Assembly (NCBI RefSeq): GCF_900129195.1
Contig: NZ_FQUY01000001.1
Location: 124,001-188,000, forward strand
Source: Desulforamulus putei DSM 12395
GTDB taxonomy: Bacteria > Bacillota > Desulfotomaculia > Desulfotomaculales > Desulfotomaculaceae
Length of the DNA: 64,000 bases
Reading direction: 5' to 3'
Shown: positions 1 through 64,000 of the stretch, piece after piece
How positions within the stretch are numbered: position 1 is the first letter of the stretch
How the letters are laid out: each line of letters starts with the position of its first letter
Program-made: the position numbers and the translations under genes
The notes under the pieces: model-generated
The model's database searches: none
What the model was told of the DNA's origin: nothing
The model's input: only the letters and a program-made list of their open reading frames with translations

Positions 1-1
1 A

Positions 2-829
2 ATCACGGCTTCCTGGCCGGTGCATACCGAAAGCGAGCACAGCCTGCACCAGGCCCGGAAAAATGCCGCTGCCAGCACCATCCTGCTGGTTTGCCGCAAG
101 CGGGAAACCGACGGTTCCGGCGGCTGGTGGGAGGATATCCTGCCGGAAGTACGCCGGACCGCACTGCAAAAGGTGCAGGAATTTATGGCAGCGGATATCA
201 CCGGTGTGGACCTTTACCTGGCCACCTTCGGTCCGGTGCTGGGAGTTCTTTCCCGCCACTGGCCGGTACAGGACCGCAGCGGCGAAGCCATCAGCCCGGA
301 CAAAGCCCTGGACGAAGCCCGCCGGGTGGTCACCGATTACCGTGTGCAGAGCCTGCTGCAGGGGCGGCGGGGCCGGTTTGACCCGGTGACCCGCTGGTAC
401 ATCCTGGCCTGGGATATCTACCAAGCACCCCAGTTCCCCTTTGACGAGGGGCACAAGCTGGCACTGAGTGTGGGAGTGGATATCGATGCCCTGCGCACCC
501 AGAAACAAATTTATAAAAAGGACGGCAACTTTATTGTTCTTACCAGCCCCAGGGAACGCTCCCGCCGAGGACAGGTAGACGTCAATGCCCAGTCCTTTAC
601 CAGTTATATTGACGCCATCCACACCGCTCTTTTGATTTATGAAGAGGACGGGGCGGCAGCCGTTCGCCGCTTTGTCCAGCAGGCCAATCTGTTACAGAGC
701 GATGATTTTCTCTCAGCTTATGCGGCCTTGGTGCGGGCCATTCCGGCAGGGCAGCCCGAGCACCTGCAGTTGAAGGATATGGCCCTTGCTGCAATGGATG
801 AGAAGCTGGATCAATTGTCTTTATGGTAG
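2..829 (+). CDS. DUF1156-type DNA methyltransferase, C-terminal part (5' end outside window)
   Basis: The open frame enters from the left edge with no start and runs to a TAG stop, leaving about 275 C-terminal residues. The opening residues TASWPVHTE are typical of the C-terminal half of DUF1156 adenine-specific DNA methyltransferases. The NPPY catalytic motif would lie upstream, so activity cannot be judged here. Only 11 bases separate it from the PLD-SNF2 helicase gene, so the two are probably co-transcribed. DUF1156 methylases accompany helicases and nucleases in anti-phage islands (DISARM- and ARMADA-like loci), where the methylase marks self DNA. The family call rests on recognition of the tail only; the defence role is inferred from the neighbour. 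Confidence 0.72.
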   Translation: MTASWPVHTESEHSLHQARKNAAASTILLVCRKRETDGSGGWWEDILPEVRRTALQKVQEFMAADITGVDLYLATFGPVLGVLSRHWPVQDRSGEAISPDKALDEARRVVTDYRVQSLLQGRRGRFDPVTRWYILAWDIYQAPQFPFDEGHKLALSVGVDIDALRTQKQIYKKDGNFIVLTSPRERSRRGQVDVNAQSFTSYIDAIHTALLIYEEDGAAAVRRFVQQANLLQSDDFLSAYAALVRAIPAGQPEHLQLKDMALAAMDEKLDQLSLW

Positions 830-840
830 GTGAGTAAACC

Positions 841-3800
841 ATGACCCACCTGAACTTACGGGAATATCCCTGGCGTCACCGCTATAGCTGGGAAGTGAGT
901 AATCCGGTAAAAGATTTCTATGTGCCGGCTCTCTCCCGCAGTGTACTGTACCAGCGCAAGGCCGGTTATTTCAGCAGTACTGCGCTGGCGGTGGCTGCCC
1001 AGGGGGTGGCCCGGCTCATTGCCAACGGCGGACGCATGCAGCTTTTAGTTGGCTGCCAACTGTCACCAGAGGATGTTCAAGCCATTCAGGAAGGATATGA
1101 TCTGAAAGAAAAGGTGGCCCAGAACTTACTGGACAAGTTCAACCAGCCGGTGGATCAGATTATGCAAGACCGGTTGGCCGCCCTGGCCTACATGGTGGCG
1201 AAAGGCACGTTGGAAATCAAAGTGGCCTTACCCACCGATGGCAACGGCCAGGTGGTAGCCAGTGACGGCGACGAAGGTATTTTCCATGAAAAGGTAGGCA
1301 TCTTTACCGATGCCCTGGGTCAAAAGCTGGCTTTTAGCGGCAGTATCAATGAAACCAAACAGGGTTGGTTGAAAAACCGGGAGAGTTTTCACGTGTTTAA
1401 ATCCTGGTCACAGGATGCAGCACACCTGGCAGAGGAAGAAGAGGAATTTCGTCTGCTCTGGCAGGGGGCCGGGCGGTATACCCTGGTGGTGGATTTTCCC
1501 CAGGCGGTAGAGAAGGAACTGCTGAAATACAAGCCGGAGGAGGAACCCCGCCAGGACCCGCTGGAAGTTAGCGAACCGGAAGAAGTGAAAACCGGTAACC
1601 CCGGTCTCCTCTGGCAGTTTATTAAAGATGCACCTTACCTGAAAAACGGGCATGCCCTGGCGGAGGCTTTCAGTACGGTGGACCCCTGGCCCCACCAGCG
1701 GCAGGTGGTCAACAAAGTGGTTGCCAATTATACCGGGCGGTTCCTGTTGTCCGATGAGGTAGGTTTGGGGAAAACCATCGAAGCTGGTTTGGTGCTCAAG
1801 AAGCTACTGCTTACCGGGCTGGTACGGCGGTGTCTCATTTTAACCCCCAAGTCGGTAATACGCCAGTGGCAGGAGGAATTGCGGGAGAAATTTAACCTGC
1901 ATATTCCCCGTTACGAGCAAAATGCCTTTTGGGATGCGCAGGGACGGCAAATACCGGTGCCGGGGGGCAATCCCTGGGACAGCACGGATGTGGCATTGGC
2001 TTCCTGCCAGCTCATGAAGCGTGAGGACCGCTGGAGCGAACTGCTAACAGCTGAGGATTGGGATTTAATCATCCTGGACGAGGCACACAACGCCCGCCGC
2101 AGCGGGGTGTCTAATAAGTACAGCGACCGCAACAAGTTGCTGCAGTTGATGGATCAGCTGGAGCGCAAGACCCGGGGGTTGCTGCTGCTGTCGGCAACAC
2201 CTATGCAGTTGGACCCGGTGGAGTTATGGGACCTGCTGGTAATTCTGGGTATGGGCGGTTTGTGGGGAGCCCGGGCGGAGGATTTCAAAAGATACTTCCT
2301 GGAAGTCCGAAAAATGCCGGAAGCCGGAGAAATTGATTTTCTCATTAAGATGCTGAAGGATTACCAACGACTGGCGGGTCCGGAGGCTGATCTCTGCCGA
2401 CTACCTGGCGACGATAACGTGGGGTTAATTACCAGGCGCAAGCTGGCAAGCCTGTTCCAAAGCAATGTTCCTGCGCTGGAATATAAATCTCTTAATCAGA
2501 AGGATAAGGAAGTCTTAACTAAAATCCTGTCAAGCAACACACCCATCAAGCATTTTATGTTGCGCAACACTCGCAATGTGTTGCGATATTACCAAAAGAA
2601 AGGTTGGCTGGACCAGAACATTCCCAACCGGGATGTAAAAGATGTGTTTATTGATCTTGATCCGGTGGATGAGAAACCCCTTTACGATCGGATTGAGGAA
2701 TACATCAGCAAATATTACAAAAAGGCGTTGGAAGAAAAACGAAGCGGCCTGGGTTTTATTATGACCATTTACCGCCGGCGTCTAACCAGTAGTTTTTTTG
2801 CCATTACCAAAAGCCTGGAGCGCAGGCTGGCGTTTCTTAAGGGAGATGACACGGCTGCTCAGGAATGGCTGGATGAACTGGAAGAATTGTTTGATGATGA
2901 ACGACAAGAGCTCAGCGAGGACAGTAAAAAATTACTGGATCAGAGGGGAAATGCCGATGAGGAAATTGAATTTCTGGAGAATTTCCTCTACGACCTGCAA
3001 TCTTTAGGCAAAGATTCTAAATATGCGCAACTGGATAACCACTTGCGGGACTACCTTAACCGCCATTCTAAAGTAATTATTTTTACCCAGTACACCGACA
3101 CCATGAGGTACCTAAGGGAGCAATTGCAGTCCTACCGCAACCGCCTGGCCTGTTATTCAGGCGATGGGGGTGAATATTGGGACGGCCATAGCTGGCGGTT
3201 GACCACCAAAGAAGATATTAAGGAAAAGTTCGCCGCCGGGCAATACCAGATTCTTCTCTGTACGGACGCTGCCAGTGAGGGTTTGAACTTACAGACTTGT
3301 GGTCTCTTGATCAATTACGATATGCCCTGGAACCCCATGCGGGTGGAACAGCGCATCGGCCGTATTGACCGCATCGGCCAGCAGTTTAAAACAGTGGAAA
3401 TCCTCAACTATTTCTACAAGGATACGGTGGAGGAAACCATCTACCAACGCCTTTCACACCGCATCGGTTGGTTCAACCAGGTGGTGGGGGAACTGCAGCC
3501 CATCCTGTCCCTGGGTTCCCTGGCGGCCAAAATCCCGCTGGCCATTAAAAAGGTGGCCATGTCCGGGGGAGAGGAAAAGGAAGCGGTGTTGGCAGAAGTG
3601 GTGGCCGACCTGTTGGAAGAGGCTGAGAAGGCGAAAGATAACGCCATTAATTTGGATATTTATGCCCAGCAGCTCAGCGTTGTACCAGAGAAGCAACGAC
3701 CGCCGGTGACCCCTCTGGAGTTAGAAAGAATTTTTACAGCCACACTTTTGCCGGAGGGAGTATCCCTCCAGCCGGGGCAGGAAAAAGGTGTTTACCTTCT

Positions 3801-4488
3801 ATCGTTTAAAAACCAAAGCTATAGAGTTACCTTTAATCCCAGGGTGTACGATCGAAGACCAGACAGCGTAAAACTATTGGCCTATGGGGAACCGCTTTTT
3901 GAACAATTGCTAAATGGGATCTCTTTGGAACAGACAAATCCGTTACCAGTGGTCAGGATAGAGGCAGCACAGGATCCACCCCTGGTGGGATATTTCTATA
4001 AAGACGAAGCAAACCAGTGGCAGGAGATCACCAATGCCACACAATACCAGGAACTGGTCAATGGTAACGGCCAGGTAGAAATAACAGAAGAGGAAAGAGC
4101 GGAGTTACAGAACCGTTTGATCAGAACCAGAGCCAGTGAGCTTCAAGTTGCAGCACAAATCCCGGCAAAACGCAGGCAGGAGCGTCTGGCAGCGGTCCGG
4201 GAGAAGGCGCGGCAGATTTTATATAAGCTGCTGTGTTATGAAGCGGTCCGCCAGGATACCCTGAATGTGCAAAAAATACTGGGGCCCAAAATTCAAAGGG
4301 GAGATATTCACTATGGTCCTTTGCTCAAACTGGCGCAGACATCTCCGGCCAACATCAAACTCAACGCTGCAGAGGTGGCCGGGTATAAAGGAATGAAACC
4401 AGAAGCACTGTCAGCTAAAACCGGTGCCCTGTACATAGAGGCAGAGAATCTGGTGAAGGAGTACAAGTATTTAACGGGGAGTTTTTAA
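841..4488 (+). CDS. PLD-nuclease/SNF2-helicase fusion, probable defence effector
   Basis: A 1215-residue protein. Residues about 30-220 form a phospholipase-D-like nuclease domain with one HxK motif (FHEKVGIF, His149 and Lys151) followed by SGSIN. A SNF2 motor follows: Walker A GLGKT with Lys311, DEAH at 413-416, LLLSATP, then a helicase-C domain with IIFTQY, SEGLNLQ and a final RIGRIDRIGQ arginine motif. The tail from about 940 is charged and unassigned. All core helicase motifs are intact. Single-HKD PLD domains usually work as dimers. With the DUF1156 methylase just upstream this resembles DrmD-like SNF2 proteins of DISARM-type systems, where the motor acts on foreign DNA. Domains are certain; the system assignment is inference because upstream partners lie outside the window. 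Confidence 0.85.
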   Translation: MTHLNLREYPWRHRYSWEVSNPVKDFYVPALSRSVLYQRKAGYFSSTALAVAAQGVARLIANGGRMQLLVGCQLSPEDVQAIQEGYDLKEKVAQNLLDKFNQPVDQIMQDRLAALAYMVAKGTLEIKVALPTDGNGQVVASDGDEGIFHEKVGIFTDALGQKLAFSGSINETKQGWLKNRESFHVFKSWSQDAAHLAEEEEEFRLLWQGAGRYTLVVDFPQAVEKELLKYKPEEEPRQDPLEVSEPEEVKTGNPGLLWQFIKDAPYLKNGHALAEAFSTVDPWPHQRQVVNKVVANYTGRFLLSDEVGLGKTIEAGLVLKKLLLTGLVRRCLILTPKSVIRQWQEELREKFNLHIPRYEQNAFWDAQGRQIPVPGGNPWDSTDVALASCQLMKREDRWSELLTAEDWDLIILDEAHNARRSGVSNKYSDRNKLLQLMDQLERKTRGLLLLSATPMQLDPVELWDLLVILGMGGLWGARAEDFKRYFLEVRKMPEAGEIDFLIKMLKDYQRLAGPEADLCRLPGDDNVGLITRRKLASLFQSNVPALEYKSLNQKDKEVLTKILSSNTPIKHFMLRNTRNVLRYYQKKGWLDQNIPNRDVKDVFIDLDPVDEKPLYDRIEEYISKYYKKALEEKRSGLGFIMTIYRRRLTSSFFAITKSLERRLAFLKGDDTAAQEWLDELEELFDDERQELSEDSKKLLDQRGNADEEIEFLENFLYDLQSLGKDSKYAQLDNHLRDYLNRHSKVIIFTQYTDTMRYLREQLQSYRNRLACYSGDGGEYWDGHSWRLTTKEDIKEKFAAGQYQILLCTDAASEGLNLQTCGLLINYDMPWNPMRVEQRIGRIDRIGQQFKTVEILNYFYKDTVEETIYQRLSHRIGWFNQVVGELQPILSLGSLAAKIPLAIKKVAMSGGEEKEAVLAEVVADLLEEAEKAKDNAINLDIYAQQLSVVPEKQRPPVTPLELERIFTATLLPEGVSLQPGQEKGVYLLSFKNQSYRVTFNPRVYDRRPDSVKLLAYGEPLFEQLLNGISLEQTNPLPVVRIEAAQDPPLVGYFYKDEANQWQEITNATQYQELVNGNGQVEITEEERAELQNRLIRTRASELQVAAQIPAKRRQERLAAVREKARQILYKLLCYEAVRQDTLNVQKILGPKIQRGDIHYGPLLKLAQTSPANIKLNAAEVAGYKGMKPEALSAKTGALYIEAENLVKEYKYLTGSF

Positions 4489-4508
4489 GAGATAACCATT
4501 GTACCAAA

Positions 4509-4540
4509 GTATCCCGGTCATTTTGGGCCGGGATACCCTT
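4509..4540 (+). terminator. Stem-loop after the helicase gene
   Basis: Nine-base arms GTATCCCGG (4509-4517) and CCGGGATAC (4528-4536) flank a 10-base loop, 20 bases past the helicase stop. The T-tract is short (CCCTTTAT), so it is a plausible rather than a textbook terminator. Confidence 0.55.
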
Positions 4541-4710
4541 TATGATTAATCTACTCATCAAGATTATATCAATATTAGTAATGAATAGACATATATCGGT
4601 TCTACCGTGATTGTCGGAAGGGATAACCCAAAGGTTAATTACTTTATTCAATAAAAAAATGACCAACTGGAAATTATTTGTTGGTCAATATGATACAAAG
4701 GGGTTGGATC

Positions 4711-5468
4711 ATGCCTCTATGTGTTTATTGTGGTCAAGAAAAGCCTGCTGAACAATTTTCGCGAGAACATGTTATCCCTAGGGCCATTGGAGGTAATTTA
4801 AGACCTTATAACCCTTTTACATTAAATCAGGTATGTAAAAGGTGTAATAGCATATGTGGTACGTACATCGATGGTCCCTTTGTTAAGAACTGGTTGACCC
4901 AGAACTACAGGGCCGAAATCGCTAAAAAATACGTAAACATTAATAGTAACCCCATTCTACCACTAATCTACTTTGGACCAGTTAATGGACTTGTCTATAA
5001 AGAAAAAATATGTGAATTGTGGTTAGGGCCCACTGGTGATACAATTTATCACTTTCATGAACCTTACCCGGAAGAACCTGATGTTCCCCCAATGGTAGGA
5101 ATACCTACCTATGCCCGGACTGATCAAATCGATCATGGCTTTGCGTTTCTTTTTGTCCGCTCCAATAATCCGGTTTGGCATCCTACCATCCTGCATTCCT
5201 TTAATGAACAATTCAAACAATCTGTTATATCTACGAAACACAGGCAGCGACTATTATAATATCCTCCGAACCGGAACATTGGGAGGGTATAATTAAAGAA
5301 GAAGGATTAGTCTATGTCATATCTCCTGGCTTACAAAGATATGTAGGTCCTAAAAACATAGGAACATTTATAGCACATAAAATTGAAGGAGATTTTTCTG
5401 ACCCTGATTTGGCTGAACTGGAAAATGAAATGAGCAAAAATAATGGTTTGCCACCATTTATGATCTAA
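4711..5468 (+). pseudogene. HNH endonuclease gene broken by a frameshift
   Basis: The frame from ATG 4711 (GGGG ribosome site 8-12 bases upstream) encodes a zinc-binding HNH nuclease: CVYC near the start, EHVIPRAIGGN carrying the catalytic His, and CKRCN completing the second Cys pair. It stops at 5259. The next 210 bases, read in the frame one base back, stay open and protein-like (ISSEPEHWEG, VYVISPGLQRY, then acidic residues up to FMI and a TAA at 5468). The simplest reading is one lost base near 5215-5245 in a gene of about 252 codons. The N-terminal 182 residues with the HNH centre could still be made. Homing nucleases and McrA-like restriction enzymes share this fold. A sequencing error would look the same. 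Confidence 0.75.
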
Positions 5469-5542
5469 GGGATTGGTCTTCCACATTCTAATCTCAGCTA
5501 ATGTAAAGACCAGTGGCAGCCACACAGTGCAGAATATTCATG

Positions 5543-5573
5543 ATCTGCTAATGTATGTTTAGCAGATTTTTAT
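5543..5573 (+). terminator. Rho-independent terminator upstream of the SecB-like operon
   Basis: Perfect nine-base arms ATCTGCTAA (5543-5551) and TTAGCAGAT (5559-5567), seven-base loop, then TTTTATT. It separates the broken HNH gene from the next operon, which must therefore have its own promoter. Confidence 0.8.
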
Positions 5574-5664
5574 TGTCTACAGGCAGGAAAACTCTTCCTG
5601 GTGTAGAATTGATATTGTACTAAAAAAGTAACAAATTTTTTATTGAGTGAATAAATAAATATAT

Positions 5665-5686
5665 TACAGGCAATATTTTGCCTGTA
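5665..5686 (+). promoter_or_regulatory. 22-bp palindrome, candidate operator of the SecB-like trio
   Basis: Arms TACAGGCAA (5665-5673) and TTGCCTGTA (5678-5686) pair perfectly around four A/T bases and end 25 bases before the TTG start at 5712. A further half-site TACAGGCA lies at 5578-5585. Repeated half-sites close to a start are typical of autoregulated toxin-antitoxin operons. No T-tract follows, so a terminator is unlikely. The operator role is inference. Confidence 0.5.
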
Positions 5687-5711
5687 CGATTAATTAAAAG
5701 AGGGCGATAAT

Positions 5712-6596
5712 TTGTCCGAAATCAAAGATTTTTTCCGGCAAGAAAGTGAGTTTTTGCTTAATCTTTGCCAGCAATTTGCACCTGAATATCACGAGCAGGT
5801 GCAAAAATCGTTTATCCAGTCCCCGCTGTTGCCCAAGGGCTCCTTTAATTTATTGTTAGCTGGCAAGGGTAAACCGGATAGCTCTTTATATGAGACACTG
5901 GCCTTTGCTGCCTATGACAGTTTTGTTAAAGCCTATCTGGAGCAGTTGTGTGCTTACGTCTCAATGGTGATTCGCGAAACCGCAGTGGAAGCAAAATTGC
6001 CAGAGAGTAAAGATAAAGAAATATCCCTGGATCATGTGCTTAACTACCTGGAAGTATTGACATTGGACGATCCGGTACTGGAGTGGTTTGTGGCTACAGG
6101 TGCACCTAACCTAAACCAGGTGCGAAAGCAACTAAGTGTTTTAAACATTGAACAACTGAGTGATTTGGTGCGCCAGCTTGAGTATTATGTGCAGTATTTT
6201 ACAGATGACCCGGAGAAGTGCGAAAGCTTTAGCTTTTTAGTGGACATTCTGGAAAGATTGCCTAAGGATATGGAGGAGTTGGAACTCCTGCGGATCGACC
6301 AGGTATGGATGGAACTACTTAGGTACAAAGGTAGAGAAACTGAAGTTGTTTTTCCGTCAGTTAATCAGATAACCATTAGGCTTTCTGTAACTGTTGAAGA
6401 AAACAACCAATCATTACCTGATTTCAGGCAAGAATGTCTTCCGTCTGATAGATACGGTACAGAAAAAAGATATATGACATCATCTTACGGCAACAAATGG
6501 AATAAAGAAGTTACAATCAGAGATTTAAGCAAAGTAATACCAGGGAGTGGCAAAAATGAAGAAACAAGTAGTTGCCCACAAAGTCCAGCTGCTTGA
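5712..6596 (+). CDS. Uncharacterised 294-residue protein, first gene of the SecB-like operon
   Basis: I do not recognise a family. It starts at TTG 5712 with AGAGGG about 10 bases upstream. Residues 1-215 look mostly helical and acidic (for example LDHVLNYLEVL and VRQLEYYVQYF). Residues about 220-240 resemble a short beta region, and the tail (SSYGNKWNKEV onward) is polar and probably flexible. No signal peptide, membrane segment, metal site or helix-turn-helix is evident. It overlaps the next gene by 41 bases, and that gene overlaps the third by 4 bases, so the three are very likely translated together. By analogy with toxin-antitoxin-chaperone loci, an acidic, tail-bearing protein beside a SecB-like chaperone could be the antitoxin or chaperone client. 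That role is inference only. Confidence 0.6.
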   Translation: MSEIKDFFRQESEFLLNLCQQFAPEYHEQVQKSFIQSPLLPKGSFNLLLAGKGKPDSSLYETLAFAAYDSFVKAYLEQLCAYVSMVIRETAVEAKLPESKDKEISLDHVLNYLEVLTLDDPVLEWFVATGAPNLNQVRKQLSVLNIEQLSDLVRQLEYYVQYFTDDPEKCESFSFLVDILERLPKDMEELELLRIDQVWMELLRYKGRETEVVFPSVNQITIRLSVTVEENNQSLPDFRQECLPSDRYGTEKRYMTSSYGNKWNKEVTIRDLSKVIPGSGKNEETSSCPQSPAA

Positions 6597-6996
6597 TGTT
6601 TTTATAGAAAAAATTAATTGCCAAAGGGTAGCAGACTTCCAAAGTGGTATCCCTTACGATGTAGTTTTTAGTGTAAAGGCCAAGACTATTAATAATAATT
6701 TGGCATACGGTTACTTTAGAATAAAGATATTATTTAACAAGGAACCGAAAATTTTTAACTTGGATATTACAGTGCGTGGTGAATTCAAGTGTGAGAAAAC
6801 AACAAACCGAACAGAGCTAAAGAGATTTGTGGAACAACAGGGTTTACCTCTATTACTGCCTTGGGCTAGGCAGGCAGTAGCTTCATTAACCTTGTCTATG
6901 GGGCTGCCCCCGTTGCTTTTACCTTTAATTGATGTTTTTGCCACGATTCGTTCCAATGAACCAGTAAAAGAAGAAAGTAAGGGGTCAAAGGGATGA
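6556..6996 (+). CDS. SecB-like chaperone
   Basis: 146 residues from ATG 6556; an in-frame GTG lies three codons earlier. The C-terminal part shows the SecB signature: a run around LLPWARQAVASLT and then MGLPPLLLPLIDV, which in SecB forms the end of the client-binding groove and the long helices. The middle contains alternating strands (YFRIKILF, LDITVRGEF) as in the SecB barrel. Canonical SecB is a proteobacterial export chaperone. SecB-like proteins in other lineages are often dedicated to one antitoxin, as in mycobacterial HigBA-SecB or the phage-defence CmdTAC locus. Lying between an unknown gene and a nuclease-like gene in a defence island, it most likely serves one of them. Fold call is good; client is inferred. 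Confidence 0.78.
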   Translation: MKKQVVAHKVQLLDVFIEKINCQRVADFQSGIPYDVVFSVKAKTINNNLAYGYFRIKILFNKEPKIFNLDITVRGEFKCEKTTNRTELKRFVEQQGLPLLLPWARQAVASLTLSMGLPPLLLPLIDVFATIRSNEPVKEESKGSKG

Positions 6997-7730
6997 AGGT
7001 CAATTTTATTCATACAGATGAATATATGGACTACGTACACAGTCAGCAGGAAATTCATGATCTTGCTGACTTTTTACTTTCAGAGCCGGAGTTCTTGCCA
7101 GAGGTTGCAGCGGCTGTATTAAAAAGCTATAAATTAGGAGAGTTTGAAAAATGGCGAATGAGTTATTTAAATCTAAATAATCTTGCCAAGGCGAAGGCCA
7201 AGAGAGCCAAGCAAGAAAGGTTTGCCACCATGCTAAAAAAGGTTTTTGATCTGGCACTAACCCCACCGGAGGGAGAGAGTGAGGAGCAATTTTTGAAAAA
7301 GCTGCGTGGTGGCATACTGGAGGTATTAGTAAGCCGATTTCTGGTTGAACGGTACTGTTGTCTTAGCTCAAACTGTCTGGTTTGTGTTGATGGCCAGGTG
7401 CTGAAGGCTAAGCCGGAAGACACGGCAGGTAAAACAATGGACGTAGCAGGAGTAGACAAGCTGGCTGATACTCAAATTGGCGAATGGTACGAGTGTAAAG
7501 TCAGCAGTAGATTTACCAGTGAAAAAACAATAGCTTTTATTCAGCAGACACGGCAGCTGCTGGCAAGCAAAGGGGCCAAGGACCTTTTAGTGTCACTGGT
7601 ATCCTTTGAGAATAAAACTTTATGGAGCAGCCTTTTTAAAAAATACGGCTATGCCGAACAGAAAATGATTGGCCAGAACGAGTTGGCTTCTCTGATTAGT
7701 TATGACAAGGTTAAACGGGTGCTAATATAA
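6993..7730 (+). CDS. PD-(D/E)XK nuclease-like protein, third gene of the SecB-like operon
   Basis: 245 residues; its ATG overlaps the stop of the SecB-like gene (ATGA), indicating translational coupling. Residues 1-95 are helical and lysine-rich (LAKAKAKRAKQ), a possible DNA- or partner-binding part. From about residue 100 the order of a PD-(D/E)XK centre appears: a helix glutamate in GGILEVLV, an Asp in KTMDVAGVD, and then EWYECKVSS supplying E-x-K about 17 residues later, followed by helix IAFIQQTRQLL. These are the expected metal and catalytic positions. I infer a DNA-cleaving effector or toxin. Some PD-(D/E)XK folds in TA-like loci are inactive binding domains, so activity is not assured. 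Confidence 0.7.
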   Translation: MKVNFIHTDEYMDYVHSQQEIHDLADFLLSEPEFLPEVAAAVLKSYKLGEFEKWRMSYLNLNNLAKAKAKRAKQERFATMLKKVFDLALTPPEGESEEQFLKKLRGGILEVLVSRFLVERYCCLSSNCLVCVDGQVLKAKPEDTAGKTMDVAGVDKLADTQIGEWYECKVSSRFTSEKTIAFIQQTRQLLASKGAKDLLVSLVSFENKTLWSSLFKKYGYAEQKMIGQNELASLISYDKVKRVLI

Positions 7731-7798
7731 AGAATATTTTGTAGCTAATCACCTAATTTGACGGTGAATTTCTCACTGTCAATGACGTAGGAAATATA

Positions 7799-9149
7799 AC
7801 GTCAACCTGCCAGGGTTCTGTGGCCAATAACGAGCAGTTTCACAGGTGGCTGGTGGAGGGGGTGGATGTTCTCTACCAGCGGGCTGGCAGGCAGGTGGGG
7901 GACAAAGTCTGGCTGGTTGATTTCCACCGGCCGGATAACAATGAGTTTCTGGTGGTGAACCAGTTTACGGTCATTGAGCAGCAGCAAAATAAACGGCCAG
8001 CCCCTGGTGGTGATGGAGTTAAAAAACCCGGCGGCCGAGCAGGCCACAGTGCGTAAGGCTTATGACCAACTGCAAACCTATAAGGGGACCATTCCTTCCC
8101 TGTTTACCTACAATGCCTTTATGGTGGCATCGGACGGGCTGGAGGCCAGGGCGGGCCCCCTGTCTGCCGGCTACTCCCGCTTTATGGCCTGGAAGACCAA
8201 AGACGGTTTGCGGGAGGCCTCTCCCTTTGTCAGTCAGCTGGAAGTGCTGATTGAGGGCATGCTGAAGAAAGAAACTCTGCTTGATTTAATCCGGCACTTC
8301 ATTGTTTTTGAACAAGTGCGGCAAGAAGATCCCCAAACGGGTCTTACCATGATGGAAACGGTGAAGAAACTGGCGGCTTATCACCAGTATTACGCGGTTA
8401 ATAAGGCGGTGGCCAGCACCCAACGGGCAGCGAGTCAGACTGGTGACCGGAAAGCCGGTGTGATCTGGCATACCCAGGGCAGCGGCAAGTCTCTGTCAAT
8501 GGTTTTCTACGCCGGCAAGCTGGTGCAAAGTTTGGATAACCCCACCATTGTAGTGATAACCGACCGCAACGATTTGGATGACCAGCTTTTTGATACCTTC
8601 GCCTCCTGTACCCAGGTATTACGGCAGGCACCGGTGCAGGCGAAGGACCGGGAACACCTCAAGGAACTGTTGAAGGTGGCCTCCGGGGGCATTGTGTTTA
8701 CGACCATTCAGAAATTCCTGCCGGAGAAGGGGAAGTCTGAGTTTGACAGACTATCCGATCGCCGCAATATTGTGGTAATTGCCGACGAAGCCCACCGTAC
8801 CCAGTATGGTTTTGAGGCTAAGCTGGTGGAGGAAAGGGACGAGCAAGGCCAGGTCATTGGCCAGCGTATTTCCTATGGCTTTGCCAAGTACATGCGGGAT
8901 GCCCTGCCCAATGCCACCTATATTGGTTTTACCGGTACCCCCATCGAAGGTACGGACGTCAACACGCCGGCTGTCTTTGGTAATTATGTAGATATCTATG
9001 ATATTGCCCAAGCGGTGGATGACGGGGCTACGGTACGCATTTACTACGAGAGCCGCTTGGCTAAAGTAAATCTTAGCGAGGAAGGGCGGCAACTGCTGGA
9101 GGAATTCGACCGGGAGCAAGTAGATACGACCTCCCTTCGCCAGCCGTAG
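7799..9149 (+). pseudogene. hsdR: Type I restriction endonuclease R subunit (hsdR), truncated and frameshifted
   Basis: Clear HsdR sequence in two frames. The first (ANNEQFHRWLVEGV, then VDFHRPDNNEF and NQFTVIEQ) ends near 7985. The second resumes at INGQPLVVMELKNPA, lacking the roughly eight residues usually found between, so a small deletion caused the shift. The nuclease core (ELKNP) is followed by the motor: GVIWHTQGSGKSL as Walker A, DEAHRTQYG, and GFTGTPIEGTD. The frame stops at 9149 after about 450 residues where HsdR normally runs to about 1000. The start and roughly 60 N-terminal residues are also missing. No hsdM or hsdS lies nearby. This is a dead remnant of a type I system. Confidence 0.88.
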
Positions 9150-9255
9150 AATAAAGATTCTTCACAGCACCATTTTCATCCTTCTGCCGGTGCCGCGCAA
9201 GCGGCATGGGGGTCTATGAGGAATTGAAACAGATTAACCGGAAGGAGTTGGTAGG

Positions 9256-10161
9256 TTGAGAAAGGTTGTAGCTGGATTATGTTTGGCACTGGCACTTAAC
9301 GTTTACGGCATACAGCACTGTGATGCGGCTTCTTCGCCGGAATTTTACACTGTCGCCGAGTATTCTTTGCCGCAATCGGAAGAACCCGGGGCGCAGGTCA
9401 ATATTATTCTTTCAGCCAATTTCATTAATAATAAAGTCATTAACCCCAGGGAAATCTTCTCTTATAACGAAACCGTAGGGCCGAGAACAATATCCAGGGG
9501 GTTCACATATGGTTCCTCGGTCGCATGGACAGGTAGGGGATATCGGCTGGTCCCGGATGTAGGGGGCGGGGTGTGCCGTACTGCGACAGTTTTGCACCAG
9601 GCTGTTAAAAAAGCCGGATTAATGCCAATAGAAAGGCACAACCACTCCATCGAAGTGCCCTATGCAAAGCAAGGCGAAGATGCGGCCGTATGGTATGATA
9701 AATGGGACTACAAATTCAAAAACACTTTGCCTTATCCGGTGAAAATAGTGGCATCTGCCGATTCAGAGAAGGTAGAGGTAAAAATCGAGGCGTATTCGCC
9801 GGTTAAGGTTCAACTAAATAACCGACTGTTTAACAACAAAACAGCCCTCTTTATAAAAGAGGGGACAACAATGATTGCCTGGCAGGACGCAAAGGAGTTG
9901 TTTGGCATACCGGCTGAAATAGACACTTCCCTGCAATCAGTTGTTTTTGAGTTGCCAGAAACAGAGGAAAACAAGAAACAACTTAACTTCATCAACAACA
10001 GCAACATAGCTTTTCTTGCTGATCAAACCATAGAACTACCAGTTCCGGCTGAGATAAGAGACGAAAATATATATATTCCACTGCGGACAATATGTGAGGT
10101 GTTAAATTGTAACGTCACCTTTAACGAAGCAGAAAACAAATTGGTTATCACAAAAATTTAA
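9256..10161 (+). CDS. VanW-family secreted protein with copper-amine-oxidase-like stalk domain
   Basis: 301 residues from TTG 9256, preceded by AAGGAG. Residues 1-25 form a signal peptide (VVAGLCLALALNV, cut near DAA). Residues about 40-175 are the VanW domain with FSYNETVGPR, RGFTYGSS, and the conserved VGGGVCRTATVLHQA turn. The last 55 residues (IYIPLRTICEVLNCNV, then NKLVITKI) are the stalk repeat common on clostridial envelope proteins. The role is unknown; VanW is an accessory in some vancomycin-resistance clusters and its relatives are linked to cell-wall or spore-envelope work. It is intact although flanked by broken genes on both sides, and is probably a passenger here, not part of a defence unit. 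Confidence 0.85.
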   Translation: MRKVVAGLCLALALNVYGIQHCDAASSPEFYTVAEYSLPQSEEPGAQVNIILSANFINNKVINPREIFSYNETVGPRTISRGFTYGSSVAWTGRGYRLVPDVGGGVCRTATVLHQAVKKAGLMPIERHNHSIEVPYAKQGEDAAVWYDKWDYKFKNTLPYPVKIVASADSEKVEVKIEAYSPVKVQLNNRLFNNKTALFIKEGTTMIAWQDAKELFGIPAEIDTSLQSVVFELPETEENKKQLNFINNSNIAFLADQTIELPVPAEIRDENIYIPLRTICEVLNCNVTFNEAENKLVITKI

Positions 10162-10181
10162 TAGAAAAGGGAGAACGCTTT

Positions 10182-10371
10182 ATGATGGCCCCGGCTCATA
10201 TGGCGGCGGGACTGATTGCCCATGCCGCCTTTAGCCACAGGAATTGCGGTTGTGGCATCACTGGTGCCGGATATTGATACGCCTAAAAGTACCCTGGGAA
10301 GGATATTCCCTTTCATCAGCTACCCGTTGCTATATGGAAATTGGGAACAATTAAAAACCGCGAACACTTAA
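10182..10371 (+). pseudogene. DUF457/YdjM-type membrane hydrolase, degraded
   Basis: ATG 10182 opens with MAPAHMAAGLIAHAAF, the metal-binding start of YdjM-like predicted membrane hydrolases. The frame is lost about 20 residues later; the family hallmark VPDIDTPKSTLGR continues in another frame and ends at a TAA at 10369-10371. The family is normally 150-350 residues, so most of the protein is missing. After that stop the same frame stays open to 10500 (QVDLDGQF, then a lysine/arginine-rich end), which I cannot assign. The stretch 10162-10506 otherwise holds no intact gene. Confidence 0.7.
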
Positions 10372-10506
10372 AAGCCTTTACCTGGGCAAGGACTAACAAA
10401 CATAGTTCTAGAACTAAATCCGCAAGTAGATTTGGACGGGCAGTTTTCAATCCCGAAAAATAAAAAACGCGCCTATCGCGGGAGGCTGAAAAGAAGGTGA
10501 GGGAAA

Positions 10507-12141
10507 ATGCCGCGCATTAAAAACGAATTTGATGAATTAAAAGATCTCACTGAGGATTACTGGAGTAAACTGGAGAATAACCTGGATGATCAGGTAACGG
10601 TTATGCTTAAAACCTATATCCCCAAACTGCTGCCCCGGGAGATGGAGCAGATAAAAAAGAACAGCCCGCCGCAGCAGGCAAAAACACTGGTTTTGCTGGT
10701 GGGCTTTTCCTGGGAACCCCTGCTGCAGGCCGTCTGCCACTACCGGCCGGAAAAGCTTTACCTGCTGTTGAATGCCAAGTACGGTGGAGAGAGTGCGGGA
10801 GTCGTTTTCCAGAAGCTTGAACAACTGATAAACAAACTTTCTGAAAGCAAATTGATAGAAAAAAAGCCGGAGATAAAGCCCACGGAAATTGATGCGGCCG
10901 GTGCCGGACCGGTGGAAGTCTTTCACCAGTTGACCCAAATAATTAAGGAAGAGGGAGAGCAGCCACCGGTCAGGGGAAAAGAAAGCCTGCCGCTGGTGCT
11001 GGACATTACCGGGGCCAAGAAAAATATGGTGGCGGCTGCCTTTTTGTTTGCTGCGCTGTCGGGGACGGCGGTTTCTTACGTGGACTTTCCAGACGATGCC
11101 TATAGCCCTGAAAAACGCCGTCCTTACGGGTACCGCAGCAAGATTGCCTTAATTGACAACCCCTATACCTTTTTTGCCATGGGCAAATGGCTGGAAGTGC
11201 GGCAGCTTTATAAGCAGTATAATTTTAACGGCGCGATTAAACTGGTGGATGAAATTAAAAAATCTATGGATAAAGGGGATGAGTGGTCGGGCCGGAAGTA
11301 TTTCGGCGAAACGGGGGAAAAGGCCGTGGACAGGCTTTTGCGCGTGCTGGAGTGTTATGAATGCTGGGAAAGCGGTAATTTTAACCGGGCCAGCGAAATA
11401 TATGAAGGTATAAAAGGTGAAATACCCGGTTTCAGGCGGCCTCCCGATGCGGTGAAAATCCTGGGCGGCATCTGGTATGAGGTGCAGGGGGCGAAATTTG
11501 TTAAAAAACCGGGGCGTTTTTACCTGGAACCGCAGCTCTTCGATACCTATATCTGTGACGAACTCCGCCGCATCGAACGGATGATTGAATATAAAGAAGA
11601 TTACCGGGCGGCCTTTTTGCGGGCAGCCGGCTTGAGCGAGGTGGTGCTCAACCTGTGGCTCCTGTCCCTGCTGGACGGCGAGGAAGACAGAAAAAAGGCC
11701 CTGGATTTCTGGGGCGAGGCGGACGGGGAGGATGGCCGGTCGCCCAATGCCTCTAAATCTTTTAAGAAACTTACGGCAGGGGGAACTTTCAAAATGAAAG
11801 ATCTTGGCGGAAAAAATCCGCCTGATATTACCTTCAACAAAGGGTCAAAAAAAATCCCTCGCTGGTGGAATAGCACTGCCTTCTTTAAAGATCGGGGAGA
11901 CAGAAAAGGCTGGAAGATTTTTCTCGACTGCCGCAACAAGATAGCCCACCGCTACTACTCTATTCCAGAGGAACTGGCCAAAGACGCCCTTTTATTTGCC
12001 CGGCTGAATTACGAGAGTTACCGTCAGGATAACCGGATGCCGGATTCCGCAGTTTTTGCCGAGATAATCCCTTGGCCGGAACTGTGCGGGCTATGCGGCC
12101 TTAAGGAAATTCTGCCGCCCCCGGTAACCGGGGATGAGTAA
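10507..12141 (+). CDS. CARF-HEPN ancillary RNase of the type III CRISPR operon (TIGR02710/Csx1-Csm6-like)
   Basis: 544 residues. Residues about 55-220 are a CARF domain: TLVLLVGFSWEPLLQA as the first strand-loop, and VLDITGAKKNMVAAAFLFAAL as the ligand-binding turn typical of cyclic-oligoadenylate sensors. The long helical middle leads to a C-terminal HEPN domain with the RNase motif CRNKIAH (Arg476, His481; R-x4-H). The expected role is non-specific RNA cleavage after binding cyclic oligoadenylate made by the Cas10 encoded 20 bases downstream. First gene of the operon, with GGTGAGGG just before the ATG. Ring size of the ligand cannot be read from sequence. Confidence 0.85.
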   Translation: MPRIKNEFDELKDLTEDYWSKLENNLDDQVTVMLKTYIPKLLPREMEQIKKNSPPQQAKTLVLLVGFSWEPLLQAVCHYRPEKLYLLLNAKYGGESAGVVFQKLEQLINKLSESKLIEKKPEIKPTEIDAAGAGPVEVFHQLTQIIKEEGEQPPVRGKESLPLVLDITGAKKNMVAAAFLFAALSGTAVSYVDFPDDAYSPEKRRPYGYRSKIALIDNPYTFFAMGKWLEVRQLYKQYNFNGAIKLVDEIKKSMDKGDEWSGRKYFGETGEKAVDRLLRVLECYECWESGNFNRASEIYEGIKGEIPGFRRPPDAVKILGGIWYEVQGAKFVKKPGRFYLEPQLFDTYICDELRRIERMIEYKEDYRAAFLRAAGLSEVVLNLWLLSLLDGEEDRKKALDFWGEADGEDGRSPNASKSFKKLTAGGTFKMKDLGGKNPPDITFNKGSKKIPRWWNSTAFFKDRGDRKGWKIFLDCRNKIAHRYYSIPEELAKDALLFARLNYESYRQDNRMPDSAVFAEIIPWPELCGLCGLKEILPPPVTGDE

Positions 12142-12161
12142 AGAAATGGAGGGGTGCTGGG

Positions 12162-13790
12162 ATGGCCGGAGAATACCTGCTGGCAGCCGAGGCCGATAAG
12201 ATCCAGGACTTCATCTTCCGCGCGTCGCAACTGCAGGAAGTGGTGGGGGGCAGCCAGATTTTAAGGCGTTTTTGTGAAGAAGTGCCGGAGTATTTGCGTC
12301 CCAGGCCGGCAGAGGTGGTGGTGGCCGGCGGGGGCAGCTTCCGCCTGCTCTTTAGCAGCAAGGAAGAGGCAGAGCAGTACGGCGAGCGCCTGGCCGAAAT
12401 TTACCAGCGGGCCACCGGCGGGAGCCTGACGGTGGCCGATCCTGTTTCTGTCGACGGCAATTTCCCGGAGGCAGCCAGCAAGGCTGAAAAATTGTTGCGC
12501 CGGGCGAAAAACCGGCGCGGCGGCGCCTTTTCGCCGGTGCAGATGCCCTATGTGGCTTTTTGTTCCGTTTGCGGCGTGGGCCTGGCCAGGGCCTGGAGGC
12601 AAGAGGGGAAGGGCGGGGCGCGCTCGCAGTACCTCTGTGCCTCCTGTCTGAATAAAAGCAGGGAGCGAGAAGACGGCAGGGGGGAATTTTTGAGTAGCTT
12701 TTACGGCGGGGTGCTGGATGAAAAAGATCTTTCCCGCTACCGCTGGCCGAAGCAGGCTAAGGATGTGGCCTGTTTTGACCAGCGGCGCCACCTGGCCTAT
12801 CTCGTTGCCGACGTCAACAACATGGGCCGGCTCTTCAACAGGTGCGACCGGGCGGAGATGAAAGAGCTGTCGCAGAACATGGAGCGCATCTTTCATGAGA
12901 GCCTGCGGGAGCCGGTTAAACAATTGATGGAGCGCGCCGGCGATGATGGGAAAAAACTGAAAGAAAATTTTATCCCTTTTTTGCCCCTGATCCTGGGGGG
13001 AGACGACCTCTTCGCTCTCCTGCCCGCTCCCTGGGCCCTGGACTTTACCGGGAAATTTGTCAAGAATTTCAACGAGAGAATAAGAAAGTTCGTCCAGGAC
13101 GGGCTCATGATGGAAGAAGCGGCGGCTCCGACCATCAACGCGGCCGTGGTCATCTGCAAGGAAACCTACCCCTTTTCCCTGGCCCACCGCAGGGCCGAAG
13201 AGTTGCTGGGAAAAACGAAGCGCCTGGCGGTGTCCCTGCAGTACGAAGAAGGCATTAACTGTTCAGCCGTGGATTGCGAGCTGATCAGCGGCAGTTTCGC
13301 CGGGGAGGAAGTAGAAGCCGGGAAATTCCGCCCCTCCCTGCGGCCGTACCTGGTGCCCGCGGAAGGGGCGAGGGGCGTTCCGACCGGTTGGGGTGCGGAC
13401 CTGGCCGATCTGATTCAGGCCAGGTATGATCTGGCGGATTTGCCGCAAAAGAGGCGGGCGCGGTTGCGGGAAATTTTCCACCTGCCGGTTGCGGGCAGCA
13501 GGGAGGTAGAGAAAACAATCAACCGGGCGCTGCGCGAGTTTGTCGTCCGCACGCAAGAGGTAATGCCTGCAGGGTCCGGAAAGGAAAATGGGCTGGCCGC
13601 CAATTTATGCAGGGCTTTAAAATCGCTCGGCGGTGGGGCGGAAGACCGGGAAGATGAGTTCCTGCGGAAATTCGGGCGCCTGCCGAAGGAAAAGGCCGAG
13701 TTCGGACACGGCATGCCGGACCTGCTGCGGTTCTGGGATTTTACCTTTGCTCTGGATAAAAAACGCAGTGATTATGAAAGGGGGCGGTAG
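12162..13790 (+). CDS. cas10: Cas10, HD-less, with intact cyclase palm (type III-D variant)
   Basis: 542 residues. The N-terminal region is palm-like (ADKIQDFIFRASQLQEVVGGS, the usual Cas10/Cmr2 start). A zinc finger follows with Cys134, Cys137, Cys159 and Cys162. The second palm has VADVNNMG and the catalytic LILGGDDLFALL (GGDD at 279-282). The last 150 residues are helical and Cas11-like in position. There is no HD nuclease domain, so DNA cleavage by Cas10 is not expected, while cyclic oligoadenylate synthesis should be possible. It stops two bases before the next gene. The small size and missing HD agree with III-D-variant Cas10 proteins. Confidence 0.92.
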   Translation: MAGEYLLAAEADKIQDFIFRASQLQEVVGGSQILRRFCEEVPEYLRPRPAEVVVAGGGSFRLLFSSKEEAEQYGERLAEIYQRATGGSLTVADPVSVDGNFPEAASKAEKLLRRAKNRRGGAFSPVQMPYVAFCSVCGVGLARAWRQEGKGGARSQYLCASCLNKSREREDGRGEFLSSFYGGVLDEKDLSRYRWPKQAKDVACFDQRRHLAYLVADVNNMGRLFNRCDRAEMKELSQNMERIFHESLREPVKQLMERAGDDGKKLKENFIPFLPLILGGDDLFALLPAPWALDFTGKFVKNFNERIRKFVQDGLMMEEAAAPTINAAVVICKETYPFSLAHRRAEELLGKTKRLAVSLQYEEGINCSAVDCELISGSFAGEEVEAGKFRPSLRPYLVPAEGARGVPTGWGADLADLIQARYDLADLPQKRRARLREIFHLPVAGSREVEKTINRALREFVVRTQEVMPAGSGKENGLAANLCRALKSLGGGAEDREDEFLRKFGRLPKEKAEFGHGMPDLLRFWDFTFALDKKRSDYERGR

Positions 13791-13792
13791 AG

Positions 13793-16219
13793 ATGGCGGT
13801 GGAGCTGACTTTTGAGCTGCAGTTACTGAGCCACTACCATGTAGGTTCGGGATTTGCCGGGGAAATCGACTCTTTTTTACTGCGCGATGGTGACGGTGTG
13901 CCGGCAATCCGCGGCACGACCCTGGCCGGTCTTTTGCGGGACGGGCTGGAGCGGTTGCTGCAGATGCCGGCGGTGCGGCAACGGTACGGGGAGGGCGCGC
14001 GGCATCCTTTGGGCGGCGGATACTGCAGCAGCGGCGCTTCCTGCCCGGTATGCCGCCTTTTCGGCACGCCTGCCGGACCCGGGCTGTGGAAAATTTCTTC
14101 GGCGCGGCCCGGAGGTCTGGAAAGGCCGGCGATGGAAATAAAGGACCGGTTTGCTGCCGTCCACCGGGTGCGGATAAATTACGCCGCCCGCCGGTCCCAG
14201 CCGCGTTCCCTGTTTTCACTGGAGCGGGGCGACCGCCGGCTGGCCTTCGTTTTTACCGCGCAGAGCGCAGCCGGCCGCGAGGTGAACGTGGAAGACGTGG
14301 CCCTGCTGGTGGCTGCCGCCAGAAATGTGCGGCACCTGGGGAGTTCCCGCCGGCGCGGCTGGGGAGAGTGCGTGATCGGCCTGCGGGGAATACAGGGCGT
14401 GGAAGATGCTGGTTTCCCGGCAGAACCGGCAAAGGTACAGGAGCACTTTTGGGAACGAATTCTTGCTTTCTGTGCCGGGGAAATTGAGCGGGATGTGCTG
14501 TTGACGCCGGTTAACAGGGCCGTTGAGAACAAACGGTCTTTGCCGGACCCGGTCTCCCTGCTGAAAGAGGCCCTGCGGCAGCCGGAGGAACCGCAGGTGA
14601 TCAGGTTGCTGGCCCGGGCCGCGGAGCCCCTGGTGCTGGCCTGCCGGGCAGAAGCGGGAAACATGTTTGAAAGTGTGCAGGCGGTGCCGGGCAGGGCCAT
14701 TTTCGGCTCCCTGATCCGGCGGGCGGCAGAGCAGGTGGGAGACAGTTTGCTGCCGGACCTGATCAAAGAGCTCTTTTTTACCGGGGCGGTTGTCTTGTCG
14801 CCCCTCTGGCCGTGTTTGAAAAAGGATACCCTTGTTTTCCCCGGCCTGCCCGTTCCCAGGGATACGGGCATGTGCAAGTATTTCTCCGGATATAACGGCC
14901 ATGACAAAGAAGAGAGGGGGTTGTTTCTGCTTGCTTCAATAGACGGGCCGGGGGATGAGTACTGCCCCCAATGCTATGGAATCTATGAATTACGAGATAG
15001 CAAGGTTGAGACGCCGCTTGTGGCCGGCACCGGTTTTGTGGCGGTTCACGAAAAACCGCGTAAAATAGAAATCACCCTGGCACCGGAAATGCATGTGAGT
15101 ATAGACAATGGGACCGGCCGTGCCCTTCCGAGACAGCTTTTCGGCTACACCGCCCTGCCTGCCGGCACCTGTTTCTGGGGCGAGATCTGCTTCCGCAGCA
15201 GGGCGGTCTGGGAGTGCTTTGCAAAAATATTCAATCTTGGCGAGGACAGGGCCTTTTCGCTTAAAGTGGGCAAGGCGGCCGGGCGGGGTTACGGCACCCT
15301 GCGCTTACACGCCGGCAGGCTGCAGAGGGCGGAGGAGCGGGAGGGCTTTAACAGTCCCCTGCGCGAGAGGGTGAAAGAAGGAGAAGAAAGAATCAGGTTC
15401 ACCTTTATCTCCGACACCGTTTTCGTGGATCAGTGGGGGCGCTATTGCTGCGAGCCGGATCAGCGCTGGCTGGAAAAAATCCTGGGCTTTCCAGTGGAAG
15501 TGGAAGATGAAGATGTTTTTGTCTGTGCAACTGAGCGGGACGGGTTTAACCGGCTGTGGGGCCTGCCGGATCAGCGCAAGGTGATAATCCAGGCAGGGTC
15601 CACCTGGCGGCTGAAGGTGCCGGGCGGTGTGAAGAAAGAAATGCTGGACCGGATGTGCCGCCTGGAGGCGGCCGGGGTGGGTGAATACCGGTGGGAAGGA
15701 TACGGCCGGGTGGCCTTCAACCTGCTGGAGGAAAAGATCCAACTGCCTAAAACCGGCGTCTCTTTACCCGAAGAACTGCTCACAGAGCTGCTCACCGATA
15801 CGACGGATCATTTTATGCGGCGGGACAGCGCATGGAGCCGGGAAGTTAATGAACTGCTGGATAAAAGATTGGACGAGGTTGTAAAGGAATGGCCGGGGGG
15901 AGAGAGAAAGCAGCTGGCCCTGCTGGCCCGCTGGCTGTACCGGCAGCGCCATTGCCCTGTGGAAGAACTGGAAGAAAAGCTTTCCTCTATGGGCTGGCCG
16001 TCTGAAAATATCATTAAGTATTTGAAAGATTATTGCGATCCCGGGCGGGAGAACAAGATCTGGCCCCCTGGCAAGGGACAAGACCGGCTGAAGCGGCTTC
16101 AGGAACTGCTAGAGGAACTGGCCGGAAAATCCAGAAACAGCTGTGAGTTTACCAGGGCAGTGGAAGCGCTGGCCGGCAGGCTGGCCGGCATAGGTGCCGA
16201 TGTAAAGGAGGAGGTATAA
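13793..16219 (+). CDS. Cas7-Cas5(Csx10)-helical fusion subunit of a III-D-variant complex
   Basis: 808 residues in three parts. Residues 1-235 are a Cas7/Csm3-like RAMP: HVGSG, then EIDSFLLRD with Asp26 aligned to the Csm3 catalytic aspartate, RGTTLAGLLRD, a CPVCRLFG zinc motif, and RRRGWGE. Residues about 270-650 match Csx10 (Cas5-like): RQLFGYTALPAG, AAGRGYGTL, then FNRLWGLPDQ and WEGYGRVAF. Residues about 660-808 are helical and charged, fitting a Cas11-like small subunit. This order equals the Cas7-Cas5-Cas11 fusion of the cyanobacterial III-D variant (III-Dv). Presumed role: crRNA 5'-handle binding plus one target-RNA cleavage site. The Cas11 label is by position only. Confidence 0.85.
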   Translation: MAVELTFELQLLSHYHVGSGFAGEIDSFLLRDGDGVPAIRGTTLAGLLRDGLERLLQMPAVRQRYGEGARHPLGGGYCSSGASCPVCRLFGTPAGPGLWKISSARPGGLERPAMEIKDRFAAVHRVRINYAARRSQPRSLFSLERGDRRLAFVFTAQSAAGREVNVEDVALLVAAARNVRHLGSSRRRGWGECVIGLRGIQGVEDAGFPAEPAKVQEHFWERILAFCAGEIERDVLLTPVNRAVENKRSLPDPVSLLKEALRQPEEPQVIRLLARAAEPLVLACRAEAGNMFESVQAVPGRAIFGSLIRRAAEQVGDSLLPDLIKELFFTGAVVLSPLWPCLKKDTLVFPGLPVPRDTGMCKYFSGYNGHDKEERGLFLLASIDGPGDEYCPQCYGIYELRDSKVETPLVAGTGFVAVHEKPRKIEITLAPEMHVSIDNGTGRALPRQLFGYTALPAGTCFWGEICFRSRAVWECFAKIFNLGEDRAFSLKVGKAAGRGYGTLRLHAGRLQRAEEREGFNSPLRERVKEGEERIRFTFISDTVFVDQWGRYCCEPDQRWLEKILGFPVEVEDEDVFVCATERDGFNRLWGLPDQRKVIIQAGSTWRLKVPGGVKKEMLDRMCRLEAAGVGEYRWEGYGRVAFNLLEEKIQLPKTGVSLPEELLTELLTDTTDHFMRRDSAWSREVNELLDKRLDEVVKEWPGGERKQLALLARWLYRQRHCPVEELEEKLSSMGWPSENIIKYLKDYCDPGRENKIWPPGKGQDRLKRLQELLEELAGKSRNSCEFTRAVEALAGRLAGIGADVKEEV

Positions 16220-16222
16220 ACG

Positions 16223-18022
16223 GTGGAGGCTTATAAAGTGATTACTGCCGAACTGGTTATATCCTGCGCCCTGCACCTGGGCAGCGGCGAGGCCGGCGAA
16301 GTGGCGGATGCCCTGTTGATCCGCGACGAGCGGGGAGCGGTCTACCTGCCGGGAACCGCCTTGGCCGGTGCCCTGCGGGAGAAAATGACCAGGCTGGCCC
16401 CCGGGCTGGGATGGGAGGCCTGCCGGACTTTGGCGGGCGGCCGCGGCATCTGCGGCTGTCCTGTCTGCCGGCTGATGGGGGAAATCAATTCCGCTGAAGA
16501 GGAGGAAGCCGGAAGTCCTATGGATCGGGCAGGCGGCCGGGGGCCGTCAGCCTCCCGGCTCTACGTTTATAATGCCTTTTTGAAAGAGGAGAGCCTGCCA
16601 GCCGCCATCCGCGACGGGGTGGGCATTGACCGGGTCACCGGCACGGCGGCCAGGGCGGCACGGGCTAAGTTTAACCTGGAGGTGCTGCCGCCGGGGGCGG
16701 TCTTTTCCCTGCGTCTGGAGCTGCGCGGTGTGGACGAAGCAGGCGAGCTTCTGCTGGCGGCGGCCCTGGCCGAATGGCAGGAAGGGCGCGGCCGGCTGGG
16801 CGGGCGGGTGACCAGCGGCTTGGGTGTTTTTCGACTGCGCTCTTTGGAAATGCGGGAGCTGGATCTGGGCAGGGTGGAGGACGTGAGGAAATACCTGGCA
16901 TCAGACCGCCCCTGGGAGGTGGCCGGAGTGCGTAAAGGCTGGCTGGACGTTAGCCTGGAGAGTGCCCGCCGGAAGGTGAGTTCTGCCGGCGGCGCCGGCA
17001 GGGATGGCGGTTTGCGCCTGTGGTGCTCTTTTGCGGGCCGGCTGCAGTTCACAGAAGGCATGGTGGTGAGCGACCCCCAGGCCGTGCTTTATGGTTTTGA
17101 CCATGTTCCCCTGACCATTGCCTGGGACCAGTGGGACCTGCCGGTGCTGCCCGGTTCGGCGCTGAAAGGGGTGATCCGGGTACGGGCGGAAAAGATCCTG
17201 CGCACCATCTGGAGCATTAAAGCACAGCAGAAAAACCCCGGCAACCGCCAGAAGCAGGCGGAATATTTTAAAGCCTTTTGCCCGGCCTGCGACCCGCTGC
17301 AGAGATTGCCGGAGAAGCCGCTGGCCGCCTGTGATGCTCTGTTGACAGAAGCCGGGTTCTCCGGGCTGGATATAGCGGAGGAAGAGGACCTCTGCCTGGC
17401 CTGCCGCCTCTTCGGCAGCACCCGCCGGGGCGGCCGGCTGTTTGTTTCCGACGCCCTTTTTAGCCAGACAGACTCCCGGCCGGAGGCCGTATTGAAGCTT
17501 TTTGACTTCCTGGCGGTGGACCGTTTTACCGGCGGGGGCGCCGGGAAATTGAAATACGATGCCGTGGTCCTCTGCCGGCCCCAGTTTGAGCTGCACCTCT
17601 ATATTGAAAACCCCCGGCCCTGGGAACTGGGCCTTTTGGCCCTGGTCCTGCGCGATTTCGCCTGCGAGAGTGTCCGGGTCGGCTATGGCGGAGGGAAGGG
17701 CTTTGGTCTGGCCAGGTTGACCGGCGGCGAACTGACCGTGGGCTATCTCCAGGAAAAGGATCTGGGTACTATAAATTTATCTTCGGCGCAACAGCCCACG
17801 GCCCGGAAGACCTGCAGGGGCATTTTCAACTGCTTTACCCTGCACGTGCCCGAAAGCCTGCCTCTTTTCCTGCCGGCGGTTAATGGCTGGATAGAAGACC
17901 TGTACCGGCAAGAGGTATCCAGGCAGGACAGGGAAGAAAAGCGGCTGCCGCCTTTGCTGAAAGATTACTATTTTGACCGGGAAGAACTTTGGAAACTCTA
18001 TCCACTGGAGGTGCAGTTATGA
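16223..18022 (+). CDS. Double Cas7 (Cas7-2x) RAMP subunit
   Basis: 599 residues from GTG 16223, just after AAGGAGG. Domain one (1-220) has HLGSG, VADALLIRD with an aspartate in the Csm3 catalytic position, PGTALAGALRE, a CGCPVCRLMG zinc motif and RLGGRVTSGLG. Domain two (270-510) has LPGSALKGVIR, paired zinc motifs CPAC and CLACRLFGS, VDRFTGGGAGKLKYD and GGGKGFGLARL. Two complete RAMP folds in one chain match the Cas7-2x subunit of III-D-variant complexes, contributing two backbone segments along the crRNA. Domain one looks catalytic; domain two lacks the same aspartate spacing, so I would not assume it cuts. Its TGA overlaps the csx19 ATG. Confidence 0.87.
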   Translation: MEAYKVITAELVISCALHLGSGEAGEVADALLIRDERGAVYLPGTALAGALREKMTRLAPGLGWEACRTLAGGRGICGCPVCRLMGEINSAEEEEAGSPMDRAGGRGPSASRLYVYNAFLKEESLPAAIRDGVGIDRVTGTAARAARAKFNLEVLPPGAVFSLRLELRGVDEAGELLLAAALAEWQEGRGRLGGRVTSGLGVFRLRSLEMRELDLGRVEDVRKYLASDRPWEVAGVRKGWLDVSLESARRKVSSAGGAGRDGGLRLWCSFAGRLQFTEGMVVSDPQAVLYGFDHVPLTIAWDQWDLPVLPGSALKGVIRVRAEKILRTIWSIKAQQKNPGNRQKQAEYFKAFCPACDPLQRLPEKPLAACDALLTEAGFSGLDIAEEEDLCLACRLFGSTRRGGRLFVSDALFSQTDSRPEAVLKLFDFLAVDRFTGGGAGKLKYDAVVLCRPQFELHLYIENPRPWELGLLALVLRDFACESVRVGYGGGKGFGLARLTGGELTVGYLQEKDLGTINLSSAQQPTARKTCRGIFNCFTLHVPESLPLFLPAVNGWIEDLYRQEVSRQDREEKRLPPLLKDYYFDREELWKLYPLEVQL

Positions 18023-18627
18023 GGCAAGGGAGAGTGGATTTCCGGGAGCTGGCCGGAGGTGTGATGCGTGAAGGAGCGGAGGTGGGTGAGGAACAGTTGA
18101 CCGTGTGCGGAAGTGAAATATCGATGGAAGGCTGGCGGGCCGCCTGGCCGGATCTGCGCAGGGTGATGGGGTTTAAATATGCCGTTCTGGCCTGCCTGGA
18201 AGAGATAAAGTTTTTAAAGGCTGGGTCTGTTGACCGGTGGCCGGACGACCTGCTGTGGGCGCGCGTATTCGGGCCGGGAGGTGATTTTTACTGCTGGAGA
18301 GACGGCCCGGGCCGGCTCAGGTGGCGGGTGATCGGCCCGCCGGGGCTTGAGCTGCCCGGGAACCTGGGACCGGGGAAAAGTTTGTGGGAGGAGGAGAAGA
18401 AGGCAAAATTTTTCGTAAATGAAGAAGCATTTCTTCTCTGGGGACAGTATGATGGGAAAGCGGAAGCGTGGCAGGAAAGGCGTGTGGCGGCGGCCGACCT
18501 GAAGTATCCGGTTGACTTTAAAGGGCGGGTGAAACTGCTCTGCCGCGTCTACAGCCGCAGGGGCCGTGTTGAACTGGTATGGTACTGCGATCTGGTTGAG
18601 GAGGGAGAGAAAAATGCCGCGGGGTAA
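18019..18627 (+). CDS. csx19: Csx19 family protein (TIGR03984-like)
   Basis: 202 residues from ATG 18019, which overlaps the previous stop as ATGA. The pattern FGPGGDFYCWRDGPGRLRWRVIGP, spread over residues 72-97, and the later AFLLWGQYDG resemble the Csx19 family, found only in III-D loci. No catalytic motif is visible. Csx19 is a structural or regulatory subunit of III-D-variant complexes. Its place between the double Cas7 and the Cas7-insertion genes matches the cyanobacterial gene order. Family call is by pattern, without a profile search. Confidence 0.75.
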   Translation: MRQGRVDFRELAGGVMREGAEVGEEQLTVCGSEISMEGWRAAWPDLRRVMGFKYAVLACLEEIKFLKAGSVDRWPDDLLWARVFGPGGDFYCWRDGPGRLRWRVIGPPGLELPGNLGPGKSLWEEEKKAKFFVNEEAFLLWGQYDGKAEAWQERRVAAADLKYPVDFKGRVKLLCRVYSRRGRVELVWYCDLVEEGEKNAAG

Positions 18628-21139
18628 GATTATCAATTATAGTCCGGGAAAGAACAGGGGCAGGCTTAAGGATAACCTAACCGGCGCAATGCTGGATTTT
18701 AAACTAATTAACGTGGACAGATCCTCCCGCGCCTTTCTTTCCGCGGGGAGGGAAGTGGAATATGATTTGAGCCCGGATGGCCGGGTGTGCCGGGTCAGGG
18801 TGGTTGATCCGTATGTAAAGAAAGAGCAGCCGGAAAGCGCCGGGGCTACAGACAGAGGCGGCAGAGAAAAAGGCAAACCGGAAATTGCGCTGCCAGAAGC
18901 CGGGCCGGTTTTTTCTGTTTGCGGAGGGGAAATGGAAGGAATGCTGTCCGAAGAGAAAGCAATGGAATACCTGAAGCGGGCCGGCCTGGGAGATATACTG
19001 GCCGGGCAGGCGCAGAGTGCCGGGACACAGGATGGAAACCAGTTTTTAAACCCCTACAATTTTGTCCGCTACCTGGACCAGCCGGCGGAAGCCGCAGGCG
19101 GGCCGCATCTGTTCTGGCGCTGCCAGCCGCCGCCGCACGACCGCTTTACCGGGCTGTCCGGCCGGATTACCTGCCGCCTGGTCAATATAACGCCGCTTTT
19201 TATTTCTGATTCCCACGGTATCGAGGAAGACGGGCAAAATGACGGCCACAAAAAATACCGCTTTTTCCAGATCGACGGCCGCAAACTCATTCCCGGCAGC
19301 AGCCTGCGGGGGATGGTGCGCTCGGTTTACGAAGCTGCCACCAACTCCTGTTTTGCAGTCTTCGATGACAGGAGGCTTTCCTACCGGAATAACCGGTACT
19401 CTGCCTGGCTGGTGCCGGCCAGGATCGAGGGAAGCCGGGAAGAAGGTTTTAAGCTGAAACTTTTGCCCGGGCGGGAAAACATGATAATTTATCCTGACCC
19501 CAGGCGGTATTTAAATGAAAATTATCCCAAAAGCAAAACTCAGTATGCCGGCTGGCTGTATTCGTTCTGGCCTCTTGAGCCAAGCAAGACTCTAAAGCAA
19601 AAGAACGACGAATTCGTGCACAGCCGGAGGGGAAAAACACCGCCTGCACTGCCGGAAGACACCGGCCACGGCAGTGAATGCTGGGCTATTTTAAAAAAGA
19701 GAAGACACAGCCACCCCAATATAACTTTTTACGACGTGGTGGAGATTGAAGCTCCGGATAATGAGCAGGCCATTAAAGAGAAATATAATGAGCTTAAGAT
19801 GGGAAAAGGCGATTTTATATTAACGAAAGGTTATCTATGCAAAAACAACCAAAACATCGAGTCCAAGCATAGCGAGCGCTTTTTTTTCGATAATTCCGGG
19901 CAAAATTCCGGGCAAGAAATAAATCTGCCGTTAGAAAAAGTAAAAGAATTCGAAAAGTTGATTGCCGAATATGCAGACAGGCACTGCGAGCGGATTAAAA
20001 AGCTGCAGGACCCGCAAAAGCCGCTTGAATCAAAAAAAGAAGGCGAAGGTAAACACGCAGCGTACAGCCGGTTTATCGTGAAGGGGTGTTCGAAAGGATA
20101 TAAGGTTCAAGACGGCGAGCTGGTCTACGCTCTGCTTGCCGGATCTGCCGACAGTCCGGATGTGGTTTTCCTGGCACCGGTGCTGGTGCCCCGCGTTTTT
20201 CACGAAAAAAGTATGCGCGAACTGCTGCCCAAATACTTGCACAAGTGCAAGAAAATAGAAGTACTCTGCCCCGCCTGCCGTCTTTTCGGCTGGGTTGGCG
20301 GTAATGATAAAGACCGTCCAAATGAAGGCCACCCGGCGGACAGCGCTGTTGCTTTTGCCGGCAGACTGAGCTTCAGCAGCGGCAAGATGATTTACGACAG
20401 CGGTGAAGAGGGGGAGATAACCCTGGCCATCCTTTCTTCCCCTAAACCCACCGCCACTTCCTTTTACCTGTTGAACAGGCAGAGCAAAAAGCCTTCCGGG
20501 GATTTAAAATATGCTGAAGAGGCCGTTTTAAGGGGGCGGAAGTTTTACCTACACCACGGGGCCGGCCCTTCCAGGCACCCAGACGGTTACGAATATGAGC
20601 GCCCTGAAGGGAAGAAGGATAATCAGAACCGTACCGTGCGCAATGCCGTAAAACCAGGCGCCGTTTTTGAATTTACCGTGGATTTTGAGAGCCTGGCCCC
20701 TGCGGAGCTGGGTGCCCTGTTGTGGTCTCTCCAGCTGGAAGAAGGCATGTATCACCGCCTCGGCTATGCCAGACCGCTGGGCTTTGGGTCGGTAAAGGTA
20801 ATTGTTGAAAAAGTCGAGGTTTTTGACCTGAAAAAGAAGTACCTTTCGTTAACTGCTTACGAGCAGTATGCGCTGGCTTTGGACCGGAAGCAGATCAACG
20901 AAAAGATTGACCGCTTCAAGTCTGAAATGAAAGATTTATACGGCAGAGAATTTGGAGAGCTGGAAAACATCAAAGATCTGCAGAAAATTTTAAGCACGCC
21001 TCCCCTGCCTAATATCCATTACCCGCGGCTGGAAAGAATTCCTGATCCAAAAGGGGAGAACTTCAGGTGGTTTATAAATAAAGGTAAACAGAAACAGCCC
21101 TTGCCGTTGGCCGGGGAAGACAGGGGATTGTGTTACTGA
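18614..21139 (+). CDS. Cas7 with large insertion (TIGR03986-like RAMP), OB-like N-terminus
   Basis: 841 residues from ATG 18614, overlapping csx19 by 14 bases with GAGGGAGAG just upstream. Residues 1-65 ([17 protein letters not shown], then [17 protein letters not shown]) look like a cold-shock/OB-type domain. NPYNFVRYL marks the TIGR03986 start, followed by the RAMP with [11 protein letters not shown] and [14 protein letters not shown] long lysine-rich insertion (about 330-510) precedes [11 protein letters not shown] and [12 protein letters not shown]. In III-D variants this protein caps the Cas7 backbone. An IS21 remnant begins within the last codons, so the final few residues ([10 protein letters not shown]) may be partly junction-derived. 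The body looks intact. Confidence 0.82.
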
Positions 21140-21290
21140 TTGTCGAGCGGCCAACCCACGTCCAGGTCTTCAACTTCTTTGGCGGTGTGCTCCACAGTAT
21201 TATCTGCGATAATCTTAAAACCGCTGTTTACAAGGTACTGCAGGGCCATAACCGCATTGAACAGCAAACCTTTTTTTGCCTTCCGCGGGA
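21130..21290 (+). mobile_element. IS21-family istA transposase fragment
   Basis: About 50 residues match the middle of Ist[21 protein letters not shown], then [12 protein letters not shown] and RIEQQTFF. Both ends of the element and istB are absent. The fragment abuts the last cas gene on its left and a broken GGDEF gene on its right, so it marks an old insertion or recombination at the edge of the CRISPR operon. Confidence 0.72.
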
Positions 21291-21609
21291 CACCAGTGTG
21301 GGGACGATGCGTTAAAACATGTGGCCAGGGCAATCAAGATGAGCATTCGCCAGGGTGACGTGGCCATCCGCTACGGGGGTGACGAATTTGCTATTCTCTT
21401 TCCCTACAAAGGGCCGCGCCCTGGAGACTTTGCAGGCGCGGCTGCAGAAATACATGAAAGCAACCTGCCCTGATAAGGATGTTTTTTTAAGTCTTTCGAT
21501 AGGACTGGCACGGTACCCGGAGGACGGAAAAAGCTTGGACGAATTGATCAGCGTGGCAGACGCCCGGATGTACGCAGCTAAAAAGGCGAAGGGGAGTTGT
21601 AGGAATTAA
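21276..21609 (+). pseudogene. GGDEF diguanylate cyclase domain remnant
   Basis: Starts abruptly after the istA scrap with the end of a GGDEF domain: [25 protein letters not shown], then a frameshift near 21415, after which SLSIGLARYPEDGKSLDE and ADARMYAAKKAKG continue in another frame to 21609. The N-terminal two thirds are missing. The active-site GGDEF is present but the protein is broken twice, so it is dead. Confidence 0.8.
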
Positions 21610-21713
21610 TTATTTTTCTTTGAAAACTCCAAGGAATGGCGGCAAAGAATGGCGAAGAAAAACAAGGGGAGCTGTTATTTATTCCTAATTTGTCAACCCT
21701 TTGACAACTTAAT

Positions 21714-22442
21714 TCAGTTTAAGTAAGTGCTTAGGGCATTGCCGCCAATAATTCCATTTGTCCTGCTGGACAAGGGGGTTTTATTGATTACGGAATTATA
21801 ATCTTCAGGTGGTATTCCTTTACTGCGGCAGTAGTCGACCGGGAAAATATGGTGAATATCAATGTTATCGTTGTAATATGTCTGAAGGTCAATAGGAACC
21901 CCCGATAAAAAGTCTTTACTACCCTCCCGCATAAGTAAGACGTGAACACCTTTATATGCAGCACTGTTTCTGGTTCTAAGACTCAACAGTCGGTTGGGAT
22001 CAAAGTATGCCTCGGTAATTGTGTCCGGTAAGGCACCTCCCTTAATCCACTCAACCACCTGTGGTAAGTCCCGGGCAAACCGTGTTTCCACGGCACCTCC
22101 ATATAGTTCTCCAAAAACGCCACACCAGTACCAGCGGGCAATCATTTGCCTAACTGTTTGGTTATGTGCCAGTGTTCCTAACTCCACAAAGATGGCAGCC
22201 AGGGGTATTAGCTGGGTGGCATAAGGTAAATCGCGGTTGGAAAAGATTTTTTGCTCCATCAAAAACTTGGCGGCATCGTAGAATCCCTGTGTAACCTTGT
22301 CCGCCCATGTTTTGTAATCTTGTAAACTCAATTTTAAAATATCCTTACGTTTGCAACTCACTGCAGCTGAAGGGTTAGCTTTCTTCCGTTGATATGTTAC
22401 CAGTAACGTAATGGCCTGTAAAAAATCAGTGTTGCTGAGTCT
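21714..22442 (-). pseudogene. DUF262/DUF1524 (GmrSD-like) restriction protein, C-terminal remnant
   Basis: About 240 residues are open on the reverse strand, beginning directly after a TGA without a credible start: RLSNTDFLQAITLLVTYQR, a typical DUF262 mid-region. It ends with the DUF1524 HNH-type nuclease centre: DIHHIFPVDYC, SVINKTPLSSRTN and IGG. DUF262 proteins normally carry an N-terminal ParB-like nucleotide-hydrolysing domain of about 250 residues, which is missing. The family includes type IV enzymes against modified phage DNA. A start at the internal ATG (22361) could in theory yield the HNH part alone. It is another broken defence gene. Confidence 0.78.
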
Positions 22443-22487
22443 TCAAATGTAGTTCAAAAATGGATGGTTTGAGGAAAGTGAGGGTCC

Positions 22488-22619
22488 ATGTATTTAAAAA
22501 TCTGTCCTGTGTGCGGAAAGAAATCTTACAGTGCTTCACCTGAAAAGCAATGGATTTGTCCCTACTGTGGTAGTGACATAAGTGACATAACTGAGGAATC
22601 ATCTATATTGGCAGATTAA
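22488..22619 (+). CDS. Small zinc-ribbon protein
   Basis: 43 residues from ATG 22488 with GAGGAAAGTGAGGG upstream. Two Cys pairs, CPVCG and CPYCG, are spaced 17 residues apart in a rubredoxin-like zinc ribbon, followed by an acidic tail. It is too small for a function call. It sits among fragments and could be the end of a longer gene. Confidence 0.5.
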   Translation: MYLKICPVCGKKSYSASPEKQWICPYCGSDISDITEESSILAD

Positions 22620-22649
22620 TACAAGGAGTGGTTTAATGAAACGGATTGA

Positions 22650-22781
22650 AAGAATTACTGGCGGTATGCTATCTGGTGTTTTGATACTCTGCTTACTGCT
22701 GTGAATCTGGGAGAGGACACTGATACCGGCCGATTTAGGAAGATTCTCTCCGAAAAATGTCAGAGTTGGAGGAAAAATTAA
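22650..22781 (+). pseudogene. ADP-ribosylglycohydrolase-like C-terminal scrap
   Basis: A 43-codon open stretch contains YAIWCF and TAVNLGEDTDTG, the end-of-fold pattern of ADP-ribosylglycohydrolases, where the last two Asp/Thr positions bind magnesium. Start and most of the fold are absent. An ATG at 22636 with AAGGAG in another frame gives only a 22-residue peptide. The stretch 22782-22851 shows nothing else. Confidence 0.45.
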
Positions 22782-22851
22782 AAAGTTTGTAGAACAAGTT
22801 TATAGCAAAGCATTCAATTATTTTCCAATAGATATAGTTCGGGGGGAACGT

Positions 22852-23964
22852 ATGATCTCAAAAGCGGTTTTTTTTCAACCCTCGGGTCTTGAAAGCTGGC
22901 GAAGTTTTTTAAAAGATCTGCAGGTAGAAGGTACCTGTGGGATTTTTTTAATGGTGGCAGAGAACACCCTTTTTGATTATGAAATGCTTCGTCCTTTGTT
23001 CAAGGAGTTTGATGCGCTGGTTTTCGGTGGGATTTTTCCCGGAGTCATTTTCGAAGATGTTCATTATACAGAAGGGGTGGTTGGCTGCAGTATAGAGCAG
23101 CCCATTCTCTTAGATGTTATCAAATCATTAGATGATTTTTCAGGTTTTCCCTGCGAAACAGTCGCCTCCAACGACTCAGTGCTAATATTAGTGGATGGAC
23201 GAACCGGCAACATATCTGCATTTTTAAACAATATCTTTGAAACTTCCGGCAGTCGATGGGGTTTTATCGGAGGCGGAGCTGGGAGCCTTTATAACCAGCA
23301 CAAGCATGTCTTGTTTTCTCAGGAAGAATGTATTGATCAAGGCGCTATCATTGTGAGGGCGAAAAGTTCCATAGGGGTGGGTGTCACCCACGGCTGGCAG
23401 CCGATGTATGGTCCTCTGGTGGTGAACAGTGCTAAAGGGAATGAGATAAAAGAAATCAACTGGCAGAAGGCCTTTCCCTATTATCAGCAGATTCTTTTGG
23501 AGAAAGAAAAGGTTCATGTAGAAAAAGCTAATTTTTTTGATATTGCCAAAAGTTATCCCTTTGGTATGGTGAAGTTGGACGGAAGCATCATCGTCCGTGA
23601 TGCTATCCAGGCCGGAGAGGAAGGCTCCATGATACTAATAGGCGAAATTCCGCAGAATTCCATCATCGTACTCTTACACGGGGACAAATCGCAATTAATT
23701 GATGCAGCGGGGGATGCCGTTAAACAGGCCTTCCAGAGGTATCGTGAACTTACAGGAAAAAGGGGTGGACATACCCTGCTGGTGGATTGTATATCCAGAG
23801 CTCTTTTCTTGGGGGAGGACTTTAAAAAAGAATTAAGGGTTATTCGGGAGCATATTCCCGACACCATCCCTTTATTTGGTTTCCTAAGTTTTGGGGAAAT
23901 AGCTTCCAACGGCGACAGATACCTTGAATTCTATAATAAGACAACTGTGGTGGGTGTCCTGTAA
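22852..23964 (+). CDS. FIST-domain sensor protein
   Basis: 370 residues from ATG 22852 (GGGGGGAAC just before). The N-terminal FIST half contains FGGIFPGVIFED, LILVDGRTGN and GFIGGGAGSL. The FIST_C half runs from about residue 210 and ends with PLFGFLSFGEIAS and FYNKTTVVGVL. FIST domains are soluble small-ligand sensors, commonly coupled to signalling outputs. Here the stop overlaps the ATG of a GGDEF-EAL protein, so the two are translated together and FIST is probably its input. No membrane segment. First intact housekeeping-like gene right of the defence island. Confidence 0.87.
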   Translation: MISKAVFFQPSGLESWRSFLKDLQVEGTCGIFLMVAENTLFDYEMLRPLFKEFDALVFGGIFPGVIFEDVHYTEGVVGCSIEQPILLDVIKSLDDFSGFPCETVASNDSVLILVDGRTGNISAFLNNIFETSGSRWGFIGGGAGSLYNQHKHVLFSQEECIDQGAIIVRAKSSIGVGVTHGWQPMYGPLVVNSAKGNEIKEINWQKAFPYYQQILLEKEKVHVEKANFFDIAKSYPFGMVKLDGSIIVRDAIQAGEEGSMILIGEIPQNSIIVLLHGDKSQLIDAAGDAVKQAFQRYRELTGKRGGHTLLVDCISRALFLGEDFKKELRVIREHIPDTIPLFGFLSFGEIASNGDRYLEFYNKTTVVGVL

Positions 23965-26123
23965 TGATGAACAAACACATAATTAATATGACAAAAAAAT
24001 TATCTCTGTCCTACGAAATAGCTCTCTCCATTGGCGGTAGTTTGGATCTTCACGAAATGCTGAAAAAGTTTCTGGAGACAGTGGTCAGAAAAGGGGAGGC
24101 TTACCGGGGATTGGTCTGGCTATTGGAGGATGAAGAACCCACTATGGTAAGCGCCGTGGGCTCATTCACCCGGGGGATGGATTATAGCGCTATCGCAAAA
24201 AACTTAAAGGTTAGCCTGGAAAATAGCCTGAAAGCGGGTACCCCCTTGCTTAAAACCGAGGATGATTTAGATTTTCTTCAGTACTGTATGCCATTTACTG
24301 GCAATGAAAAAGAAGTTCTTTTGGTGCCCATTGGCAGTAAGACTGTTTTACAGCTCTTTTTCACTTATAAGGGCGCTGCAAGTCAAGGGTTGGCCGGCGT
24401 CCTGGAAGAGCTTATACCGCAGCTTTCTAATGCCATAGCAGCTTGCCAAACCCATCGAAAATTATTGGATTTGGAGAAAAAAGAAAAAAATAGTTTGCAA
24501 ATAAAATATTTCGACCTCATGAATAATCTTGATGTAGGGATTTTTATTTGTGGCATGGATTACTATTTTTTAGATGCCAACCCCGCTTTCCTCAGGCTTT
24601 TGGGAGTAGAATCAATTAAAGAGCTACAGCAGAAATCCTTTGCCAGTTTCTGTGAGGTTTGCAATGAAGAGTTAAAAGAAATCATTCAAAGGAAGGGGTA
24701 TATCAAAAATCTGGAGGTTCGCATAAAACAGGAAAACGGCAACTCCTTCTGGGCTACCTTAACTGCAGTACTTCGCCCGTTACAGGATGGACATTATATC
24801 ATGGGGATCCTGGACGATATCGATGAGCGAAAAAAAACAGAGAAAAAACTACAATATCTTGCCACTCATGATGCTATAACCAATATCCCTAATCGTTACT
24901 CTTTGGAGGAAGCCCTTCGGTTGGCTGTGAAAAAAGCTAAAACAGGTCTGGAAAGTGCCCTGCTGCTTATTGATATTGACAATTTCAAGCTGGTTAACGA
25001 TACCCTGGGACATACGGCAGGGGATGAATTATTAGTTCAATTTACAGAAATCCTTCAGAAAAATATTAGGGAAGGGGATTTTGCAGCTCGTTTTGGCGGC
25101 GATGAATTTGCAATTATTATTGAAGGAATAGAGAAAAATGAAGTTTTGGACATGGCGGATAGAATTAGGAATGCAGTCTATGAAAACGAAGTTATTGTTG
25201 GTTCTACCAGGCTTAACCTGTCTATTAGTATCGGTATTGTCTTAATAGATGGTACCTTAGACTACCAGAAAATTCTTTCCAAAGCGGATATAGCCCTTTA
25301 TAAAGCCAAAGAAGAGGGCCGCAACAGGGTAGCTTATATTCATCATAGTGAAGACGCTTCACTGGAATTCCTTAAAATAAATCACCGAATTAAAGCAATC
25401 AAACAAGCCCTTAGGGAAGACAGGTTGGTTTTATACTATCAACCAATCGTTTGTTTGAATAAAGGAGAAATCCTTCATTATGAAGCCCTGGTCCGGTTAG
25501 TGGGTGATGATAATAAGCTTTTATTACCGGGCGAATTTATACCTGTGGCCGAACGTTTTGGTCTGATGGCGGAGATTGACCGTTGGGTGATACAAGCTGC
25601 CTTAAGGAAATTATCTGAAGTCCCGGAAATTAAGATATTTGTAAACTTATCTGCTGTGAGTCTGTTAAATAAAGGTTTACTGGTTAGTATTGAAGAGGAT
25701 ATTTTAAACAGCGGAGTTGATCCGAGTAGGATAGGTTTTGAAATAACCGAAACCTCAGCCATGAAGGACTTGGCTGTCACCGAGAGATGGCTCCGTAAGC
25801 TACAGAAGATTGGGTGCCGTTTTGCCCTGGATGACTTTGGTATTGGTTTTTCTTCCTTTTCTTATCTGCTTAACCTTTCGGTAGACTACATTAAAATAGA
25901 CGGCTCCTTTGTTAAAAACATAGACAATAATTCTGCACATTTTACACTGGTTTATGCCATGAATAAAGTGGCTCATGCCTTCGGTAAAAAAACCATTGCA
26001 GAGTGTGTGGAGAATGAGAGCATAGCCAATACGTTACGGGACCTCAAGGTCAATTGTGGGCAAGGTTATTATTTCGGCAAGCCCACCGGAAACCTTGAAG
26101 AGATTAGGGCCGTACTTTGGTAA
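23964..26123 (+). CDS. GAF-PAS-GGDEF-EAL cyclic-di-GMP signalling protein
   Basis: 719 residues, no membrane segment. Residues about 10-170 look like a GAF domain, about 185-290 is PAS (MNNLDVGIFICGMDYYFLD, ending in DDIDERKKTE), about 295-460 is GGDEF with intact RFGGDEFAII, and about 475-719 is EAL with intact HYEALVRL, NLSAVSL, ALDDFGIGFSS and DYIKIDGSF. Both catalytic centres look complete, so it may make and break cyclic-di-GMP under sensory control. Its start overlaps the FIST gene stop by one base. Confidence 0.9.
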   Translation: MMNKHIINMTKKLSLSYEIALSIGGSLDLHEMLKKFLETVVRKGEAYRGLVWLLEDEEPTMVSAVGSFTRGMDYSAIAKNLKVSLENSLKAGTPLLKTEDDLDFLQYCMPFTGNEKEVLLVPIGSKTVLQLFFTYKGAASQGLAGVLEELIPQLSNAIAACQTHRKLLDLEKKEKNSLQIKYFDLMNNLDVGIFICGMDYYFLDANPAFLRLLGVESIKELQQKSFASFCEVCNEELKEIIQRKGYIKNLEVRIKQENGNSFWATLTAVLRPLQDGHYIMGILDDIDERKKTEKKLQYLATHDAITNIPNRYSLEEALRLAVKKAKTGLESALLLIDIDNFKLVNDTLGHTAGDELLVQFTEILQKNIREGDFAARFGGDEFAIIIEGIEKNEVLDMADRIRNAVYENEVIVGSTRLNLSISIGIVLIDGTLDYQKILSKADIALYKAKEEGRNRVAYIHHSEDASLEFLKINHRIKAIKQALREDRLVLYYQPIVCLNKGEILHYEALVRLVGDDNKLLLPGEFIPVAERFGLMAEIDRWVIQAALRKLSEVPEIKIFVNLSAVSLLNKGLLVSIEEDILNSGVDPSRIGFEITETSAMKDLAVTERWLRKLQKIGCRFALDDFGIGFSSFSYLLNLSVDYIKIDGSFVKNIDNNSAHFTLVYAMNKVAHAFGKKTIAECVENESIANTLRDLKVNCGQGYYFGKPTGNLEEIRAVLW

Positions 26124-26246
26124 CCAAGCCAAACTTAAAAGCAATTTTTCCTTCTAACCAAAGAATGTCCCACACCATATAGTAGGCTGGATTGGTGGTT
26201 ATTATACGAATTCGCAGATTTTGTTCAAAAAAACCGAAAATACAAA

Positions 26247-26287
26247 GAAAAAGGCCTTCTGTTCAATTGACAGAAGACCTTTTTCTA
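26247..26287 (-). terminator. Terminator of the tRNA-Leu gene
   Basis: Read on the minus strand, GGTCTTCTGT pairs with ACAGAAGGCC around a seven-base loop and is followed by TTTTTCTTTG, 10-15 bases past the tRNA 3' end. Confidence 0.8.
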
Positions 26288-26297
26288 TAAAGATTTT

Positions 26298-26380
26298 TGG
26301 TGTCGGAGGCGGGACTTGAACCCGCACGGTTTCCCACACGCCCCTCAAACGTGCGCGTCTGCCGATTCCGCCACTCCGAC
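26298..26380 (-). tRNA. tRNA-Leu, anticodon GAG
   Basis: The acceptor arm GTCGGAG pairs with CTCCGAC; discriminator A and CCA are encoded. Anticodon stem CACGT/GCGTG holds loop TTGAGGG, giving anticodon GAG. A long variable arm and the GGTTCAAGTCC T-arm confirm a class II leucine tRNA of 83 bases including CCA. Confidence 0.92.
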
Positions 26381-26400
26381 ATGTGACAATCGCAAGTGTT

Positions 26401-26429
26401 ATTATAGCATGACCGGTATGCAGAGGCAA
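26401..26429 (-). promoter_or_regulatory. Sigma-70-type promoter of tRNA-Leu
   Basis: On the minus strand TTGCCT (26429-26424) and TATAAT (26406-26401) are separated by exactly 17 bases, ending 20 bases before the tRNA 5' end. Confidence 0.75.
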
Positions 26430-26555
26430 GAACTTTTGGATAAGAAATATGTGTAATATGTTAAATTTTTAGGATTTGTTTACAAAGGATGAAGATTGCT
26501 CTGTTCCGGTGATTACCAAATGTCTGCCGGGTTTATATACGGTAAATTAGGCGAA

Positions 26556-26590
26556 TGCAGCAGGTTTTTTCCTGCATTTTTTTATTTTGG
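26556..26590 (+). terminator. Isolated terminator-like hairpin
   Basis: GCAGG and CCTGC flank six T residues and are followed by ATTTTTTTATTTT. No gene ends just before it on the plus strand. The preceding 26430-26555 contains no convincing frame, so a small RNA is possible but unproven. Confidence 0.4.
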
Positions 26591-26680
26591 TCTTATTTAG
26601 ATATTGAAATCTTAAATAAAATAGTTCACAATGAATATGTTTGCTTAAATGAATTTTCTCAATAGTAGGGAGTGAGACCA

Positions 26681-28114
26681 TTGAAAAATTATGATGTAAT
26701 TGTGGTTGGCGCCGGCCCTGCTGGTATTTTTACTTGTTATGAACTGGCGTTAAAAGCTCCTCATTTAAAAGTTTTATTAATAGATAAAGGACGCGACATT
26801 TACAAGCGTCAATGCCCCATTCTGCAAAAAAAACTGACCAAGTGTCCGCCGCCCACTGTCAAGAAGGAGACCGCAGGCTGCATGCCCGCCTGTTCGGTGA
26901 CCAACGGGTTTGGCGGAGCCGGCGCCTATTCTGACGGGAAATTTAATATCACCACGGAATTCGGCGGCTGGATGACTGATTATTTAGCCCCCTCTGAAGT
27001 TTTGGCATTGATCAAGTATGTGGATCAAATTAATTTAAAACACGGCGCAACAACGGTGGTTTCCGATCCCACCACACCCGCGGTAAAGAATATTGAAAAA
27101 CGGGGTCTGGGTGTCGGTCTGAAATTGCTCCGGGCAGAGGTAAGGCACCTGGGTACCGAGCAAAACCTTGAGATCCTGAAAAGTATCTTTGAGTTTCTTA
27201 AAAAGTATATCGATATGATGTTTGAGACCGAGGTAGAAGATATCATCGTAGAGAACAAAGATGATAGTAAATATATTAAAGGTATTGTCACCAAAACGAA
27301 AGAGGAATTTTATGCCAATAAAGTTGTCATCGTGCCCGGCCGGGACGGCTCTGAATGGTTAACCGGCGTCTTAAAGAAATACCACCTGGAAATGATCAAT
27401 AACCAGGTGGACATCGGGGTGCGGGTGGAGACTCTGGATACCATTATGGAAGAAATTAATGAAAACCTCTATGAAGGAAAATTCATATACCGCTCCTCCA
27501 CCGGCACCACCGTGAGAACCTTCTGCAACAACCCGTCCGGTCACGTGGTGATTGAAAACCACAGCGGTGTTATGCTGGCCAACGGCCATGCCTATAAAGA
27601 CAAGAACCTGGGCAGTAATAACACGAACTTTGCCTTACTGGTTTCCCACAAGTTTTCTTATCCCTTTGACAAGCCCATTGAATATGCCAAATCCATTTCC
27701 CGGCTGGCCAATGATTTGTCCAACGGCAGCGTGTTGATCCAGAGCTTTGGCGATATCTTAAAGGGCCGCAGGTCAACGGATAAGAGAATTAAAGAAGGAT
27801 TTGTGGAGCCCACTTTAAAAGAGGCTGTGCCGGGCAACCTAGGTCTGGTATTACCCTATAACACCATGAAAAGTATTATTGAAATGATTCAGGCCCTTGA
27901 CAGTGTAACCCCCGGTATAGCATCCGAGCACACCCTGCTTTACGGGGTGGAGGCAAAGTTCTATTCTTCCCGCCCGCTTTTGAATGACCGGTTTGAAACC
28001 CAAATAGCAGGGTTGTACTGCGGTGGCGACGGCGCCGGCATTACCCGTGGTCTGGCCCAGGCCGGTGCTTGCGGGGTACGCATCGCCAGGGATATTGTTG
28101 AAAAGTTAGTGTAA
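26681..28114 (+). CDS. FAD-dependent oxidoreductase (COG2509-like flavoprotein)
   Basis: About 477 residues. I place the start at TTG 26681, nine bases after AGGGAG; an in-frame GTG nine bases earlier overlaps that site. The N-terminus is a Rossmann FAD-binding motif (VIVVGAGPAGIFTCYEL), with a Cys-rich segment (residues about 45-75, including CP, CPPP and CMPAC) that could bind a metal or Fe-S cluster. FGGAGAYSDGKFN and the C-terminal AGLYCGGDGAGITRGLAQA complete the FAD fold. The family is widespread in anaerobes without a defined substrate. It is a single-gene unit closed by a shared terminator. Confidence 0.82.
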   Translation: MKNYDVIVVGAGPAGIFTCYELALKAPHLKVLLIDKGRDIYKRQCPILQKKLTKCPPPTVKKETAGCMPACSVTNGFGGAGAYSDGKFNITTEFGGWMTDYLAPSEVLALIKYVDQINLKHGATTVVSDPTTPAVKNIEKRGLGVGLKLLRAEVRHLGTEQNLEILKSIFEFLKKYIDMMFETEVEDIIVENKDDSKYIKGIVTKTKEEFYANKVVIVPGRDGSEWLTGVLKKYHLEMINNQVDIGVRVETLDTIMEEINENLYEGKFIYRSSTGTTVRTFCNNPSGHVVIENHSGVMLANGHAYKDKNLGSNNTNFALLVSHKFSYPFDKPIEYAKSISRLANDLSNGSVLIQSFGDILKGRRSTDKRIKEGFVEPTLKEAVPGNLGLVLPYNTMKSIIEMIQALDSVTPGIASEHTLLYGVEAKFYSSRPLLNDRFETQIAGLYCGGDGAGITRGLAQAGACGVRIARDIVEKLV

Positions 28115-28118
28115 CGTG

Positions 28119-28146
28119 AAAAAGTCACCTGAAAGGGTGACTTTTT
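28119..28146. terminator. Bidirectional terminator between convergent genes
   Basis: Perfect arms AAAAAGTCACC (28119-28129) and GGTGACTTTTT (28136-28146) give a T-tract on either strand. It closes the flavoprotein gene (plus) and the SpoIIE-type phosphatase gene (minus). Confidence 0.85.
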
Positions 28147-28178
28147 ATCATGCAGGCGGGGTCAACCCCTGGGATTTT

Positions 28179-29330
28179 TTAAAAATATTCCTCTGTGATA
28201 TCTTTTCCTTGATCACGCAGGGTCTTGATCATGTCTTTGATGACGTGGTGTTTATAGGCATAGATGGCCGGCCCATCGTTGCATGCCAGGGCATCATTTT
28301 TGGCCAGGCCCACCATGAAGTGAATGCTGTCCGCTTTTTTCAGCAGGGCTGCCAAACGGCTGGCCCCGTCTCTGGCATTTTTTAATTGCTTTAAATCGGT
28401 ATTTGCCTTAATATGTTCCAGCGTTTGCACCAGGGTAACAGCTCCTTCTGTCACCAGGTCAATCCCCGGCAACATGCCCACAGGGGGGACCCCTTCGGCC
28501 ACGGAGGACAGGTCAATAAAGACTTTGCGCCCCAAGACCCGGCCCACAATTTCCCCGGTGGTACCACCGCAGACCACCCTGGCGCCGGGAGCTTCCATGA
28601 GTTTTCGCACCACCAGCCGGTCGTCTTCTTTCCTTTGGGGCGGGCCGATCAGCATGGTGACGTGCATCGGCCGGCGCACCTTGACCACCACGACGGTTAC
28701 GTCATCCCCCGGTTTTTCACCGTATAAGGTATTGCAAAGACCGGCAATTTCCTCGGCCCAATCCTGGGCGCTTTTATCCTCGGCATAGGAATCCTCAATA
28801 AAGCTACCGATTCTTTTCCAGTCCCAGCTTACATTCATACGGCCGTTGGTGCCGGCGTTTAATACTCCGTCGGAGGTTAACACCAGCCAGTCCTGATCGT
28901 CCACTTCAAAATCATACTCGAAGATTTTCTTGCCGGCGATCAGTTGCTCCACCCGCCGGGGTGTAAACAGTTTGTTCCTGTTGCCGATGAATACGCCGGG
29001 GTTATCATACTCCACCAGATAAAGTTTACCGTTATTTTGAATATGCAAAATGGAGAAGGTGCTGTAGGCGGCATTAATTGTCTTGTCGATGGGAAGGGTC
29101 CTTGCCACAGTGTCGATGACTTCATCGATGTCAGCGCCCTGCCGCAGCATCGTGGCAGCGGTTTTTGTGGTTAGGCGGGAAAGGATGTTGGCTTTGACGC
29201 CGCTGCCCAGGCCGTCGGACACCACCACCAGGTCGGCCTGGCCGGTGCGCACGATTTCCACACTGTCGCCGCACAACTCTTCTCCATACTTTTTTAGCTG
29301 GGCCACGCCAATGTCTAAACAGATTTTCAC
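28179..29330 (-). CDS. SpoIIE/PP2C-type phosphatase paired with the hydrogenase-like sensor
   Basis: About 383 residues. The start is taken at GTG 29330, nine bases after GAGGA; a GTG three codons upstream sits on the ribosome site. Residues 5-225 are a SpoIIE-like PP2C domain: ADLVVVSDGLGSG, WLVLTSDGVLN and KPGDDVTVVVVKV carry the metal-binding aspartates. The C-terminal 150 residues (PGARVVCGGTTGEIVGRVLG) form a domain commonly seen only on phosphatases that accompany group C hydrogenases. It lies seven bases downstream of the hydrogenase gene. Likely role: dephosphorylating a regulator in response to the redox or hydrogen signal sensed by the partner. Confidence 0.87.
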   Translation of the reverse strand: MKICLDIGVAQLKKYGEELCGDSVEIVRTGQADLVVVSDGLGSGVKANILSRLTTKTAATMLRQGADIDEVIDTVARTLPIDKTINAAYSTFSILHIQNNGKLYLVEYDNPGVFIGNRNKLFTPRRVEQLIAGKKIFEYDFEVDDQDWLVLTSDGVLNAGTNGRMNVSWDWKRIGSFIEDSYAEDKSAQDWAEEIAGLCNTLYGEKPGDDVTVVVVKVRRPMHVTMLIGPPQRKEDDRLVVRKLMEAPGARVVCGGTTGEIVGRVLGRKVFIDLSSVAEGVPPVGMLPGIDLVTEGAVTLVQTLEHIKANTDLKQLKNARDGASRLAALLKKADSIHFMVGLAKNDALACNDGPAIYAYKHHVIKDMIKTLRDQGKDITEEYF

Positions 29331-29345
29331 AGGCGGCACTCCTCT

Positions 29346-31070
29346 CTAAAGGGTATCCTGCCGCATCAATTTAATCAGTTTACCCAGTTGAACCTTGGTT
29401 TCTGCGGTGGCCTCTCCCAGCAGCCCGGCGATTTCCTGGGCCACCATCATTTGTTTTTCGATGACTTCCTGGGCCTGCTGGATGGTCTGGCTCTTAATCA
29501 GTTCGTACTGCTCCTTCCGGCGGTTTTCAGAGGTAATATCCACAAAGATCCCCACCACCGCATCGGTCCCTTTCACCGGGAAGATAATCTCCCTGGTGAT
29601 AATGCCCAGTTCCGGGTAAGTGCCGGTGGTATTGATCATTTCGCCGCTCTGGATTACCTTCAGGAAATTGGTGGCGGGCATAAGGGCTAGAATTCTTTGG
29701 CCCACCACTTCCGAGGCGGAACATTGAAACAATTTTTCTGCTGCCGGGTTAATTTCCAGGATATCAAGGTTCTTACCAACCACGATAATGGCGTTGGGCA
29801 TGGCTGAAATGATCAGGTTAGACATGGATTCCGCCCGTTTTCTCATATAGGGAATGCACATTTCCACCTCTGCCTTACCCTGGTAAACCGCCACCGCCTT
29901 ATCCCGACAGGAGTCGTAACCGCAATTGCCGCAGTTAAATTCCTGGTCCGGCGTATGCTTGCCGGTGCGGGCCAGGATGGCTTTGATTTCCGCTTCCGTG
30001 GGGATGGGGAGGGTTACTTTTCGATTGGTGAAACTGCGGGAAAGATCGATTTCCGGTAACTTATATTCATCTATTTCAAAGGCACACTCACCGGATGAGT
30101 TATAATATTCCAGCAGCTTGCGCTGCCGTATGAAGAGGCTTTCTTCCAGGCAGAGGGAGAGGGGGCCGTTAATGCAGCCGCCCTTACAGGCCCACAGCTC
30201 CATCAACTTGGGTGGGTTGATAATTTCATTGTTGGATAAATGCTTAATAAATTCGATACAGCTATCCAGTCCCGACATGGTGATAAAGCTTTCCCCGGCT
30301 TCCCTCAGCTCATCCGCCACCGTCCAAATCATACCGCCCTCCACCGGGTAGATCCGGTTGTGACAGGGGGAAAATTTATGAAATCCCGAAGGGGAGAGGT
30401 TGTCAACGTCAATTCCCTTGTCCTGCACCCAATCCCAGAATTCGTTAAAACCCAGGAAATAATCAACGGTATCTTGCAGCCCCAGGAGCTGCGCCTCGTC
30501 CCGCTTGGCCGCGCAGGGGCCGATGTATACCACCCTGGCATAGGGGTTAATGGATTTAATGACCCTGCCATGGGCCACCATGGGTGAAACAACCGGCGCC
30601 AGCATGGGGATCAACTCGGGATAATGCCGCTCGATGAGATTGACCACCACCGGGCAGTAACTGACGATCATCGGCTTCTCAAAACCCAGCTCTAAATATT
30701 TTTGGGTCACCAAACCGGCCCCAATGGAAGTTTCCTGGACCTCCGCAAAGCCCAGTTCCTGCAACAGGGTTGGTAATATATCCGGGTTTTTCAAGGGCAG
30801 CGCGCTGACAAAGGAGGCTGCCACCACGGCCACCACCGGGGTCCCTTCGGAAATCAACTGCTGTACCTGTTTTAAATCAGAGACCGGTCTCCTGGCCCGT
30901 TGGGGACAGGCTAAAATACACTGGCCGCAGTGGACGCAAAGTTCATCGATCACCTGGGCGTGCAGCCTGCCTTTGGCGCCGTTGGAATTCATACGGATGG
31001 CTTTTAAATGGCAGATTTTTACACAACGATAGCAGTCACGGCACTTGGCTCCGGTATAAATTAACCCCAT
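29346..31070 (-). CDS. Sensory-type [FeFe]-hydrogenase homologue with PAS domain (HydS-like)
   Basis: About 574 residues from ATG 31070 (GAGGTG upstream); an in-frame GTG is two codons earlier. Order: two 4Fe-4S ferredoxin motifs (CRDCYRCVKIC and CVHCGQCILAC), hydrogenase large domain, a four-Cys cluster (CGNCGYDSC...C), then PAS (MPNAIIVVGKNLDILEINPAAEKLF) and a short coiled region. H-cluster motifs: L1 is VSYCP instead of TSCCP, so the proton-relay Cys is replaced by Tyr140 while the cluster ligand Cys141 remains; L2 is GPCAAKRDE; L3 is ACKGGC. This points to a sensor, not a fast catalyst, signalling to the adjacent SpoIIE phosphatase. Confidence 0.85.
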   Translation of the reverse strand: MGLIYTGAKCRDCYRCVKICHLKAIRMNSNGAKGRLHAQVIDELCVHCGQCILACPQRARRPVSDLKQVQQLISEGTPVVAVVAASFVSALPLKNPDILPTLLQELGFAEVQETSIGAGLVTQKYLELGFEKPMIVSYCPVVVNLIERHYPELIPMLAPVVSPMVAHGRVIKSINPYARVVYIGPCAAKRDEAQLLGLQDTVDYFLGFNEFWDWVQDKGIDVDNLSPSGFHKFSPCHNRIYPVEGGMIWTVADELREAGESFITMSGLDSCIEFIKHLSNNEIINPPKLMELWACKGGCINGPLSLCLEESLFIRQRKLLEYYNSSGECAFEIDEYKLPEIDLSRSFTNRKVTLPIPTEAEIKAILARTGKHTPDQEFNCGNCGYDSCRDKAVAVYQGKAEVEMCIPYMRKRAESMSNLIISAMPNAIIVVGKNLDILEINPAAEKLFQCSASEVVGQRILALMPATNFLKVIQSGEMINTTGTYPELGIITREIIFPVKGTDAVVGIFVDITSENRRKEQYELIKSQTIQQAQEVIEKQMMVAQEIAGLLGEATAETKVQLGKLIKLMRQDTL

Positions 31071-31268
31071 GGTCACACCTCGCTTTTCGGGTATGCTTTT
31101 ATTATTAATGATTTATTCAATTTTGGAAAGTGTATTTCCTTTTGAAAGATAGAATATAACAAACAAAAGATCTTGCTGTATCTTACCTTGAATGGCATGC
31201 CGGCGGACGTGGTCTTTGAATAGAGGGATGGCCATGGATGAGGCGGAGCTTTGTAAAAAAAGTGGGTT

Positions 31269-31943
31269 TTATAAATCGTGGCGGAAAACGCTAATGCAAT
31301 ATCTGGTTCCTTGCGGAGGTAAAACAAATCCCCGTCCGGTAGACGGGGATTGCGTATTGTGCAACGGTTTCTTACCGTCGCCGTATAAATAGTGATAGAC
31401 CTTGTAGTTCCAGAGGACCCGGCGTATGTATTGCCTGGTTTCCAGAAAGGGAATCTGGTCAATGGTTTTGCGTTCACCGGTCCAGTGCTGCTCATTCAAC
31501 CAGTTTCTTACGTTGCCCCGGCCGGCGTTATAGGCGGCGATGGCCAGCACCGGGTCCCCTTTAAACTCATCGAATAAATCCGCAAGATACCATGTGCCCA
31601 GACTGATACTGGTTTCCGGGTTAAAGAGTTTCTCCGGGGGGACAGGACCGCCGCCCATTTGCTGGGAGATCCAATTGGCGGTGTCCGGCATAATCTGCAT
31701 CAGCCCTCTGGCTCCCTTGGGGGAAGCGGCCCGGGCGTTAAAATTGCTTTCGGTCTTAATCACAGCGGCCACCAGCAGGGGGTCCAACTTGTTGACTTCA
31801 GCATAGTGATAAACTAATTCCTGGTGTTGAAAGGGATACCACCAGCGGCCGATTTCCCGGTAGTTAAACCACAGCAAAACCAGTACGATAAGCAGCAGGA
31901 GCCTTCTTTTAATACCCCTGGTTTTTTTTCGTCGTAAGATCAA
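31269..31943 (-). CDS. Lytic murein transglycosylase (Slt-like), with altered 3' end
   Basis: About 225 residues. TTG 31943 is eight bases after GCAGGAG. An N-terminal anchor (LLLLIVLVLLWF) precedes the GEWL/SLT domain: AAVIKTESNFN with catalytic Glu, SPKGARGLMQIMP, ISLGTWYLADL and AIAAYNAGRGNV. It cleaves peptidoglycan glycan strands. The last 25-30 codons run through a strong hairpin terminator (31327-31351), which is unusual. Another frame has TAA at 31374-31372 just before the hairpin, so a recent frameshift may have extended the protein. Confidence 0.87.
   Translation of the reverse strand: MILRRKKTRGIKRRLLLLIVLVLLWFNYREIGRWWYPFQHQELVYHYAEVNKLDPLLVAAVIKTESNFNARAASPKGARGLMQIMPDTANWISQQMGGGPVPPEKLFNPETSISLGTWYLADLFDEFKGDPVLAIAAYNAGRGNVRNWLNEQHWTGERKTIDQIPFLETRQYIRRVLWNYKVYHYLYGDGKKPLHNTQSPSTGRGFVLPPQGTRYCISVFRHDL
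31318..31352 (-). terminator. Terminator embedded in the transglycosylase 3' coding end
   Basis: Ten-base arms AATCCCCGTC and GACGGGGATT (31327-31336 and 31342-31351) with a five-base loop, followed on the minus strand by TTTGTTTT. It lies about 50 bases before the annotated stop. Confidence 0.7.
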
Positions 31944-32000
31944 TACAATCACTCCTGCTATCAAGGGTCTCTTAACAAAATATATGCCAATAAATGTAAA

Positions 32001-32600
32001 TCAATGATTGGCATGAAGGGCTTGCCATATTTCTTGCACTTGCCTTTTTAGTTCCTCCGGTGAGCCGGTATTATTGATGACCACATGGGCAAACCTCTTT
32101 TTTTCTTCCTGGGGCATCTGGCTGGCGATTCTTTCCCGGGCCTGTTCAGGTGAAATCTTGTCCCGTGCCATCAGGCGCCGAAGCTGTACCTCCGGGTCCA
32201 CGGTAACCAGCCAGACCTGGTCCACCTTTTTGTGCCAGCCAACTTCAATCAGTAAGGGAACTTCCAGTACCAGTATGCCACCGGGATCGGCCTTTGTAAA
32301 AGCATTTATTTCCCGGTTAATTTCCTCTTCAATCCGAGGGTGTGTAATTTTCTCCAGCCTGTCCCTGGCCGCGGCATCATGAAAGATGATGGAGGCCATT
32401 TTTTGGCGGTTGAGCGTTCCATCATCGTGTAAAATACCCGGTCCAAAGGAGTCAACAATCTCCTTCAGGGCCGGGGTATTGGGTAAAACCACCTGCCGGG
32501 CCACCTGGTCCGCGTTAATGACTTTAGCGCCCAGTTCCCTTAAGTATTTTGCCACAGTGCTCTTACCGCTGGCGATATTTCCTGTTAAGCCGATAATCAT
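32001..32600 (-). CDS. coaE: Dephospho-CoA kinase
   Basis: 199 residues from ATG 32600, nine bases after AAGGAG. IIGLTGNIASGKSTV is the P-loop; VINADQVAR, LEVPLLIE and WLVTVDPEVQLRRLMARD are family landmarks. It phosphorylates the 3'-OH of dephospho-CoA, the last step of coenzyme A synthesis in the cytosol. Length is normal. It is in a reverse-strand run with ytaF, mutM and polA, an order known in Firmicutes. Confidence 0.95.
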   Translation of the reverse strand: MIIGLTGNIASGKSTVAKYLRELGAKVINADQVARQVVLPNTPALKEIVDSFGPGILHDDGTLNRQKMASIIFHDAAARDRLEKITHPRIEEEINREINAFTKADPGGILVLEVPLLIEVGWHKKVDQVWLVTVDPEVQLRRLMARDKISPEQARERIASQMPQEEKKRFAHVVINNTGSPEELKRQVQEIWQALHANH

Positions 32601-32624
32601 GAACGACAACTCCTTGCCCCACTG

Positions 32625-33269
32625 CTATCGAATTTTTAAAATACCCATGGCAATCAAAATACAACCGGGCAGCATGGCGATCTGACGGCCAATGCCGGTG
32701 CAGGCAAAGTATTTGCCCAGTAGCAGCCCTGCATAGGTAAGGAGAATATGACCAATGCCCACCACGGCTGCGGTCAGGATGGGACTGAAACCAAACATGG
32801 AGACAGCAAAACCGGCGCCAAAGGCGTCCATGGCCAGGGCGGCGCCCAGTAACAGGGCCTCCCGGGCGGAAATAACACCGGACCGGTCCAGGTCTGCCAT
32901 GGAAGGTTCGCGCAGCACCTGAATGACCAAACCCATGGATTTAATCCGGATTTGCATTACAGTCCGTTCAAGTTCCCGGCCATCTTCCCGGTCTTCCCGC
33001 CTGGCCTCTCGAATGGATTGGACTAAGATCCAGATGCCCACCAGGAGTAAAAGAATGCCGCCCAGCCTGTGGGCAAAGCCTGGCGAAATAAGTTGTGCCA
33101 CCATGCGGCCTGCCGTCATGGAAAACACAACCGTTAAAACAGACATACCGCTGATGATCATGAGAGATGAAAACGGGATGCGAATTTTCCGGATCCCATA
33201 GGCCACCCCGGTGCCCAGGGCATCCATGTTTAATGCCAGGGCAAAGGCAACCAGCGTCAGTAATTCCAT
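32625..33269 (-). CDS. ytaF: Sporulation membrane protein YtaF (MntP/LysE-like fold)
   Basis: 214 residues from ATG 33269 after GGGGGGAAAG. There are six hydrophobic segments: ALALNMDALGTGVAYG opens, and the second half repeats the pattern as ALAMDAFGAGFAVS, an internal duplication like MntP manganese exporters. A charged loop of about 55 residues with many Arg/Glu links the halves. The B. subtilis homologue is expressed during sporulation; its substrate is unknown. It is located 24 bases upstream of coaE. Confidence 0.87.
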   Translation of the reverse strand: MELLTLVAFALALNMDALGTGVAYGIRKIRIPFSSLMIISGMSVLTVVFSMTAGRMVAQLISPGFAHRLGGILLLLVGIWILVQSIREARREDREDGRELERTVMQIRIKSMGLVIQVLREPSMADLDRSGVISAREALLLGAALAMDAFGAGFAVSMFGFSPILTAAVVGIGHILLTYAGLLLGKYFACTGIGRQIAMLPGCILIAMGILKIR

Positions 33270-33339
33270 GTCTTTCCCCCCACTCGACATTGTCTTTCAT
33301 CTACAGTCTATGAGGGGAATGACACAGGAGTGCTTTCCA

Positions 33340-34173
33340 CTATTTTGGTTTTTGACAGGACGGACAATAGTAGGAACTTCGCCCGGCCACTTTTATACGC
33401 TCAATGGGTCGGCCGCAATGGGAACAGGGAAGGCCTTCCCGGTTATAAACCTTGAGGTGATGCTGAAAACTTCCCGCACGGCCTTCACCGTCCACATAAT
33501 CCCGGAAGGAAGTTCCCCGGTGTTTGATGCCCCCGGCAATGACTTCAATGATGGCCTTGTGCAGGCCGGCGGCTTCCCGGGTTGTTAAATCAGGGGCCAG
33601 GCGTTCCGGGTGAATTTTGGCGCGGAAAAGGGCCTCATCGGCATATATATTGCCCAGACCGGCCACAAAACACTGGTCCAGCAGCAGGGACTTAATGCGG
33701 GTCCGGCGGCGCCGCAGCTCCTTCTTTAAAAATTCCCGGGTAAATTCCTTGTCCAGGGGTTCCGGACCTAAATCTCTAATGCCGGGCAGTGCGGATACTT
33801 CGGCGGTGGGCGCCAGCTGCAGCCGTCCGAAGCGGCGGGTATCGGCAAACCTTAAATGTTTCCCGTTATCCAGGTGGAAAATCACGTGGGTATGTTTCTC
33901 CACGGGCAGATCCGCCTCACAGTAAATCAGGCGCCCGGTCATGCGGAGGTGAATCACCAGGGTGAGGCCGTCGCTTAAATGAATAAGCAGGTATTTGCCA
34001 CGGCGGCCAAGTTTCTTTTGAAATTGCTTACCGGTAATCTGTTCAATAAACTGATCCGGTTTGGGAAAACGGATGACTTCCGGCTTAAACAGGTCCACGG
34101 CGGTAATGGTAAGGCCGGACAGCTTTTGCTCCAGGGAACGGACCACGGTTTCTACCTCTGGCAGTTCAGGCAA
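33340..34173 (-). CDS. mutM: Formamidopyrimidine-DNA glycosylase
   Basis: 277 residues from TTG 34173, so mature Pro2-Glu3 form the catalytic PELPEVE start. HLRMTGRL, LGNIYADEALF and a C-terminal zinc finger (CSHCGRPI then YYCPSCQ) are intact. It removes 8-oxoguanine and formamidopyrimidines from DNA and cuts the abasic site. It is directly downstream of polA, linking repair excision and gap filling in one transcript. Confidence 0.96.
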   Translation of the reverse strand: MPELPEVETVVRSLEQKLSGLTITAVDLFKPEVIRFPKPDQFIEQITGKQFQKKLGRRGKYLLIHLSDGLTLVIHLRMTGRLIYCEADLPVEKHTHVIFHLDNGKHLRFADTRRFGRLQLAPTAEVSALPGIRDLGPEPLDKEFTREFLKKELRRRRTRIKSLLLDQCFVAGLGNIYADEALFRAKIHPERLAPDLTTREAAGLHKAIIEVIAGGIKHRGTSFRDYVDGEGRAGSFQHHLKVYNREGLPCSHCGRPIERIKVAGRSSYYCPSCQKPK

Positions 34174-34205
34174 CCGGTGAACACCTCCATCACACAGGGA
34201 AAGGG

Positions 34206-36863
34206 TTAAATGGGTTTTGTTTCATACCAATTGGGTCCCAGTTTTATATCAACCACTAAAGGAACATCCAGGGTCAAAGCATTTTGCATGCAGTCTCGCA
34301 CCAGCACGATGAGGGGCTCAATTTCCGCTTCCGGGGCGTCAAAGATGAGTTCGTCGTGCACCTGCAGCACCATTTGAGTGGCGAAATCACGTTCCTTAAG
34401 TTCTTTACTGATTTTCACCATGGCCAGCTTGATGATATCGGCGGCGCTGCCCTGGATGGGAGTGTTCATAGCCGCCCGTTCGCCAAAGTTGCGAATGTTG
34501 AAATTCTTGCTGAACAACTCAGGCAGGTAGCGGCGGCGGTTGAGCAGGGTGGTGACATAGCCCCGTTCTCTGGCTTCCCGAATAACCCGGTCAATATAAT
34601 GCCGCACGCCGGGGCAGCGGGCAAAAAAGTTTTCAATATAACTTTTGGCTTCCTGACGGCTTACCTTGAGGTCCCGGGCCAGGCCGAAGTCACTGATGCC
34701 GTAAACAATCCCGAAGTTTACGGCTTTGGCACGGTTACGCATCTCCGGTGTTACCTGGTCCAAGGGCACTCCAAAGACCTCGGAGGCCGTGCGGGTGTGA
34801 ATATCCTGGCCCTGCCGGAAGGCATCCAGGAAACTCTTATCCTGGGACATATGGGCCAGAATTCTTAATTCAATTTGGGAGTAATCCGCCGTAAGTATCA
34901 GGTTGCCCTTTTGCCGGGGAATAAAAACCTTACGGATGCGCCGGCCGGATGCCAACCGGATGGGAATGTTTTGTAAATTGGGCTCCGCACTGGACAACCT
35001 GCCGGTGGCTGTTACCGTTTGGTGGAAGGTAGAGTGCAAGCAACCCGTCTGCGGGTCCACCAGCGCTGCCAGGCCATCGGCATAGGTGGATTTTAATTTC
35101 GCCATCTGGCGGTACTGTAAAAGAAGATCTACTATCTCATGTTCTTCCGCCAGTTTTTCCAGCACTTCCGCATCGGTGGAATAACCGGTCCTGGTTTTTT
35201 TATAGACCGGCAGCTTCAATTTATCAAACAGGATCTGTCCCAATTGCTTGGGGGAATTAATATTAAAGTTTTCGCCAGCCAGTTCATGTATTTTAGCTGC
35301 CAGGGCTTCGGTACTGTGGTGCAGTTCGGCGGATATTTCCTTCAGTTCCTGCTTGTCAACCGCAACCCCGGCCATTTCCATTTCGGCCAGCACGGCAACC
35401 AGGGGCAACTCCACCTCAATGAAGAGCCTGTCTTCTTCCCTTTGTACCAGTTTTTTGAACAGTTCCTCCGTCAGGCGAAGAATGGCCTCTGCCCTGGCGG
35501 CCATGGCCGTTTCTCCCTCCGGAGGCAAAACAATCCCCAGGTGTTCCAGGGCGATGTCGGTTAAATCGTAATGGGAGGCCGCAGGGTTGAGCAGGTAGGC
35601 CGCCACCATGGTATCAAAGGCCAGACCCTGCAGTTTGATTCCATGGTGATGCAGCAGCCAGATGGCGTCCTTGGCATCGTGAAAATATTTTTTGATGGCC
35701 TCATTTTCACAGAGGGCCTTGAGAGCACTTAAACTCCCGTGGGAGGAGTCATCTCCCGGTTTGACGGTGAGCAGGTACACATCTTGGCCGGGCACTGCCA
35801 GGTAAACCGCCCTGATTCCCTTCCCCCGGACCCCGTCCAGGAAAACTGCTGCCCTGCCGGCATGGCTGGCCTGCACCAGTACTTCATCAAAGTCTTCCTG
35901 ACTGGTAACGGTTTGGTAACCTGCTTGATAGGTTTCCAGGGGCGGCAGGTCACTTTCGAATTTTTTCTTGCCTTCCCTGGACGACTTGGCGGTTCCCTGT
36001 TCAGAGGTAAGTTGTTTGATTAAACTTTTAAATTCCAGTTCCTTAAAGATTTCCAAAAGCCTTTGATGGTCCGGGCCCCGCCAGGAGCATTGTGATAAGT
36101 CCAGTTCCATGGGCACATCCCGGATAATGGTGGCCAGTTTCTTGGAAAGGATGGCCTGATCCTCCTTACCCCGCAGAAGCTTCTGGAATCTGGGGGGGAG
36201 GTGTTCGATTTTTTCAATAATCCCTTCCACCGACCCGTAATCTTTGAGCAGCGCTACGGCGGTTTTTTCACCGATGCCCGGGACTCCCGGGATATTGTCC
36301 GACGGGTCTCCCTGGAGTCCCTTCAAGTCCACGATTTGGCCGGGGGTCACACCAAACCTGTCCCAAACCTTTCCTTCATCGAAAAGCTCAATTTCCGTAA
36401 TGCCCTTCCGGGTGAGCATCACTCTGGTTTTGGGTGAAACCAACTGCAGGGCATCCCTGTCGCCGGTCAGGATCAATATGTTCAGCCCGCTGGCTTCCGC
36501 CTGGTTGACGATGGTGCCGATTAAATCGTCCGCTTCATATCCTTCCAGTTCAAAGTAGGGGATACGCATGGCTTTAAGAATCTCTTTGGCCAGGATGAAT
36601 TGGGGCCGCAGTTCATCCGGCGTGGCTTTGCGGGTACCTTTATAGTCGGCAAAATCCTGGTGACGAAAAGTAACCTTGCCTTTATCAAAGGCCACAGCCA
36701 CCAGGCCGGGATCTTGCTCCTTAAGGACCTTTAAAATCATATTGGTAAAACCGTAGACGGCGTTGGTAATAACCCCTTGACTGTTGGACAGCAGGGGAAT
36801 GGCATGAAAGGCCCTGTGAATCAGGCTGTTGCCATCGATAACAATCAACGTATCCAAGGACAA
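34206..36863 (-). CDS. polA: DNA polymerase I
   Basis: 885 residues. I choose TTG 36863, eight bases after AAGGAAGG; a GTG three codons earlier lies on that ribosome site. The N-terminal 5' nuclease (IDGNSLIHRAFHA, YEADDLIGTI, GDRDALQLV) spans about 1-290. A degenerate 3'-5' exonuclease region spans about 320-470. The polymerase domain ends the protein with YSQIELRILAHMS, RNRAKAVNFGIVYG and QVHDELIFDAP. The proofreading acidic residues are not obvious, as in many Firmicutes. It fills gaps in repair and processes Okazaki fragments. Confidence 0.96.
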   Translation of the reverse strand: MSLDTLIVIDGNSLIHRAFHAIPLLSNSQGVITNAVYGFTNMILKVLKEQDPGLVAVAFDKGKVTFRHQDFADYKGTRKATPDELRPQFILAKEILKAMRIPYFELEGYEADDLIGTIVNQAEASGLNILILTGDRDALQLVSPKTRVMLTRKGITEIELFDEGKVWDRFGVTPGQIVDLKGLQGDPSDNIPGVPGIGEKTAVALLKDYGSVEGIIEKIEHLPPRFQKLLRGKEDQAILSKKLATIIRDVPMELDLSQCSWRGPDHQRLLEIFKELEFKSLIKQLTSEQGTAKSSREGKKKFESDLPPLETYQAGYQTVTSQEDFDEVLVQASHAGRAAVFLDGVRGKGIRAVYLAVPGQDVYLLTVKPGDDSSHGSLSALKALCENEAIKKYFHDAKDAIWLLHHHGIKLQGLAFDTMVAAYLLNPAASHYDLTDIALEHLGIVLPPEGETAMAARAEAILRLTEELFKKLVQREEDRLFIEVELPLVAVLAEMEMAGVAVDKQELKEISAELHHSTEALAAKIHELAGENFNINSPKQLGQILFDKLKLPVYKKTRTGYSTDAEVLEKLAEEHEIVDLLLQYRQMAKLKSTYADGLAALVDPQTGCLHSTFHQTVTATGRLSSAEPNLQNIPIRLASGRRIRKVFIPRQKGNLILTADYSQIELRILAHMSQDKSFLDAFRQGQDIHTRTASEVFGVPLDQVTPEMRNRAKAVNFGIVYGISDFGLARDLKVSRQEAKSYIENFFARCPGVRHYIDRVIREARERGYVTTLLNRRRYLPELFSKNFNIRNFGERAAMNTPIQGSAADIIKLAMVKISKELKERDFATQMVLQVHDELIFDAPEAEIEPLIVLVRDCMQNALTLDVPLVVDIKLGPNWYETKPI

Positions 36864-37026
36864 AGTAAGCACCTTCCTTATTTAGCATCTTTAGTATTTT
36901 CAGCAGGCATGCGCAAAATACCTTCAGGCATTGTAAATTTACCTCCGGATTGTCACCAAAGGAAGGACTTTACAAAGTCCTCTCGAATTTATCAAAGATA
37001 TTATTAAAACGTTATGAGGTGATCAA

Positions 37027-38496
37027 TTGTTTAAAAGACTTCTCTTAATCTTGGTTTTTGTTTCTTTTTCCTGGTCTGTGCCTGCCTTTGCCGAGGAAGA
37101 CAAGGCCCTGGAGGGGGCTTCCACCATTGGCGAGGTCTTTGGCTATATCAGCCGGTACCATCTGAAGCAGCCGGATATTGACCAGTTAACCAGAGCAAGT
37201 ATAAAGGGTATGCTGGACCAACTGAACGATCCCTATACGGTTTATTTTTCCCCCGGGGAACTGGAACAGTTCAGCGATGAATTGAACGGCGACTTTGAAG
37301 GAATTGGCGCCGAACTGGAAATGAAGGATCAGTACCCCTGTATCGTTCGGGTATTACCGGGCTCTCCCGCCGAGGCAGCCGGGCTTAAAAACGGGGATGT
37401 CATTGTGGCGGTGGACGGCAAGGATGTGGCACGGAAGGCGCTTTACGATGTTGTTACAATGCTGCGAGGAGATAAGGGAACCAGTGTCAACCTGACGGTG
37501 AGAAGAGACGGCCAGCCGGACAGGCAGGTGACCATCACCCGGAATACCGTGAATCTCCCCACCGTCCATGAAAAAGTCCTGGGTAACGGGATCGGTTATA
37601 TTGCCATTGAAAGTTTTGGCATGGAAACCGGAGCTGAATTTGCCAACGCACTGGTTGAACTGAAAGAGTCAGGTATTGAATCTTTAATCATTGACCTGAG
37701 AAATAACGGCGGTGGCTATGTGGATGCTGCGGCGGAAATCGCCTCTTACCTGCTGGGTAAGGATAAAACAGTATTTGTCACCGAGGACCGGGAGAAACAT
37801 AAGGATGCCTTTATCACGGAACTGGACCCTATCATTAATGAGACGCCGGTGGTGGTGCTGGTGAATGAACAGACTGCCAGCGCGGCGGAAATCCTGGCCG
37901 GGGCTTTGCAGGATTATCAAGTGGCAACTCTGGTGGGAACTCATACCTACGGCAAAGCCACTGTGCAGGATATCATTCCCCTGAAAAACGGCGGGGCGTT
38001 AAAACTGACCACAGCCTTTTATACCACACCCAGGGGGCGTCTCATTGACGGGACCGGCCTGCAGCCGGACCGCTATGTCACCGTGCCGGAACTTCAACTG
38101 CATGCTGCCAGACAACTGTTGCATCCAACCAGACAGGTGATTCAATTTACCGGGGGTAATTCCAAGGTGATCATCAATGATGAAATCTTTCATGTGCCCG
38201 GTGGGATGCTAAAGGAAAAGGGAGGGGCCTTTGTTCCCCTGCGTTTTACCCTGGAGGCCCTGGGGTATCAGGTGAAATGGGACAGTCAATCCCAGGGTAT
38301 TCTGGTGACCGGCAAAGGACAATCCTGGATGCTGCCCATGAATCAGCAAAAAAGTATCTTGAACGGAGCGACTAAACAACTTCATCAGCCGTTAAGGGAA
38401 AAGAACAATACCGCCTATCTCTCGGTGGCAGACCTGCTCTCCCTGGGAGTTCAGGCCACCGTACTGGATAATAAAGTGATCATTAGTAGTATGTAA
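37027..38496 (+). CDS. Carboxy-terminal processing protease (S41) with stalk domain
   Basis: 489 residues from TTG 37027 after GAGGTG. A signal peptide (LLILVFVSFSWSVPAFA) exports it. It then has a PDZ domain (IVRVLPGSPAEAAGLKNGDVI), the S41 catalytic core with LRNNGGGY, Ser in TASAAEILAGAL and Lys in THTYGKATVQ, and a C-terminal copper-amine-oxidase-like stalk (FVPLRFTLEALGYQVKW). It cuts envelope proteins from their C-termini. It faces away from polA across 160 bases that must hold both promoters. Confidence 0.92.
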   Translation: MFKRLLLILVFVSFSWSVPAFAEEDKALEGASTIGEVFGYISRYHLKQPDIDQLTRASIKGMLDQLNDPYTVYFSPGELEQFSDELNGDFEGIGAELEMKDQYPCIVRVLPGSPAEAAGLKNGDVIVAVDGKDVARKALYDVVTMLRGDKGTSVNLTVRRDGQPDRQVTITRNTVNLPTVHEKVLGNGIGYIAIESFGMETGAEFANALVELKESGIESLIIDLRNNGGGYVDAAAEIASYLLGKDKTVFVTEDREKHKDAFITELDPIINETPVVVLVNEQTASAAEILAGALQDYQVATLVGTHTYGKATVQDIIPLKNGGALKLTTAFYTTPRGRLIDGTGLQPDRYVTVPELQLHAARQLLHPTRQVIQFTGGNSKVIINDEIFHVPGGMLKEKGGAFVPLRFTLEALGYQVKWDSQSQGILVTGKGQSWMLPMNQQKSILNGATKQLHQPLREKNNTAYLSVADLLSLGVQATVLDNKVIISSM

Positions 38497-38596
38497 ATTG
38501 TCTATGCGTCGGAGGGTTCGTCCTCCGGTTATATTTTTGGGAAATGATTAATATGTTTTAAAGACGATGAAGGGAGGGGGAACTTGACTGGATTTT

Positions 38597-39196
38597 TTGG
38601 AACCTTTTTTGCACTGGGTCACTGCGGTCATTGCTGCTCTGGGATACTGGGGTGTCGGCATCGGTATGGCCATTGAAAGCGCCAATATTCCGCTGCCCAG
38701 CGAAGTGATCCTTCCCTTCGGGGGATACCTCGTTTATACCGGGCGGTTGGATTTTTGGTGGACCGTGCTGGCCGGCACGGTGGGCGGTACCCTTGGCTCT
38801 GTCGGGTCCTACTACCTGGGTCTCCGCGGGGGTAGGCCCTTTTTACAGAAATATGGTCGCTACCTGGGCATCAACCAGCAAAAACTGGCCCTGGCGGACC
38901 GCTGGTTTGAACGTTACGGGGAGGCCACCGTGTTTTTTACCCGGTTGATGCCGATTATCCGTACTTTCATATCACTGCCCGCAGGAATTGCCCGGATGAA
39001 TTTTAAAAAATTTGTTATCTATACTTTTTTAGGATCATTACCCTGGAGCATTCTGCTGGTTTATGCCGGTTATGCCCTGGGGCAGAACTGGCAGACCCTG
39101 AAACCATGGTTTCACCGGGCGGATGTTTTGGTAGCCATGTTCATAGGGGGCTTCTTCCTTTACTGCCTGTGCAGCAAGTTCAAACATAAAAGGTAA
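38597..39196 (+). CDS. DedA-family membrane protein
   Basis: About 199 residues with four to five membrane helices. ESANIPLPSEVILPFGGYL, YLGLRGGRPFLQKYGRYL and FTRLMPIIRTFISLPAG are the DedA signature with its conserved acidic and arginine residues. DedA proteins recycle lipid carriers such as undecaprenyl phosphate or maintain membrane energetics. The start is unclear: GGAGG at 38573-38577 is 19 bases before TTG 38597 but 10 before an in-frame CTG at 38588. A nearby TTG at 38584 is out of frame. Confidence 0.88.
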   Translation: MEPFLHWVTAVIAALGYWGVGIGMAIESANIPLPSEVILPFGGYLVYTGRLDFWWTVLAGTVGGTLGSVGSYYLGLRGGRPFLQKYGRYLGINQQKLALADRWFERYGEATVFFTRLMPIIRTFISLPAGIARMNFKKFVIYTFLGSLPWSILLVYAGYALGQNWQTLKPWFHRADVLVAMFIGGFFLYCLCSKFKHKR

Positions 39197-39225
39197 CCCC
39201 CGGATCAATTTCCCGGGGGAATTTT
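39197..39225. terminator. Shared terminator between DedA and TVP38 genes
   Basis: CCCCCGG (39197-39203) pairs with CCGGGGG (39213-39219), followed by AATTTT. The TVP38 stop codon lies inside the stem, so the hairpin serves both convergent genes. Confidence 0.7.
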
Positions 39226-39939
39226 ATGGGGAGGGTTATTTTTGTTGTACTTACCGTTGACTTCATTGCCCGGTGTTTTTTTTAGTCTTCTTGAGATAAA
39301 GGGCCAGGCCAGCAGGGTTAGCAGTATCAGCAATAAAGTTACCTTTGTGGCCATTCCTTCCGCAACAATGAAACTGTGTCCGAGGGCTGTGTAAATAATG
39401 ATTTCGGGCAGTTTACCGACTGCGGTTGCAATAAAAAACCCACGGAAGGTCATTTTACTTAACCCTGCAACGTAGCTGATGATGCTGGAAGGAATAACCG
39501 GTATTAAACGTGCCATAAAGACCATCCAGGGTCCCTCATGGCAACTCATTTGGTCAACCCTGGCCATGTAAGTTTGTTTGAGGCAGCGGGAGACCAGGCC
39601 CCGGCCGAACCCCCTGGCCAGGTAGAAGGCAATGGAGGACCCAATGATGGAACCGGTTAACGTAATTAATGTCCCATACCAGAACCCAAAGATAAAACCG
39701 TTGGCACCCGCCAGCAGGAACAGCGGCAACGGTGTGAACAATGTTTGCAGCACCATCAGCAAAAGGCTGACAACAACCGTCATGGCACCAAAGGAGCGAA
39801 GATACTCCGCCAGGTGTTCCGGACTGGTAAAATGTTGTGAGTCCCAAACAGGGTGCAAATGAATATCCCAGGCATAGAATAGGATGGATGCCACAATAAT
39901 GCAGATCATTATAAATAAAATTTTTTTAGACTTTATCAT
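39205..39939 (-). CDS. TVP38/TMEM64-family membrane protein
   Basis: 244 residues from ATG 39939, preceded by AGGGG; an open frame extends 18 codons further upstream without a ribosome site. There are five or six membrane helices. LFLLAGANGFIFG, AFYLARGFGR and FMARLIPVIPSSIISYVAGL are the SNARE-associated (DedA-superfamily) landmarks. It is probably a lipid scramblase or carrier. It converges on the related DedA gene, an unusual face-to-face pair of the same fold. Confidence 0.88.
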   Translation of the reverse strand: MIKSKKILFIMICIIVASILFYAWDIHLHPVWDSQHFTSPEHLAEYLRSFGAMTVVVSLLLMVLQTLFTPLPLFLLAGANGFIFGFWYGTLITLTGSIIGSSIAFYLARGFGRGLVSRCLKQTYMARVDQMSCHEGPWMVFMARLIPVIPSSIISYVAGLSKMTFRGFFIATAVGKLPEIIIYTALGHSFIVAEGMATKVTLLLILLTLLAWPFISRRLKKTPGNEVNGKYNKNNPPHKIPPGN

Positions 39940-40078
39940 GCAAATAACCCCTAGCCTAAAAGATTGTGGCACAGATTTAATATACCAGAACAAGGGAACT
40001 TTGAAAAGGAGAAGGCGTTCCTTACAGGGTTATGATATATTATTAAATCTTATTTTGAAAGGTATAAGGGATAGCAAA

Positions 40079-40116
40079 CAAAAAAGGATTCAGGTTTAAT
40101 TGCCCTGAATCCTTTT
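40079..40116. terminator. Terminator downstream of the deacetylase gene
   Basis: Thirteen-base arms AAAAGGATTCAGG and CCTGAATCCTTTT around a nine-base loop, flanked by A and T tracts. It lies directly past the stop of the minus-strand deacetylase gene. Confidence 0.85.
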
Positions 40117-40122
40117 GCATTT

Positions 40123-40869
40123 CTAATCAATGGTACCGGGACCTATTTTCAGTAATTCAGATACCGTGACCAGTTGGTAGCCCTGTTTCTTCAACCCTTC
40201 CAGTACCTGGGGCAAAGCTTCCGGCGTTTGCAGGCAGGTGTCGCTGGCATGCATTAAAATGATGGCTCCCGGTTCAACCTTTTTTAACACATTGCTGGTA
40301 ATGGCTGCTACGCCGGGTTTTTTCCAGTCTAAGGAGTCAGCGCTCCACTGGACGACCTTATAGTTTAGTTCCTCTGCGGTGGTTAAAACCATGTCATTCC
40401 AATCGCCGTTTGGGGTGCGTATGAGGTTGGGTTCTACGCCGGTCACTTCCTTGATTTTTTGGTGGGCGGTCAAAATATTTTTCTTTACTTCTTCCTTGGA
40501 ATATTCACTCAAATTTACGTGTTCTTCACCGTGGCTGGCAATTTCATGTCCCTCAGCCACAATCCGCCTAGGGAATTCGGGATGCTTGACAGCCCAGGGA
40601 CCGGAAATAAAGAAAGTGCACTTTACATTATATTTTTTTAATGTATCAAGCACCGGCCCGGGTACTTTGGTACCCCAACTGATATCAAAGGTTAAGGCAG
40701 CTACTTTTTTATCTGTCTTAACCTTATAGATGGCATATTTTTTCCCTGTGGTGGTTACCACCTGCTGCTGGTAAAACAGGGCCCCAAAGAACGCCGCGCA
40801 GACAAAAACGGCCCCCAGCAGCAGTAATTGTTTTTTGAATTTCCGGTAATCAAAGATATATACCTTCAA
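40123..40869 (-). CDS. pdaB: Polysaccharide deacetylase, PdaB-like
   Basis: 248 residues with an N-terminal membrane anchor (LLLLGAVFVCAAFFGALF). The NodB domain has LTFDISWG (the PdaB form of the TFDDG motif, with the second Asp replaced by Ile), HEIASHGEEHVNLS, RTPNGDWN in place of RPPYG, and ILMHASDT. The B. subtilis PdaB is needed for stable spores. The altered motifs suggest weak or atypical deacetylase activity; the metal histidines are kept. It stands alone as a unit. Confidence 0.85.
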   Translation of the reverse strand: MKVYIFDYRKFKKQLLLLGAVFVCAAFFGALFYQQQVVTTTGKKYAIYKVKTDKKVAALTFDISWGTKVPGPVLDTLKKYNVKCTFFISGPWAVKHPEFPRRIVAEGHEIASHGEEHVNLSEYSKEEVKKNILTAHQKIKEVTGVEPNLIRTPNGDWNDMVLTTAEELNYKVVQWSADSLDWKKPGVAAITSNVLKKVEPGAIILMHASDTCLQTPEALPQVLEGLKKQGYQLVTVSELLKIGPGTID

Positions 40870-41019
40870 TGATATACACCTCCCCTGTAATCAATCTATA
40901 AATATTTACCGGTAATGAAAGATATGATATTTATTTAAAAATCTTACCATAAAATATAATTTTTTCCTGTTATGTGGTTGGTGGATTAGAGAAAAAATAG
41001 ATCGGGAGGAGGATCAAGA

Positions 41020-42201
41020 GTGATATTGAAAAAATATAAAAAATATATAGTCATCATTTTACTTTTTTCTTGTTTTAACTTTTTATTTCCCCGGACAGGA
41101 GCAGCGGACCCGTTGCCGGACGGCAGGCCACCCAAGATAAAAGCCTCGGCCGCCTGTTTAATGGATGTAGCCACCGGCCAAATCTATTATGAAAAGGAAG
41201 GGGACAAGCGGAGGGAACCAGCCAGTTTAACCAAAATCATGACTGCCATCTTGGCCATTGAAAAGGGCAATCTTAAAGACATCGTCACGGTGAGCAAAAG
41301 GGCCGCCGCTGTGTCCATGGGCCAGGACATCGGGCTGCGAACCGGCGACAGACTTTATTTGGAAGACTTACTCAAGGCTGCATTGATGTATTCCGCCAAC
41401 GATTCCACCGTAGCCATCGCAGAACACATTGGCGGCAGCCATGAGATGTTTGTGAAGATGATGAATGATAAAGCCAGGGCCCTGGGGATGATAAATACCC
41501 ATTATGCCAATACCAACGGGTTCCACCACCCAAATCACTACACCACAGCCAATGACCTGGCGATTCTTACTTCCTATGCCTTAAAGAATAAAACCTTTGC
41601 TGAATTTGTCAAAACCCAGGAGGCGACCATTACCTGGCTTCCTAATGGGGAAGACGTAAAAACAGCGGGGGACGCCAAAATGAAACCTATCAAGCAGCGT
41701 GTCCTGCACAACACCAACCGTTTGCTCAGTTCGGACTTTGAGGGAATTGACGGTGTAAAAACCGGCACCACGCCCAGGGCGGGCAACTGTTTGATCGCCT
41801 CCGCCACCAGGGAAGGGCGGCAGCTGGTAGCGGTGATCCTGCACAGCAGCAATCGCTGGTCCGATGCCACCGGCCTTTTGGAGTACGGGTTCACTGAAGT
41901 AAAACCGGTGGTGCTGGCCGAAAAGGATGAAGTAATTTCGGAATTGCCGGTGACGGATGGGGTAGATAAGAAAGTTACTCTGATTGCCGCCCAAAAGACA
42001 GAAGCTTATGTTCCCAGAACTAATGTAGATAAAGTGGAACGAAGAGTGAATCTGGCTCCCATACCCACCGCTCCGGTGGAACAGGGATCCAAACTGGGAA
42101 CCGCCACCTATTTCCTAAACGGAAAAGAAATTGCCTCGGTGGATCTGGTGGCCAACCGGCACATTGAACGGGTCTCTTGGTTCAAGCGCCTGTTTGACTA
42201 G
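41020..42201 (+). CDS. D-alanyl-D-alanine carboxypeptidase (DacF-like PBP)
   Basis: 393 residues from GTG 41020 after GGGAGGAGG. A signal peptide (VIILLFSCFNFLF) is followed by the S11 domain: PASLTKIMTA (SxxK), YSANDST (SxN) and VKTGTTPRAG (KTG). The PBP5_C domain spans about 290-375, and the C-terminus (VSWFKRLFD) is only mildly hydrophobic. It trims stem peptides of peptidoglycan, probably in growth or spore cortex formation. dacF or dacB cannot be told apart here because no sporulation operon follows. Confidence 0.93.
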   Translation: MILKKYKKYIVIILLFSCFNFLFPRTGAADPLPDGRPPKIKASAACLMDVATGQIYYEKEGDKRREPASLTKIMTAILAIEKGNLKDIVTVSKRAAAVSMGQDIGLRTGDRLYLEDLLKAALMYSANDSTVAIAEHIGGSHEMFVKMMNDKARALGMINTHYANTNGFHHPNHYTTANDLAILTSYALKNKTFAEFVKTQEATITWLPNGEDVKTAGDAKMKPIKQRVLHNTNRLLSSDFEGIDGVKTGTTPRAGNCLIASATREGRQLVAVILHSSNRWSDATGLLEYGFTEVKPVVLAEKDEVISELPVTDGVDKKVTLIAAQKTEAYVPRTNVDKVERRVNLAPIPTAPVEQGSKLGTATYFLNGKEIASVDLVANRHIERVSWFKRLFD

Positions 42202-42217
42202 TCTTTTATCAACAAAG

Positions 42218-42250
42218 AAAAAGCACCGCTGCGGGGTGGTGCTTTTTTAA
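42218..42250 (+). terminator. Terminator of the carboxypeptidase gene
   Basis: AAGCACC (42221-42227) and GGTGCTT (42238-42244), then TTTTTAATTTT. Confidence 0.8.
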
Positions 42251-42258
42251 TTTTACTC

Positions 42259-42287
42259 TTGACTTTTTGTCTGTCTTTGTGCATAAT
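42259..42287 (+). promoter_or_regulatory. Sigma-70-type promoter of tRNA-Val
   Basis: TTGACT at 42259-42264, a 17-base spacer and CATAAT at 42282-42287, about 54 bases before the tRNA. Confidence 0.7.
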
Positions 42288-42340
42288 AAGTTATGCAACT
42301 GCGGCGGGTGCTAAGATGCCTTTAAAAATAAGCCCAATAT

Positions 42341-42417
42341 GGGACGTTAGCTCAGAAGGTTAGAGTGCTGCGTTGACATCGCAGAGGTCACTGGTTCGAT
42401 TCCAGTACGTCCCACCA
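42341..42417 (+). tRNA. tRNA-Val, anticodon GAC
   Basis: 77 bases with encoded CCA. Acceptor arm GGGACGT/ACGTCCC; anticodon stem CTGCG/CGCAG holds loop TTGACAT, giving GAC. The T-arm GGTTCGATTCC is standard. Confidence 0.93.
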
Positions 42418-42419
42418 AC

Positions 42420-42440
42420 GGCCCTTAAGGGCTTTTTTTA
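42420..42440 (+). terminator. Terminator of tRNA-Val
   Basis: GCCCTT directly followed by AAGGGC, then seven T residues, immediately after the tRNA. Confidence 0.75.
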
Positions 42441-42455
42441 TTGAATTCTAAATTA

Positions 42456-42498
42456 AAGAAGGACGTTCGGGTGTTTGCTGCCGGACGTCCTTCTTTCA
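42456..42498 (-). terminator. Terminator of the SDH-type protease gene
   Basis: Twelve-base arms AAAGAAGGACGT (42456-42467) and ACGTCCTTCTTT (42485-42496), just past the stop of the minus-strand gene. Confidence 0.75.
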
Positions 42499-42505
42499 TC
42501 AGAGT

Positions 42506-43339
42506 TTATTTAATTTCCTCCTTTTCACCGTAGGGGAGAGGGATATACTGCACTGACGGTCTTCTTTGCGGTGGCTGGGGATAGAGGTCCATGATGGCAA
42601 AGACTTCCGGCGGCAGGCTTGTGGAAACCGGTAATCCCAATTGTTGCAAAAACTCGCAACTGATGGGATAATCATGGGTCCAGCGGCCGTTGCTTAAAAT
42701 TACGGCGATTTCCCTTGCCTTTTCCTCTCCCAGGTTATCAGATAAAAGATACGTGATAAAATCTTCTACCTGTGCCATGGCCTTGGCAGACATATCCGCC
42801 AGAATGAGAGTATTGTCATCCACCCTTTGGGGGCCTTTCAACCTGACCGCTTCTAAAATGGAGGCCGCAGGAAACTGGCCAATCTGAGGGTCAACGGGTC
42901 CCAGTACGGCATTACAATCCATGACGATTTCGTCTGCGGCTAGGGCAATCATGGTGCCGCCGGACATGGCATAGTGGGGGATAAAGGCTGTCACTTTAGC
43001 CGGATGATTTTCCAAGGCCCTGGCAATTTGTTCAGACGCTAGCACCAGGCCGCCGGGAGTATGTAAGATGATGTCGATGGGCATATCCGGCGGTGTAAGC
43101 CGGATGGCCCGCAATACCTGTTCGGAATCTTCAATATTGATATACCTGGAAAAGGGAATTCCTAAAAAACTAAAGGATTCTTGCCGGTGGATCAAAGTAA
43201 TCAATCTTGAGCCGCGACGTTTTTCAAACCTTCTGGTCAAATGATATCTTTTTTGATTCAGTTTTGTCTGCTGCCACATGGGACCCAGGGCCATTAAAAG
43301 GAAAAAGATCCATATCAAAGCGCCCAATGAAAACTCCAT
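42506..43339 (-). CDS. SDH/ClpP-fold serine protease, membrane-anchored
   Basis: 277 residues from ATG 43339, nine bases after GGGGAGG; the open frame extends 11 codons further. An N-terminal helix (LGALIWIFFLLMALGP) anchors it. The ClpP/crotonase-like core has ILHTPGGLVLASEQIARAL and HYAMSGGTMIALAADEIVMD with the nucleophile Ser in MSGG, and an Asp in LGPVDPQIG. It belongs to the archaeal-bacterial SDH family, thought to degrade membrane proteins. The final 30 residues are proline-rich. Single-gene unit. Confidence 0.87.
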   Translation of the reverse strand: MEFSLGALIWIFFLLMALGPMWQQTKLNQKRYHLTRRFEKRRGSRLITLIHRQESFSFLGIPFSRYINIEDSEQVLRAIRLTPPDMPIDIILHTPGGLVLASEQIARALENHPAKVTAFIPHYAMSGGTMIALAADEIVMDCNAVLGPVDPQIGQFPAASILEAVRLKGPQRVDDNTLILADMSAKAMAQVEDFITYLLSDNLGEEKAREIAVILSNGRWTHDYPISCEFLQQLGLPVSTSLPPEVFAIMDLYPQPPQRRPSVQYIPLPYGEKEEIK

Positions 43340-43474
43340 CGATAGTTCCTCCCCTGCTATATTTTTAGCCAATTCCTCTGTTTTTCTACCATAAGTTTTC
43401 TCTACAAATCAGTTTTTACCTGCCGGAAACAAGTAATGTAAGATATTATTCATCCTTTTGTAGTTTGTTGTAAC

Positions 43475-43503
43475 TGCACAAAAAAACACCCTTCCGGGTG
43501 TTT
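43475..43503 (-). terminator. Terminator downstream of a tiny membrane gene
   Basis: AAACACCC (43484-43491) and GGGTGTTT (43496-43503) with a four-base loop; on the minus strand it is followed by TTTTGTGC. It supports transcription of the 27-codon gene at 43540-43623. Confidence 0.75.
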
Positions 43504-43539
43504 GAAATCTGTACCCACGGTACAGTTTTACCTGCAGCC

Positions 43540-43623
43540 TCAACCACCTTTGCCAATGATTCTAAAAATTAAAAAAATGATAACGGCCAGGGCCAGAAAT
43601 GAACCGATGCTTGTCAGATCCAC
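43540..43623 (-). CDS. 27-residue single-pass membrane protein
   Basis: GTG start eight bases after GGAGGG; the peptide is one hydrophobic helix (SIGSFLALAVIIFLIFRIIG) ending KGG. The good ribosome site and a strong terminator 37 bases past the stop make it likely to be expressed. Function unknown; peptides of this type often modulate membrane complexes or belong to sporulation. Confidence 0.6.
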   Translation of the reverse strand: MDLTSIGSFLALAVIIFLIFRIIGKGG

Positions 43624-43742
43624 AGGGTCAACCCTCCTTTCTTTATACTAAAATTCGATAATACACGCCTATCTCCTTTTCTTTATATTGATATCCGGCA
43701 AATTAATCTTTATTATATTATTTTAATAGGAGGGGGTGTTGT

Positions 43743-43817
43743 TTGGATGGTAAGTTTATAATAGGCATTGGGTTCCTGCTCATGGCAGTCATCATTTATT
43801 TTACCCGGGTGGTTTAA
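43743..43817 (+). CDS. 24-residue single-pass membrane protein
   Basis: TTG 43743 follows AGGAGGGGG by about six bases. The product is almost one helix (FIIGIGFLLMAVIIYF) with TRVV at the end. A short GACC/GGTC hairpin and T-run follow at 43819-43846. The strong ribosome site supports translation. Function unknown. Confidence 0.55.
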   Translation: MDGKFIIGIGFLLMAVIIYFTRVV

Positions 43818-43854
43818 AGACCACCGGGGGTCAGGATTGTTTTTTCGGTACATA

Positions 43855-43900
43855 AAAAACCGCTCAAAATCGGCCCTGCCGGTTTTTAAGCGGTTTTTAT
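43855..43900. terminator. Bidirectional terminator
   Basis: AAAAACCGCT (43855-43864) and AGCGGTTTTT (43889-43898) flank a 24-base loop that itself contains a CGGC/GCCG pairing. It may close the small plus-strand gene and the minus-strand coiled-coil gene. Confidence 0.7.
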
Positions 43901-43935
43901 GTTTTATTCTTTTTTATCCGATTCTGCCCGCATAT

Positions 43936-44208
43936 TTATTTTACACCAATAATTTCTTTGATGTCATTTACCACCGGAATCATTTGTTCTGTCAGGTTCT
44001 CTAACTTGACTAATAATTGCTGGATCTTTTCCACCTTCTCCTCCGCCTTCTGTATGGTGGCTGCATCCCAACGGGGGAAAAAACCACCCCTGGCCGCCAG
44101 AATCTGGCGTCTTAAGGACTTGATTTCAGCTTCACATAATTGTTTTAACTCCTCAATCTCCTTGAGCATCGAAGAAACACCTGCCTTTTTTCCCATAATA
44201 TTACTCAT
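43936..44208 (-). CDS. Small coiled-coil protein of unknown function
   Basis: Up to 90 residues. Residues about 14-45 (MLKEIEELKQLCEAEIKSLRRQI) and 50-80 (AEEKVEKIQQLLVKLENL) have heptad-like leucines, suggesting a helical hairpin or dimer around RGGFFPRWD. No ribosome site is clear before ATG 44208; ATG 44169 (residue 14) has only a weak GCAGGTG upstream, so the start is uncertain. No family recognised. It diverges from the repeat-protein gene. Confidence 0.55.
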   Translation of the reverse strand: MSNIMGKKAGVSSMLKEIEELKQLCEAEIKSLRRQILAARGGFFPRWDAATIQKAEEKVEKIQQLLVKLENLTEQMIPVVNDIKEIIGVK

Positions 44209-44347
44209 TGATTTATTTGGTGTTTCTTAGTATAAAGAAAAAATTAAATTTACCTGTCTGAAAATTTTAAAAACGAAAATCTTTACAGGACTTGATTAAT
44301 ATACTGTTTTAAAAATGTTAAAGGCCAAAAGAAAAGGGGTGGACTTT

Positions 44348-45376
44348 TTGGCTAAGAAAAGAAAAAGAAATGGGAAGATATGCAAGGACCAAATCAGGAG
44401 AAATAATAAAAATAATAAGAAAGAGATTATATTATTTACAGCAGCCGGTGAGAAAGTGATGGTCTCGGATTTTACCTGCCTGTCTAAGAAGAGACAAAAA
44501 CAAACCTGTGAGGCCTTCGTTCATACAACTTGCATTCAGGAACAACTTTCCCTGCCGTTGACCCGGGGGGCCTGTACAGTTGCCCGCAGGGAGATAAAGG
44601 TAAAAAGCCCGGGTAAACATGAATCCTCTCTGAAATCAAAGAAATTGCATAAAAGAAGAAGGTTCAGCGGAAAAACAGAGTTTGTCCCGGCAAGCTGTAT
44701 CACCGGTCAGATTTCCCAGGGCTATCCCAATAAACCTCCGGCAAAACAAAACAAACCGGTACACCCTATGATCTCCGGCCAGGATTCTTCCTCTTATGAA
44801 ATTATTTTGGAAACCGGTAGAAGACGTAGAAGAAAAACAAAACCGGTGGAATTTGTTCCTGGCAGTTGCATCACTTTGCATACTGCTCCGGTTTATTCCT
44901 TTGCAGTACAACCCATAACACAGGAGTTTGTCAATCCCTATCCGGCTTTGCCGGATTTGGCCCCGGACATTACAGGCGGCTGCCGGACCGGCCGTGCAAG
45001 ACCAATGGCCCCTTTCCCGTTCATACCTGAAAGCTGCATTACCGCCGATGTGTCCAAACCCTATCTCCCCGTTGAAAAAACAGAGGAAAAACCTGAAACT
45101 GTTCACCGATATATAGACCGCCCCAATAGTCCGGACATCCTGGGCCCGGCAAGTAAAAAATTCAAAAGAAAGAGAAACAATGTAGTTCCTTTCGTTCCCA
45201 AGAGCTGTACCATTGACACAGAAAAGCCGGCCCCGGGGACTTGCCAAAGAAGTGATGTGCTGGCAAAACCGGCTCCGGCTTCCTTGCCGTTCAAAACCAT
45301 CACCAAGCCCTGGCTGCCCGCGGCGGTCCTTGTACTGGTTGTTTTAACAATAATAGGATATTTATTGTATAAATAA
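44348..45376 (+). CDS. Unrecognised tail-anchored repeat protein with FVPxSCIT motifs
   Basis: 342 residues from TTG 44348, after AAAAGGGGTGG; an ATG 11 codons earlier lacks a ribosome site. The protein contains five copies of the motif [FI]-[VI]-x-x-[ST]-C-[IT] (FVHTTCI, FVPASCI, FVPGSCI, FIPESCI, FVPKSCT) spaced 55, 57, 56 and 57 residues apart. Most are preceded by a Lys/Arg cluster such as RRRRRK or KRKR. Proline-rich linkers fill the rest. The C-terminus is one hydrophobic helix (AAVLVLVVLTIIGYLL) with three residues after it, a tail anchor. There is no signal peptide, so the bulk is probably cytosolic. Basic blocks could bind nucleic acid or lipid; single conserved cysteines could bind metal or form disulphides. 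No family known to me. Confidence 0.65.
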   Translation: MAKKRKRNGKICKDQIRRNNKNNKKEIILFTAAGEKVMVSDFTCLSKKRQKQTCEAFVHTTCIQEQLSLPLTRGACTVARREIKVKSPGKHESSLKSKKLHKRRRFSGKTEFVPASCITGQISQGYPNKPPAKQNKPVHPMISGQDSSSYEIILETGRRRRRKTKPVEFVPGSCITLHTAPVYSFAVQPITQEFVNPYPALPDLAPDITGGCRTGRARPMAPFPFIPESCITADVSKPYLPVEKTEEKPETVHRYIDRPNSPDILGPASKKFKRKRNNVVPFVPKSCTIDTEKPAPGTCQRSDVLAKPAPASLPFKTITKPWLPAAVLVLVVLTIIGYLLYK

Positions 45377-45589
45377 TTTCAATGCTGCAGTGCCTGGGCG
45401 TTAAAAAGAAAAAATCCTCAATTACTCCAGTGTAAGGTTTCAACTATATTTTTTACATGGGATAGCAACATTGGTTTCTGCTTATACTGCAAATAGACCA
45501 AGATAACTTTAATTTTTCGCCATTTTTGCCCCAGTATACGAAATAATGCCTCTCATATACTAATAATAAAGGAAGGGGTGATAGAGGAG

Positions 45590-46483
45590 ATGAATCAATG
45601 CCTCTCCATAGGAGCCACCCAGCATATCGACTTGTTGAAGGACCTGCTTGGCAGAGAGCTGCGCATAAACGAAGGCGACCATATAAACATTAAACTTATG
45701 GAAAACCCCGCAGGCAATATTACGTTTTTGTCCTGTAACTTCAACGGAACGCTATGCGGTGGCAGCCGGCTTGATGATGAACTGTTGTTCAGGCACTTTG
45801 TGGCCGATATTATTTCGGATCTCATAATAAATCACTGGGAGAAGGCTATTTTAGCAGACATCATTCGAGAGAACTATTACTTTTTTAATGAAGAAGAGAA
45901 AAAAATCATCTACCAATATGCCCTGGATTACGCCAATGGCGAAAGGGTCTTTCCCGGCAGAATGGACCGGCTGGACAGAAAAAACTTTATCATCAAAAAA
46001 CTGGTGGAGTTTCTGGAGCAAAGTGACAGTATTGTCATTGACGGCTTTATCAATTTTCGCCTTAAAGAATATTTAAATGAAATAAAAGAAGCTTTGGATC
46101 AAGCAGTGGACGATTACTTAATGGAGCGTGAGTATCGGGAGTTTATTCAACTTCTTAAGTATTTTGTGGAGATTCAGGAGCCGAAGGTTGAGCTGGTCAA
46201 TGTTTTAATAAATGCAAGGGGATCCTATAAACTTCTTGATGAACAACACAACCCCATCAGCAGTGAATTCTTGGAAGGATTTATTTTGGATGTAATGGAC
46301 CATGAAATTAATTATGAGGATTTACTTATCAGCGCTTTGATTACCATCGCTCCTAATAAAATAGTTTTTCACGGTGGCAGCCAGAGTAAAAACGGGACCA
46401 CCGTCAGTACCATCAGGCATGTTTTTGAAGGCAGGGTAACCGAATGCAGTGGCTGCAAATTATGTCAGAAGCAGCAGCAATAA
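45590..46483 (+). CDS. ytxC: Sporulation protein YtxC family
   Basis: 297 residues from ATG 45590; AAGGAAGGGG lies 11 bases upstream and an in-frame GTG at 45578 is too close to it. The conserved YtxC block is FINFRLKEYLNEIKEALDQA followed by VDDYLMEREYREFI and NVLINARGSYKLLD. No signal peptide or membrane helix. The extreme C-terminus carries CSGCKLC, a possible metal site. B. subtilis ytxC is linked to sporulation, mechanism unknown. Confidence 0.87.
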   Translation: MNQCLSIGATQHIDLLKDLLGRELRINEGDHINIKLMENPAGNITFLSCNFNGTLCGGSRLDDELLFRHFVADIISDLIINHWEKAILADIIRENYYFFNEEEKKIIYQYALDYANGERVFPGRMDRLDRKNFIIKKLVEFLEQSDSIVIDGFINFRLKEYLNEIKEALDQAVDDYLMEREYREFIQLLKYFVEIQEPKVELVNVLINARGSYKLLDEQHNPISSEFLEGFILDVMDHEINYEDLLISALITIAPNKIVFHGGSQSKNGTTVSTIRHVFEGRVTECSGCKLCQKQQQ

Positions 46484-46489
46484 CAAAAG

Positions 46490-46526
46490 GGTGCCGGTTG
46501 TTGCATGTAACAGCCGGCACCTTTTA
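46490..46526 (+). terminator. Terminator of ytxC
   Basis: Thirteen-base arms GGTGCCGGTTGTT and AACAGCCGGCACC (one G-T pair), loop of six, then TTTTA. Confidence 0.85.
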
Positions 46527-46601
46527 CTGCCACTCTTGCGCCTCCCGGGACATTTTGATATAGTAAATGTCGTCAATTGACGAATGGAGGTAAGTTGCAA
46601 G

Positions 46602-47207
46602 ATGCAGTGGTGGTCGGCAATCTTGATACCTGTTATCGGGGCCTTTATCGGCTGGGTTACAAACCTTATTGCCGTTAAGGCAATTTTTAAACCTTACCAA
46701 CCCGTGCGCATTTTTGGCCTGCCCTGGGCTATTCAAGGCGTGGTGCCCAAAAGAAGGACGGAACTGGCCAGAAGTATCGGTGAAGTGGTGGAAAAAGAAC
46801 TGTTGAAAGTAGAGGACCTGATGAACCAGATGAAATCCCCCGAGGTTCTCAATAAAATTGTGCTTTCGGCCAACGATTCCATCCGCTGCATGGTGGTGGA
46901 GCGCATTCCGGCCTGGGTTCCCGCCACCATCAAAACGGTGATTCTGGAAATGATGGGGGACATGCTGAACAAACAAATGCCCCAGGTGATTAATCAGATT
47001 GTAGACCAGGCCGGTCGCAGTGTCATTGAAAAGGTGAAGCTGGCCCAACTGGTGGAAGACCGGATGAACGCCTATGATATAAAACACCTGGAAAAAATTA
47101 TTTTATCGGTGGCGGCCAGGGAATTAAAACATATTGAAATTATCGGCGGCGTACTGGGTTTTGTCATCGGCCTGGTGCAGGTGGCCATTATATACTTATC
47201 AACTTGA
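46602..47207 (+). CDS. DUF445-family membrane protein
   Basis: 201 residues from ATG 46602, 12 bases after GGAGG; the earlier ATG at 46584 overlaps that site. The N-terminal helix (LIPVIGAFIGWVTNLIAVKAIF) and VVPKRRTELARSIGEVVE are the DUF445 hallmark. A C-terminal helix (IGGVLGFVIGLVQVAIIYL) closes a helical middle. Biochemical role unknown. The -35 element of the thrS promoter overlaps its stop codon. Confidence 0.88.
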   Translation: MQWWSAILIPVIGAFIGWVTNLIAVKAIFKPYQPVRIFGLPWAIQGVVPKRRTELARSIGEVVEKELLKVEDLMNQMKSPEVLNKIVLSANDSIRCMVVERIPAWVPATIKTVILEMMGDMLNKQMPQVINQIVDQAGRSVIEKVKLAQLVEDRMNAYDIKHLEKIILSVAARELKHIEIIGGVLGFVIGLVQVAIIYLST

Positions 47208-47232
47208 CAATTCTGATAAGTGTCACTATAAT
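47204..47232 (+). promoter_or_regulatory. Consensus promoter of the thrS leader
   Basis: TTGACA at 47204-47209, exactly 17 bases, TATAAT at 47227-47232. Both hexamers are perfect consensus. Confidence 0.88.
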
Positions 47233-47253
47233 TATGCCGTAGCTTAATAGGTG

Positions 47254-47480
47254 CAATGAAGAGGAAAAGTAGGTCAGTACGGTCGTCCAGAGAGGAAGCG
47301 CCGGGGCTGTAAGCGCTTCCCGATGCAGCTGACTGAAAAACCACCTTGGAGCAGCTTGCTGAACTTCAGTAAGTAAGCCGGCCCGGCGCCGTTACAGCCG
47401 ATGAGGTGGGAGATTGTTTCTCCAACCAGGGTGGAACCGCGGAAATATCCCGTCCCTGATGATTGCAGGGGCGGGTTTTG
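47254..47480 (+). promoter_or_regulatory. T-box riboswitch, threonine type
   Basis: Stem I elements include AGTACGG and CAGAGAGGA. The conserved antiterminator bulge AGGGTGGAACCGCGG is at 47428-47442, and the terminator CCCGTCCCT/AGGGGCGGG (47449-47457, 47467-47475) is followed by TTTTG. A probable ACC (Thr) specifier lies in GAAAAACCACC around 47335-47345. Uncharged tRNA-Thr would stabilise the antiterminator and switch on thrS. Confidence 0.9.
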
Positions 47481-47516
47481 TTTTTATCTATTGTAAACTG
47501 AAAGGAGAGAATTGGC

Positions 47517-49427
47517 ATGATTAAAGTTACCCTTAAGGACGGCTCCGTCCGGGAGTATCCCGCCGGCACCACCGTACTGGAAGTGGCCAGGAGCATTAGT
47601 CAAGGACTGGCCAGGGAAGCTCTGGCCGGCAAGGTCAACGGTAAGACTGTTGATTTGAGCTACCCGCTGCAGGAAGATGCTGCTGTAGAACTATTGACCT
47701 TTAATGACGAAGAGGGAAGGGCGGTTTACCGGCACAGTACTGCCCACGTACTTGCCCAGGCCGTTAAAAGGTTATTCCCGGAGGCCAAATTGGCCATCGG
47801 ACCTGCCATTCAGGACGGTTTTTATTATGACTTTGATGTGCCGCAGCCCTTTACACCTGCCCAGCTTGCGCAAATTGAAGAGGAAATGAACAGGATTATT
47901 AAGGAAGATCTACCCTTTAAGCGGGTGGAACTGTCCCGGGAAGAGGCTCTGGAGCACTTTAAAAAACGCGGTGAGCTTTACAAAGTTGAGCTCATCAATG
48001 ACCTGCCGGAGGATGCGGTGATTTCTTGTTACCAACAGGGGGATTTTGATGACCTGTGCGCTGGCCCCCACGTGCCTTCCACCGGTCGCCTCAAGAGCGT
48101 AAAACTGATGAATATTGCCGGGGCTTACTGGCGTGGCAGCGAGAAGAATAAAATGCTGCAGCGCATTTACGGCACTTCCTTCCCCAAGAAAGCCATGCTG
48201 GACGAGCACCTGTTCCGCATTGAGGAAGCCAAACGCCGTGACCACCGCAAGCTGGGCCAGGAATTGGATTTGTTCAGCATCCAGGAGGAAGGACCCGGAT
48301 TTCCTTTCTTCCATCCCAAAGGGATGATCATCCGCAATGAACTGGAAAATTTCTGGCGCCAGGAACATAAAAAGCGGGGCTACCGGGAGATCCGCACCCC
48401 CATTATCTTAAACCGCAGCCTGTGGGAGCAGTCCGGTCACTGGGCCCATTATAAAGAGAACATGTACTTCACCAAGATTGATGATGCTGATTTTGCAGTA
48501 AAGCCCATGAACTGCCCCGGCAGCATCCTGGTGTATAAAACCAGTTTGCACAGCTACCGTGATTTGCCGCTGCGACTGGCCGAACTGGGCTTGGTACACC
48601 GCCACGAGTTGTCCGGCGTTCTGCACGGGTTAATGCGGGTTCGCTGCTTTACCCAGGACGACGCCCATATCTTTATGCTGCCCGGTCAAATCAAGGATGA
48701 AATTATCGGGGTCATCGACCTGTTTGATTATTTCTATAACACCTTTGGCTTAAGCTATCATGTGGAACTGTCCACCCGTCCGGAAAAATCCATGGGTTCC
48801 GATGAAATTTGGGAAATTGCCACCAACTCCCTGCGGGACGCCCTGGAAGCGAAAAACATGTCTTACAAGGTAAACGAAGGGGACGGGGCCTTCTATGGTC
48901 CCAAGATCGACTTCCACCTTACAGACAGTCTGGGGCGGACCTGGCAGTGCGGCACCATTCAATTGGATTTCCTGATGCCGGAAAAATTTGACCTCACCTA
49001 TGTAGGGGAAGACGGTCAGAAACACCGCCCGGTGATGATCCACAGGGTGGTCTTTGGCAGTATTGAACGTTTTATCGGCATCCTGACCGAGCACTTTGCC
49101 GGCGCCTTCCCGGTTTGGCTGGCTCCGGTTCAGGTACGGGTCATGCCCATCACCGACAGGCACCACGCTTATGCCAGGGAGTTGGTAAAGAAAATGGAAG
49201 CCCTGGACATTCGGGTGGAACTGGACGCCAGGAACGAGAAAATCAATTACAAGATCAGAGAGGCCCAGACCCAAAAAATTCCCTACATGCTGGTCATCGG
49301 CGACCGGGAAATGGAGCAGGGCGCTGTGGCCGTTCGCCGGCGCGGTAAAGGGGATACAGGCGCCATTGCAGTAGATGAGTTTTTGGTTAAGATTCAAGAA
49401 GAAATCAAAAATAAAACTATTTTCTAG
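47517..49427 (+). CDS. thrS: Threonyl-tRNA synthetase
   Basis: 636 residues, ATG after AAAGGAGAG. The TGS domain (1-61, EYPAGTTVLEVARSIS) and editing SAD domain with HSTAHVLAQ and the later CAGPHV precede the class II core (VKPMNCPGSILVYK, LVHRHELSG, FTQDDAHIF, GSIERFIGIL) and an anticodon-binding domain (APVQVRVMPI). It charges tRNA-Thr. Expression is set by the T-box just upstream. Confidence 0.97.
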   Translation: MIKVTLKDGSVREYPAGTTVLEVARSISQGLAREALAGKVNGKTVDLSYPLQEDAAVELLTFNDEEGRAVYRHSTAHVLAQAVKRLFPEAKLAIGPAIQDGFYYDFDVPQPFTPAQLAQIEEEMNRIIKEDLPFKRVELSREEALEHFKKRGELYKVELINDLPEDAVISCYQQGDFDDLCAGPHVPSTGRLKSVKLMNIAGAYWRGSEKNKMLQRIYGTSFPKKAMLDEHLFRIEEAKRRDHRKLGQELDLFSIQEEGPGFPFFHPKGMIIRNELENFWRQEHKKRGYREIRTPIILNRSLWEQSGHWAHYKENMYFTKIDDADFAVKPMNCPGSILVYKTSLHSYRDLPLRLAELGLVHRHELSGVLHGLMRVRCFTQDDAHIFMLPGQIKDEIIGVIDLFDYFYNTFGLSYHVELSTRPEKSMGSDEIWEIATNSLRDALEAKNMSYKVNEGDGAFYGPKIDFHLTDSLGRTWQCGTIQLDFLMPEKFDLTYVGEDGQKHRPVMIHRVVFGSIERFIGILTEHFAGAFPVWLAPVQVRVMPITDRHHAYARELVKKMEALDIRVELDARNEKINYKIREAQTQKIPYMLVIGDREMEQGAVAVRRRGKGDTGAIAVDEFLVKIQEEIKNKTIF

Positions 49428-49496
49428 CATCAGCTCAAAGCCACAGGCCAAGAGCCAAAAGCCAAAAGCTGACTGCTAAAATGAGGGCCGAAAACC

Positions 49497-49525
49497 TTGA
49501 CTCATCAGGTAGAGTATGGTATATT
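49497..49525 (+). promoter_or_regulatory. Promoter of the infC-rpmI-rplT operon
   Basis: TTGACT at 49497-49502, 17 bases, TATATT at 49520-49525. Confidence 0.75.
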
Positions 49526-49555
49526 GATTCAAGTGCTAGAAATTAATAACTTTTG

Positions 49556-49690
49556 TTTAAAGAAGAAGCATCCGCTTCTCACCTTACAACTGCGGTTCGT
49601 AAGGTTGCGTGTTATACAATAAGTCTTCCTTGTTGTATTGCGTCTGCAAGCGGGTGTTTTGTGCCCGCTTTTATTATTTGCCATTTTATA
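49556..49690 (+). promoter_or_regulatory. Structured leader of infC-rpmI-rplT (L20-type)
   Basis: A 180-base untranslated leader contains CTTAC/GTAAG pairing around GGTTC and a terminator-like hairpin AAGCGGG/CCCGCTT followed by TTATTAT just before infC. In Firmicutes this operon is repressed by ribosomal protein L20 binding its leader and favouring termination. The L20 label follows from position and layout, not from a covariance match. Confidence 0.6.
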
Positions 49691-49709
49691 ATTATGGAGG
49701 TGATTATGT

Positions 49710-50231
49710 ATTTCCAAAGAGCAACGCATTAATGAAGAAATTCGAGCTCGCGAGGTACGGGTGGTAGACTCTGACAACAACCAGCTGGGTATTATGTCTG
49801 TGAAAGAAGCCCTGCGTATTGCCGAGGAAAGGCAGCTGGATCTGGTGGAAGTGGCCCCCCAGGCCAAGCCCCCGGTTTGCCGTATTATGGATTATGGCAA
49901 ATTCAAATACGAGCAAAGCAAGCGGGAAAAAGAGGCCAAGAAGAAGCAGCGTATTATCCAGGTTAAAGAAGTCAAGCTGCGTCCCCGTATTGAGGACCAT
50001 GACTATACAGTCAAAGCCAAAAATGCCGAGCGTTTCTTAAAAGATGGTGACAAGGTTAAGGTTACCATTATGTTCCGAGGCAGAGAAATCGTTCATACAG
50101 ACCTGGGGAAAAACTTGCTGGACCGTCTGGCTGAAGATTTAAAGGATCTCTGCATCGTGGAAAGGCAACCTAAGCTGGAAGGCAAGAATATGATTATGAT
50201 CTTAGCACCAAAAAATGATAAGCAGGACTAG
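49710..50231 (+). CDS. infC: Translation initiation factor IF-3, with AUU start codon
   Basis: 173 residues. The family's N-terminus (ISKEQRINEEIRAREVRVVD) is in frame and begins at ATT 49710, nine bases after GGAGG at 49696-49700. The first conventional start, GTG 49761, would delete 17 conserved residues. AUU is the known infC start in many bacteria; IF-3 discriminates against it and so limits its own synthesis. Domains: N-terminal half to about residue 80 (DYGKFKYEQ, REKEAKKKQ linker), C-terminal half to the end. It prevents 50S joining and proofreads the initiator codon. Confidence 0.95.
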   Translation: MSKEQRINEEIRAREVRVVDSDNNQLGIMSVKEALRIAEERQLDLVEVAPQAKPPVCRIMDYGKFKYEQSKREKEAKKKQRIIQVKEVKLRPRIEDHDYTVKAKNAERFLKDGDKVKVTIMFRGREIVHTDLGKNLLDRLAEDLKDLCIVERQPKLEGKNMIMILAPKNDKQD

Positions 50232-50247
50232 AAAGGAGTTGCCCTAG

Positions 50248-50442
50248 ATGCCCAAAATTAAAACCCACCGCGGGGCTGCTAAGAGATTTAAGAAAACTGC
50301 CACTGGTAAAATTCGTGGTTGGCACGCTTTTCATAGCCACATTCTTGGCAAGAAGACTGCCAAGCGTAAGCGTAACCTGCGCAAGTCTTTAATTATCAGC
50401 GAGGCAGATGCCGGCCGTCTGAGCAGACTGCTGCCCTATTAA
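50248..50442 (+). CDS. rpmI: 50S ribosomal protein L35
   Basis: 64 residues, very basic. [16 protein letters not shown] at the start and [13 protein letters not shown] in the middle are diagnostic. Second gene of the operon, 16 bases after infC, with AGAAAGGAG upstream. Confidence 0.97.
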
Positions 50443-50481
50443 TAGCTGGAAATTTTGTTCAAGTAGAAGGAGGTCATTATC

Positions 50482-50838
50482 ATGCCACGGGCTAAAAGCA
50501 GTGTGGTTTCCCGTAATAGACACAGAAAAATTCTCAAGCTGGCCAAGGGCTACAGAGGTTCCCGCAGCAAGCTGTACAGGGTAGCCAACCAGGCCGTTAT
50601 GAAGGCCCTGTTCTACGCTTACAGAGACCGCCGTCAGAAGAAGCGTGATTTCCGTAAGCTCTGGATCGCCCGTATTAACGCCGCTACCCGTATGAACGGC
50701 CTGTCCTACAGCCGCTTCATCAACGGTCTGAAAAAGGCCGGTGTAGAAGTAAACCGCAAGATGTTGGCTGACCTGGCCGTTAACGATGCCAGGGCCTTCA
50801 GCCAACTGGTAGAGGTGGCTAAAGCCAATCTGGCTTAA
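50482..50838 (+). CDS. rplT: 50S ribosomal protein L20
   Basis: 118 residues. [30 protein letters not shown] and [12 protein letters not shown] are diagnostic. It assembles early on 23S rRNA and, in relatives, feeds back on the infC leader of its own operon. AGAAGGAGG precedes the ATG. Confidence 0.97.
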
Positions 50839-50872
50839 GTGTTGGTATAAAAACAGCATCTCGATGAACACT

Positions 50873-50902
50873 AAAGCATGGTCACAGCGCCATGCTTTTT
50901 TA
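50873..50902 (+). terminator. Terminator of the infC operon
   Basis: AAAGCATGG (50873-50881) pairs with CCATGCTTT (50890-50898), then TTTAATT. Confidence 0.85.
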
Positions 50903-50977
50903 ATTATCCCCCTAGCATAAAATATATGATTTGTTATAATTTATCCGTTACCATATGATTGGGAAGAGGCGAATCAC

Positions 50978-52312
50978 TTGCAAACCAGGAACGGATTTCT
51001 CAGCCATCCGCCCAGGGTGCTGGTCACCGGCTTTGCCGCGGTTATTTTAGTCGGCGCCATACTGTTGACTTTACCCATTTCATCCGCCACCGGACAGCCC
51101 ACGGACTTTCTGACGGCGCTTTTTACGTCAACCTCCGCCGTCTGTGTCACTGGTCTGGTGGTGGTGGACACCGGTACCTACTGGAGTACCTTCGGGCAAA
51201 CGGTGATCATCTGCCTGATACAGGTGGGCGGCCTGGGGTTTATGACCATGGCAGTCTTGTTTTGGCTGATCATGGGCCGTCGTGTCACCTTCAGGGAACG
51301 CCTGTTAATTCAGGAATCTCTCAATGTGATTGAACTCAGCGGGTTAGTCAGGTTGACCAGGCAGGTTATTATTTTAACTTTTTCCATTGAATTTCTGGCT
51401 GCTCTGGTTCTTTCCCTTCGCTTTATTCCCGACCTCGGGGTTGCCAGAGGCATCGGGTACGGTCTGTTTCACGCCATCTCCGCTTTCAACAATGCCGGTT
51501 TTGATCTCTTTGGCGATTTTCGGAGCCTGACTCAGTATGTGGAAGACCCCGTTGTGAATACCGTCATCAGTTTGGACATCATCCTGGGAGGGATCGGTTT
51601 TACGGTATTGGCGGACCTGCTTCACTACCGTAAAAGAAAAAAAGTAAGTTTACACACCAAGTTAACGCTTTTAATGACCGCCCTTTTACTGTTGCTGGGG
51701 ATGATGGTTATTTTTGTGTTGGAATTCGATAACACACTGGCTCCCTTAAGTGTAAGCGGCAAGTTATGGGCCAGCTGGTTCCAGTCCGTTACCCCCCGCA
51801 CTGCCGGTTTTAACACCCTTGATGTGACGGCGCTGCGTCCGGCAACGTTGTTATTCATCATCATATTAATGTTTATCGGGGCCTCCCCGGGTTCCACCGG
51901 GGGCGGTATTAAAACCACCACCTTCGGCATACTCAGTTTAGCCGTCATTTCCCTGGCCAGAGGCAAGGAAGACGCGGAAATCTTTAAACGGAGAATACCC
52001 AAGGAGCAAATATATAAAGGGCTGGGAGTTATCTTTCTGGCCCAATGCTGGGTGGTCTTTGCCACATTAATTCTTGATGCGGTTGAAAGGGCAGATTTCT
52101 TGAAAATCATGTTTGAAGTGGTGTCTGCACTGGCTACGGTAGGACTTTCCGCAGGACTGACGCCAACCCTTTCCGATACAGGAAGGCTTATTATTATTCT
52201 CACCATGTTCTTTGGGCGACTGGGACCCTTAACCATAGCCTATGCGCTGGCCACCCGGCAGCAGAGGAAACAGCAATTTCGCTATCCGGAGGAACGGATT
52301 ATTATTGGTTAG
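50978..52312 (+). CDS. ktrB: TrkH/KtrB-type potassium channel-like transporter
   Basis: 444 residues from TTG 50978 after GGGAAGAGG. Four pore repeats give the selectivity loops STSAVCVTGLVV, ISAFNNAGFD, TPRTAGFNT and ATVGLSAGL, each with the key glycine. Eight or more membrane helices. It imports K+ with Na+ or H+ coupling and is gated by the regulatory subunit encoded 14 bases downstream. Confidence 0.93.
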   Translation: MQTRNGFLSHPPRVLVTGFAAVILVGAILLTLPISSATGQPTDFLTALFTSTSAVCVTGLVVVDTGTYWSTFGQTVIICLIQVGGLGFMTMAVLFWLIMGRRVTFRERLLIQESLNVIELSGLVRLTRQVIILTFSIEFLAALVLSLRFIPDLGVARGIGYGLFHAISAFNNAGFDLFGDFRSLTQYVEDPVVNTVISLDIILGGIGFTVLADLLHYRKRKKVSLHTKLTLLMTALLLLLGMMVIFVLEFDNTLAPLSVSGKLWASWFQSVTPRTAGFNTLDVTALRPATLLFIIILMFIGASPGSTGGGIKTTTFGILSLAVISLARGKEDAEIFKRRIPKEQIYKGLGVIFLAQCWVVFATLILDAVERADFLKIMFEVVSALATVGLSAGLTPTLSDTGRLIIILTMFFGRLGPLTIAYALATRQQRKQQFRYPEERIIIG

Positions 52313-52326
52313 GAGGCTTTTTATTC

Positions 52327-52980
52327 ATGAAACAATTTGCCGTCATCGGACTGGGCCGCTTTGGCTCCAGCGTGGCCCTGACCCTTGCTAAAATGGGTTA
52401 TGAGGTTTTGGCCCTTGACAGTGATGAAGAACGTGTTAATGAAATCATTGAGGAAGTGACCCACGGGGTTCAGATCGATGCCCTGGACGAGCATGCCCTC
52501 AAGGCGGTGGGGATCCGCAACTTTGATGTGGTTGTGGTGGCCATTGGCCAGGATGTACAGGCCAGCATACTGGTTACCGTTATGCTGAAAGAAATGGGTG
52601 TGAAATACGTGGTGGCCAAGGCCCAAAATGCCCTGCACGGCAAGGTGCTGGAACGGGTGGGGGCAGACAAGGTCGTCTTTCCGGAACGGGATATGGGGGT
52701 GAAGGTGGCCCATGCCCTGGTTTCCAAAAATGTCATGGAGCAGATCTCCCTGTCACCCGATTACAGTCTGGTTGAGATGCTGGCGCCGGCCCAATTTGTT
52801 AATAAAACCCTGGCACAGTCCGGCGCCAGAAATAAATACGGTGTCAGCATCCTGGCCATCAGAAGAGGCGATGAAATGATCATATCCCCCGGTGCCAACC
52901 AGATGATTCAAGAAGGGGATATCCTGGTTGTCATCGGCAGGACTGAAAAACTGCAAAAGTTTGAGACGGTGGAGATATGA
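52327..52980 (+). CDS. ktrA: KtrA/TrkA-type potassium uptake regulatory subunit
   Basis: 217 residues. RCK_N Rossmann domain (AVIGLGRFGSSVALTLA) binds ATP/ADP or NAD; the RCK_C domain starts near 135 (LVEMLAPAQFVNKTL, MIISPGANQMIQEGDIL). It forms the cytosolic gating ring on the membrane subunit. Its stop overlaps the next gene's ATG by four bases. Confidence 0.94.
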   Translation: MKQFAVIGLGRFGSSVALTLAKMGYEVLALDSDEERVNEIIEEVTHGVQIDALDEHALKAVGIRNFDVVVVAIGQDVQASILVTVMLKEMGVKYVVAKAQNALHGKVLERVGADKVVFPERDMGVKVAHALVSKNVMEQISLSPDYSLVEMLAPAQFVNKTLAQSGARNKYGVSILAIRRGDEMIISPGANQMIQEGDILVVIGRTEKLQKFETVEI

Positions 52981-53774
52981 TGATTACCTCATCCCAGAAC
53001 CCGAAAATCAAGTACATACGAAAATTGTCCCAACGGACTTTCCGTCAAAAGGAAAGAAAGTTCCTGGTGGAGGGTATCCGCCTGGTGGAGGAGGCTTTAA
53101 ACAGTCCCTGGCGCACCGAGTGTTTTGTCTACACCTCCCGGGGCATTCAGTCCCACCGGGGGGGCTGCCTGTTGGAAGCCGCGGTACAAAAGGGAGCCCA
53201 GATCTTCCAGGTACCCGACAGTTTGATGGCTGAACTGGCGGCCACTGAGACCCCCCAGGGTGTACTGGCGGTGCTCTGGCAGCCGGATTACACACTGGCC
53301 GATGTATTGGCTCCGGGGCAGCCGCCGCTGGTTGTGATGGTGGACGGTGTACAGGATCCGGGCAATCTGGGGACCATCATCCGTTCCGCAGATGCTGCCG
53401 GGGCCGGCGGGGTGATTTTATTGAAGGGAACAGTGGATCTCTACAACCCCAAGACCCTCCGGTCCACCATGGGGTCTTTGTTCCACCTGCCGGTGGTGAC
53501 GGCGGAGGATGTAACAGGGGCCCTGGACTACCTGGCATCGGCGGGGATAACGCTGGTGGTGGGAGACCCCGCCGGCGGACAACCGGTCTTTCATGCTGAC
53601 CTGAAGGGTCCCGTGGCCTTTGTGGTTGGCAATGAAGGAGTCGGACCCCGGCCGGCAATATATGGATATAAGCACCGAAAAGTTACCATTCCCATGCCCG
53701 GACGGGCCGAATCTCTCAATGTGGCCATGGCCACGTCCATCATGCTGTACGAAGCTGTCAGGCAGAGGACATAA
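52977..53774 (+). CDS. TrmH/SpoU-family RNA 2'-O-methyltransferase
   Basis: 265 residues. N-terminal substrate-binding domain (ITSSQNPKIKYIRKLSQRTFR, EGIRLVEEAL) then the SPOUT knot with DGVQDPGNLGTIIRSADAAG, VVGNEGVGPRP and IPMPGRAESLNVAMATSI. These are the three SAM-binding motifs. It probably methylates rRNA; the exact site is unknown. The location just before pheST is common in Firmicutes. Confidence 0.92.
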   Translation: MMITSSQNPKIKYIRKLSQRTFRQKERKFLVEGIRLVEEALNSPWRTECFVYTSRGIQSHRGGCLLEAAVQKGAQIFQVPDSLMAELAATETPQGVLAVLWQPDYTLADVLAPGQPPLVVMVDGVQDPGNLGTIIRSADAAGAGGVILLKGTVDLYNPKTLRSTMGSLFHLPVVTAEDVTGALDYLASAGITLVVGDPAGGQPVFHADLKGPVAFVVGNEGVGPRPAIYGYKHRKVTIPMPGRAESLNVAMATSIMLYEAVRQRT

Positions 53775-53790
53775 AATTCAGTAAACTTCC

Positions 53791-53819
53791 TTGTTTTGCA
53801 AAAACCCTTATGATATAAT
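53791..53819 (+). promoter_or_regulatory. Promoter upstream of yqzL-like gene and pheST leader
   Basis: TTGTTT at 53791-53796, 17-base spacer, TATAAT at 53814-53819. Confidence 0.6.
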
Positions 53820-53863
53820 CAGTGTCGAAAGGTCCCCAAAAAAGCATGAAAGGTTGTGGTTAC

Positions 53864-53956
53864 ATGTTGTTAACCGCCGAATTTTTTTGGAGGCTGTTCG
53901 AAGCAACCGGTTCTGTAAATGCTTACATGATTTACAGGAGATTGCTTTTACACTAA
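53864..53956 (+). CDS. YqzL-like small protein
   Basis: 30 residues. FFWRLFEATGSVNAYMIYRRL matches the short YqzL pattern of a tryptophan-led helix, TG turn and YLLY-like end; I give it from memory of the family. The ribosome site (AAGGTTG) is weak. It lies between a good promoter and the Phe T-box. Function unknown. Confidence 0.6.
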   Translation: MLLTAEFFWRLFEATGSVNAYMIYRRLLLH

Positions 53957-53973
53957 ATATTGTTTAAGGGTTA

Positions 53974-54243
53974 TGACGGGGAGAAGTACGTTGATTTTTT
54001 CTTTGCAGGGAGAGAGGGTCGTGACTGGAAGCCCTCTTAAAGAAACTCTTCGGAAAGTTCGCCCCTGAACTGCCATCTGAACGTATGGGATTCATACCAG
54101 TAGGGTGCGCCGGTCCTTCTACCGTTATCAGAAGTGGATAAATTGCTTATTTATCCTCTGAGTGGTTCTTTACAGCTTTTGTAGGAACAAATTTGGGTGG
54201 TACCACGGAGACATTCCGTCCCTGCTTTCAGGGGCGGTTTTTA
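53974..54243 (+). promoter_or_regulatory. T-box riboswitch, phenylalanine type
   Basis: The leader shows AGAAGTACG and GGGAGAGAGGG in stem I, a likely TTC (Phe) specifier in AAAGTTCGCC near 54057, the T-box core GGGTGGTACCACGGA at 54196-54210, and a terminator CCGTCCCTG/CAGGGGCGG (54216-54238) with T-tract. It controls pheST by uncharged tRNA-Phe. Confidence 0.88.
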
Positions 54244-54263
54244 TTTTAATAAATGTTATTTAA

Positions 54264-55298
<1,035 letters not shown>

Positions 55299-55327
55299 GT
55301 TTACCATCGGGAGGTCTATGGAGGATC

Positions 55328-57748
55328 ATGCGAGTTTCCTATCAATGGTTGAAAGATTATGTGGATGTTGATATAAGTCCCCGGGAGCTGGCCGAGCGGC
55401 TGACTCTGGCCGGGCTGGCAGTGGATGCCGTGGATGAACCGGGGGCAGGCATCGAAAAAGTGGTGACCGGCCGCATTCTGAAAATTGAAAAGCACCCCAA
55501 CGCCGATAAGCTGGTGGTGTGTACCGTTGATGTGGGCCAGGGGGAACCCCTGCAAATTGTCACCGGGGCCACCAACGTCCGTGAGGGGCACGTGGTGCCG
55601 GTGGCGCTGGAAGGGGCCAAACTGGCTGGCGGACTTCAGATCAAGCGCTCCAAATTAAGGGGTGTGGAGTCCAGGGGCATGCTATGTTCCGGTCAGGAAC
55701 TGGGGATGGAAAGCAAACTGCTTACGCCGGAAATGGCCCATGGCATTCTCATTTTAGCGGATGATGTGGCCGTCGGGCTGGACGCCAGAGAAGTGCTGGG
55801 ACTCAATGATGCCGTGTTGGAACTGGATCTAACCCCCAACCGCGGAGATGCCTTGTGTATTACCGGTGTAGCCAGGGATGTGGCCGCCCTGTTAAATAAG
55901 GAATTAAAAATACCGCATCCCCAATTCACCGAGGGTGAGGAAAAGATTGAGGACCTGGTTAAAATCGATATAGAAGATCCAGACCTCTGCCGCCGTTATG
56001 TGGCCCGGCTGATCAAAGGAATTAACATCGGCCCGTCTCCCATGTGGCTGCAAAACAGGCTGCGGTCAGCCGGTATCAGGTCCATTAACAATGTGGTGGA
56101 TATCACCAACTATGTTATGCTGGAGTTAGGCCAGCCTCTGCACGCCTTTGATTATGACAAAATCAAAGACCGTCATATTATTGTCCGCCGGGCCGGGGAG
56201 GGGGAAAAAATTGTCTCCTTGGACGGCGTTGAACGCACCTTAAATGCCGATATGTTGGCCATTACCGATGAGGCGGGGCCGGTTGCTGTTGCTGGCATAA
56301 TGGGTGGATTGGACAGTGAAGTGACTGAGGATACAGTAAATGTTCTCATTGAATCGGCCTACTTCCATCCCATCAGCATTCGCCGTACTTCCAAAGCCTT
56401 GGGGTTGCGCTCGGAATCCTCCATTAGATTTGAGAAGGGTATTGATATCAACGGATGCCTCAGGGCGGCCGACCGGGCTGTGGAATTAATCCAGCAGTTA
56501 GCCGGGGGAACCGTCGTATCCGGGGCTATTGATAATTTCCCGAACCCCATTACAGAAAAAACCATCCTCTTGCGACCCCGGCGGGTCAACTGGGTCCTGG
56601 GGGTTGAAATCTCCCGGCAGGACATCATTGACATTATGCGGCGTTTGCAATTCAGGGTTCAGGAGCAGGGAGAAGATTTACTGGTGACCATTCCCACCTT
56701 CCGGCCGGACATTACCGGGGAATGGGACCTGGTGGAAGAAGTGGCCCGGTTGTATGGCTTTAACCGGATTCCCGAGACCCTTCCCTTTGGCGCCTCGACC
56801 CAGGGGATTCGTACAACGGAACAACAATTAACCTGGGACATTCGGGACGTTATGACCGCCTGCGGGTTCCATGAAGTCATTACCTATAGCTTTGTTCATC
56901 CCAGGGTTTTTGATTTGATGAATTTACCGGAGGACAGCAGGTTCCGCAGCGCAGTGAGGCTCCAAAATCCCCTCAGTGAAGAACAATCCGTCATGCGTAC
57001 CGTGCTGGTGCCCAGCTTGCTGGAAGTCCTGCAGCGCAACTTGAATCGCAGGGTGCAAAAGGGCGCTTTGTTTGAGATTGCCCGGGTATTTTACCCGGTG
57101 GAGGGCCAGCCTCTGCCGGAAGAAATACCGGTCTTAGCTGCAGTGGCCATCGGCAATATGCCGAAGACCTGGAACCAGCCGTCCCGGCCCATGGATTTCT
57201 TCTTTATGAAGGGTGTGGCCGAACAGCTTATGGATTCCCTGGGCGTTCCAGGGGTGGCATTTACCCGTCACCAGGACCCCAGTTTTCACCCCGGACGCTG
57301 CGCCAGGATTGAGGTAAACGGTCAACTGCTGGGTGTTGTGGGCGAGCTTCATCCCGACGTCATTGAAAATTACGACCTGGGCGGCAGGGCAGTGGCCCTG
57401 AAGCTGGACCTGAAGGTGCTGGCCCAGGTCAACCGCCCGGTTAAGCAATACCAGGGCCTGCCCAAATTCCCCATGGTGGAGCGGGACCTGGCTGTCCTGG
57501 TCAAACAGGATGTACCGGCGGCAGAGATGCTATCCATCATTAAAAAGGCCGGCGGCAACCTGTTAAAGAAAGTAGACATCTTCGATGTTTACCAGGGTTC
57601 CCAGGTACCTGAAGGATACAAGAGTGTGGCCTTCAGCATGAAATTCCAGGCGCCGGACAGAACCCTCACCGACGAAGAAATCAATGATAAGATGCAGCGC
57701 ATTACCAATTCCCTGACGGCCCAAACAGGGGCGGTGTTAAGAAAATAA
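55328..57748 (+). CDS. pheT: Phenylalanyl-tRNA synthetase beta subunit
   Basis: 806 residues, 29 bases after pheS. tRNA-binding OB domain (40-150, GRILKIEKHPNADKLVVC), B3/B4 editing domain, B5, class II-like core (NPLSEEQSVMRT) and C-terminal FDX-ACB domain (FPMVERDLAVLV, IFDVYQGSQVPEG). It binds tRNA-Phe and edits Tyr-tRNA-Phe. Confidence 0.97.
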   Translation: MRVSYQWLKDYVDVDISPRELAERLTLAGLAVDAVDEPGAGIEKVVTGRILKIEKHPNADKLVVCTVDVGQGEPLQIVTGATNVREGHVVPVALEGAKLAGGLQIKRSKLRGVESRGMLCSGQELGMESKLLTPEMAHGILILADDVAVGLDAREVLGLNDAVLELDLTPNRGDALCITGVARDVAALLNKELKIPHPQFTEGEEKIEDLVKIDIEDPDLCRRYVARLIKGINIGPSPMWLQNRLRSAGIRSINNVVDITNYVMLELGQPLHAFDYDKIKDRHIIVRRAGEGEKIVSLDGVERTLNADMLAITDEAGPVAVAGIMGGLDSEVTEDTVNVLIESAYFHPISIRRTSKALGLRSESSIRFEKGIDINGCLRAADRAVELIQQLAGGTVVSGAIDNFPNPITEKTILLRPRRVNWVLGVEISRQDIIDIMRRLQFRVQEQGEDLLVTIPTFRPDITGEWDLVEEVARLYGFNRIPETLPFGASTQGIRTTEQQLTWDIRDVMTACGFHEVITYSFVHPRVFDLMNLPEDSRFRSAVRLQNPLSEEQSVMRTVLVPSLLEVLQRNLNRRVQKGALFEIARVFYPVEGQPLPEEIPVLAAVAIGNMPKTWNQPSRPMDFFFMKGVAEQLMDSLGVPGVAFTRHQDPSFHPGRCARIEVNGQLLGVVGELHPDVIENYDLGGRAVALKLDLKVLAQVNRPVKQYQGLPKFPMVERDLAVLVKQDVPAAEMLSIIKKAGGNLLKKVDIFDVYQGSQVPEGYKSVAFSMKFQAPDRTLTDEEINDKMQRITNSLTAQTGAVLRK

Positions 57749-57760
57749 GGCTAGCACAAG

Positions 57761-57801
57761 ACACCGGTAGCCAAGAGCAGGCTAGCCGGTGTTCTTTTTT
57801 T
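57761..57801 (+). terminator. Terminator of pheST
   Basis: ACACCGG-TAGCC pairs with GGCTA-GCCGGTGT with one bulged base, then TCTTTTTTTG. Confidence 0.8.
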
Positions 57802-57823
57802 GTACAGTGAAAGACATTACCAT

Positions 57824-57837
57824 TTGTATGAATACAA
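57824..57837. promoter_or_regulatory. Short palindrome, possible operator of the XRE-cupin regulator
   Basis: TTGTAT and ATACAA are separated by two bases, 125 bases upstream of the regulator gene in an AT-rich stretch. XRE-cupin regulators often bind near their own gene. Weak evidence on its own. Confidence 0.3.
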
Positions 57838-57963
57838 TATACATTCTAAAAATTATTACAGTGGAGCAGGAAAAATTTCAGTTATAGTGTAATTAATTTC
57901 AAAATATCATAATTTTAAGTCATTAACTCGAAATCATTTTAAGTGGCAGCAGGAGGACAACGA

Positions 57964-58506
57964 ATGGAGGAAATTTACGAAAAAATTCGGACGTTGCGGG
58001 TTCAACAGAATTTAACGTTGAAGGAACTAAGCGAGAAAACAGGGTTATCCGTCAGTTTTCTTTCACAGGTGGAAAGGGGCACTTCCTCTTTAGCCATCAC
58101 CTCTTTAAAAAAAATAGCGGATGCCTTTAATGTTCCCATCACCAGCTTTTTTGACAGTGAAAACAATCAAAATTTCCTGGTTAAGGCCGAGGAGCAAAAA
58201 CCCTTTCGGATTGAGGGATCAAAGGCAGAGTACACCAGATTGGGCGGGGAATTTTCCGGTAAGGTATTGGAACCTCTGCTTGTTACGCTGGATCCCGGAA
58301 AAACCCACGAAAATGTTTTCAGTCATCCGGGCGAGGAGTTCTATTACGTTTTAGAAGGGGCTGTCATTTTTAATGTGGATGGTAAGGAATATTTGGTGAA
58401 GAAAGGGGACTCCATCCACTATCCATCGGAATTGCCCCATTTTTGGCTTAACCCGTTGGAACAAAAGGCGAAGGTTTTGTGTGTTTTGACACCGGTCATT
58501 TTTTAA
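57964..58506 (+). CDS. XRE-family regulator with C-terminal cupin domain
   Basis: 180 residues from ATG 57964 after GGAGG; the open frame extends seven codons further. Residues 5-60 are the helix-turn-helix (TLKELSEKTGLSVSFLSQVERG). Residues 105-178 are a cupin (SHPGEEFYYVLEGAVIFNVDG, KKGDSIHYPSELPHFWLN) that should bind the inducer. It is the first gene of the hydantoinase cluster and probably its local regulator, 44 bases upstream of the A-subunit gene. Confidence 0.9.
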   Translation: MEEIYEKIRTLRVQQNLTLKELSEKTGLSVSFLSQVERGTSSLAITSLKKIADAFNVPITSFFDSENNQNFLVKAEEQKPFRIEGSKAEYTRLGGEFSGKVLEPLLVTLDPGKTHENVFSHPGEEFYYVLEGAVIFNVDGKEYLVKKGDSIHYPSELPHFWLNPLEQKAKVLCVLTPVIF

Positions 58507-58550
58507 GTCGACCGGAATCCTATAAAATTTTTAAAGGAAAGGTGGTACTT

Positions 58551-60593
58551 ATGCGGGTTGCAACTGACATCGGGGGAACCTTTACAGACCTGGTTTCCGT
58601 TGATGAGCAAGGAAGAATCAGTATTGCAAAAAGTCACACGACTCCTCCCAATTTTGAACAAGGGGTCATTGACGTCATCCAAAAGAGTGGTATTGAACCC
58701 GGGGAAATTGAGGCATTTATCCACGGCACCACGGTGATCATTAACGCCCTGACCGAGCGAAAAGGAGCCAAAACAGGCCTGATTACAACCAAAGGATTTC
58801 GTGACGTTTTGGAAATCGGACGGGGCAACCGGCCCGATTTGTATAACGTTCGCTATCAGAAACCCACACCCTTTGTTCCCCGCTACCTTCGTCAGGAAGT
58901 GGAGGAGAGACTGAATTATAAAGGAGAAGTCCTTACCCCTTTAAACAAAGAACAGGTTAAGGCTGTGGTTGAATATTTTAAACAAGAAAAGGTGGAAGCC
59001 ATTGCAGTAACCTACCTGCATGCCTATGCCAATCCGGTTCATGAACAGCAAACCGTAGAAATCATTAAGGAACTCTGGCCGGAAGTAGCCGTTACAGCCT
59101 CCCACGAAGTAACCAAGGAATGGCGTGAGTATGAACGCACCAGTACCTGTGTTTTAAACTCTTATGTCAAACCCATCGCAGCCTTATACATCGATCGATT
59201 GGAATCAAAACTCAGCGAAATAGGTACCAAAGGCAAAAAATATATCATGCAGTCCAATGGCGGGACTACCACCTTTGCCCAATCCAAGATCACGCCCATC
59301 AATATGGTGGAATCCGGTCCGGTGGCCGGTGTTTTTGGCGCCGCAGTATTGGGCCAGATGCTGGGCGAAAAGAATATCATCGCCTTTGATATTGGCGGAA
59401 CCACGGCAAAATGCTCCTTGATTGATAATGGCGAGGTTAAGGTCACGACAGAATATAAGATTGAAAAAACCGATCGCACCGCCGGTTACCCCATCAAGGT
59501 GCCTGTGGTGGATATTGTGGAAATTGGTAATGGCGGCGGTTCCATTGCCTGGATTGATGATGCCGGTTCTTTAAAAGTAGGTCCCCAGTCCGCCGGTGCC
59601 CTGCCGGGGCCGGTTGCCTATGGACGGGGAGGTATGGAACCTACCACCACCGATGCCAGCCTAATCACCGGCCGGCTCTCACCCAAAAACTTTGATAATG
59701 AAGTGAATATGGTGCAAGTGAGCAAAGCTATCCACGATAAGGTGGCGCAACATTTTAATTTATCCGTTGACGAAGCAGCATTAGGGATTATCCGCATTGC
59801 TAATTCCAACATGTTAAATGCCCTGAAATTGATTTCTGTCAGAAGGGGCTATGACCCCCGTGAGTTTACGATGGTTGCCTTTGGTGGCGGCGGCCCCATG
59901 CATGCACCAGCCCTGGCCAGGGAATTGGGGGTTAAAAAGGTCATTGTACCGGTGGCAGCCTCGGTATTTTCTGCCTGGGGCATGTTAATGACCGACCTCC
60001 GTCACGACTATATTCAAACCTTTATTCGCAGGGTTAATGAAGTGGATCCTAAAGAACTCAATCAAGAGTGGCAAAAGATAGAGGAACAGGCCCTGGCGCA
60101 ATTCCGGGCCGAAGACATTGAGCCCGGCAAAGTTGTTTTCTCGCGTTTTGTTGATATGCGTTATTTAGGTCAGGAACATACTGTGAAGGTACCGGTTCCC
60201 AACGGAGGATGGGATCAAGCTGTGGTGGAAGAAGTGATCAGCCGGTTCCACAAGGTGCACGAACAGCATTACACGTTTAAATTGGAAGGGGCTGCAACGG
60301 AAATCGTCAACCTGCACCTGGTGTCCTTTGGCACCGTTAAGAAGCCGGAAATGTATAAGATGGAAATGGTAGGCGGTTCCGCCGAAGATGCCTTATTGGA
60401 GACCCGGCCGGTACTTTATGAAGGTGAAGGCTGGATCGAAACCAGGGTCTATACCCGTGAAAAACTGGCAGCTGGAGTAATTGTCGAAGGACCGGCCATT
60501 GTAGAGGAACCCTCAGCATCTACCGTCATTTACCCGGGACAATCTTTAACTGTTGATATCTATGGCAACCTGATTATTCGGACGGGGGTGTAA
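58551..60593 (+). CDS. Hydantoinase/oxoprolinase family protein, A subunit
   Basis: 680 residues from ATG 58551 after AAAGGTGG; the frame opens 24 codons earlier inside the regulator gene. The ASKHA-type ATPase fold shows VATDIGGTFTDLV (phosphate loop), FIHGTTVIINAL, ESGPVAGVFGAA, IAFDIGGTTAKCSLI and FGGGGPMHAPALARELG. The family includes N-methylhydantoinase A, 5-oxoprolinase and acetone carboxylase beta. It uses ATP to activate a cyclic amide or ketone substrate. Substrate is not readable; the paired B subunit and missing gamma subunit favour a hydantoin/lactam hydrolase. Confidence 0.92.
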   Translation: MRVATDIGGTFTDLVSVDEQGRISIAKSHTTPPNFEQGVIDVIQKSGIEPGEIEAFIHGTTVIINALTERKGAKTGLITTKGFRDVLEIGRGNRPDLYNVRYQKPTPFVPRYLRQEVEERLNYKGEVLTPLNKEQVKAVVEYFKQEKVEAIAVTYLHAYANPVHEQQTVEIIKELWPEVAVTASHEVTKEWREYERTSTCVLNSYVKPIAALYIDRLESKLSEIGTKGKKYIMQSNGGTTTFAQSKITPINMVESGPVAGVFGAAVLGQMLGEKNIIAFDIGGTTAKCSLIDNGEVKVTTEYKIEKTDRTAGYPIKVPVVDIVEIGNGGGSIAWIDDAGSLKVGPQSAGALPGPVAYGRGGMEPTTTDASLITGRLSPKNFDNEVNMVQVSKAIHDKVAQHFNLSVDEAALGIIRIANSNMLNALKLISVRRGYDPREFTMVAFGGGGPMHAPALARELGVKKVIVPVAASVFSAWGMLMTDLRHDYIQTFIRRVNEVDPKELNQEWQKIEEQALAQFRAEDIEPGKVVFSRFVDMRYLGQEHTVKVPVPNGGWDQAVVEEVISRFHKVHEQHYTFKLEGAATEIVNLHLVSFGTVKKPEMYKMEMVGGSAEDALLETRPVLYEGEGWIETRVYTREKLAAGVIVEGPAIVEEPSASTVIYPGQSLTVDIYGNLIIRTGV

Positions 60594-60596
60594 TCT

Positions 60597-62348
60597 ATGA
60601 GTCAATCCGTTAACCAACAGATAGATGCTTTTACCCTGGATATTGTCAAGGACTCCCTTATCGCCATCGGCGAAGAGATGTTCTACGCCTTGGCACGTAC
60701 CTCTATGAGTCCCATTATCTATGAAGTATTGGACTATGCCAGTGGCCTGACAGATGTCAACGGACAACTGCTTACCCAGGGGAACGGGGCCACGGGGTTT
60801 ATTGGCTTACTGACCTTTATGGTGAAGGAAACCATTGCCAAGTTTGGTAAAGAAGGTCTGAAACCGGGCGATATTATCATTATCAACGATCCCTACGTCG
60901 GTGGTGGTTCGCACCTTTCTGACGTGGGTCTGGTGCTCCCCATTTTCTATCAGGGAGAACTGGTGGCCTTTTCGGCCAACAAAGCCCACTGGACCGAAGT
61001 GGGCGGCAAGGATCCCGGTTCCTGGACCACGGATTCTACGGAAATATTTCAGGAGGGTCTGCAATTCCCCTGTGTCAAGATTTATGAAGAGGGTAAATTG
61101 AACCAGGCCTTGGTGGATATTATCGCAGCCAATGTTCGATTTCCGGATCTCTCCCTGGGCGATATGTGGGCTCAGATTGCTGCTCTGCGTACCGGAGAAA
61201 GACGGTTTATCGAACTTTGCGACAAGTACGGTAAGGATGTTGTGATGGCTTCCATTGATCGCTTGCTGGAGCACGGGGAACAGATGACCCGCAAGCAGTT
61301 GGCCCTGCTGCCCAAGGGAACCTTCGAGGCGGTTGATTATATTGACGACGATGGGGTAGGCAATGGCCCCCTGAAAGTGCAGGTTAAGGTTACCATTACA
61401 GATGAAAAATTTATCTGCGATTTTCGTGGCAGCCACCCGCAAGTGCTGGGCCCGGTGAACTGCTCCTATGCAGCGCTGGTTTCCGCTGTTCGCATCATAT
61501 TCATGGCCATTACTAACCCGTCACAGGATGTCAATGACGGCATTTTCCGCCCCCTTGAGGTGATTTCTGATAAGGGATCCATTTTCTCCTGCGAGCGCCC
61601 GGCAGCAGTTTCTACTTATTGGGAAACCATGAATTACGGGGCCGACCTTATCTGGAAAGCCCTGGCTCCGGTGCTGCCCCATCGTCTTACAGCAGGTCAC
61701 CTGTTGTCTGTATGTGCCGTCATCGTTTCCGGTATGCACCCGGATACCAATGAACCATTTCTGATTGTTGAACCATCGGTGGGCGGCTGGGGTGCCGGTC
61801 AAGGAAAAGATGGTGAACCCGGGCAATTCTGCATTGGTGACGGTGAAACCTTTAACGTACCGGTTGAGGTTGCGGAAACTCGCTATGGTGTTATGGTTGA
61901 AGAATACAGCTTCCGGACTGACGGCGCCGGTGCCGGTGAGTTCCGGGGTGGTTCCGGTTGCATCCGTACTTACCGGGCCCTAACGGATAACCAGTTTGTC
62001 ACTGCTACTTTTGGCCGACATAAATATCTCCCCTGGGGATTTAACGGGGGTAAGGACGGTTCCGAAAACTCCTTCACCATTATTAAAGCCAATGGGGAGA
62101 CCGATGGTCCCTTTGGTAAATATGCCCGCTATCCCCTCAATAAAAACGATGTTGTTCGCCTGGTAACCGCCACCGGTGGGGGTTACGGGGATCCCTTTAA
62201 GCGGCCGGCTGAAAAGGTGGCCATGGATGTCAAAAATGAATTTATCACTCTGGAACAGGCCAGAATTGACTACGGAGTCATTATCGATCCAGAAACCTTT
62301 GCAGTGGTTGGATTTACCGAAGAGCGTTTACAAAAGGAGAGAAAGTAA
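60597..62348 (+). CDS. Hydantoinase/oxoprolinase family protein, B subunit
   Basis: 583 residues, three bases after the A subunit. DIVKDSLIAIGEEMFYALARTSMSPI, FKPGDIIIINDPYVGGG-like segment (KPGDIIIINDPY), GSHLSDVGLVLPIF and FRGGSGCIRTYR are HyuB hallmarks. His and Asp residues in NDPYVGGGSHLSD bind the metal. It forms a heteromer with the A subunit and performs the ring-opening step on the activated substrate. Confidence 0.93.
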   Translation: MSQSVNQQIDAFTLDIVKDSLIAIGEEMFYALARTSMSPIIYEVLDYASGLTDVNGQLLTQGNGATGFIGLLTFMVKETIAKFGKEGLKPGDIIIINDPYVGGGSHLSDVGLVLPIFYQGELVAFSANKAHWTEVGGKDPGSWTTDSTEIFQEGLQFPCVKIYEEGKLNQALVDIIAANVRFPDLSLGDMWAQIAALRTGERRFIELCDKYGKDVVMASIDRLLEHGEQMTRKQLALLPKGTFEAVDYIDDDGVGNGPLKVQVKVTITDEKFICDFRGSHPQVLGPVNCSYAALVSAVRIIFMAITNPSQDVNDGIFRPLEVISDKGSIFSCERPAAVSTYWETMNYGADLIWKALAPVLPHRLTAGHLLSVCAVIVSGMHPDTNEPFLIVEPSVGGWGAGQGKDGEPGQFCIGDGETFNVPVEVAETRYGVMVEEYSFRTDGAGAGEFRGGSGCIRTYRALTDNQFVTATFGRHKYLPWGFNGGKDGSENSFTIIKANGETDGPFGKYARYPLNKNDVVRLVTATGGGYGDPFKRPAEKVAMDVKNEFITLEQARIDYGVIIDPETFAVVGFTEERLQKERK

Positions 62349-62681
62349 TTGGAGATTGTAACCATTAAAGATGCAGAGGCCGATCAGAGCTCCGATGTCA
62401 TTATGAAGACTTTGTTTGGTGACAATGTAAATGATGGGCGTACCCGATTTGGTACTGTTATGATTCCACCGGGAATTAGAATCCCCGCCCAGGGAGCGAG
62501 TTCCCATGATGCAGATGAATACTCTGTTGTCCTCAAAGGCTCTATTGTGACCATGAGCGGCGGGAAAGAATACAGAGTGACCAGTGGCCAGGCAACCTTT
62601 ATACCTGCCGGTGAAGCCCACTGGTGCCTTAATGACGGGAATGAAAACTGCGAAATTATTTGGGTTTTGGTGAAACGTTAG
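62349..62681 (+). CDS. Small cupin protein
   Basis: 110 residues from TTG 62349, seven bases after AAGGAGAG and directly adjoining the B-subunit stop. A single cupin domain: SSHDADEYSVVLKGSIVTMSGG and GQATFIPAGEAHWCLNDG carry His/Asp/Glu/His metal positions. Position in the cluster suggests an isomerase, lyase or ligand-binding helper for the hydantoinase product. Not assignable further. Confidence 0.82.
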   Translation: MEIVTIKDAEADQSSDVIMKTLFGDNVNDGRTRFGTVMIPPGIRIPAQGASSHDADEYSVVLKGSIVTMSGGKEYRVTSGQATFIPAGEAHWCLNDGNENCEIIWVLVKR

Positions 62682-62689
62682 GGTCTTTA

Positions 62690-62721
62690 GGGAGCCTTAC
62701 CTGATTTGGGGCAAGGCTCCC
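62690..62721 (+). terminator. Hairpin between the cupin and M24 genes
   Basis: GGGAGCCTT (62690-62698) and AAGGCTCCC (62713-62721). It lacks a T-tract, so it may be a processing or partial terminator site that lowers expression of the following genes. Confidence 0.45.
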
Positions 62722-62754
62722 TCCCAATAAACCATGTCAAAGGAAGGTGGTATA

Positions 62755-63852
62755 TTGAGTGTACACCTGCAAAGATTTATAAAGGCTCAAGGTCTGCTCT
62801 CAGGAAATGAACTGGGAGCGGTGGTGGTAACATCTCCTCCTAATTTTTTCTATTTCAGTGGTATGTGGCTGGATTCAAAAGAAAGATTACAGGCCATTAT
62901 CATTCCCAAAACAGGCACACCAAAGATGATTGTGCATGAAATGTTCAGGGAAGAAGTAAATCCCCACGCAGGTGTGGAGCCAATATTTTGGTCCGATGGG
63001 ACACCTGCTCTGGAGCTATTGGCCAATGTTTTACCCTCAACCGGAATTGTCTCCATTGACAACCAGTGGCCCAGCGGCAATTTAATTCAGCTGATGGGTC
63101 TCAGGCCGGAACTTACTTTTGTTAACAGCACACATATTCTGGGGGGTCTCCGTTTACAAAAGGACGAAACAGAAATTAAATTATTGAAAGAGTCTGGAAA
63201 TTGTGCTGACCAAATTATGGACAGAATTATTCAGTTTATCAAACCTGGCTTTACGGAGATAGAAGTGGCAGAAGAAATTAAACGACTCTTTAAAGAAGAG
63301 GGGATCTATGAGCTTTCCTTCGAACCCATCGTAGCCACCGGCGGCAATGCTGCTATCCCGCATCACACTCCGGATGATACCGTTCTGCGGGAAGGGGACA
63401 CTCTGGTGATTGATATGGGAGGGATTAAAAATCATTACTGCTCCGATATTACCCGGACCATTGTGCTGGGAGAAGCAACCCCGGAGATTAAAAAAGTATA
63501 CGAAGTGGTTCGCTTGGCACAGGAAGAGGCGGTGAATGCCATCCGACCGGGGATTCCCATGCAAGAAATTGATCAGACAGCCAGAAGGATCATTACTGAA
63601 GCAGGGTATGGCCCCTATTTTACCCATCGTACCGGACACGGTTTGGGGATTGAGGTTCATGAGGAGCCCTATCTAGCACCGGGAAACCAACAGTTATTGG
63701 AAGAGGGAATGGTCGTCAGCGTAGAGCCTGGAATTTACCTGCCCGGACAATTTGGTATCCGGATTGAAGATATTGTTGTGGTCACGGCCAGCGGTGCTGA
63801 AAGACTGAATCATTTTCCCCGCCATTTGATTTGTACTGAGGTACAAAAGTAA
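62755..63852 (+). CDS. M24-family metallopeptidase (Xaa-Pro peptidase-like)
   Basis: 365 residues. TTG 62755 is about four bases after AGGAAGGTGG; an ATG seven codons earlier precedes that site. The creatinase N-terminal domain (1-130) is followed by the pita-bread domain with all five metal ligands: Asp in VIDMGG, Asp in CSDITRT, His in HRTGHGLG, Glu in SVEPGI and Glu in RIEDIV. These ligands exclude creatinase, which lacks them. In this cluster it may hydrolyse a dipeptide-like or carbamoyl-amino-acid product of the hydantoinase. Confidence 0.9.
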   Translation: MSVHLQRFIKAQGLLSGNELGAVVVTSPPNFFYFSGMWLDSKERLQAIIIPKTGTPKMIVHEMFREEVNPHAGVEPIFWSDGTPALELLANVLPSTGIVSIDNQWPSGNLIQLMGLRPELTFVNSTHILGGLRLQKDETEIKLLKESGNCADQIMDRIIQFIKPGFTEIEVAEEIKRLFKEEGIYELSFEPIVATGGNAAIPHHTPDDTVLREGDTLVIDMGGIKNHYCSDITRTIVLGEATPEIKKVYEVVRLAQEEAVNAIRPGIPMQEIDQTARRIITEAGYGPYFTHRTGHGLGIEVHEEPYLAPGNQQLLEEGMVVSVEPGIYLPGQFGIRIEDIVVVTASGAERLNHFPRHLICTEVQK

Positions 63853-63880
63853 AAATTTAAAAAGGGGGATCGAATGTATT

Positions 63881-64000
63881 ATGGAAGATAACGTATTAAA
63901 CAAGAGTATCGAAATGGATGAAGCCTTATCGGCAATACCCGAGTCCGAGCGACAACACTGGTTGACACCGGCGATGATTTTTGGCGGATTGGAATTTACC
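63881..64000 (+). CDS. Start of a probable NCS1/cytosine-permease-family transporter (cut by window end)
   Basis: ATG 63881 with AAAGGGGGA about 11 bases upstream. Only 40 residues are visible: an acidic N-tail (MDEALSAIPESERQ) then HWLTPAMIFGGLEFT, like the entry to helix 1 in NCS1 permeases. Following a hydantoinase cluster, a hydantoin or nucleobase importer is reasonable. The fragment is too short to be sure. Confidence 0.55.
   Translation, partial: MEDNVLNKSIEMDEALSAIPESERQHWLTPAMIFGGLEFT

Follow-up and report, generated by a model that had tools for sequence, protein, structure and literature searches.

A SecB-linked putative nuclease operon that may work like a toxin-antitoxin-chaperone module, with a sigma-H-type promoter and an upstream inverted repeat absent from its relatives

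Positions 5712-7730 of the window (the whole 64 kb stretch of DNA analysed here) hold three genes, all open and overlapping, that we consider reasonably likely to form one operon working like a toxin-antitoxin-chaperone (TAC) module. This reading is drawn from sequence comparisons. Transcription of the operon appears to start from a sigma-H-type promoter at 5583-5609, and the palindrome further downstream, which is specific to this lineage, most likely serves as a hairpin in the leader or as a local operator rather than as a conserved site of autoregulation. The features concerned are as follows.

5542-5575, + strand: terminator-like stem-loop with a T-run, behind the upstream HNH gene, which it separates from the operon
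5578-5609, + strand: TACAG and sigma-H-type promoter, with -35 box GCAGGAAAA at 5583-5591, N11 and -10 box GTAGAAT at 5603-5609; includes the first TACAGGCA
5665-5686, no strand assigned: inverted repeat TACAGGCAA-TATT-TTGCCTGTA, unique in the genome and absent from 15 related operons
5696-5704, + strand: ribosome-binding site AAAAGAGGG, 7 nt ahead of the TTG start, read from the sequence
5712-6596, + strand: gene 1, presumed antitoxin of 294 aa; helical as far as residue 202, then an unstructured tail ending in SPAA (low-confidence model)
6547-6996, + strand: gene 2, SecB-like chaperone, starting at GTG 6547 or ATG 6556; overlaps gene 1
6993-7730, + strand: gene 3, 245 aa, presumed nuclease toxin, with E110, D150 and E167-x-K169; ATGA overlap with gene 2

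Gene 2 matches the Pfam SecB family (30.2 bits for a cut-off of 26, E 4.8e-7) and, at 1.2e-9, the PADLOC model PD-T4-9_C of the CmdC chaperone, which belongs to CmdTAC (PD-T4-9), an antiphage TAC of E. coli. Against Rv1957 (chain 5mtw), from the HigBA-SecB TAC of Mycobacterium tuberculosis (Rv1955-1957), the gene 2 profile gave a weak match that is not significant (E 0.18). A profile search found SecB-like loci in 10 of the 113 genomes available for the class, and in 31 of the 398 genomes of a phylum sample. The operon architecture recurs in several families, with the genes kept together in related operons. A different arrangement, with a SecB-like gene after a short ORF and no nuclease, occurs at L042, L043, L045, L047, L030, L046, L031 and L032, and likewise at L055, L056 and L063-L066. 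Most of these short ORFs end in -AA or -VA, and by their sequences the loci look like ordinary TAC loci with other toxins.

Gene 1 fell into no family above cut-off in the libraries searched, Pfam included, and no PADLOC model matched it at E <= 1. Its predicted model is of low confidence as a whole (mean pLDDT 37), with residues 203-294 lacking predicted structure. All six proteins of the close group, gene 1 and its five homologues, end in PAA or AAA, and their tails vary in length and sequence. For a wider count we examined 39 SecB-like loci, 36 of them with an upstream ORF; L036 and L062 (no usable upstream ORF) and L040 (a fusion) were left out, and removal of seven near-copies left 29 distinct ORFs. 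Of these, 14 end in AA, against 11 of 193 control long ORFs (Fisher 3e-8), and 21 end in A, against 22 of 193 (Fisher 1e-11), in a control that still contained operon members. The -A tail is missing from some loci (L052, L037, L128 and the L040 fusion), and L045, which is near-identical to L042 and was collapsed with it, ends in EAT. The -AA end of gene 1 resembles that of the organism's own tmRNA tag, ANEEYALAA, and the genome carries clpX with a clpP-like ORF (clpP by eye) directly 5' of it. At that locus (L148, in the own genome) trigger factor-like and clpP-like ORFs both lie 5' of clpX, names other than clpX being given by eye.

Joining the gene 1 families of the close and distant groups by profile comparison failed: no homology was detectable between them (probability 0.3%). 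Two loci show other contents in the first position. In L040, gene 1-like and SecB-like sequences are fused in a 404-aa ORF followed by the nuclease, and the first part has no -AA tail. In L049 (860-1465; L050 is near-identical), the antitoxin slot holds a CRISPR type III-like domain of the RAMP superfamily (Pfam 7.9e-6, above cut-off; PADLOC Csm3 7.5e-8), in a protein ending in SYAA.

E110, D150, E167 and K169 of gene 3 are kept throughout the close group, and a protein family encoded downstream of the distant SecB-like genes has invariant D, E and K in its 10 aligned, divergent members. The nuclease profile built from these 10 loci matches the close group with 99% probability. Over 398 genomes, of which 15 matched, it detected the window gene at 8.4e-15, though this gene lay outside the profile. 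The conserved E, D and ExK come in helix-strands-helix order, the arrangement of the PD-(D/E)XK superfamily (a helix E, then D, then ExK, the D and the E and K of ExK being the residues invariant in all 10), and by sequence gene 3 belongs to this D...ExK (PD-(D/E)XK-type) family, of restriction-nuclease type. It matches nothing above cut-off in Pfam, NCBIfam, PADLOC or the PDB. Its predicted model has a mean pLDDT of 58, with a low-confidence catalytic region and a secondary structure that fits helix-strands-helix; the best Foldseek match, and none scored lower, was the restriction-type nickase N.BspD6I at a non-significant E of 0.09.

Five loci were newly found with the nuclease profile. L125 is a full three-gene operon whose first gene ends in LLAVA. 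The SecB-like part is interrupted in L128; L130 has a first gene ending in TVAA and a nuclease, with no SecB ORF recognised; L129 keeps the first gene and scraps only; and L126 lies at a contig end. Three of the five thus show an interruption or have no intact SecB ORF, which would suit an operon that is a loosely kept remnant with chance repeats in front of it, as would the ordinary count of TACAGGCA in the window. We regard this as very improbable, however, given the three open, overlapping genes of the window and the recurrence of the architecture across families.

The setting of the operon fits a defence role, because defence genes adjoin it here as well as in L019 and L023. Defence models matched a PLD-SNF2 helicase, a shortened type I restriction gene and a CARF-HEPN protein in the window, where genes at 12162-21139 also resemble CRISPR type III (by eye); L019 has a type II/III methyltransferase-like gene near the operon, and L023 Druantia-like and AriA/PtuA-like genes. 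Of an HsdR-like type I restriction protein encoded at 7974-9149 of the window, little more than the N-terminal half, roughly, remains. At the limits used, searches for relatives returned none of gene 1 in viral contigs, plasmids or phages, none of gene 2 in viral contigs, none of gene 3 in viral contigs or plasmids, and none of the L049 nuclease in plasmids or phages; a scan of genome contigs gave only three loci, all already found.

Such surroundings, with restriction genes in the defence island, together with the nuclease type of gene 3, could also point to a nuclease of restriction-like type that has its own folding chaperone, gene 1 being a substrate-binding or targeting subunit instead of an antitoxin. 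The RAMP match of the L049 first gene is what a nucleic-acid-binding subunit might give. Yet restriction systems need neither -AA tails nor a SecB partner, and the operon itself contains no methyltransferase, so we think this interpretation unlikely. The TAC reading has points against it too: the order of the genes is antitoxin-chaperone-toxin, the close and distant gene 1 groups show no detectable homology, the models of genes 1 and 3 are weak, some loci have no -A tail, and the distant operons have no sigma-H-type site at up to 1 mismatch. As for the first of these, the toxin-antitoxin-chaperone order, not found here, is usual in TAC loci but not obligatory.

What would drive such a module? 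What adjoins the first TACAGGCA is the -35 box of a promoter of the sigma-H (Spo0H) type. Promoters of this type have a spacer of N11-12. Both boxes and the 11-nt spacer are alike in the window, and we infer from this likeness that the promoter is used: the boxes quoted in the available portion of PMC8510167 are RNAGGAWWW (-35) and RNNGAATWW (-10), and the window site has 0 mismatches to RNAGGAWWW-N11-RNNGAAT (through GAAT). No ordinary sigma-70 promoter was seen on the + strand in 5440-5760. A sigma-H gene scoring above the cut-off of its family is also present in the genome. When the motif was loosened to allow any gap from 10 to 22, it matched the organism's genome 20 times, 12 of them on gaps 14 and 15. 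Across the order, 111 of the 113 genomes carry the strict form GCAGGAN{14,15}GTMGAAT, against 8 matches in total for the reversed control. Most of the order-wide examples fetched lie outside long ORFs, often 50 to 110 bases 5' of a start codon, where a promoter would be expected. One match in the organism's own genome (L077, gap 15) lies 154 bases 5' of a trigger-factor-like gene, named by eye.

Among the six close loci, five (the window, L019, L021, L022 and L023, of which L022 and L023 are near-identical) have, no more than 300 bases from gene 1, a site that departs from the motif at 0 or 1 position, and the sixth, L020, has one with 2 mismatches. In L019 the near-match stands at the same distance as the site in the window. 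None of the 10 distant operons has a site at up to 1 mismatch. The reversed motif matched in 2 of 16 upstream regions. Among 96 regions lying 5' of long ORFs, operon genes included, 10 have a sigma-H-type site.

Put together, the TAC reading would run as follows. Gene 1 would be a labile antitoxin with a helical body and a variable tail, the latter being the chaperone-binding part, and its C-terminal -AA could be gripped by ClpXP. The SecB-like product of gene 2 would cover this tail, and the D...ExK nuclease of gene 3 would be kept inactive by gene 1. Loss of the chaperone to a competitor, for which a structural protein of a phage is the likeliest candidate, as in CmdTAC, would lead to degradation of gene 1, and the nuclease would cut nucleic acid. 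The operon would be transcribed from the sigma-H-type promoter, with the palindrome downstream of it. Toxicity, neutralisation, proteolysis, trigger, function and partner are all what we infer, and the module is probably antiphage.

A close known parallel is CmdTAC, which shares the SecB-like chaperone and the defence setting. In the accessible text of PMC11618068, the CmdTAC antitoxin has helices, an unstructured C-terminus and an -AA end, features that gene 1 would share, the first two going by a low-confidence model; like other TAC antitoxins it ends in LAA, a ClpXP recognition sequence, and a capsid protein draws the chaperone away. The toxins differ, CmdT being an mRNA ADP-ribosyltransferase and gene 3 a D...ExK protein with no ADP-ribosyltransferase match; the window gene order is also unlike that of CmdTAC, and PADLOC holds no model that either gene 1 or gene 3 matches at E <= 1. 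HigBA-SecB and its relatives have, according to the part of PMC5105189 available, a chaperone-addicted antitoxin with a C-terminal extension; their toxin is a ribonuclease (PMC9098466, likewise in part), in contrast to the nuclease candidate here. In the portions available of the papers cited, TAC toxins target translation or mRNA, as endoribonucleases or as an mRNA ADP-ribosyltransferase. The paper titles and abstracts searched named no SecB-linked nuclease toxin system, which is a statement about those searches and not about all that is in print, and the combination of a TAC with a nuclease toxin is unnamed in the protein-family libraries searched.

We tentatively propose, as an idea less probable than the TAC reading of the operon itself, a widespread and unnamed type of TAC defence in Bacillota-type genomes. 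Here a D...ExK nuclease would be guarded by a SecB-like chaperone together with an antitoxin whose tail is a degron, the genes running antitoxin-chaperone-nuclease. In the order of this genome the system would be driven by sigma-H and loaded at stationary phase or sporulation, and capture of the chaperone by phage proteins would free the nuclease. A nuclease guarded in this way would extend the TAC sensing half to a restriction-type effector, and would equip Clostridia-type bacteria with a CmdTAC-like means of sensing phages; the promoter, if truly of sigma-H type, would tie the module to the sporulation switch.

The upstream repeats tell a separate story from the proteins. The preliminary description had read three TACAGGCA half-sites as a basis for cooperative autoregulation, and hence for a toxin-antitoxin-like logic. 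The words are indeed there, at 5578-5585 (+), 5665-5672 (+) and 5679-5686 (-), and the whole 64 kb holds only these three. With 1.65 expected and at least three reached in 24 of 100 shuffles, their number is ordinary, and only the clustering is notable. The last two form the palindrome, which does end 25 bases ahead of the start codon (TTG at 5712) and which had been called a perfect 22-bp palindrome. It is not one, since 20 of 22 positions equal those of its own reverse complement, leaving perfect 9-bp arms around a 4-base loop. Few dinucleotide shuffles of 5470-5711 contain any repeat with arms of at least 9 and a loop of 3-8 (62 of 5000), and fewer still a repeat whose arm includes 4 or more G/C (5 of 5000), so the palindrome is probably more than noise, in a test set up post hoc, after the repeat had been seen. 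As a dispersed repeat it was rejected: the genome holds a single exact copy, and at up to 3 mismatches there are 17 forward matches for 12 of the reversed control.

The 5578 copy is not a free-standing half-site, because its TACAG runs into the promoter-like -35 box and it sits inside a second, imperfect stem-loop at 5576-5607. TACAG precedes GCAGGA in none of the 11 other own-genome motif matches with gap 14 or 15, and therefore does not belong to the promoter motif in general. L019, whose operon is the closest homologue (gene 1 42% identical across residues 1-194), has TACAGGCAGGAAA identical at -134, as in the window, and not the palindrome. Among the 15 related upstream regions, compared from assumed start codons, only L019 carries TACAGGCA, and none has an inverted repeat with arms of at least 9 or the TGCCTGTA arm, so the palindrome fails the conservation check that the preliminary description had set for it. 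A single operator system of three half-sites is thus disfavoured, since the first site is kept without the palindrome. A repeated word 5' of an operon can consist of a promoter box and an unrelated hairpin.

Could the palindrome nonetheless be the operator of a TA-style autorepressor, gene 1 acting alone or with partners? The 5578 copy would then be a further site that covers the -35, and the palindrome would have diverged in relatives, as TA operators often do. The repeat being unlikely by chance, the TACAGGCAGGAAA string shared with L019 and the absence of TACAG from the general motif speak for it. However, the palindrome is missing from L019 and the 14 other regions, and family searches recognised no DNA-binding domain in gene 1, whose model is too poor to exclude one. 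HigA, by comparison, has a recognised DNA-binding antitoxin fold. This makes the operator rather doubtful, and the cooperative autoregulation through three half-sites first suggested is not supported. The toxin-antitoxin-like logic draws its support from the proteins instead, that is from the -AA-tailed gene 1, the SecB-like chaperone and the nuclease, which are kept together, and not from the repeats.

An action at the RNA level is a possibility we take more seriously, while still short of probable. The palindrome is flanked by the promoter-like site on one side and the ribosome-binding site on the other, and in the transcript it would span roughly +50 to +71. Folding of the leader is better than that of its shuffles (z -2.5), and on the - strand the palindrome is terminator-like. 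A 9-bp leader hairpin might thus tune the stability or translation of the operon mRNA, or stop antisense transcription on the other strand. In Staphylococcus aureus, translation of sigH is controlled by an inverted repeat in the 5' UTR (PMC3486894, available in part). Unlike that case, the hairpin here leaves the ribosome-binding site uncovered; there is, moreover, no visible - strand gene for it to terminate, and the palindrome is not conserved. The sole hit of an Rfam scan was a sub-threshold snoRNA at 5426-5494, which we judged to be chance. Further upstream, the HNH endonuclease gene (4678-5468 of the window) has an apparent frameshift near 5259, by eye, its remainder running in another frame to about 5468.

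Follow-up and report, generated by a model that had tools for sequence, protein, structure and literature searches.

The locus examined here raises the question of what kind of protein repeats a short cysteine-bearing motif five times along its chain and ends in a membrane helix. It lies in a window of 64,000 nucleotides, the whole stretch of DNA analysed, from the 3.1 Mb genome of Desulforamulus putei DSM 12395. The initial annotation had described a tail-anchored protein with five FVPxSCIT repeats at a 56-residue period, belonging to no recognised family, and had suggested a membrane-tethered metal, redox or nucleic-acid-binding array, perhaps on the forespore. The features of the locus are collected in Table 1.

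Table 1. Features of the repeat-gene locus, with a remnant of the gene in a related genome. Positions are those of the window unless a contig is named.
Feature	Position	Strand	Basis or remark
90-aa helical ORF, divergent	43936..44208	-	Conserved neighbour, retained where the repeat gene is lost
Presumed promoter, conserved block GAAAATT..AAAAA...AA.ATCTTT-N11-TTAATATACT	44260..44305	+	Aligned in seven Desulforamulus genomes
Shine-Dalgarno sequence AAAGGGGTGG	44333..44342	+	Kept before TTG in 7/7 homologues
Tail-anchored repeat protein, 342 aa, TTG start	44348..45376	+	ORF and homologues
Motif copy 1, FVHTTC, degenerate	44516..44533	+	Residue 57; full form FVHTTCIQ
Motif copy 2, FVPASC	44681..44698	+	Residue 112; full form FVPASCIT
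Motif copy 3, FVPGSC	44852..44869	+	Residue 169; full form FVPGSCIT; Cys invariant in alignment A3
Motif copy 4, FIPESC	45020..45037	+	Residue 225; full form FIPESCIT; Cys invariant in alignment A3
RPNSPDILGP, upstream half of last repeat unit	45119..45148	+	Mean column identity 0.89, seven homologues
Motif copy 5, FVPKSC	45191..45208	+	Residue 282; full form FVPKSCTI; alignment A3 is invariant at F, V, P, S and C
C-terminal membrane helix, residues 322-340	45311..45367	+	Hydropathy; AlphaFold2 helix 322-341, block pLDDT 71-93
Conserved sigma-G-like site GTATAC-N14-CATATACTA	45534-45562		Ahead of ytxC
ytxC	45578..46483	+	PF08812, TIGR02834
Repeat-gene remnant in genome G006	L024:7147-7425		Single motif (FAPASCIDAQISLP) and a stretch resembling a membrane helix, stops between

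The TTG is taken as the true start because the Shine-Dalgarno sequence and the TTG stand at the identical place in an upstream alignment of seven genomes. A longer form starting with the ATG at 44315 was rejected, as the leader there merely happens to be open. The five copies lie where they were first placed, 55, 57, 56 and 57 residues apart; measured against the FVPxSCIT consensus, two are exact, two near and one loose. The protein holds four matches to the pattern F[VI]Px[ST]C, compared to 0.0007 expected from composition-preserving shuffles (maximum of 1 in 100,000). Most copies do follow a basic cluster, with 4, 8, 7, 3 and 6 basic residues in the 20 positions before copies 1 to 5, and the protein as a whole carries 62 lysines and arginines versus 27 acidic residues. 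The C-terminal anchor is likewise borne out by a 19-residue stretch (Kyte-Doolittle mean 2.49) followed by just two residues, YK. The description of one cysteine per repeat is true of the motif but not of the protein, which has 11 cysteines in total; those outside the motif are not conserved.

A search with the single sequence found the gene in seven of nine Desulforamulus genomes (34-48% identity) and, among 113 genomes of the order, no homologue outside this genus. A search with a profile of the family added four further homologues, from a second family within the order (hereafter f7). These are only 21-24% identical to the window protein and share its plan: the N-terminus is very basic, FVPxSCII recurs along the chain, the linker contains ALA, and the C-terminus forms a membrane helix. 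Weak single-motif matches in other genomes of the order, which were short frames or held a single copy, were taken as chance, and 398 genomes drawn from the phylum yielded no members beyond those already known. Genome contigs searched with the single protein gave nothing; searched with the alignment, they gave D. aeronauticus, D. aquiferis and one MAG. The phage, plasmid and viral collections held no match to the repeat protein, and an origin of the gene from such elements was rejected on this ground. That the family is unrecognised was also upheld. For the window protein Pfam offered no family at E <= 1, and for its relatives just scattered single weak matches; NCBIfam offered none (best E 0.077, with 11.9 bits where the cut-off is 627), and a profile of alignment A3 matched no PDB sequence at E <= 1. 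A scan of the region against Rfam gave no element. The safest statement is that these proteins, tail-anchored and probably disordered, form a narrowly distributed, undescribed family that bears a cysteine-containing linear motif in several copies.

Conservation of the motif in homologues, on which the initial annotation had staked its case, is strong. The 11 homologues together hold 56 copies, with F in 51 at position 1, P in 45 at position 3, S in 43 at position 5 and C in 53 at position 6, followed by I, V or L and then T or I. The three remaining copies have Ser in place of Cys and are the first copies of three homologues. The motif hexamers are far better conserved than the linkers (mean column identity 0.84 vs 0.48 in Desulforamulus and 0.75 vs 0.38 over all 11 homologues), although copy number ranges from three to six and spacing from 38 to 60 residues. 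Thus the regular 56-residue period stands only in part. The last two spacings fall between 50 and 60, and only the C-terminal copies hold about 55 (final spacing 54-60 in every Desulforamulus homologue and 55 in every f7 homologue), so that the period is partly family-wide and partly a coincidence of the window member. The repeat unit consists of a basic block and then F-V-P-x-S-C-I-[TI], often with I-[IL]-G-P ahead. Such residues precede 10 of 18 copies in f7 (0.15 expected from shuffles) and 6 of 38 in Desulforamulus (0.36 expected). Because both counts exceed the shuffles, the full unit, presumably the ancestral one, is I-[IL]-G-P, basic block, F-V-P-x-S-C-I-I. The gene is coding and evolves fast, yet under constraint: between the two closest homologues dN/dS is 0.34 overall, 0.22 in the motifs and 0.36 in the linkers, compared to 0.04 for ytxC.

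AlphaFold2 models of the window protein built from 7 or 11 sequences have a mean pLDDT of 46 and 51 and a pTM of 0.14-0.15. Their single confident element is the C-terminal helix, joined by a three-residue helical turn at copies 3-5 in one model and 2-5 in the other. The chain outside the membrane helix is probably disordered according to these models; low pLDDT obtained from just 7-11 sequences is compatible with disorder and does not prove it. With a C-terminal helix, two residues after it and no signal sequence, the protein has the properties of the C-tail-anchored class. The helix is intact in six of the seven Desulforamulus homologues and is found in f7 too; in the D. aquiferis genome (G002) it lies in a different frame, and the same assembly also breaks ytxC. 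Its charge and the lack of a signal peptide suggest a cytoplasmic topology with the basic chain inside. The C-terminal anchor is shared with Tat-integrated tail-anchored proteins, but these have an N-terminal Tat signal peptide (PMC10924467), and none is seen in the repeat protein.

Beyond the repeat, its conservation, the membrane helix and coding under selection, all of which are observed directly, we infer multivalent binding and the existence of one partner. We favour, at somewhat less than an even chance, a cytoplasmic, membrane-tethered scaffold of multivalent linear motifs. Conservation of motifs whose number and spacing vary is typical of short linear motifs carried by a disordered chain. 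This combination, the lower dN/dS of the motifs, the disorder-like models with one C-terminal helix and the lack of any known folded domain speak for the scaffold. The helix would be inserted post-translationally and the basic chain would stay inside, its disordered part being flexible and offering docking sites, three to six in number and nearly identical. Each site would comprise a basic block and F-V-P-x-S-C-I-[T/I], to which the fullest units add the upstream I-[IL]-G-P. The partner would be folded and probably forms oligomers or a lattice; bound many times at low affinity through these sites, it would be gathered at the membrane. Anionic lipid, nucleic acid or polysaccharide may in addition be bound by the basic blocks.

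In principle such a protein would resemble CsoS2, the disordered scaffold of the alpha-carboxysome, whose repeated short motifs (VTG triplets, Tyr, Lys and Cys pairs) bind folded partners multivalently (PMC11365436); here, multivalent binding is proposed. The two differ in that there is no sequence relation, and CsoS2 is a protein of about 90 kDa with Cys pairs and with Rubisco and shell proteins as partners. Membership of the CsoS2 family was rejected, the motif FVPxSC having one Cys and the neighbours being ytxC, thrS and infC instead of carboxysome genes. CsoS2 is also not known to have a membrane helix.

The charge of the chain allows another explanation, a protein that tethers ribosomes, RNA or DNA to the membrane, in which the basic disordered N-terminus does the binding and the tail the anchoring. 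The excess of basic residues and the basic clusters before most motifs agree with it, and so does the overall plan, which is that of the E. coli proteins YqjD, ElaB and YgaM (cytoplasmic N-terminal region, C-terminal membrane helix, no signal sequence), of which the C-tail-anchored YqjD binds ribosomes (PMC6389858). However, F-V-P-x-S-C is kept too tightly for charge alone, and the repeat protein shows no Pfam match whatsoever, to that family or any other. The E. coli proteins have about 100 residues and are not known to carry FVPxSC repeats. We consider such a tether quite unlikely as the main function; nucleic-acid binding as such is possible, judging from charge.

The cysteine is more troublesome for the scaffold, as its near-invariance exceeds what a docking motif needs and suggests a chemistry that a scaffold leaves unexplained. 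Its presence in nearly every copy could indicate a metal-binding or redox array, but this is highly improbable: the cysteines stand singly, about 55 residues from one another, in a chain that is probably disordered; no further ligand is conserved, three homologues have Ser in the first copy, and the cysteines elsewhere are not conserved. Of the array first suggested, the membrane tethering is supported and the metal or redox function is not. Alternatively, the repeats could be many acceptor sites for S- or O-glycosylation or another Cys modification. The conserved Cys and Ser and, in four genomes, the adjoining sugar-modifying enzymes speak for such a substrate; the lack of the glycan cluster in the window genome and of any modifying enzyme conserved beside the gene in Desulforamulus speak against it, and we regard it as very doubtful.

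Where and when the protein acts can be approached through its promoter and neighbours. The Desulforamulus gene order is small divergent ORF (no family assigned by Pfam or NCBIfam), repeat gene, ytxC, a DUF445-like membrane protein, thrS and infC. The element ATCTTT-N11-TTAATATA occurs once per Desulforamulus genome. In eight of the nine it stands at the repeat-gene locus, even in G007, where the gene is lacking; the sole match in G006 sits at another locus. Use of the promoter block as a regulon marker was rejected, since no second gene has it in these genomes. In a sigma-G scan the block reached a mean of 7.7 of 11, below shuffles (8.2), compared to 9.9 for ytxC and 10.0 for the SASP controls. 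All promoter scores refer to presumed consensus strings. Against sigma A, F, G, H and K the block did no better than shuffles, and against sigma E slightly better. The suggested forespore location is thus unsupported, as the block is unique to the locus and unlike the sigma-G-like sites that the same scan finds for ytxC and SASP genes; the window gene may instead have a mother-cell role.

Such a role would suit a structural protein of the spore coat or forespore surface, placed on the outer forespore membrane from the mother-cell side and either cross-linked into the coat through Cys or Lys or anchoring coat or surface glycan. SpoIVA and SASP genes mark all 11 genomes tested as spore-formers (nine with the gene, two without), and the neighbour ytxC belongs to a sporulation family; the B. 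anthracis ytxC mutant has rounder spores (PMC12700454). In f7 the upstream region of the gene has a sigma-E-like score above shuffles (12.0 vs 10.5), and the gene is transcribed divergently to a probable surface-glycan cluster of eight genes. The latter encodes a Gfo/Idh/MocA oxidoreductase, a FemAB-like protein, a CgeB-like glycosyltransferase, LpxC, a DegT aminotransferase, WbqC, an ATP-grasp protein and a 176-residue protein of no assigned family. Glycan clusters with a Gram-positive LpxC homologue and the CgeB-like transferase were seen at loci L071, L072, L073, L074 and L107-L111. Of the order's 113 genomes 11 have such a cluster, and six of these genomes are among the 11 with the repeat gene (Fisher p 7e-5, relatives counted as independent). 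Against the coat stand the Desulforamulus promoter, which matches no sporulation sigma consensus, the loss of the gene from two spore-forming Desulforamulus, and the cluster itself, which is missing from five of the seven gene-bearing Desulforamulus genomes and present in five genomes without the gene. We rate a coat protein as unlikely. A strict partnership with the LpxC/CgeB-like cluster was rejected from this phylogenetic profile, the window genome itself having no cluster. Small LSm-like ORFs were seen by eye near the cluster in L108 and L109.

It is conceivable, if rather improbable, that the favoured scaffold represents a new membrane-anchored class, in which docking units made of I-[IL]-G-P, basic block and F-V-P-x-S-C organise how the spore envelope or surface glycan is assembled within a single order of spore-formers; the conserved Cys would then either lock this assembly or be modified. 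The interest of the protein lies in a sharply conserved short motif within a probably disordered, membrane-pinned chain of an undescribed family; we know of few bacterial scaffolds of such design. The repeat motif offers an immediate bait for finding the partner. The repeat gene is dispensable, because two Desulforamulus genomes, G006 and G007, carry mere scars of it (in G007 promoter and leader sequence of about 85 bp, the coding region being gone). Both retain the divergent ORF and ytxC, which lies downstream of the locus in every Desulforamulus genome, and these losses in two sister species with intact neighbours are natural knock-outs.

Elsewhere in the window, positions 10507-21139 hold type III CRISPR effector genes for a CARF-HEPN Csx1, a Cas10 with LGGDD and three large RAMP proteins of the Cas5/Cas7 kind (III-D-like), some of which contain several Cas7-like segments. 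At 841-4488 lies a gene for a 1215-residue phospholipase-D and SNF2 helicase protein that resembles the BrxH, DrmD and PLD_Helicase defence models.
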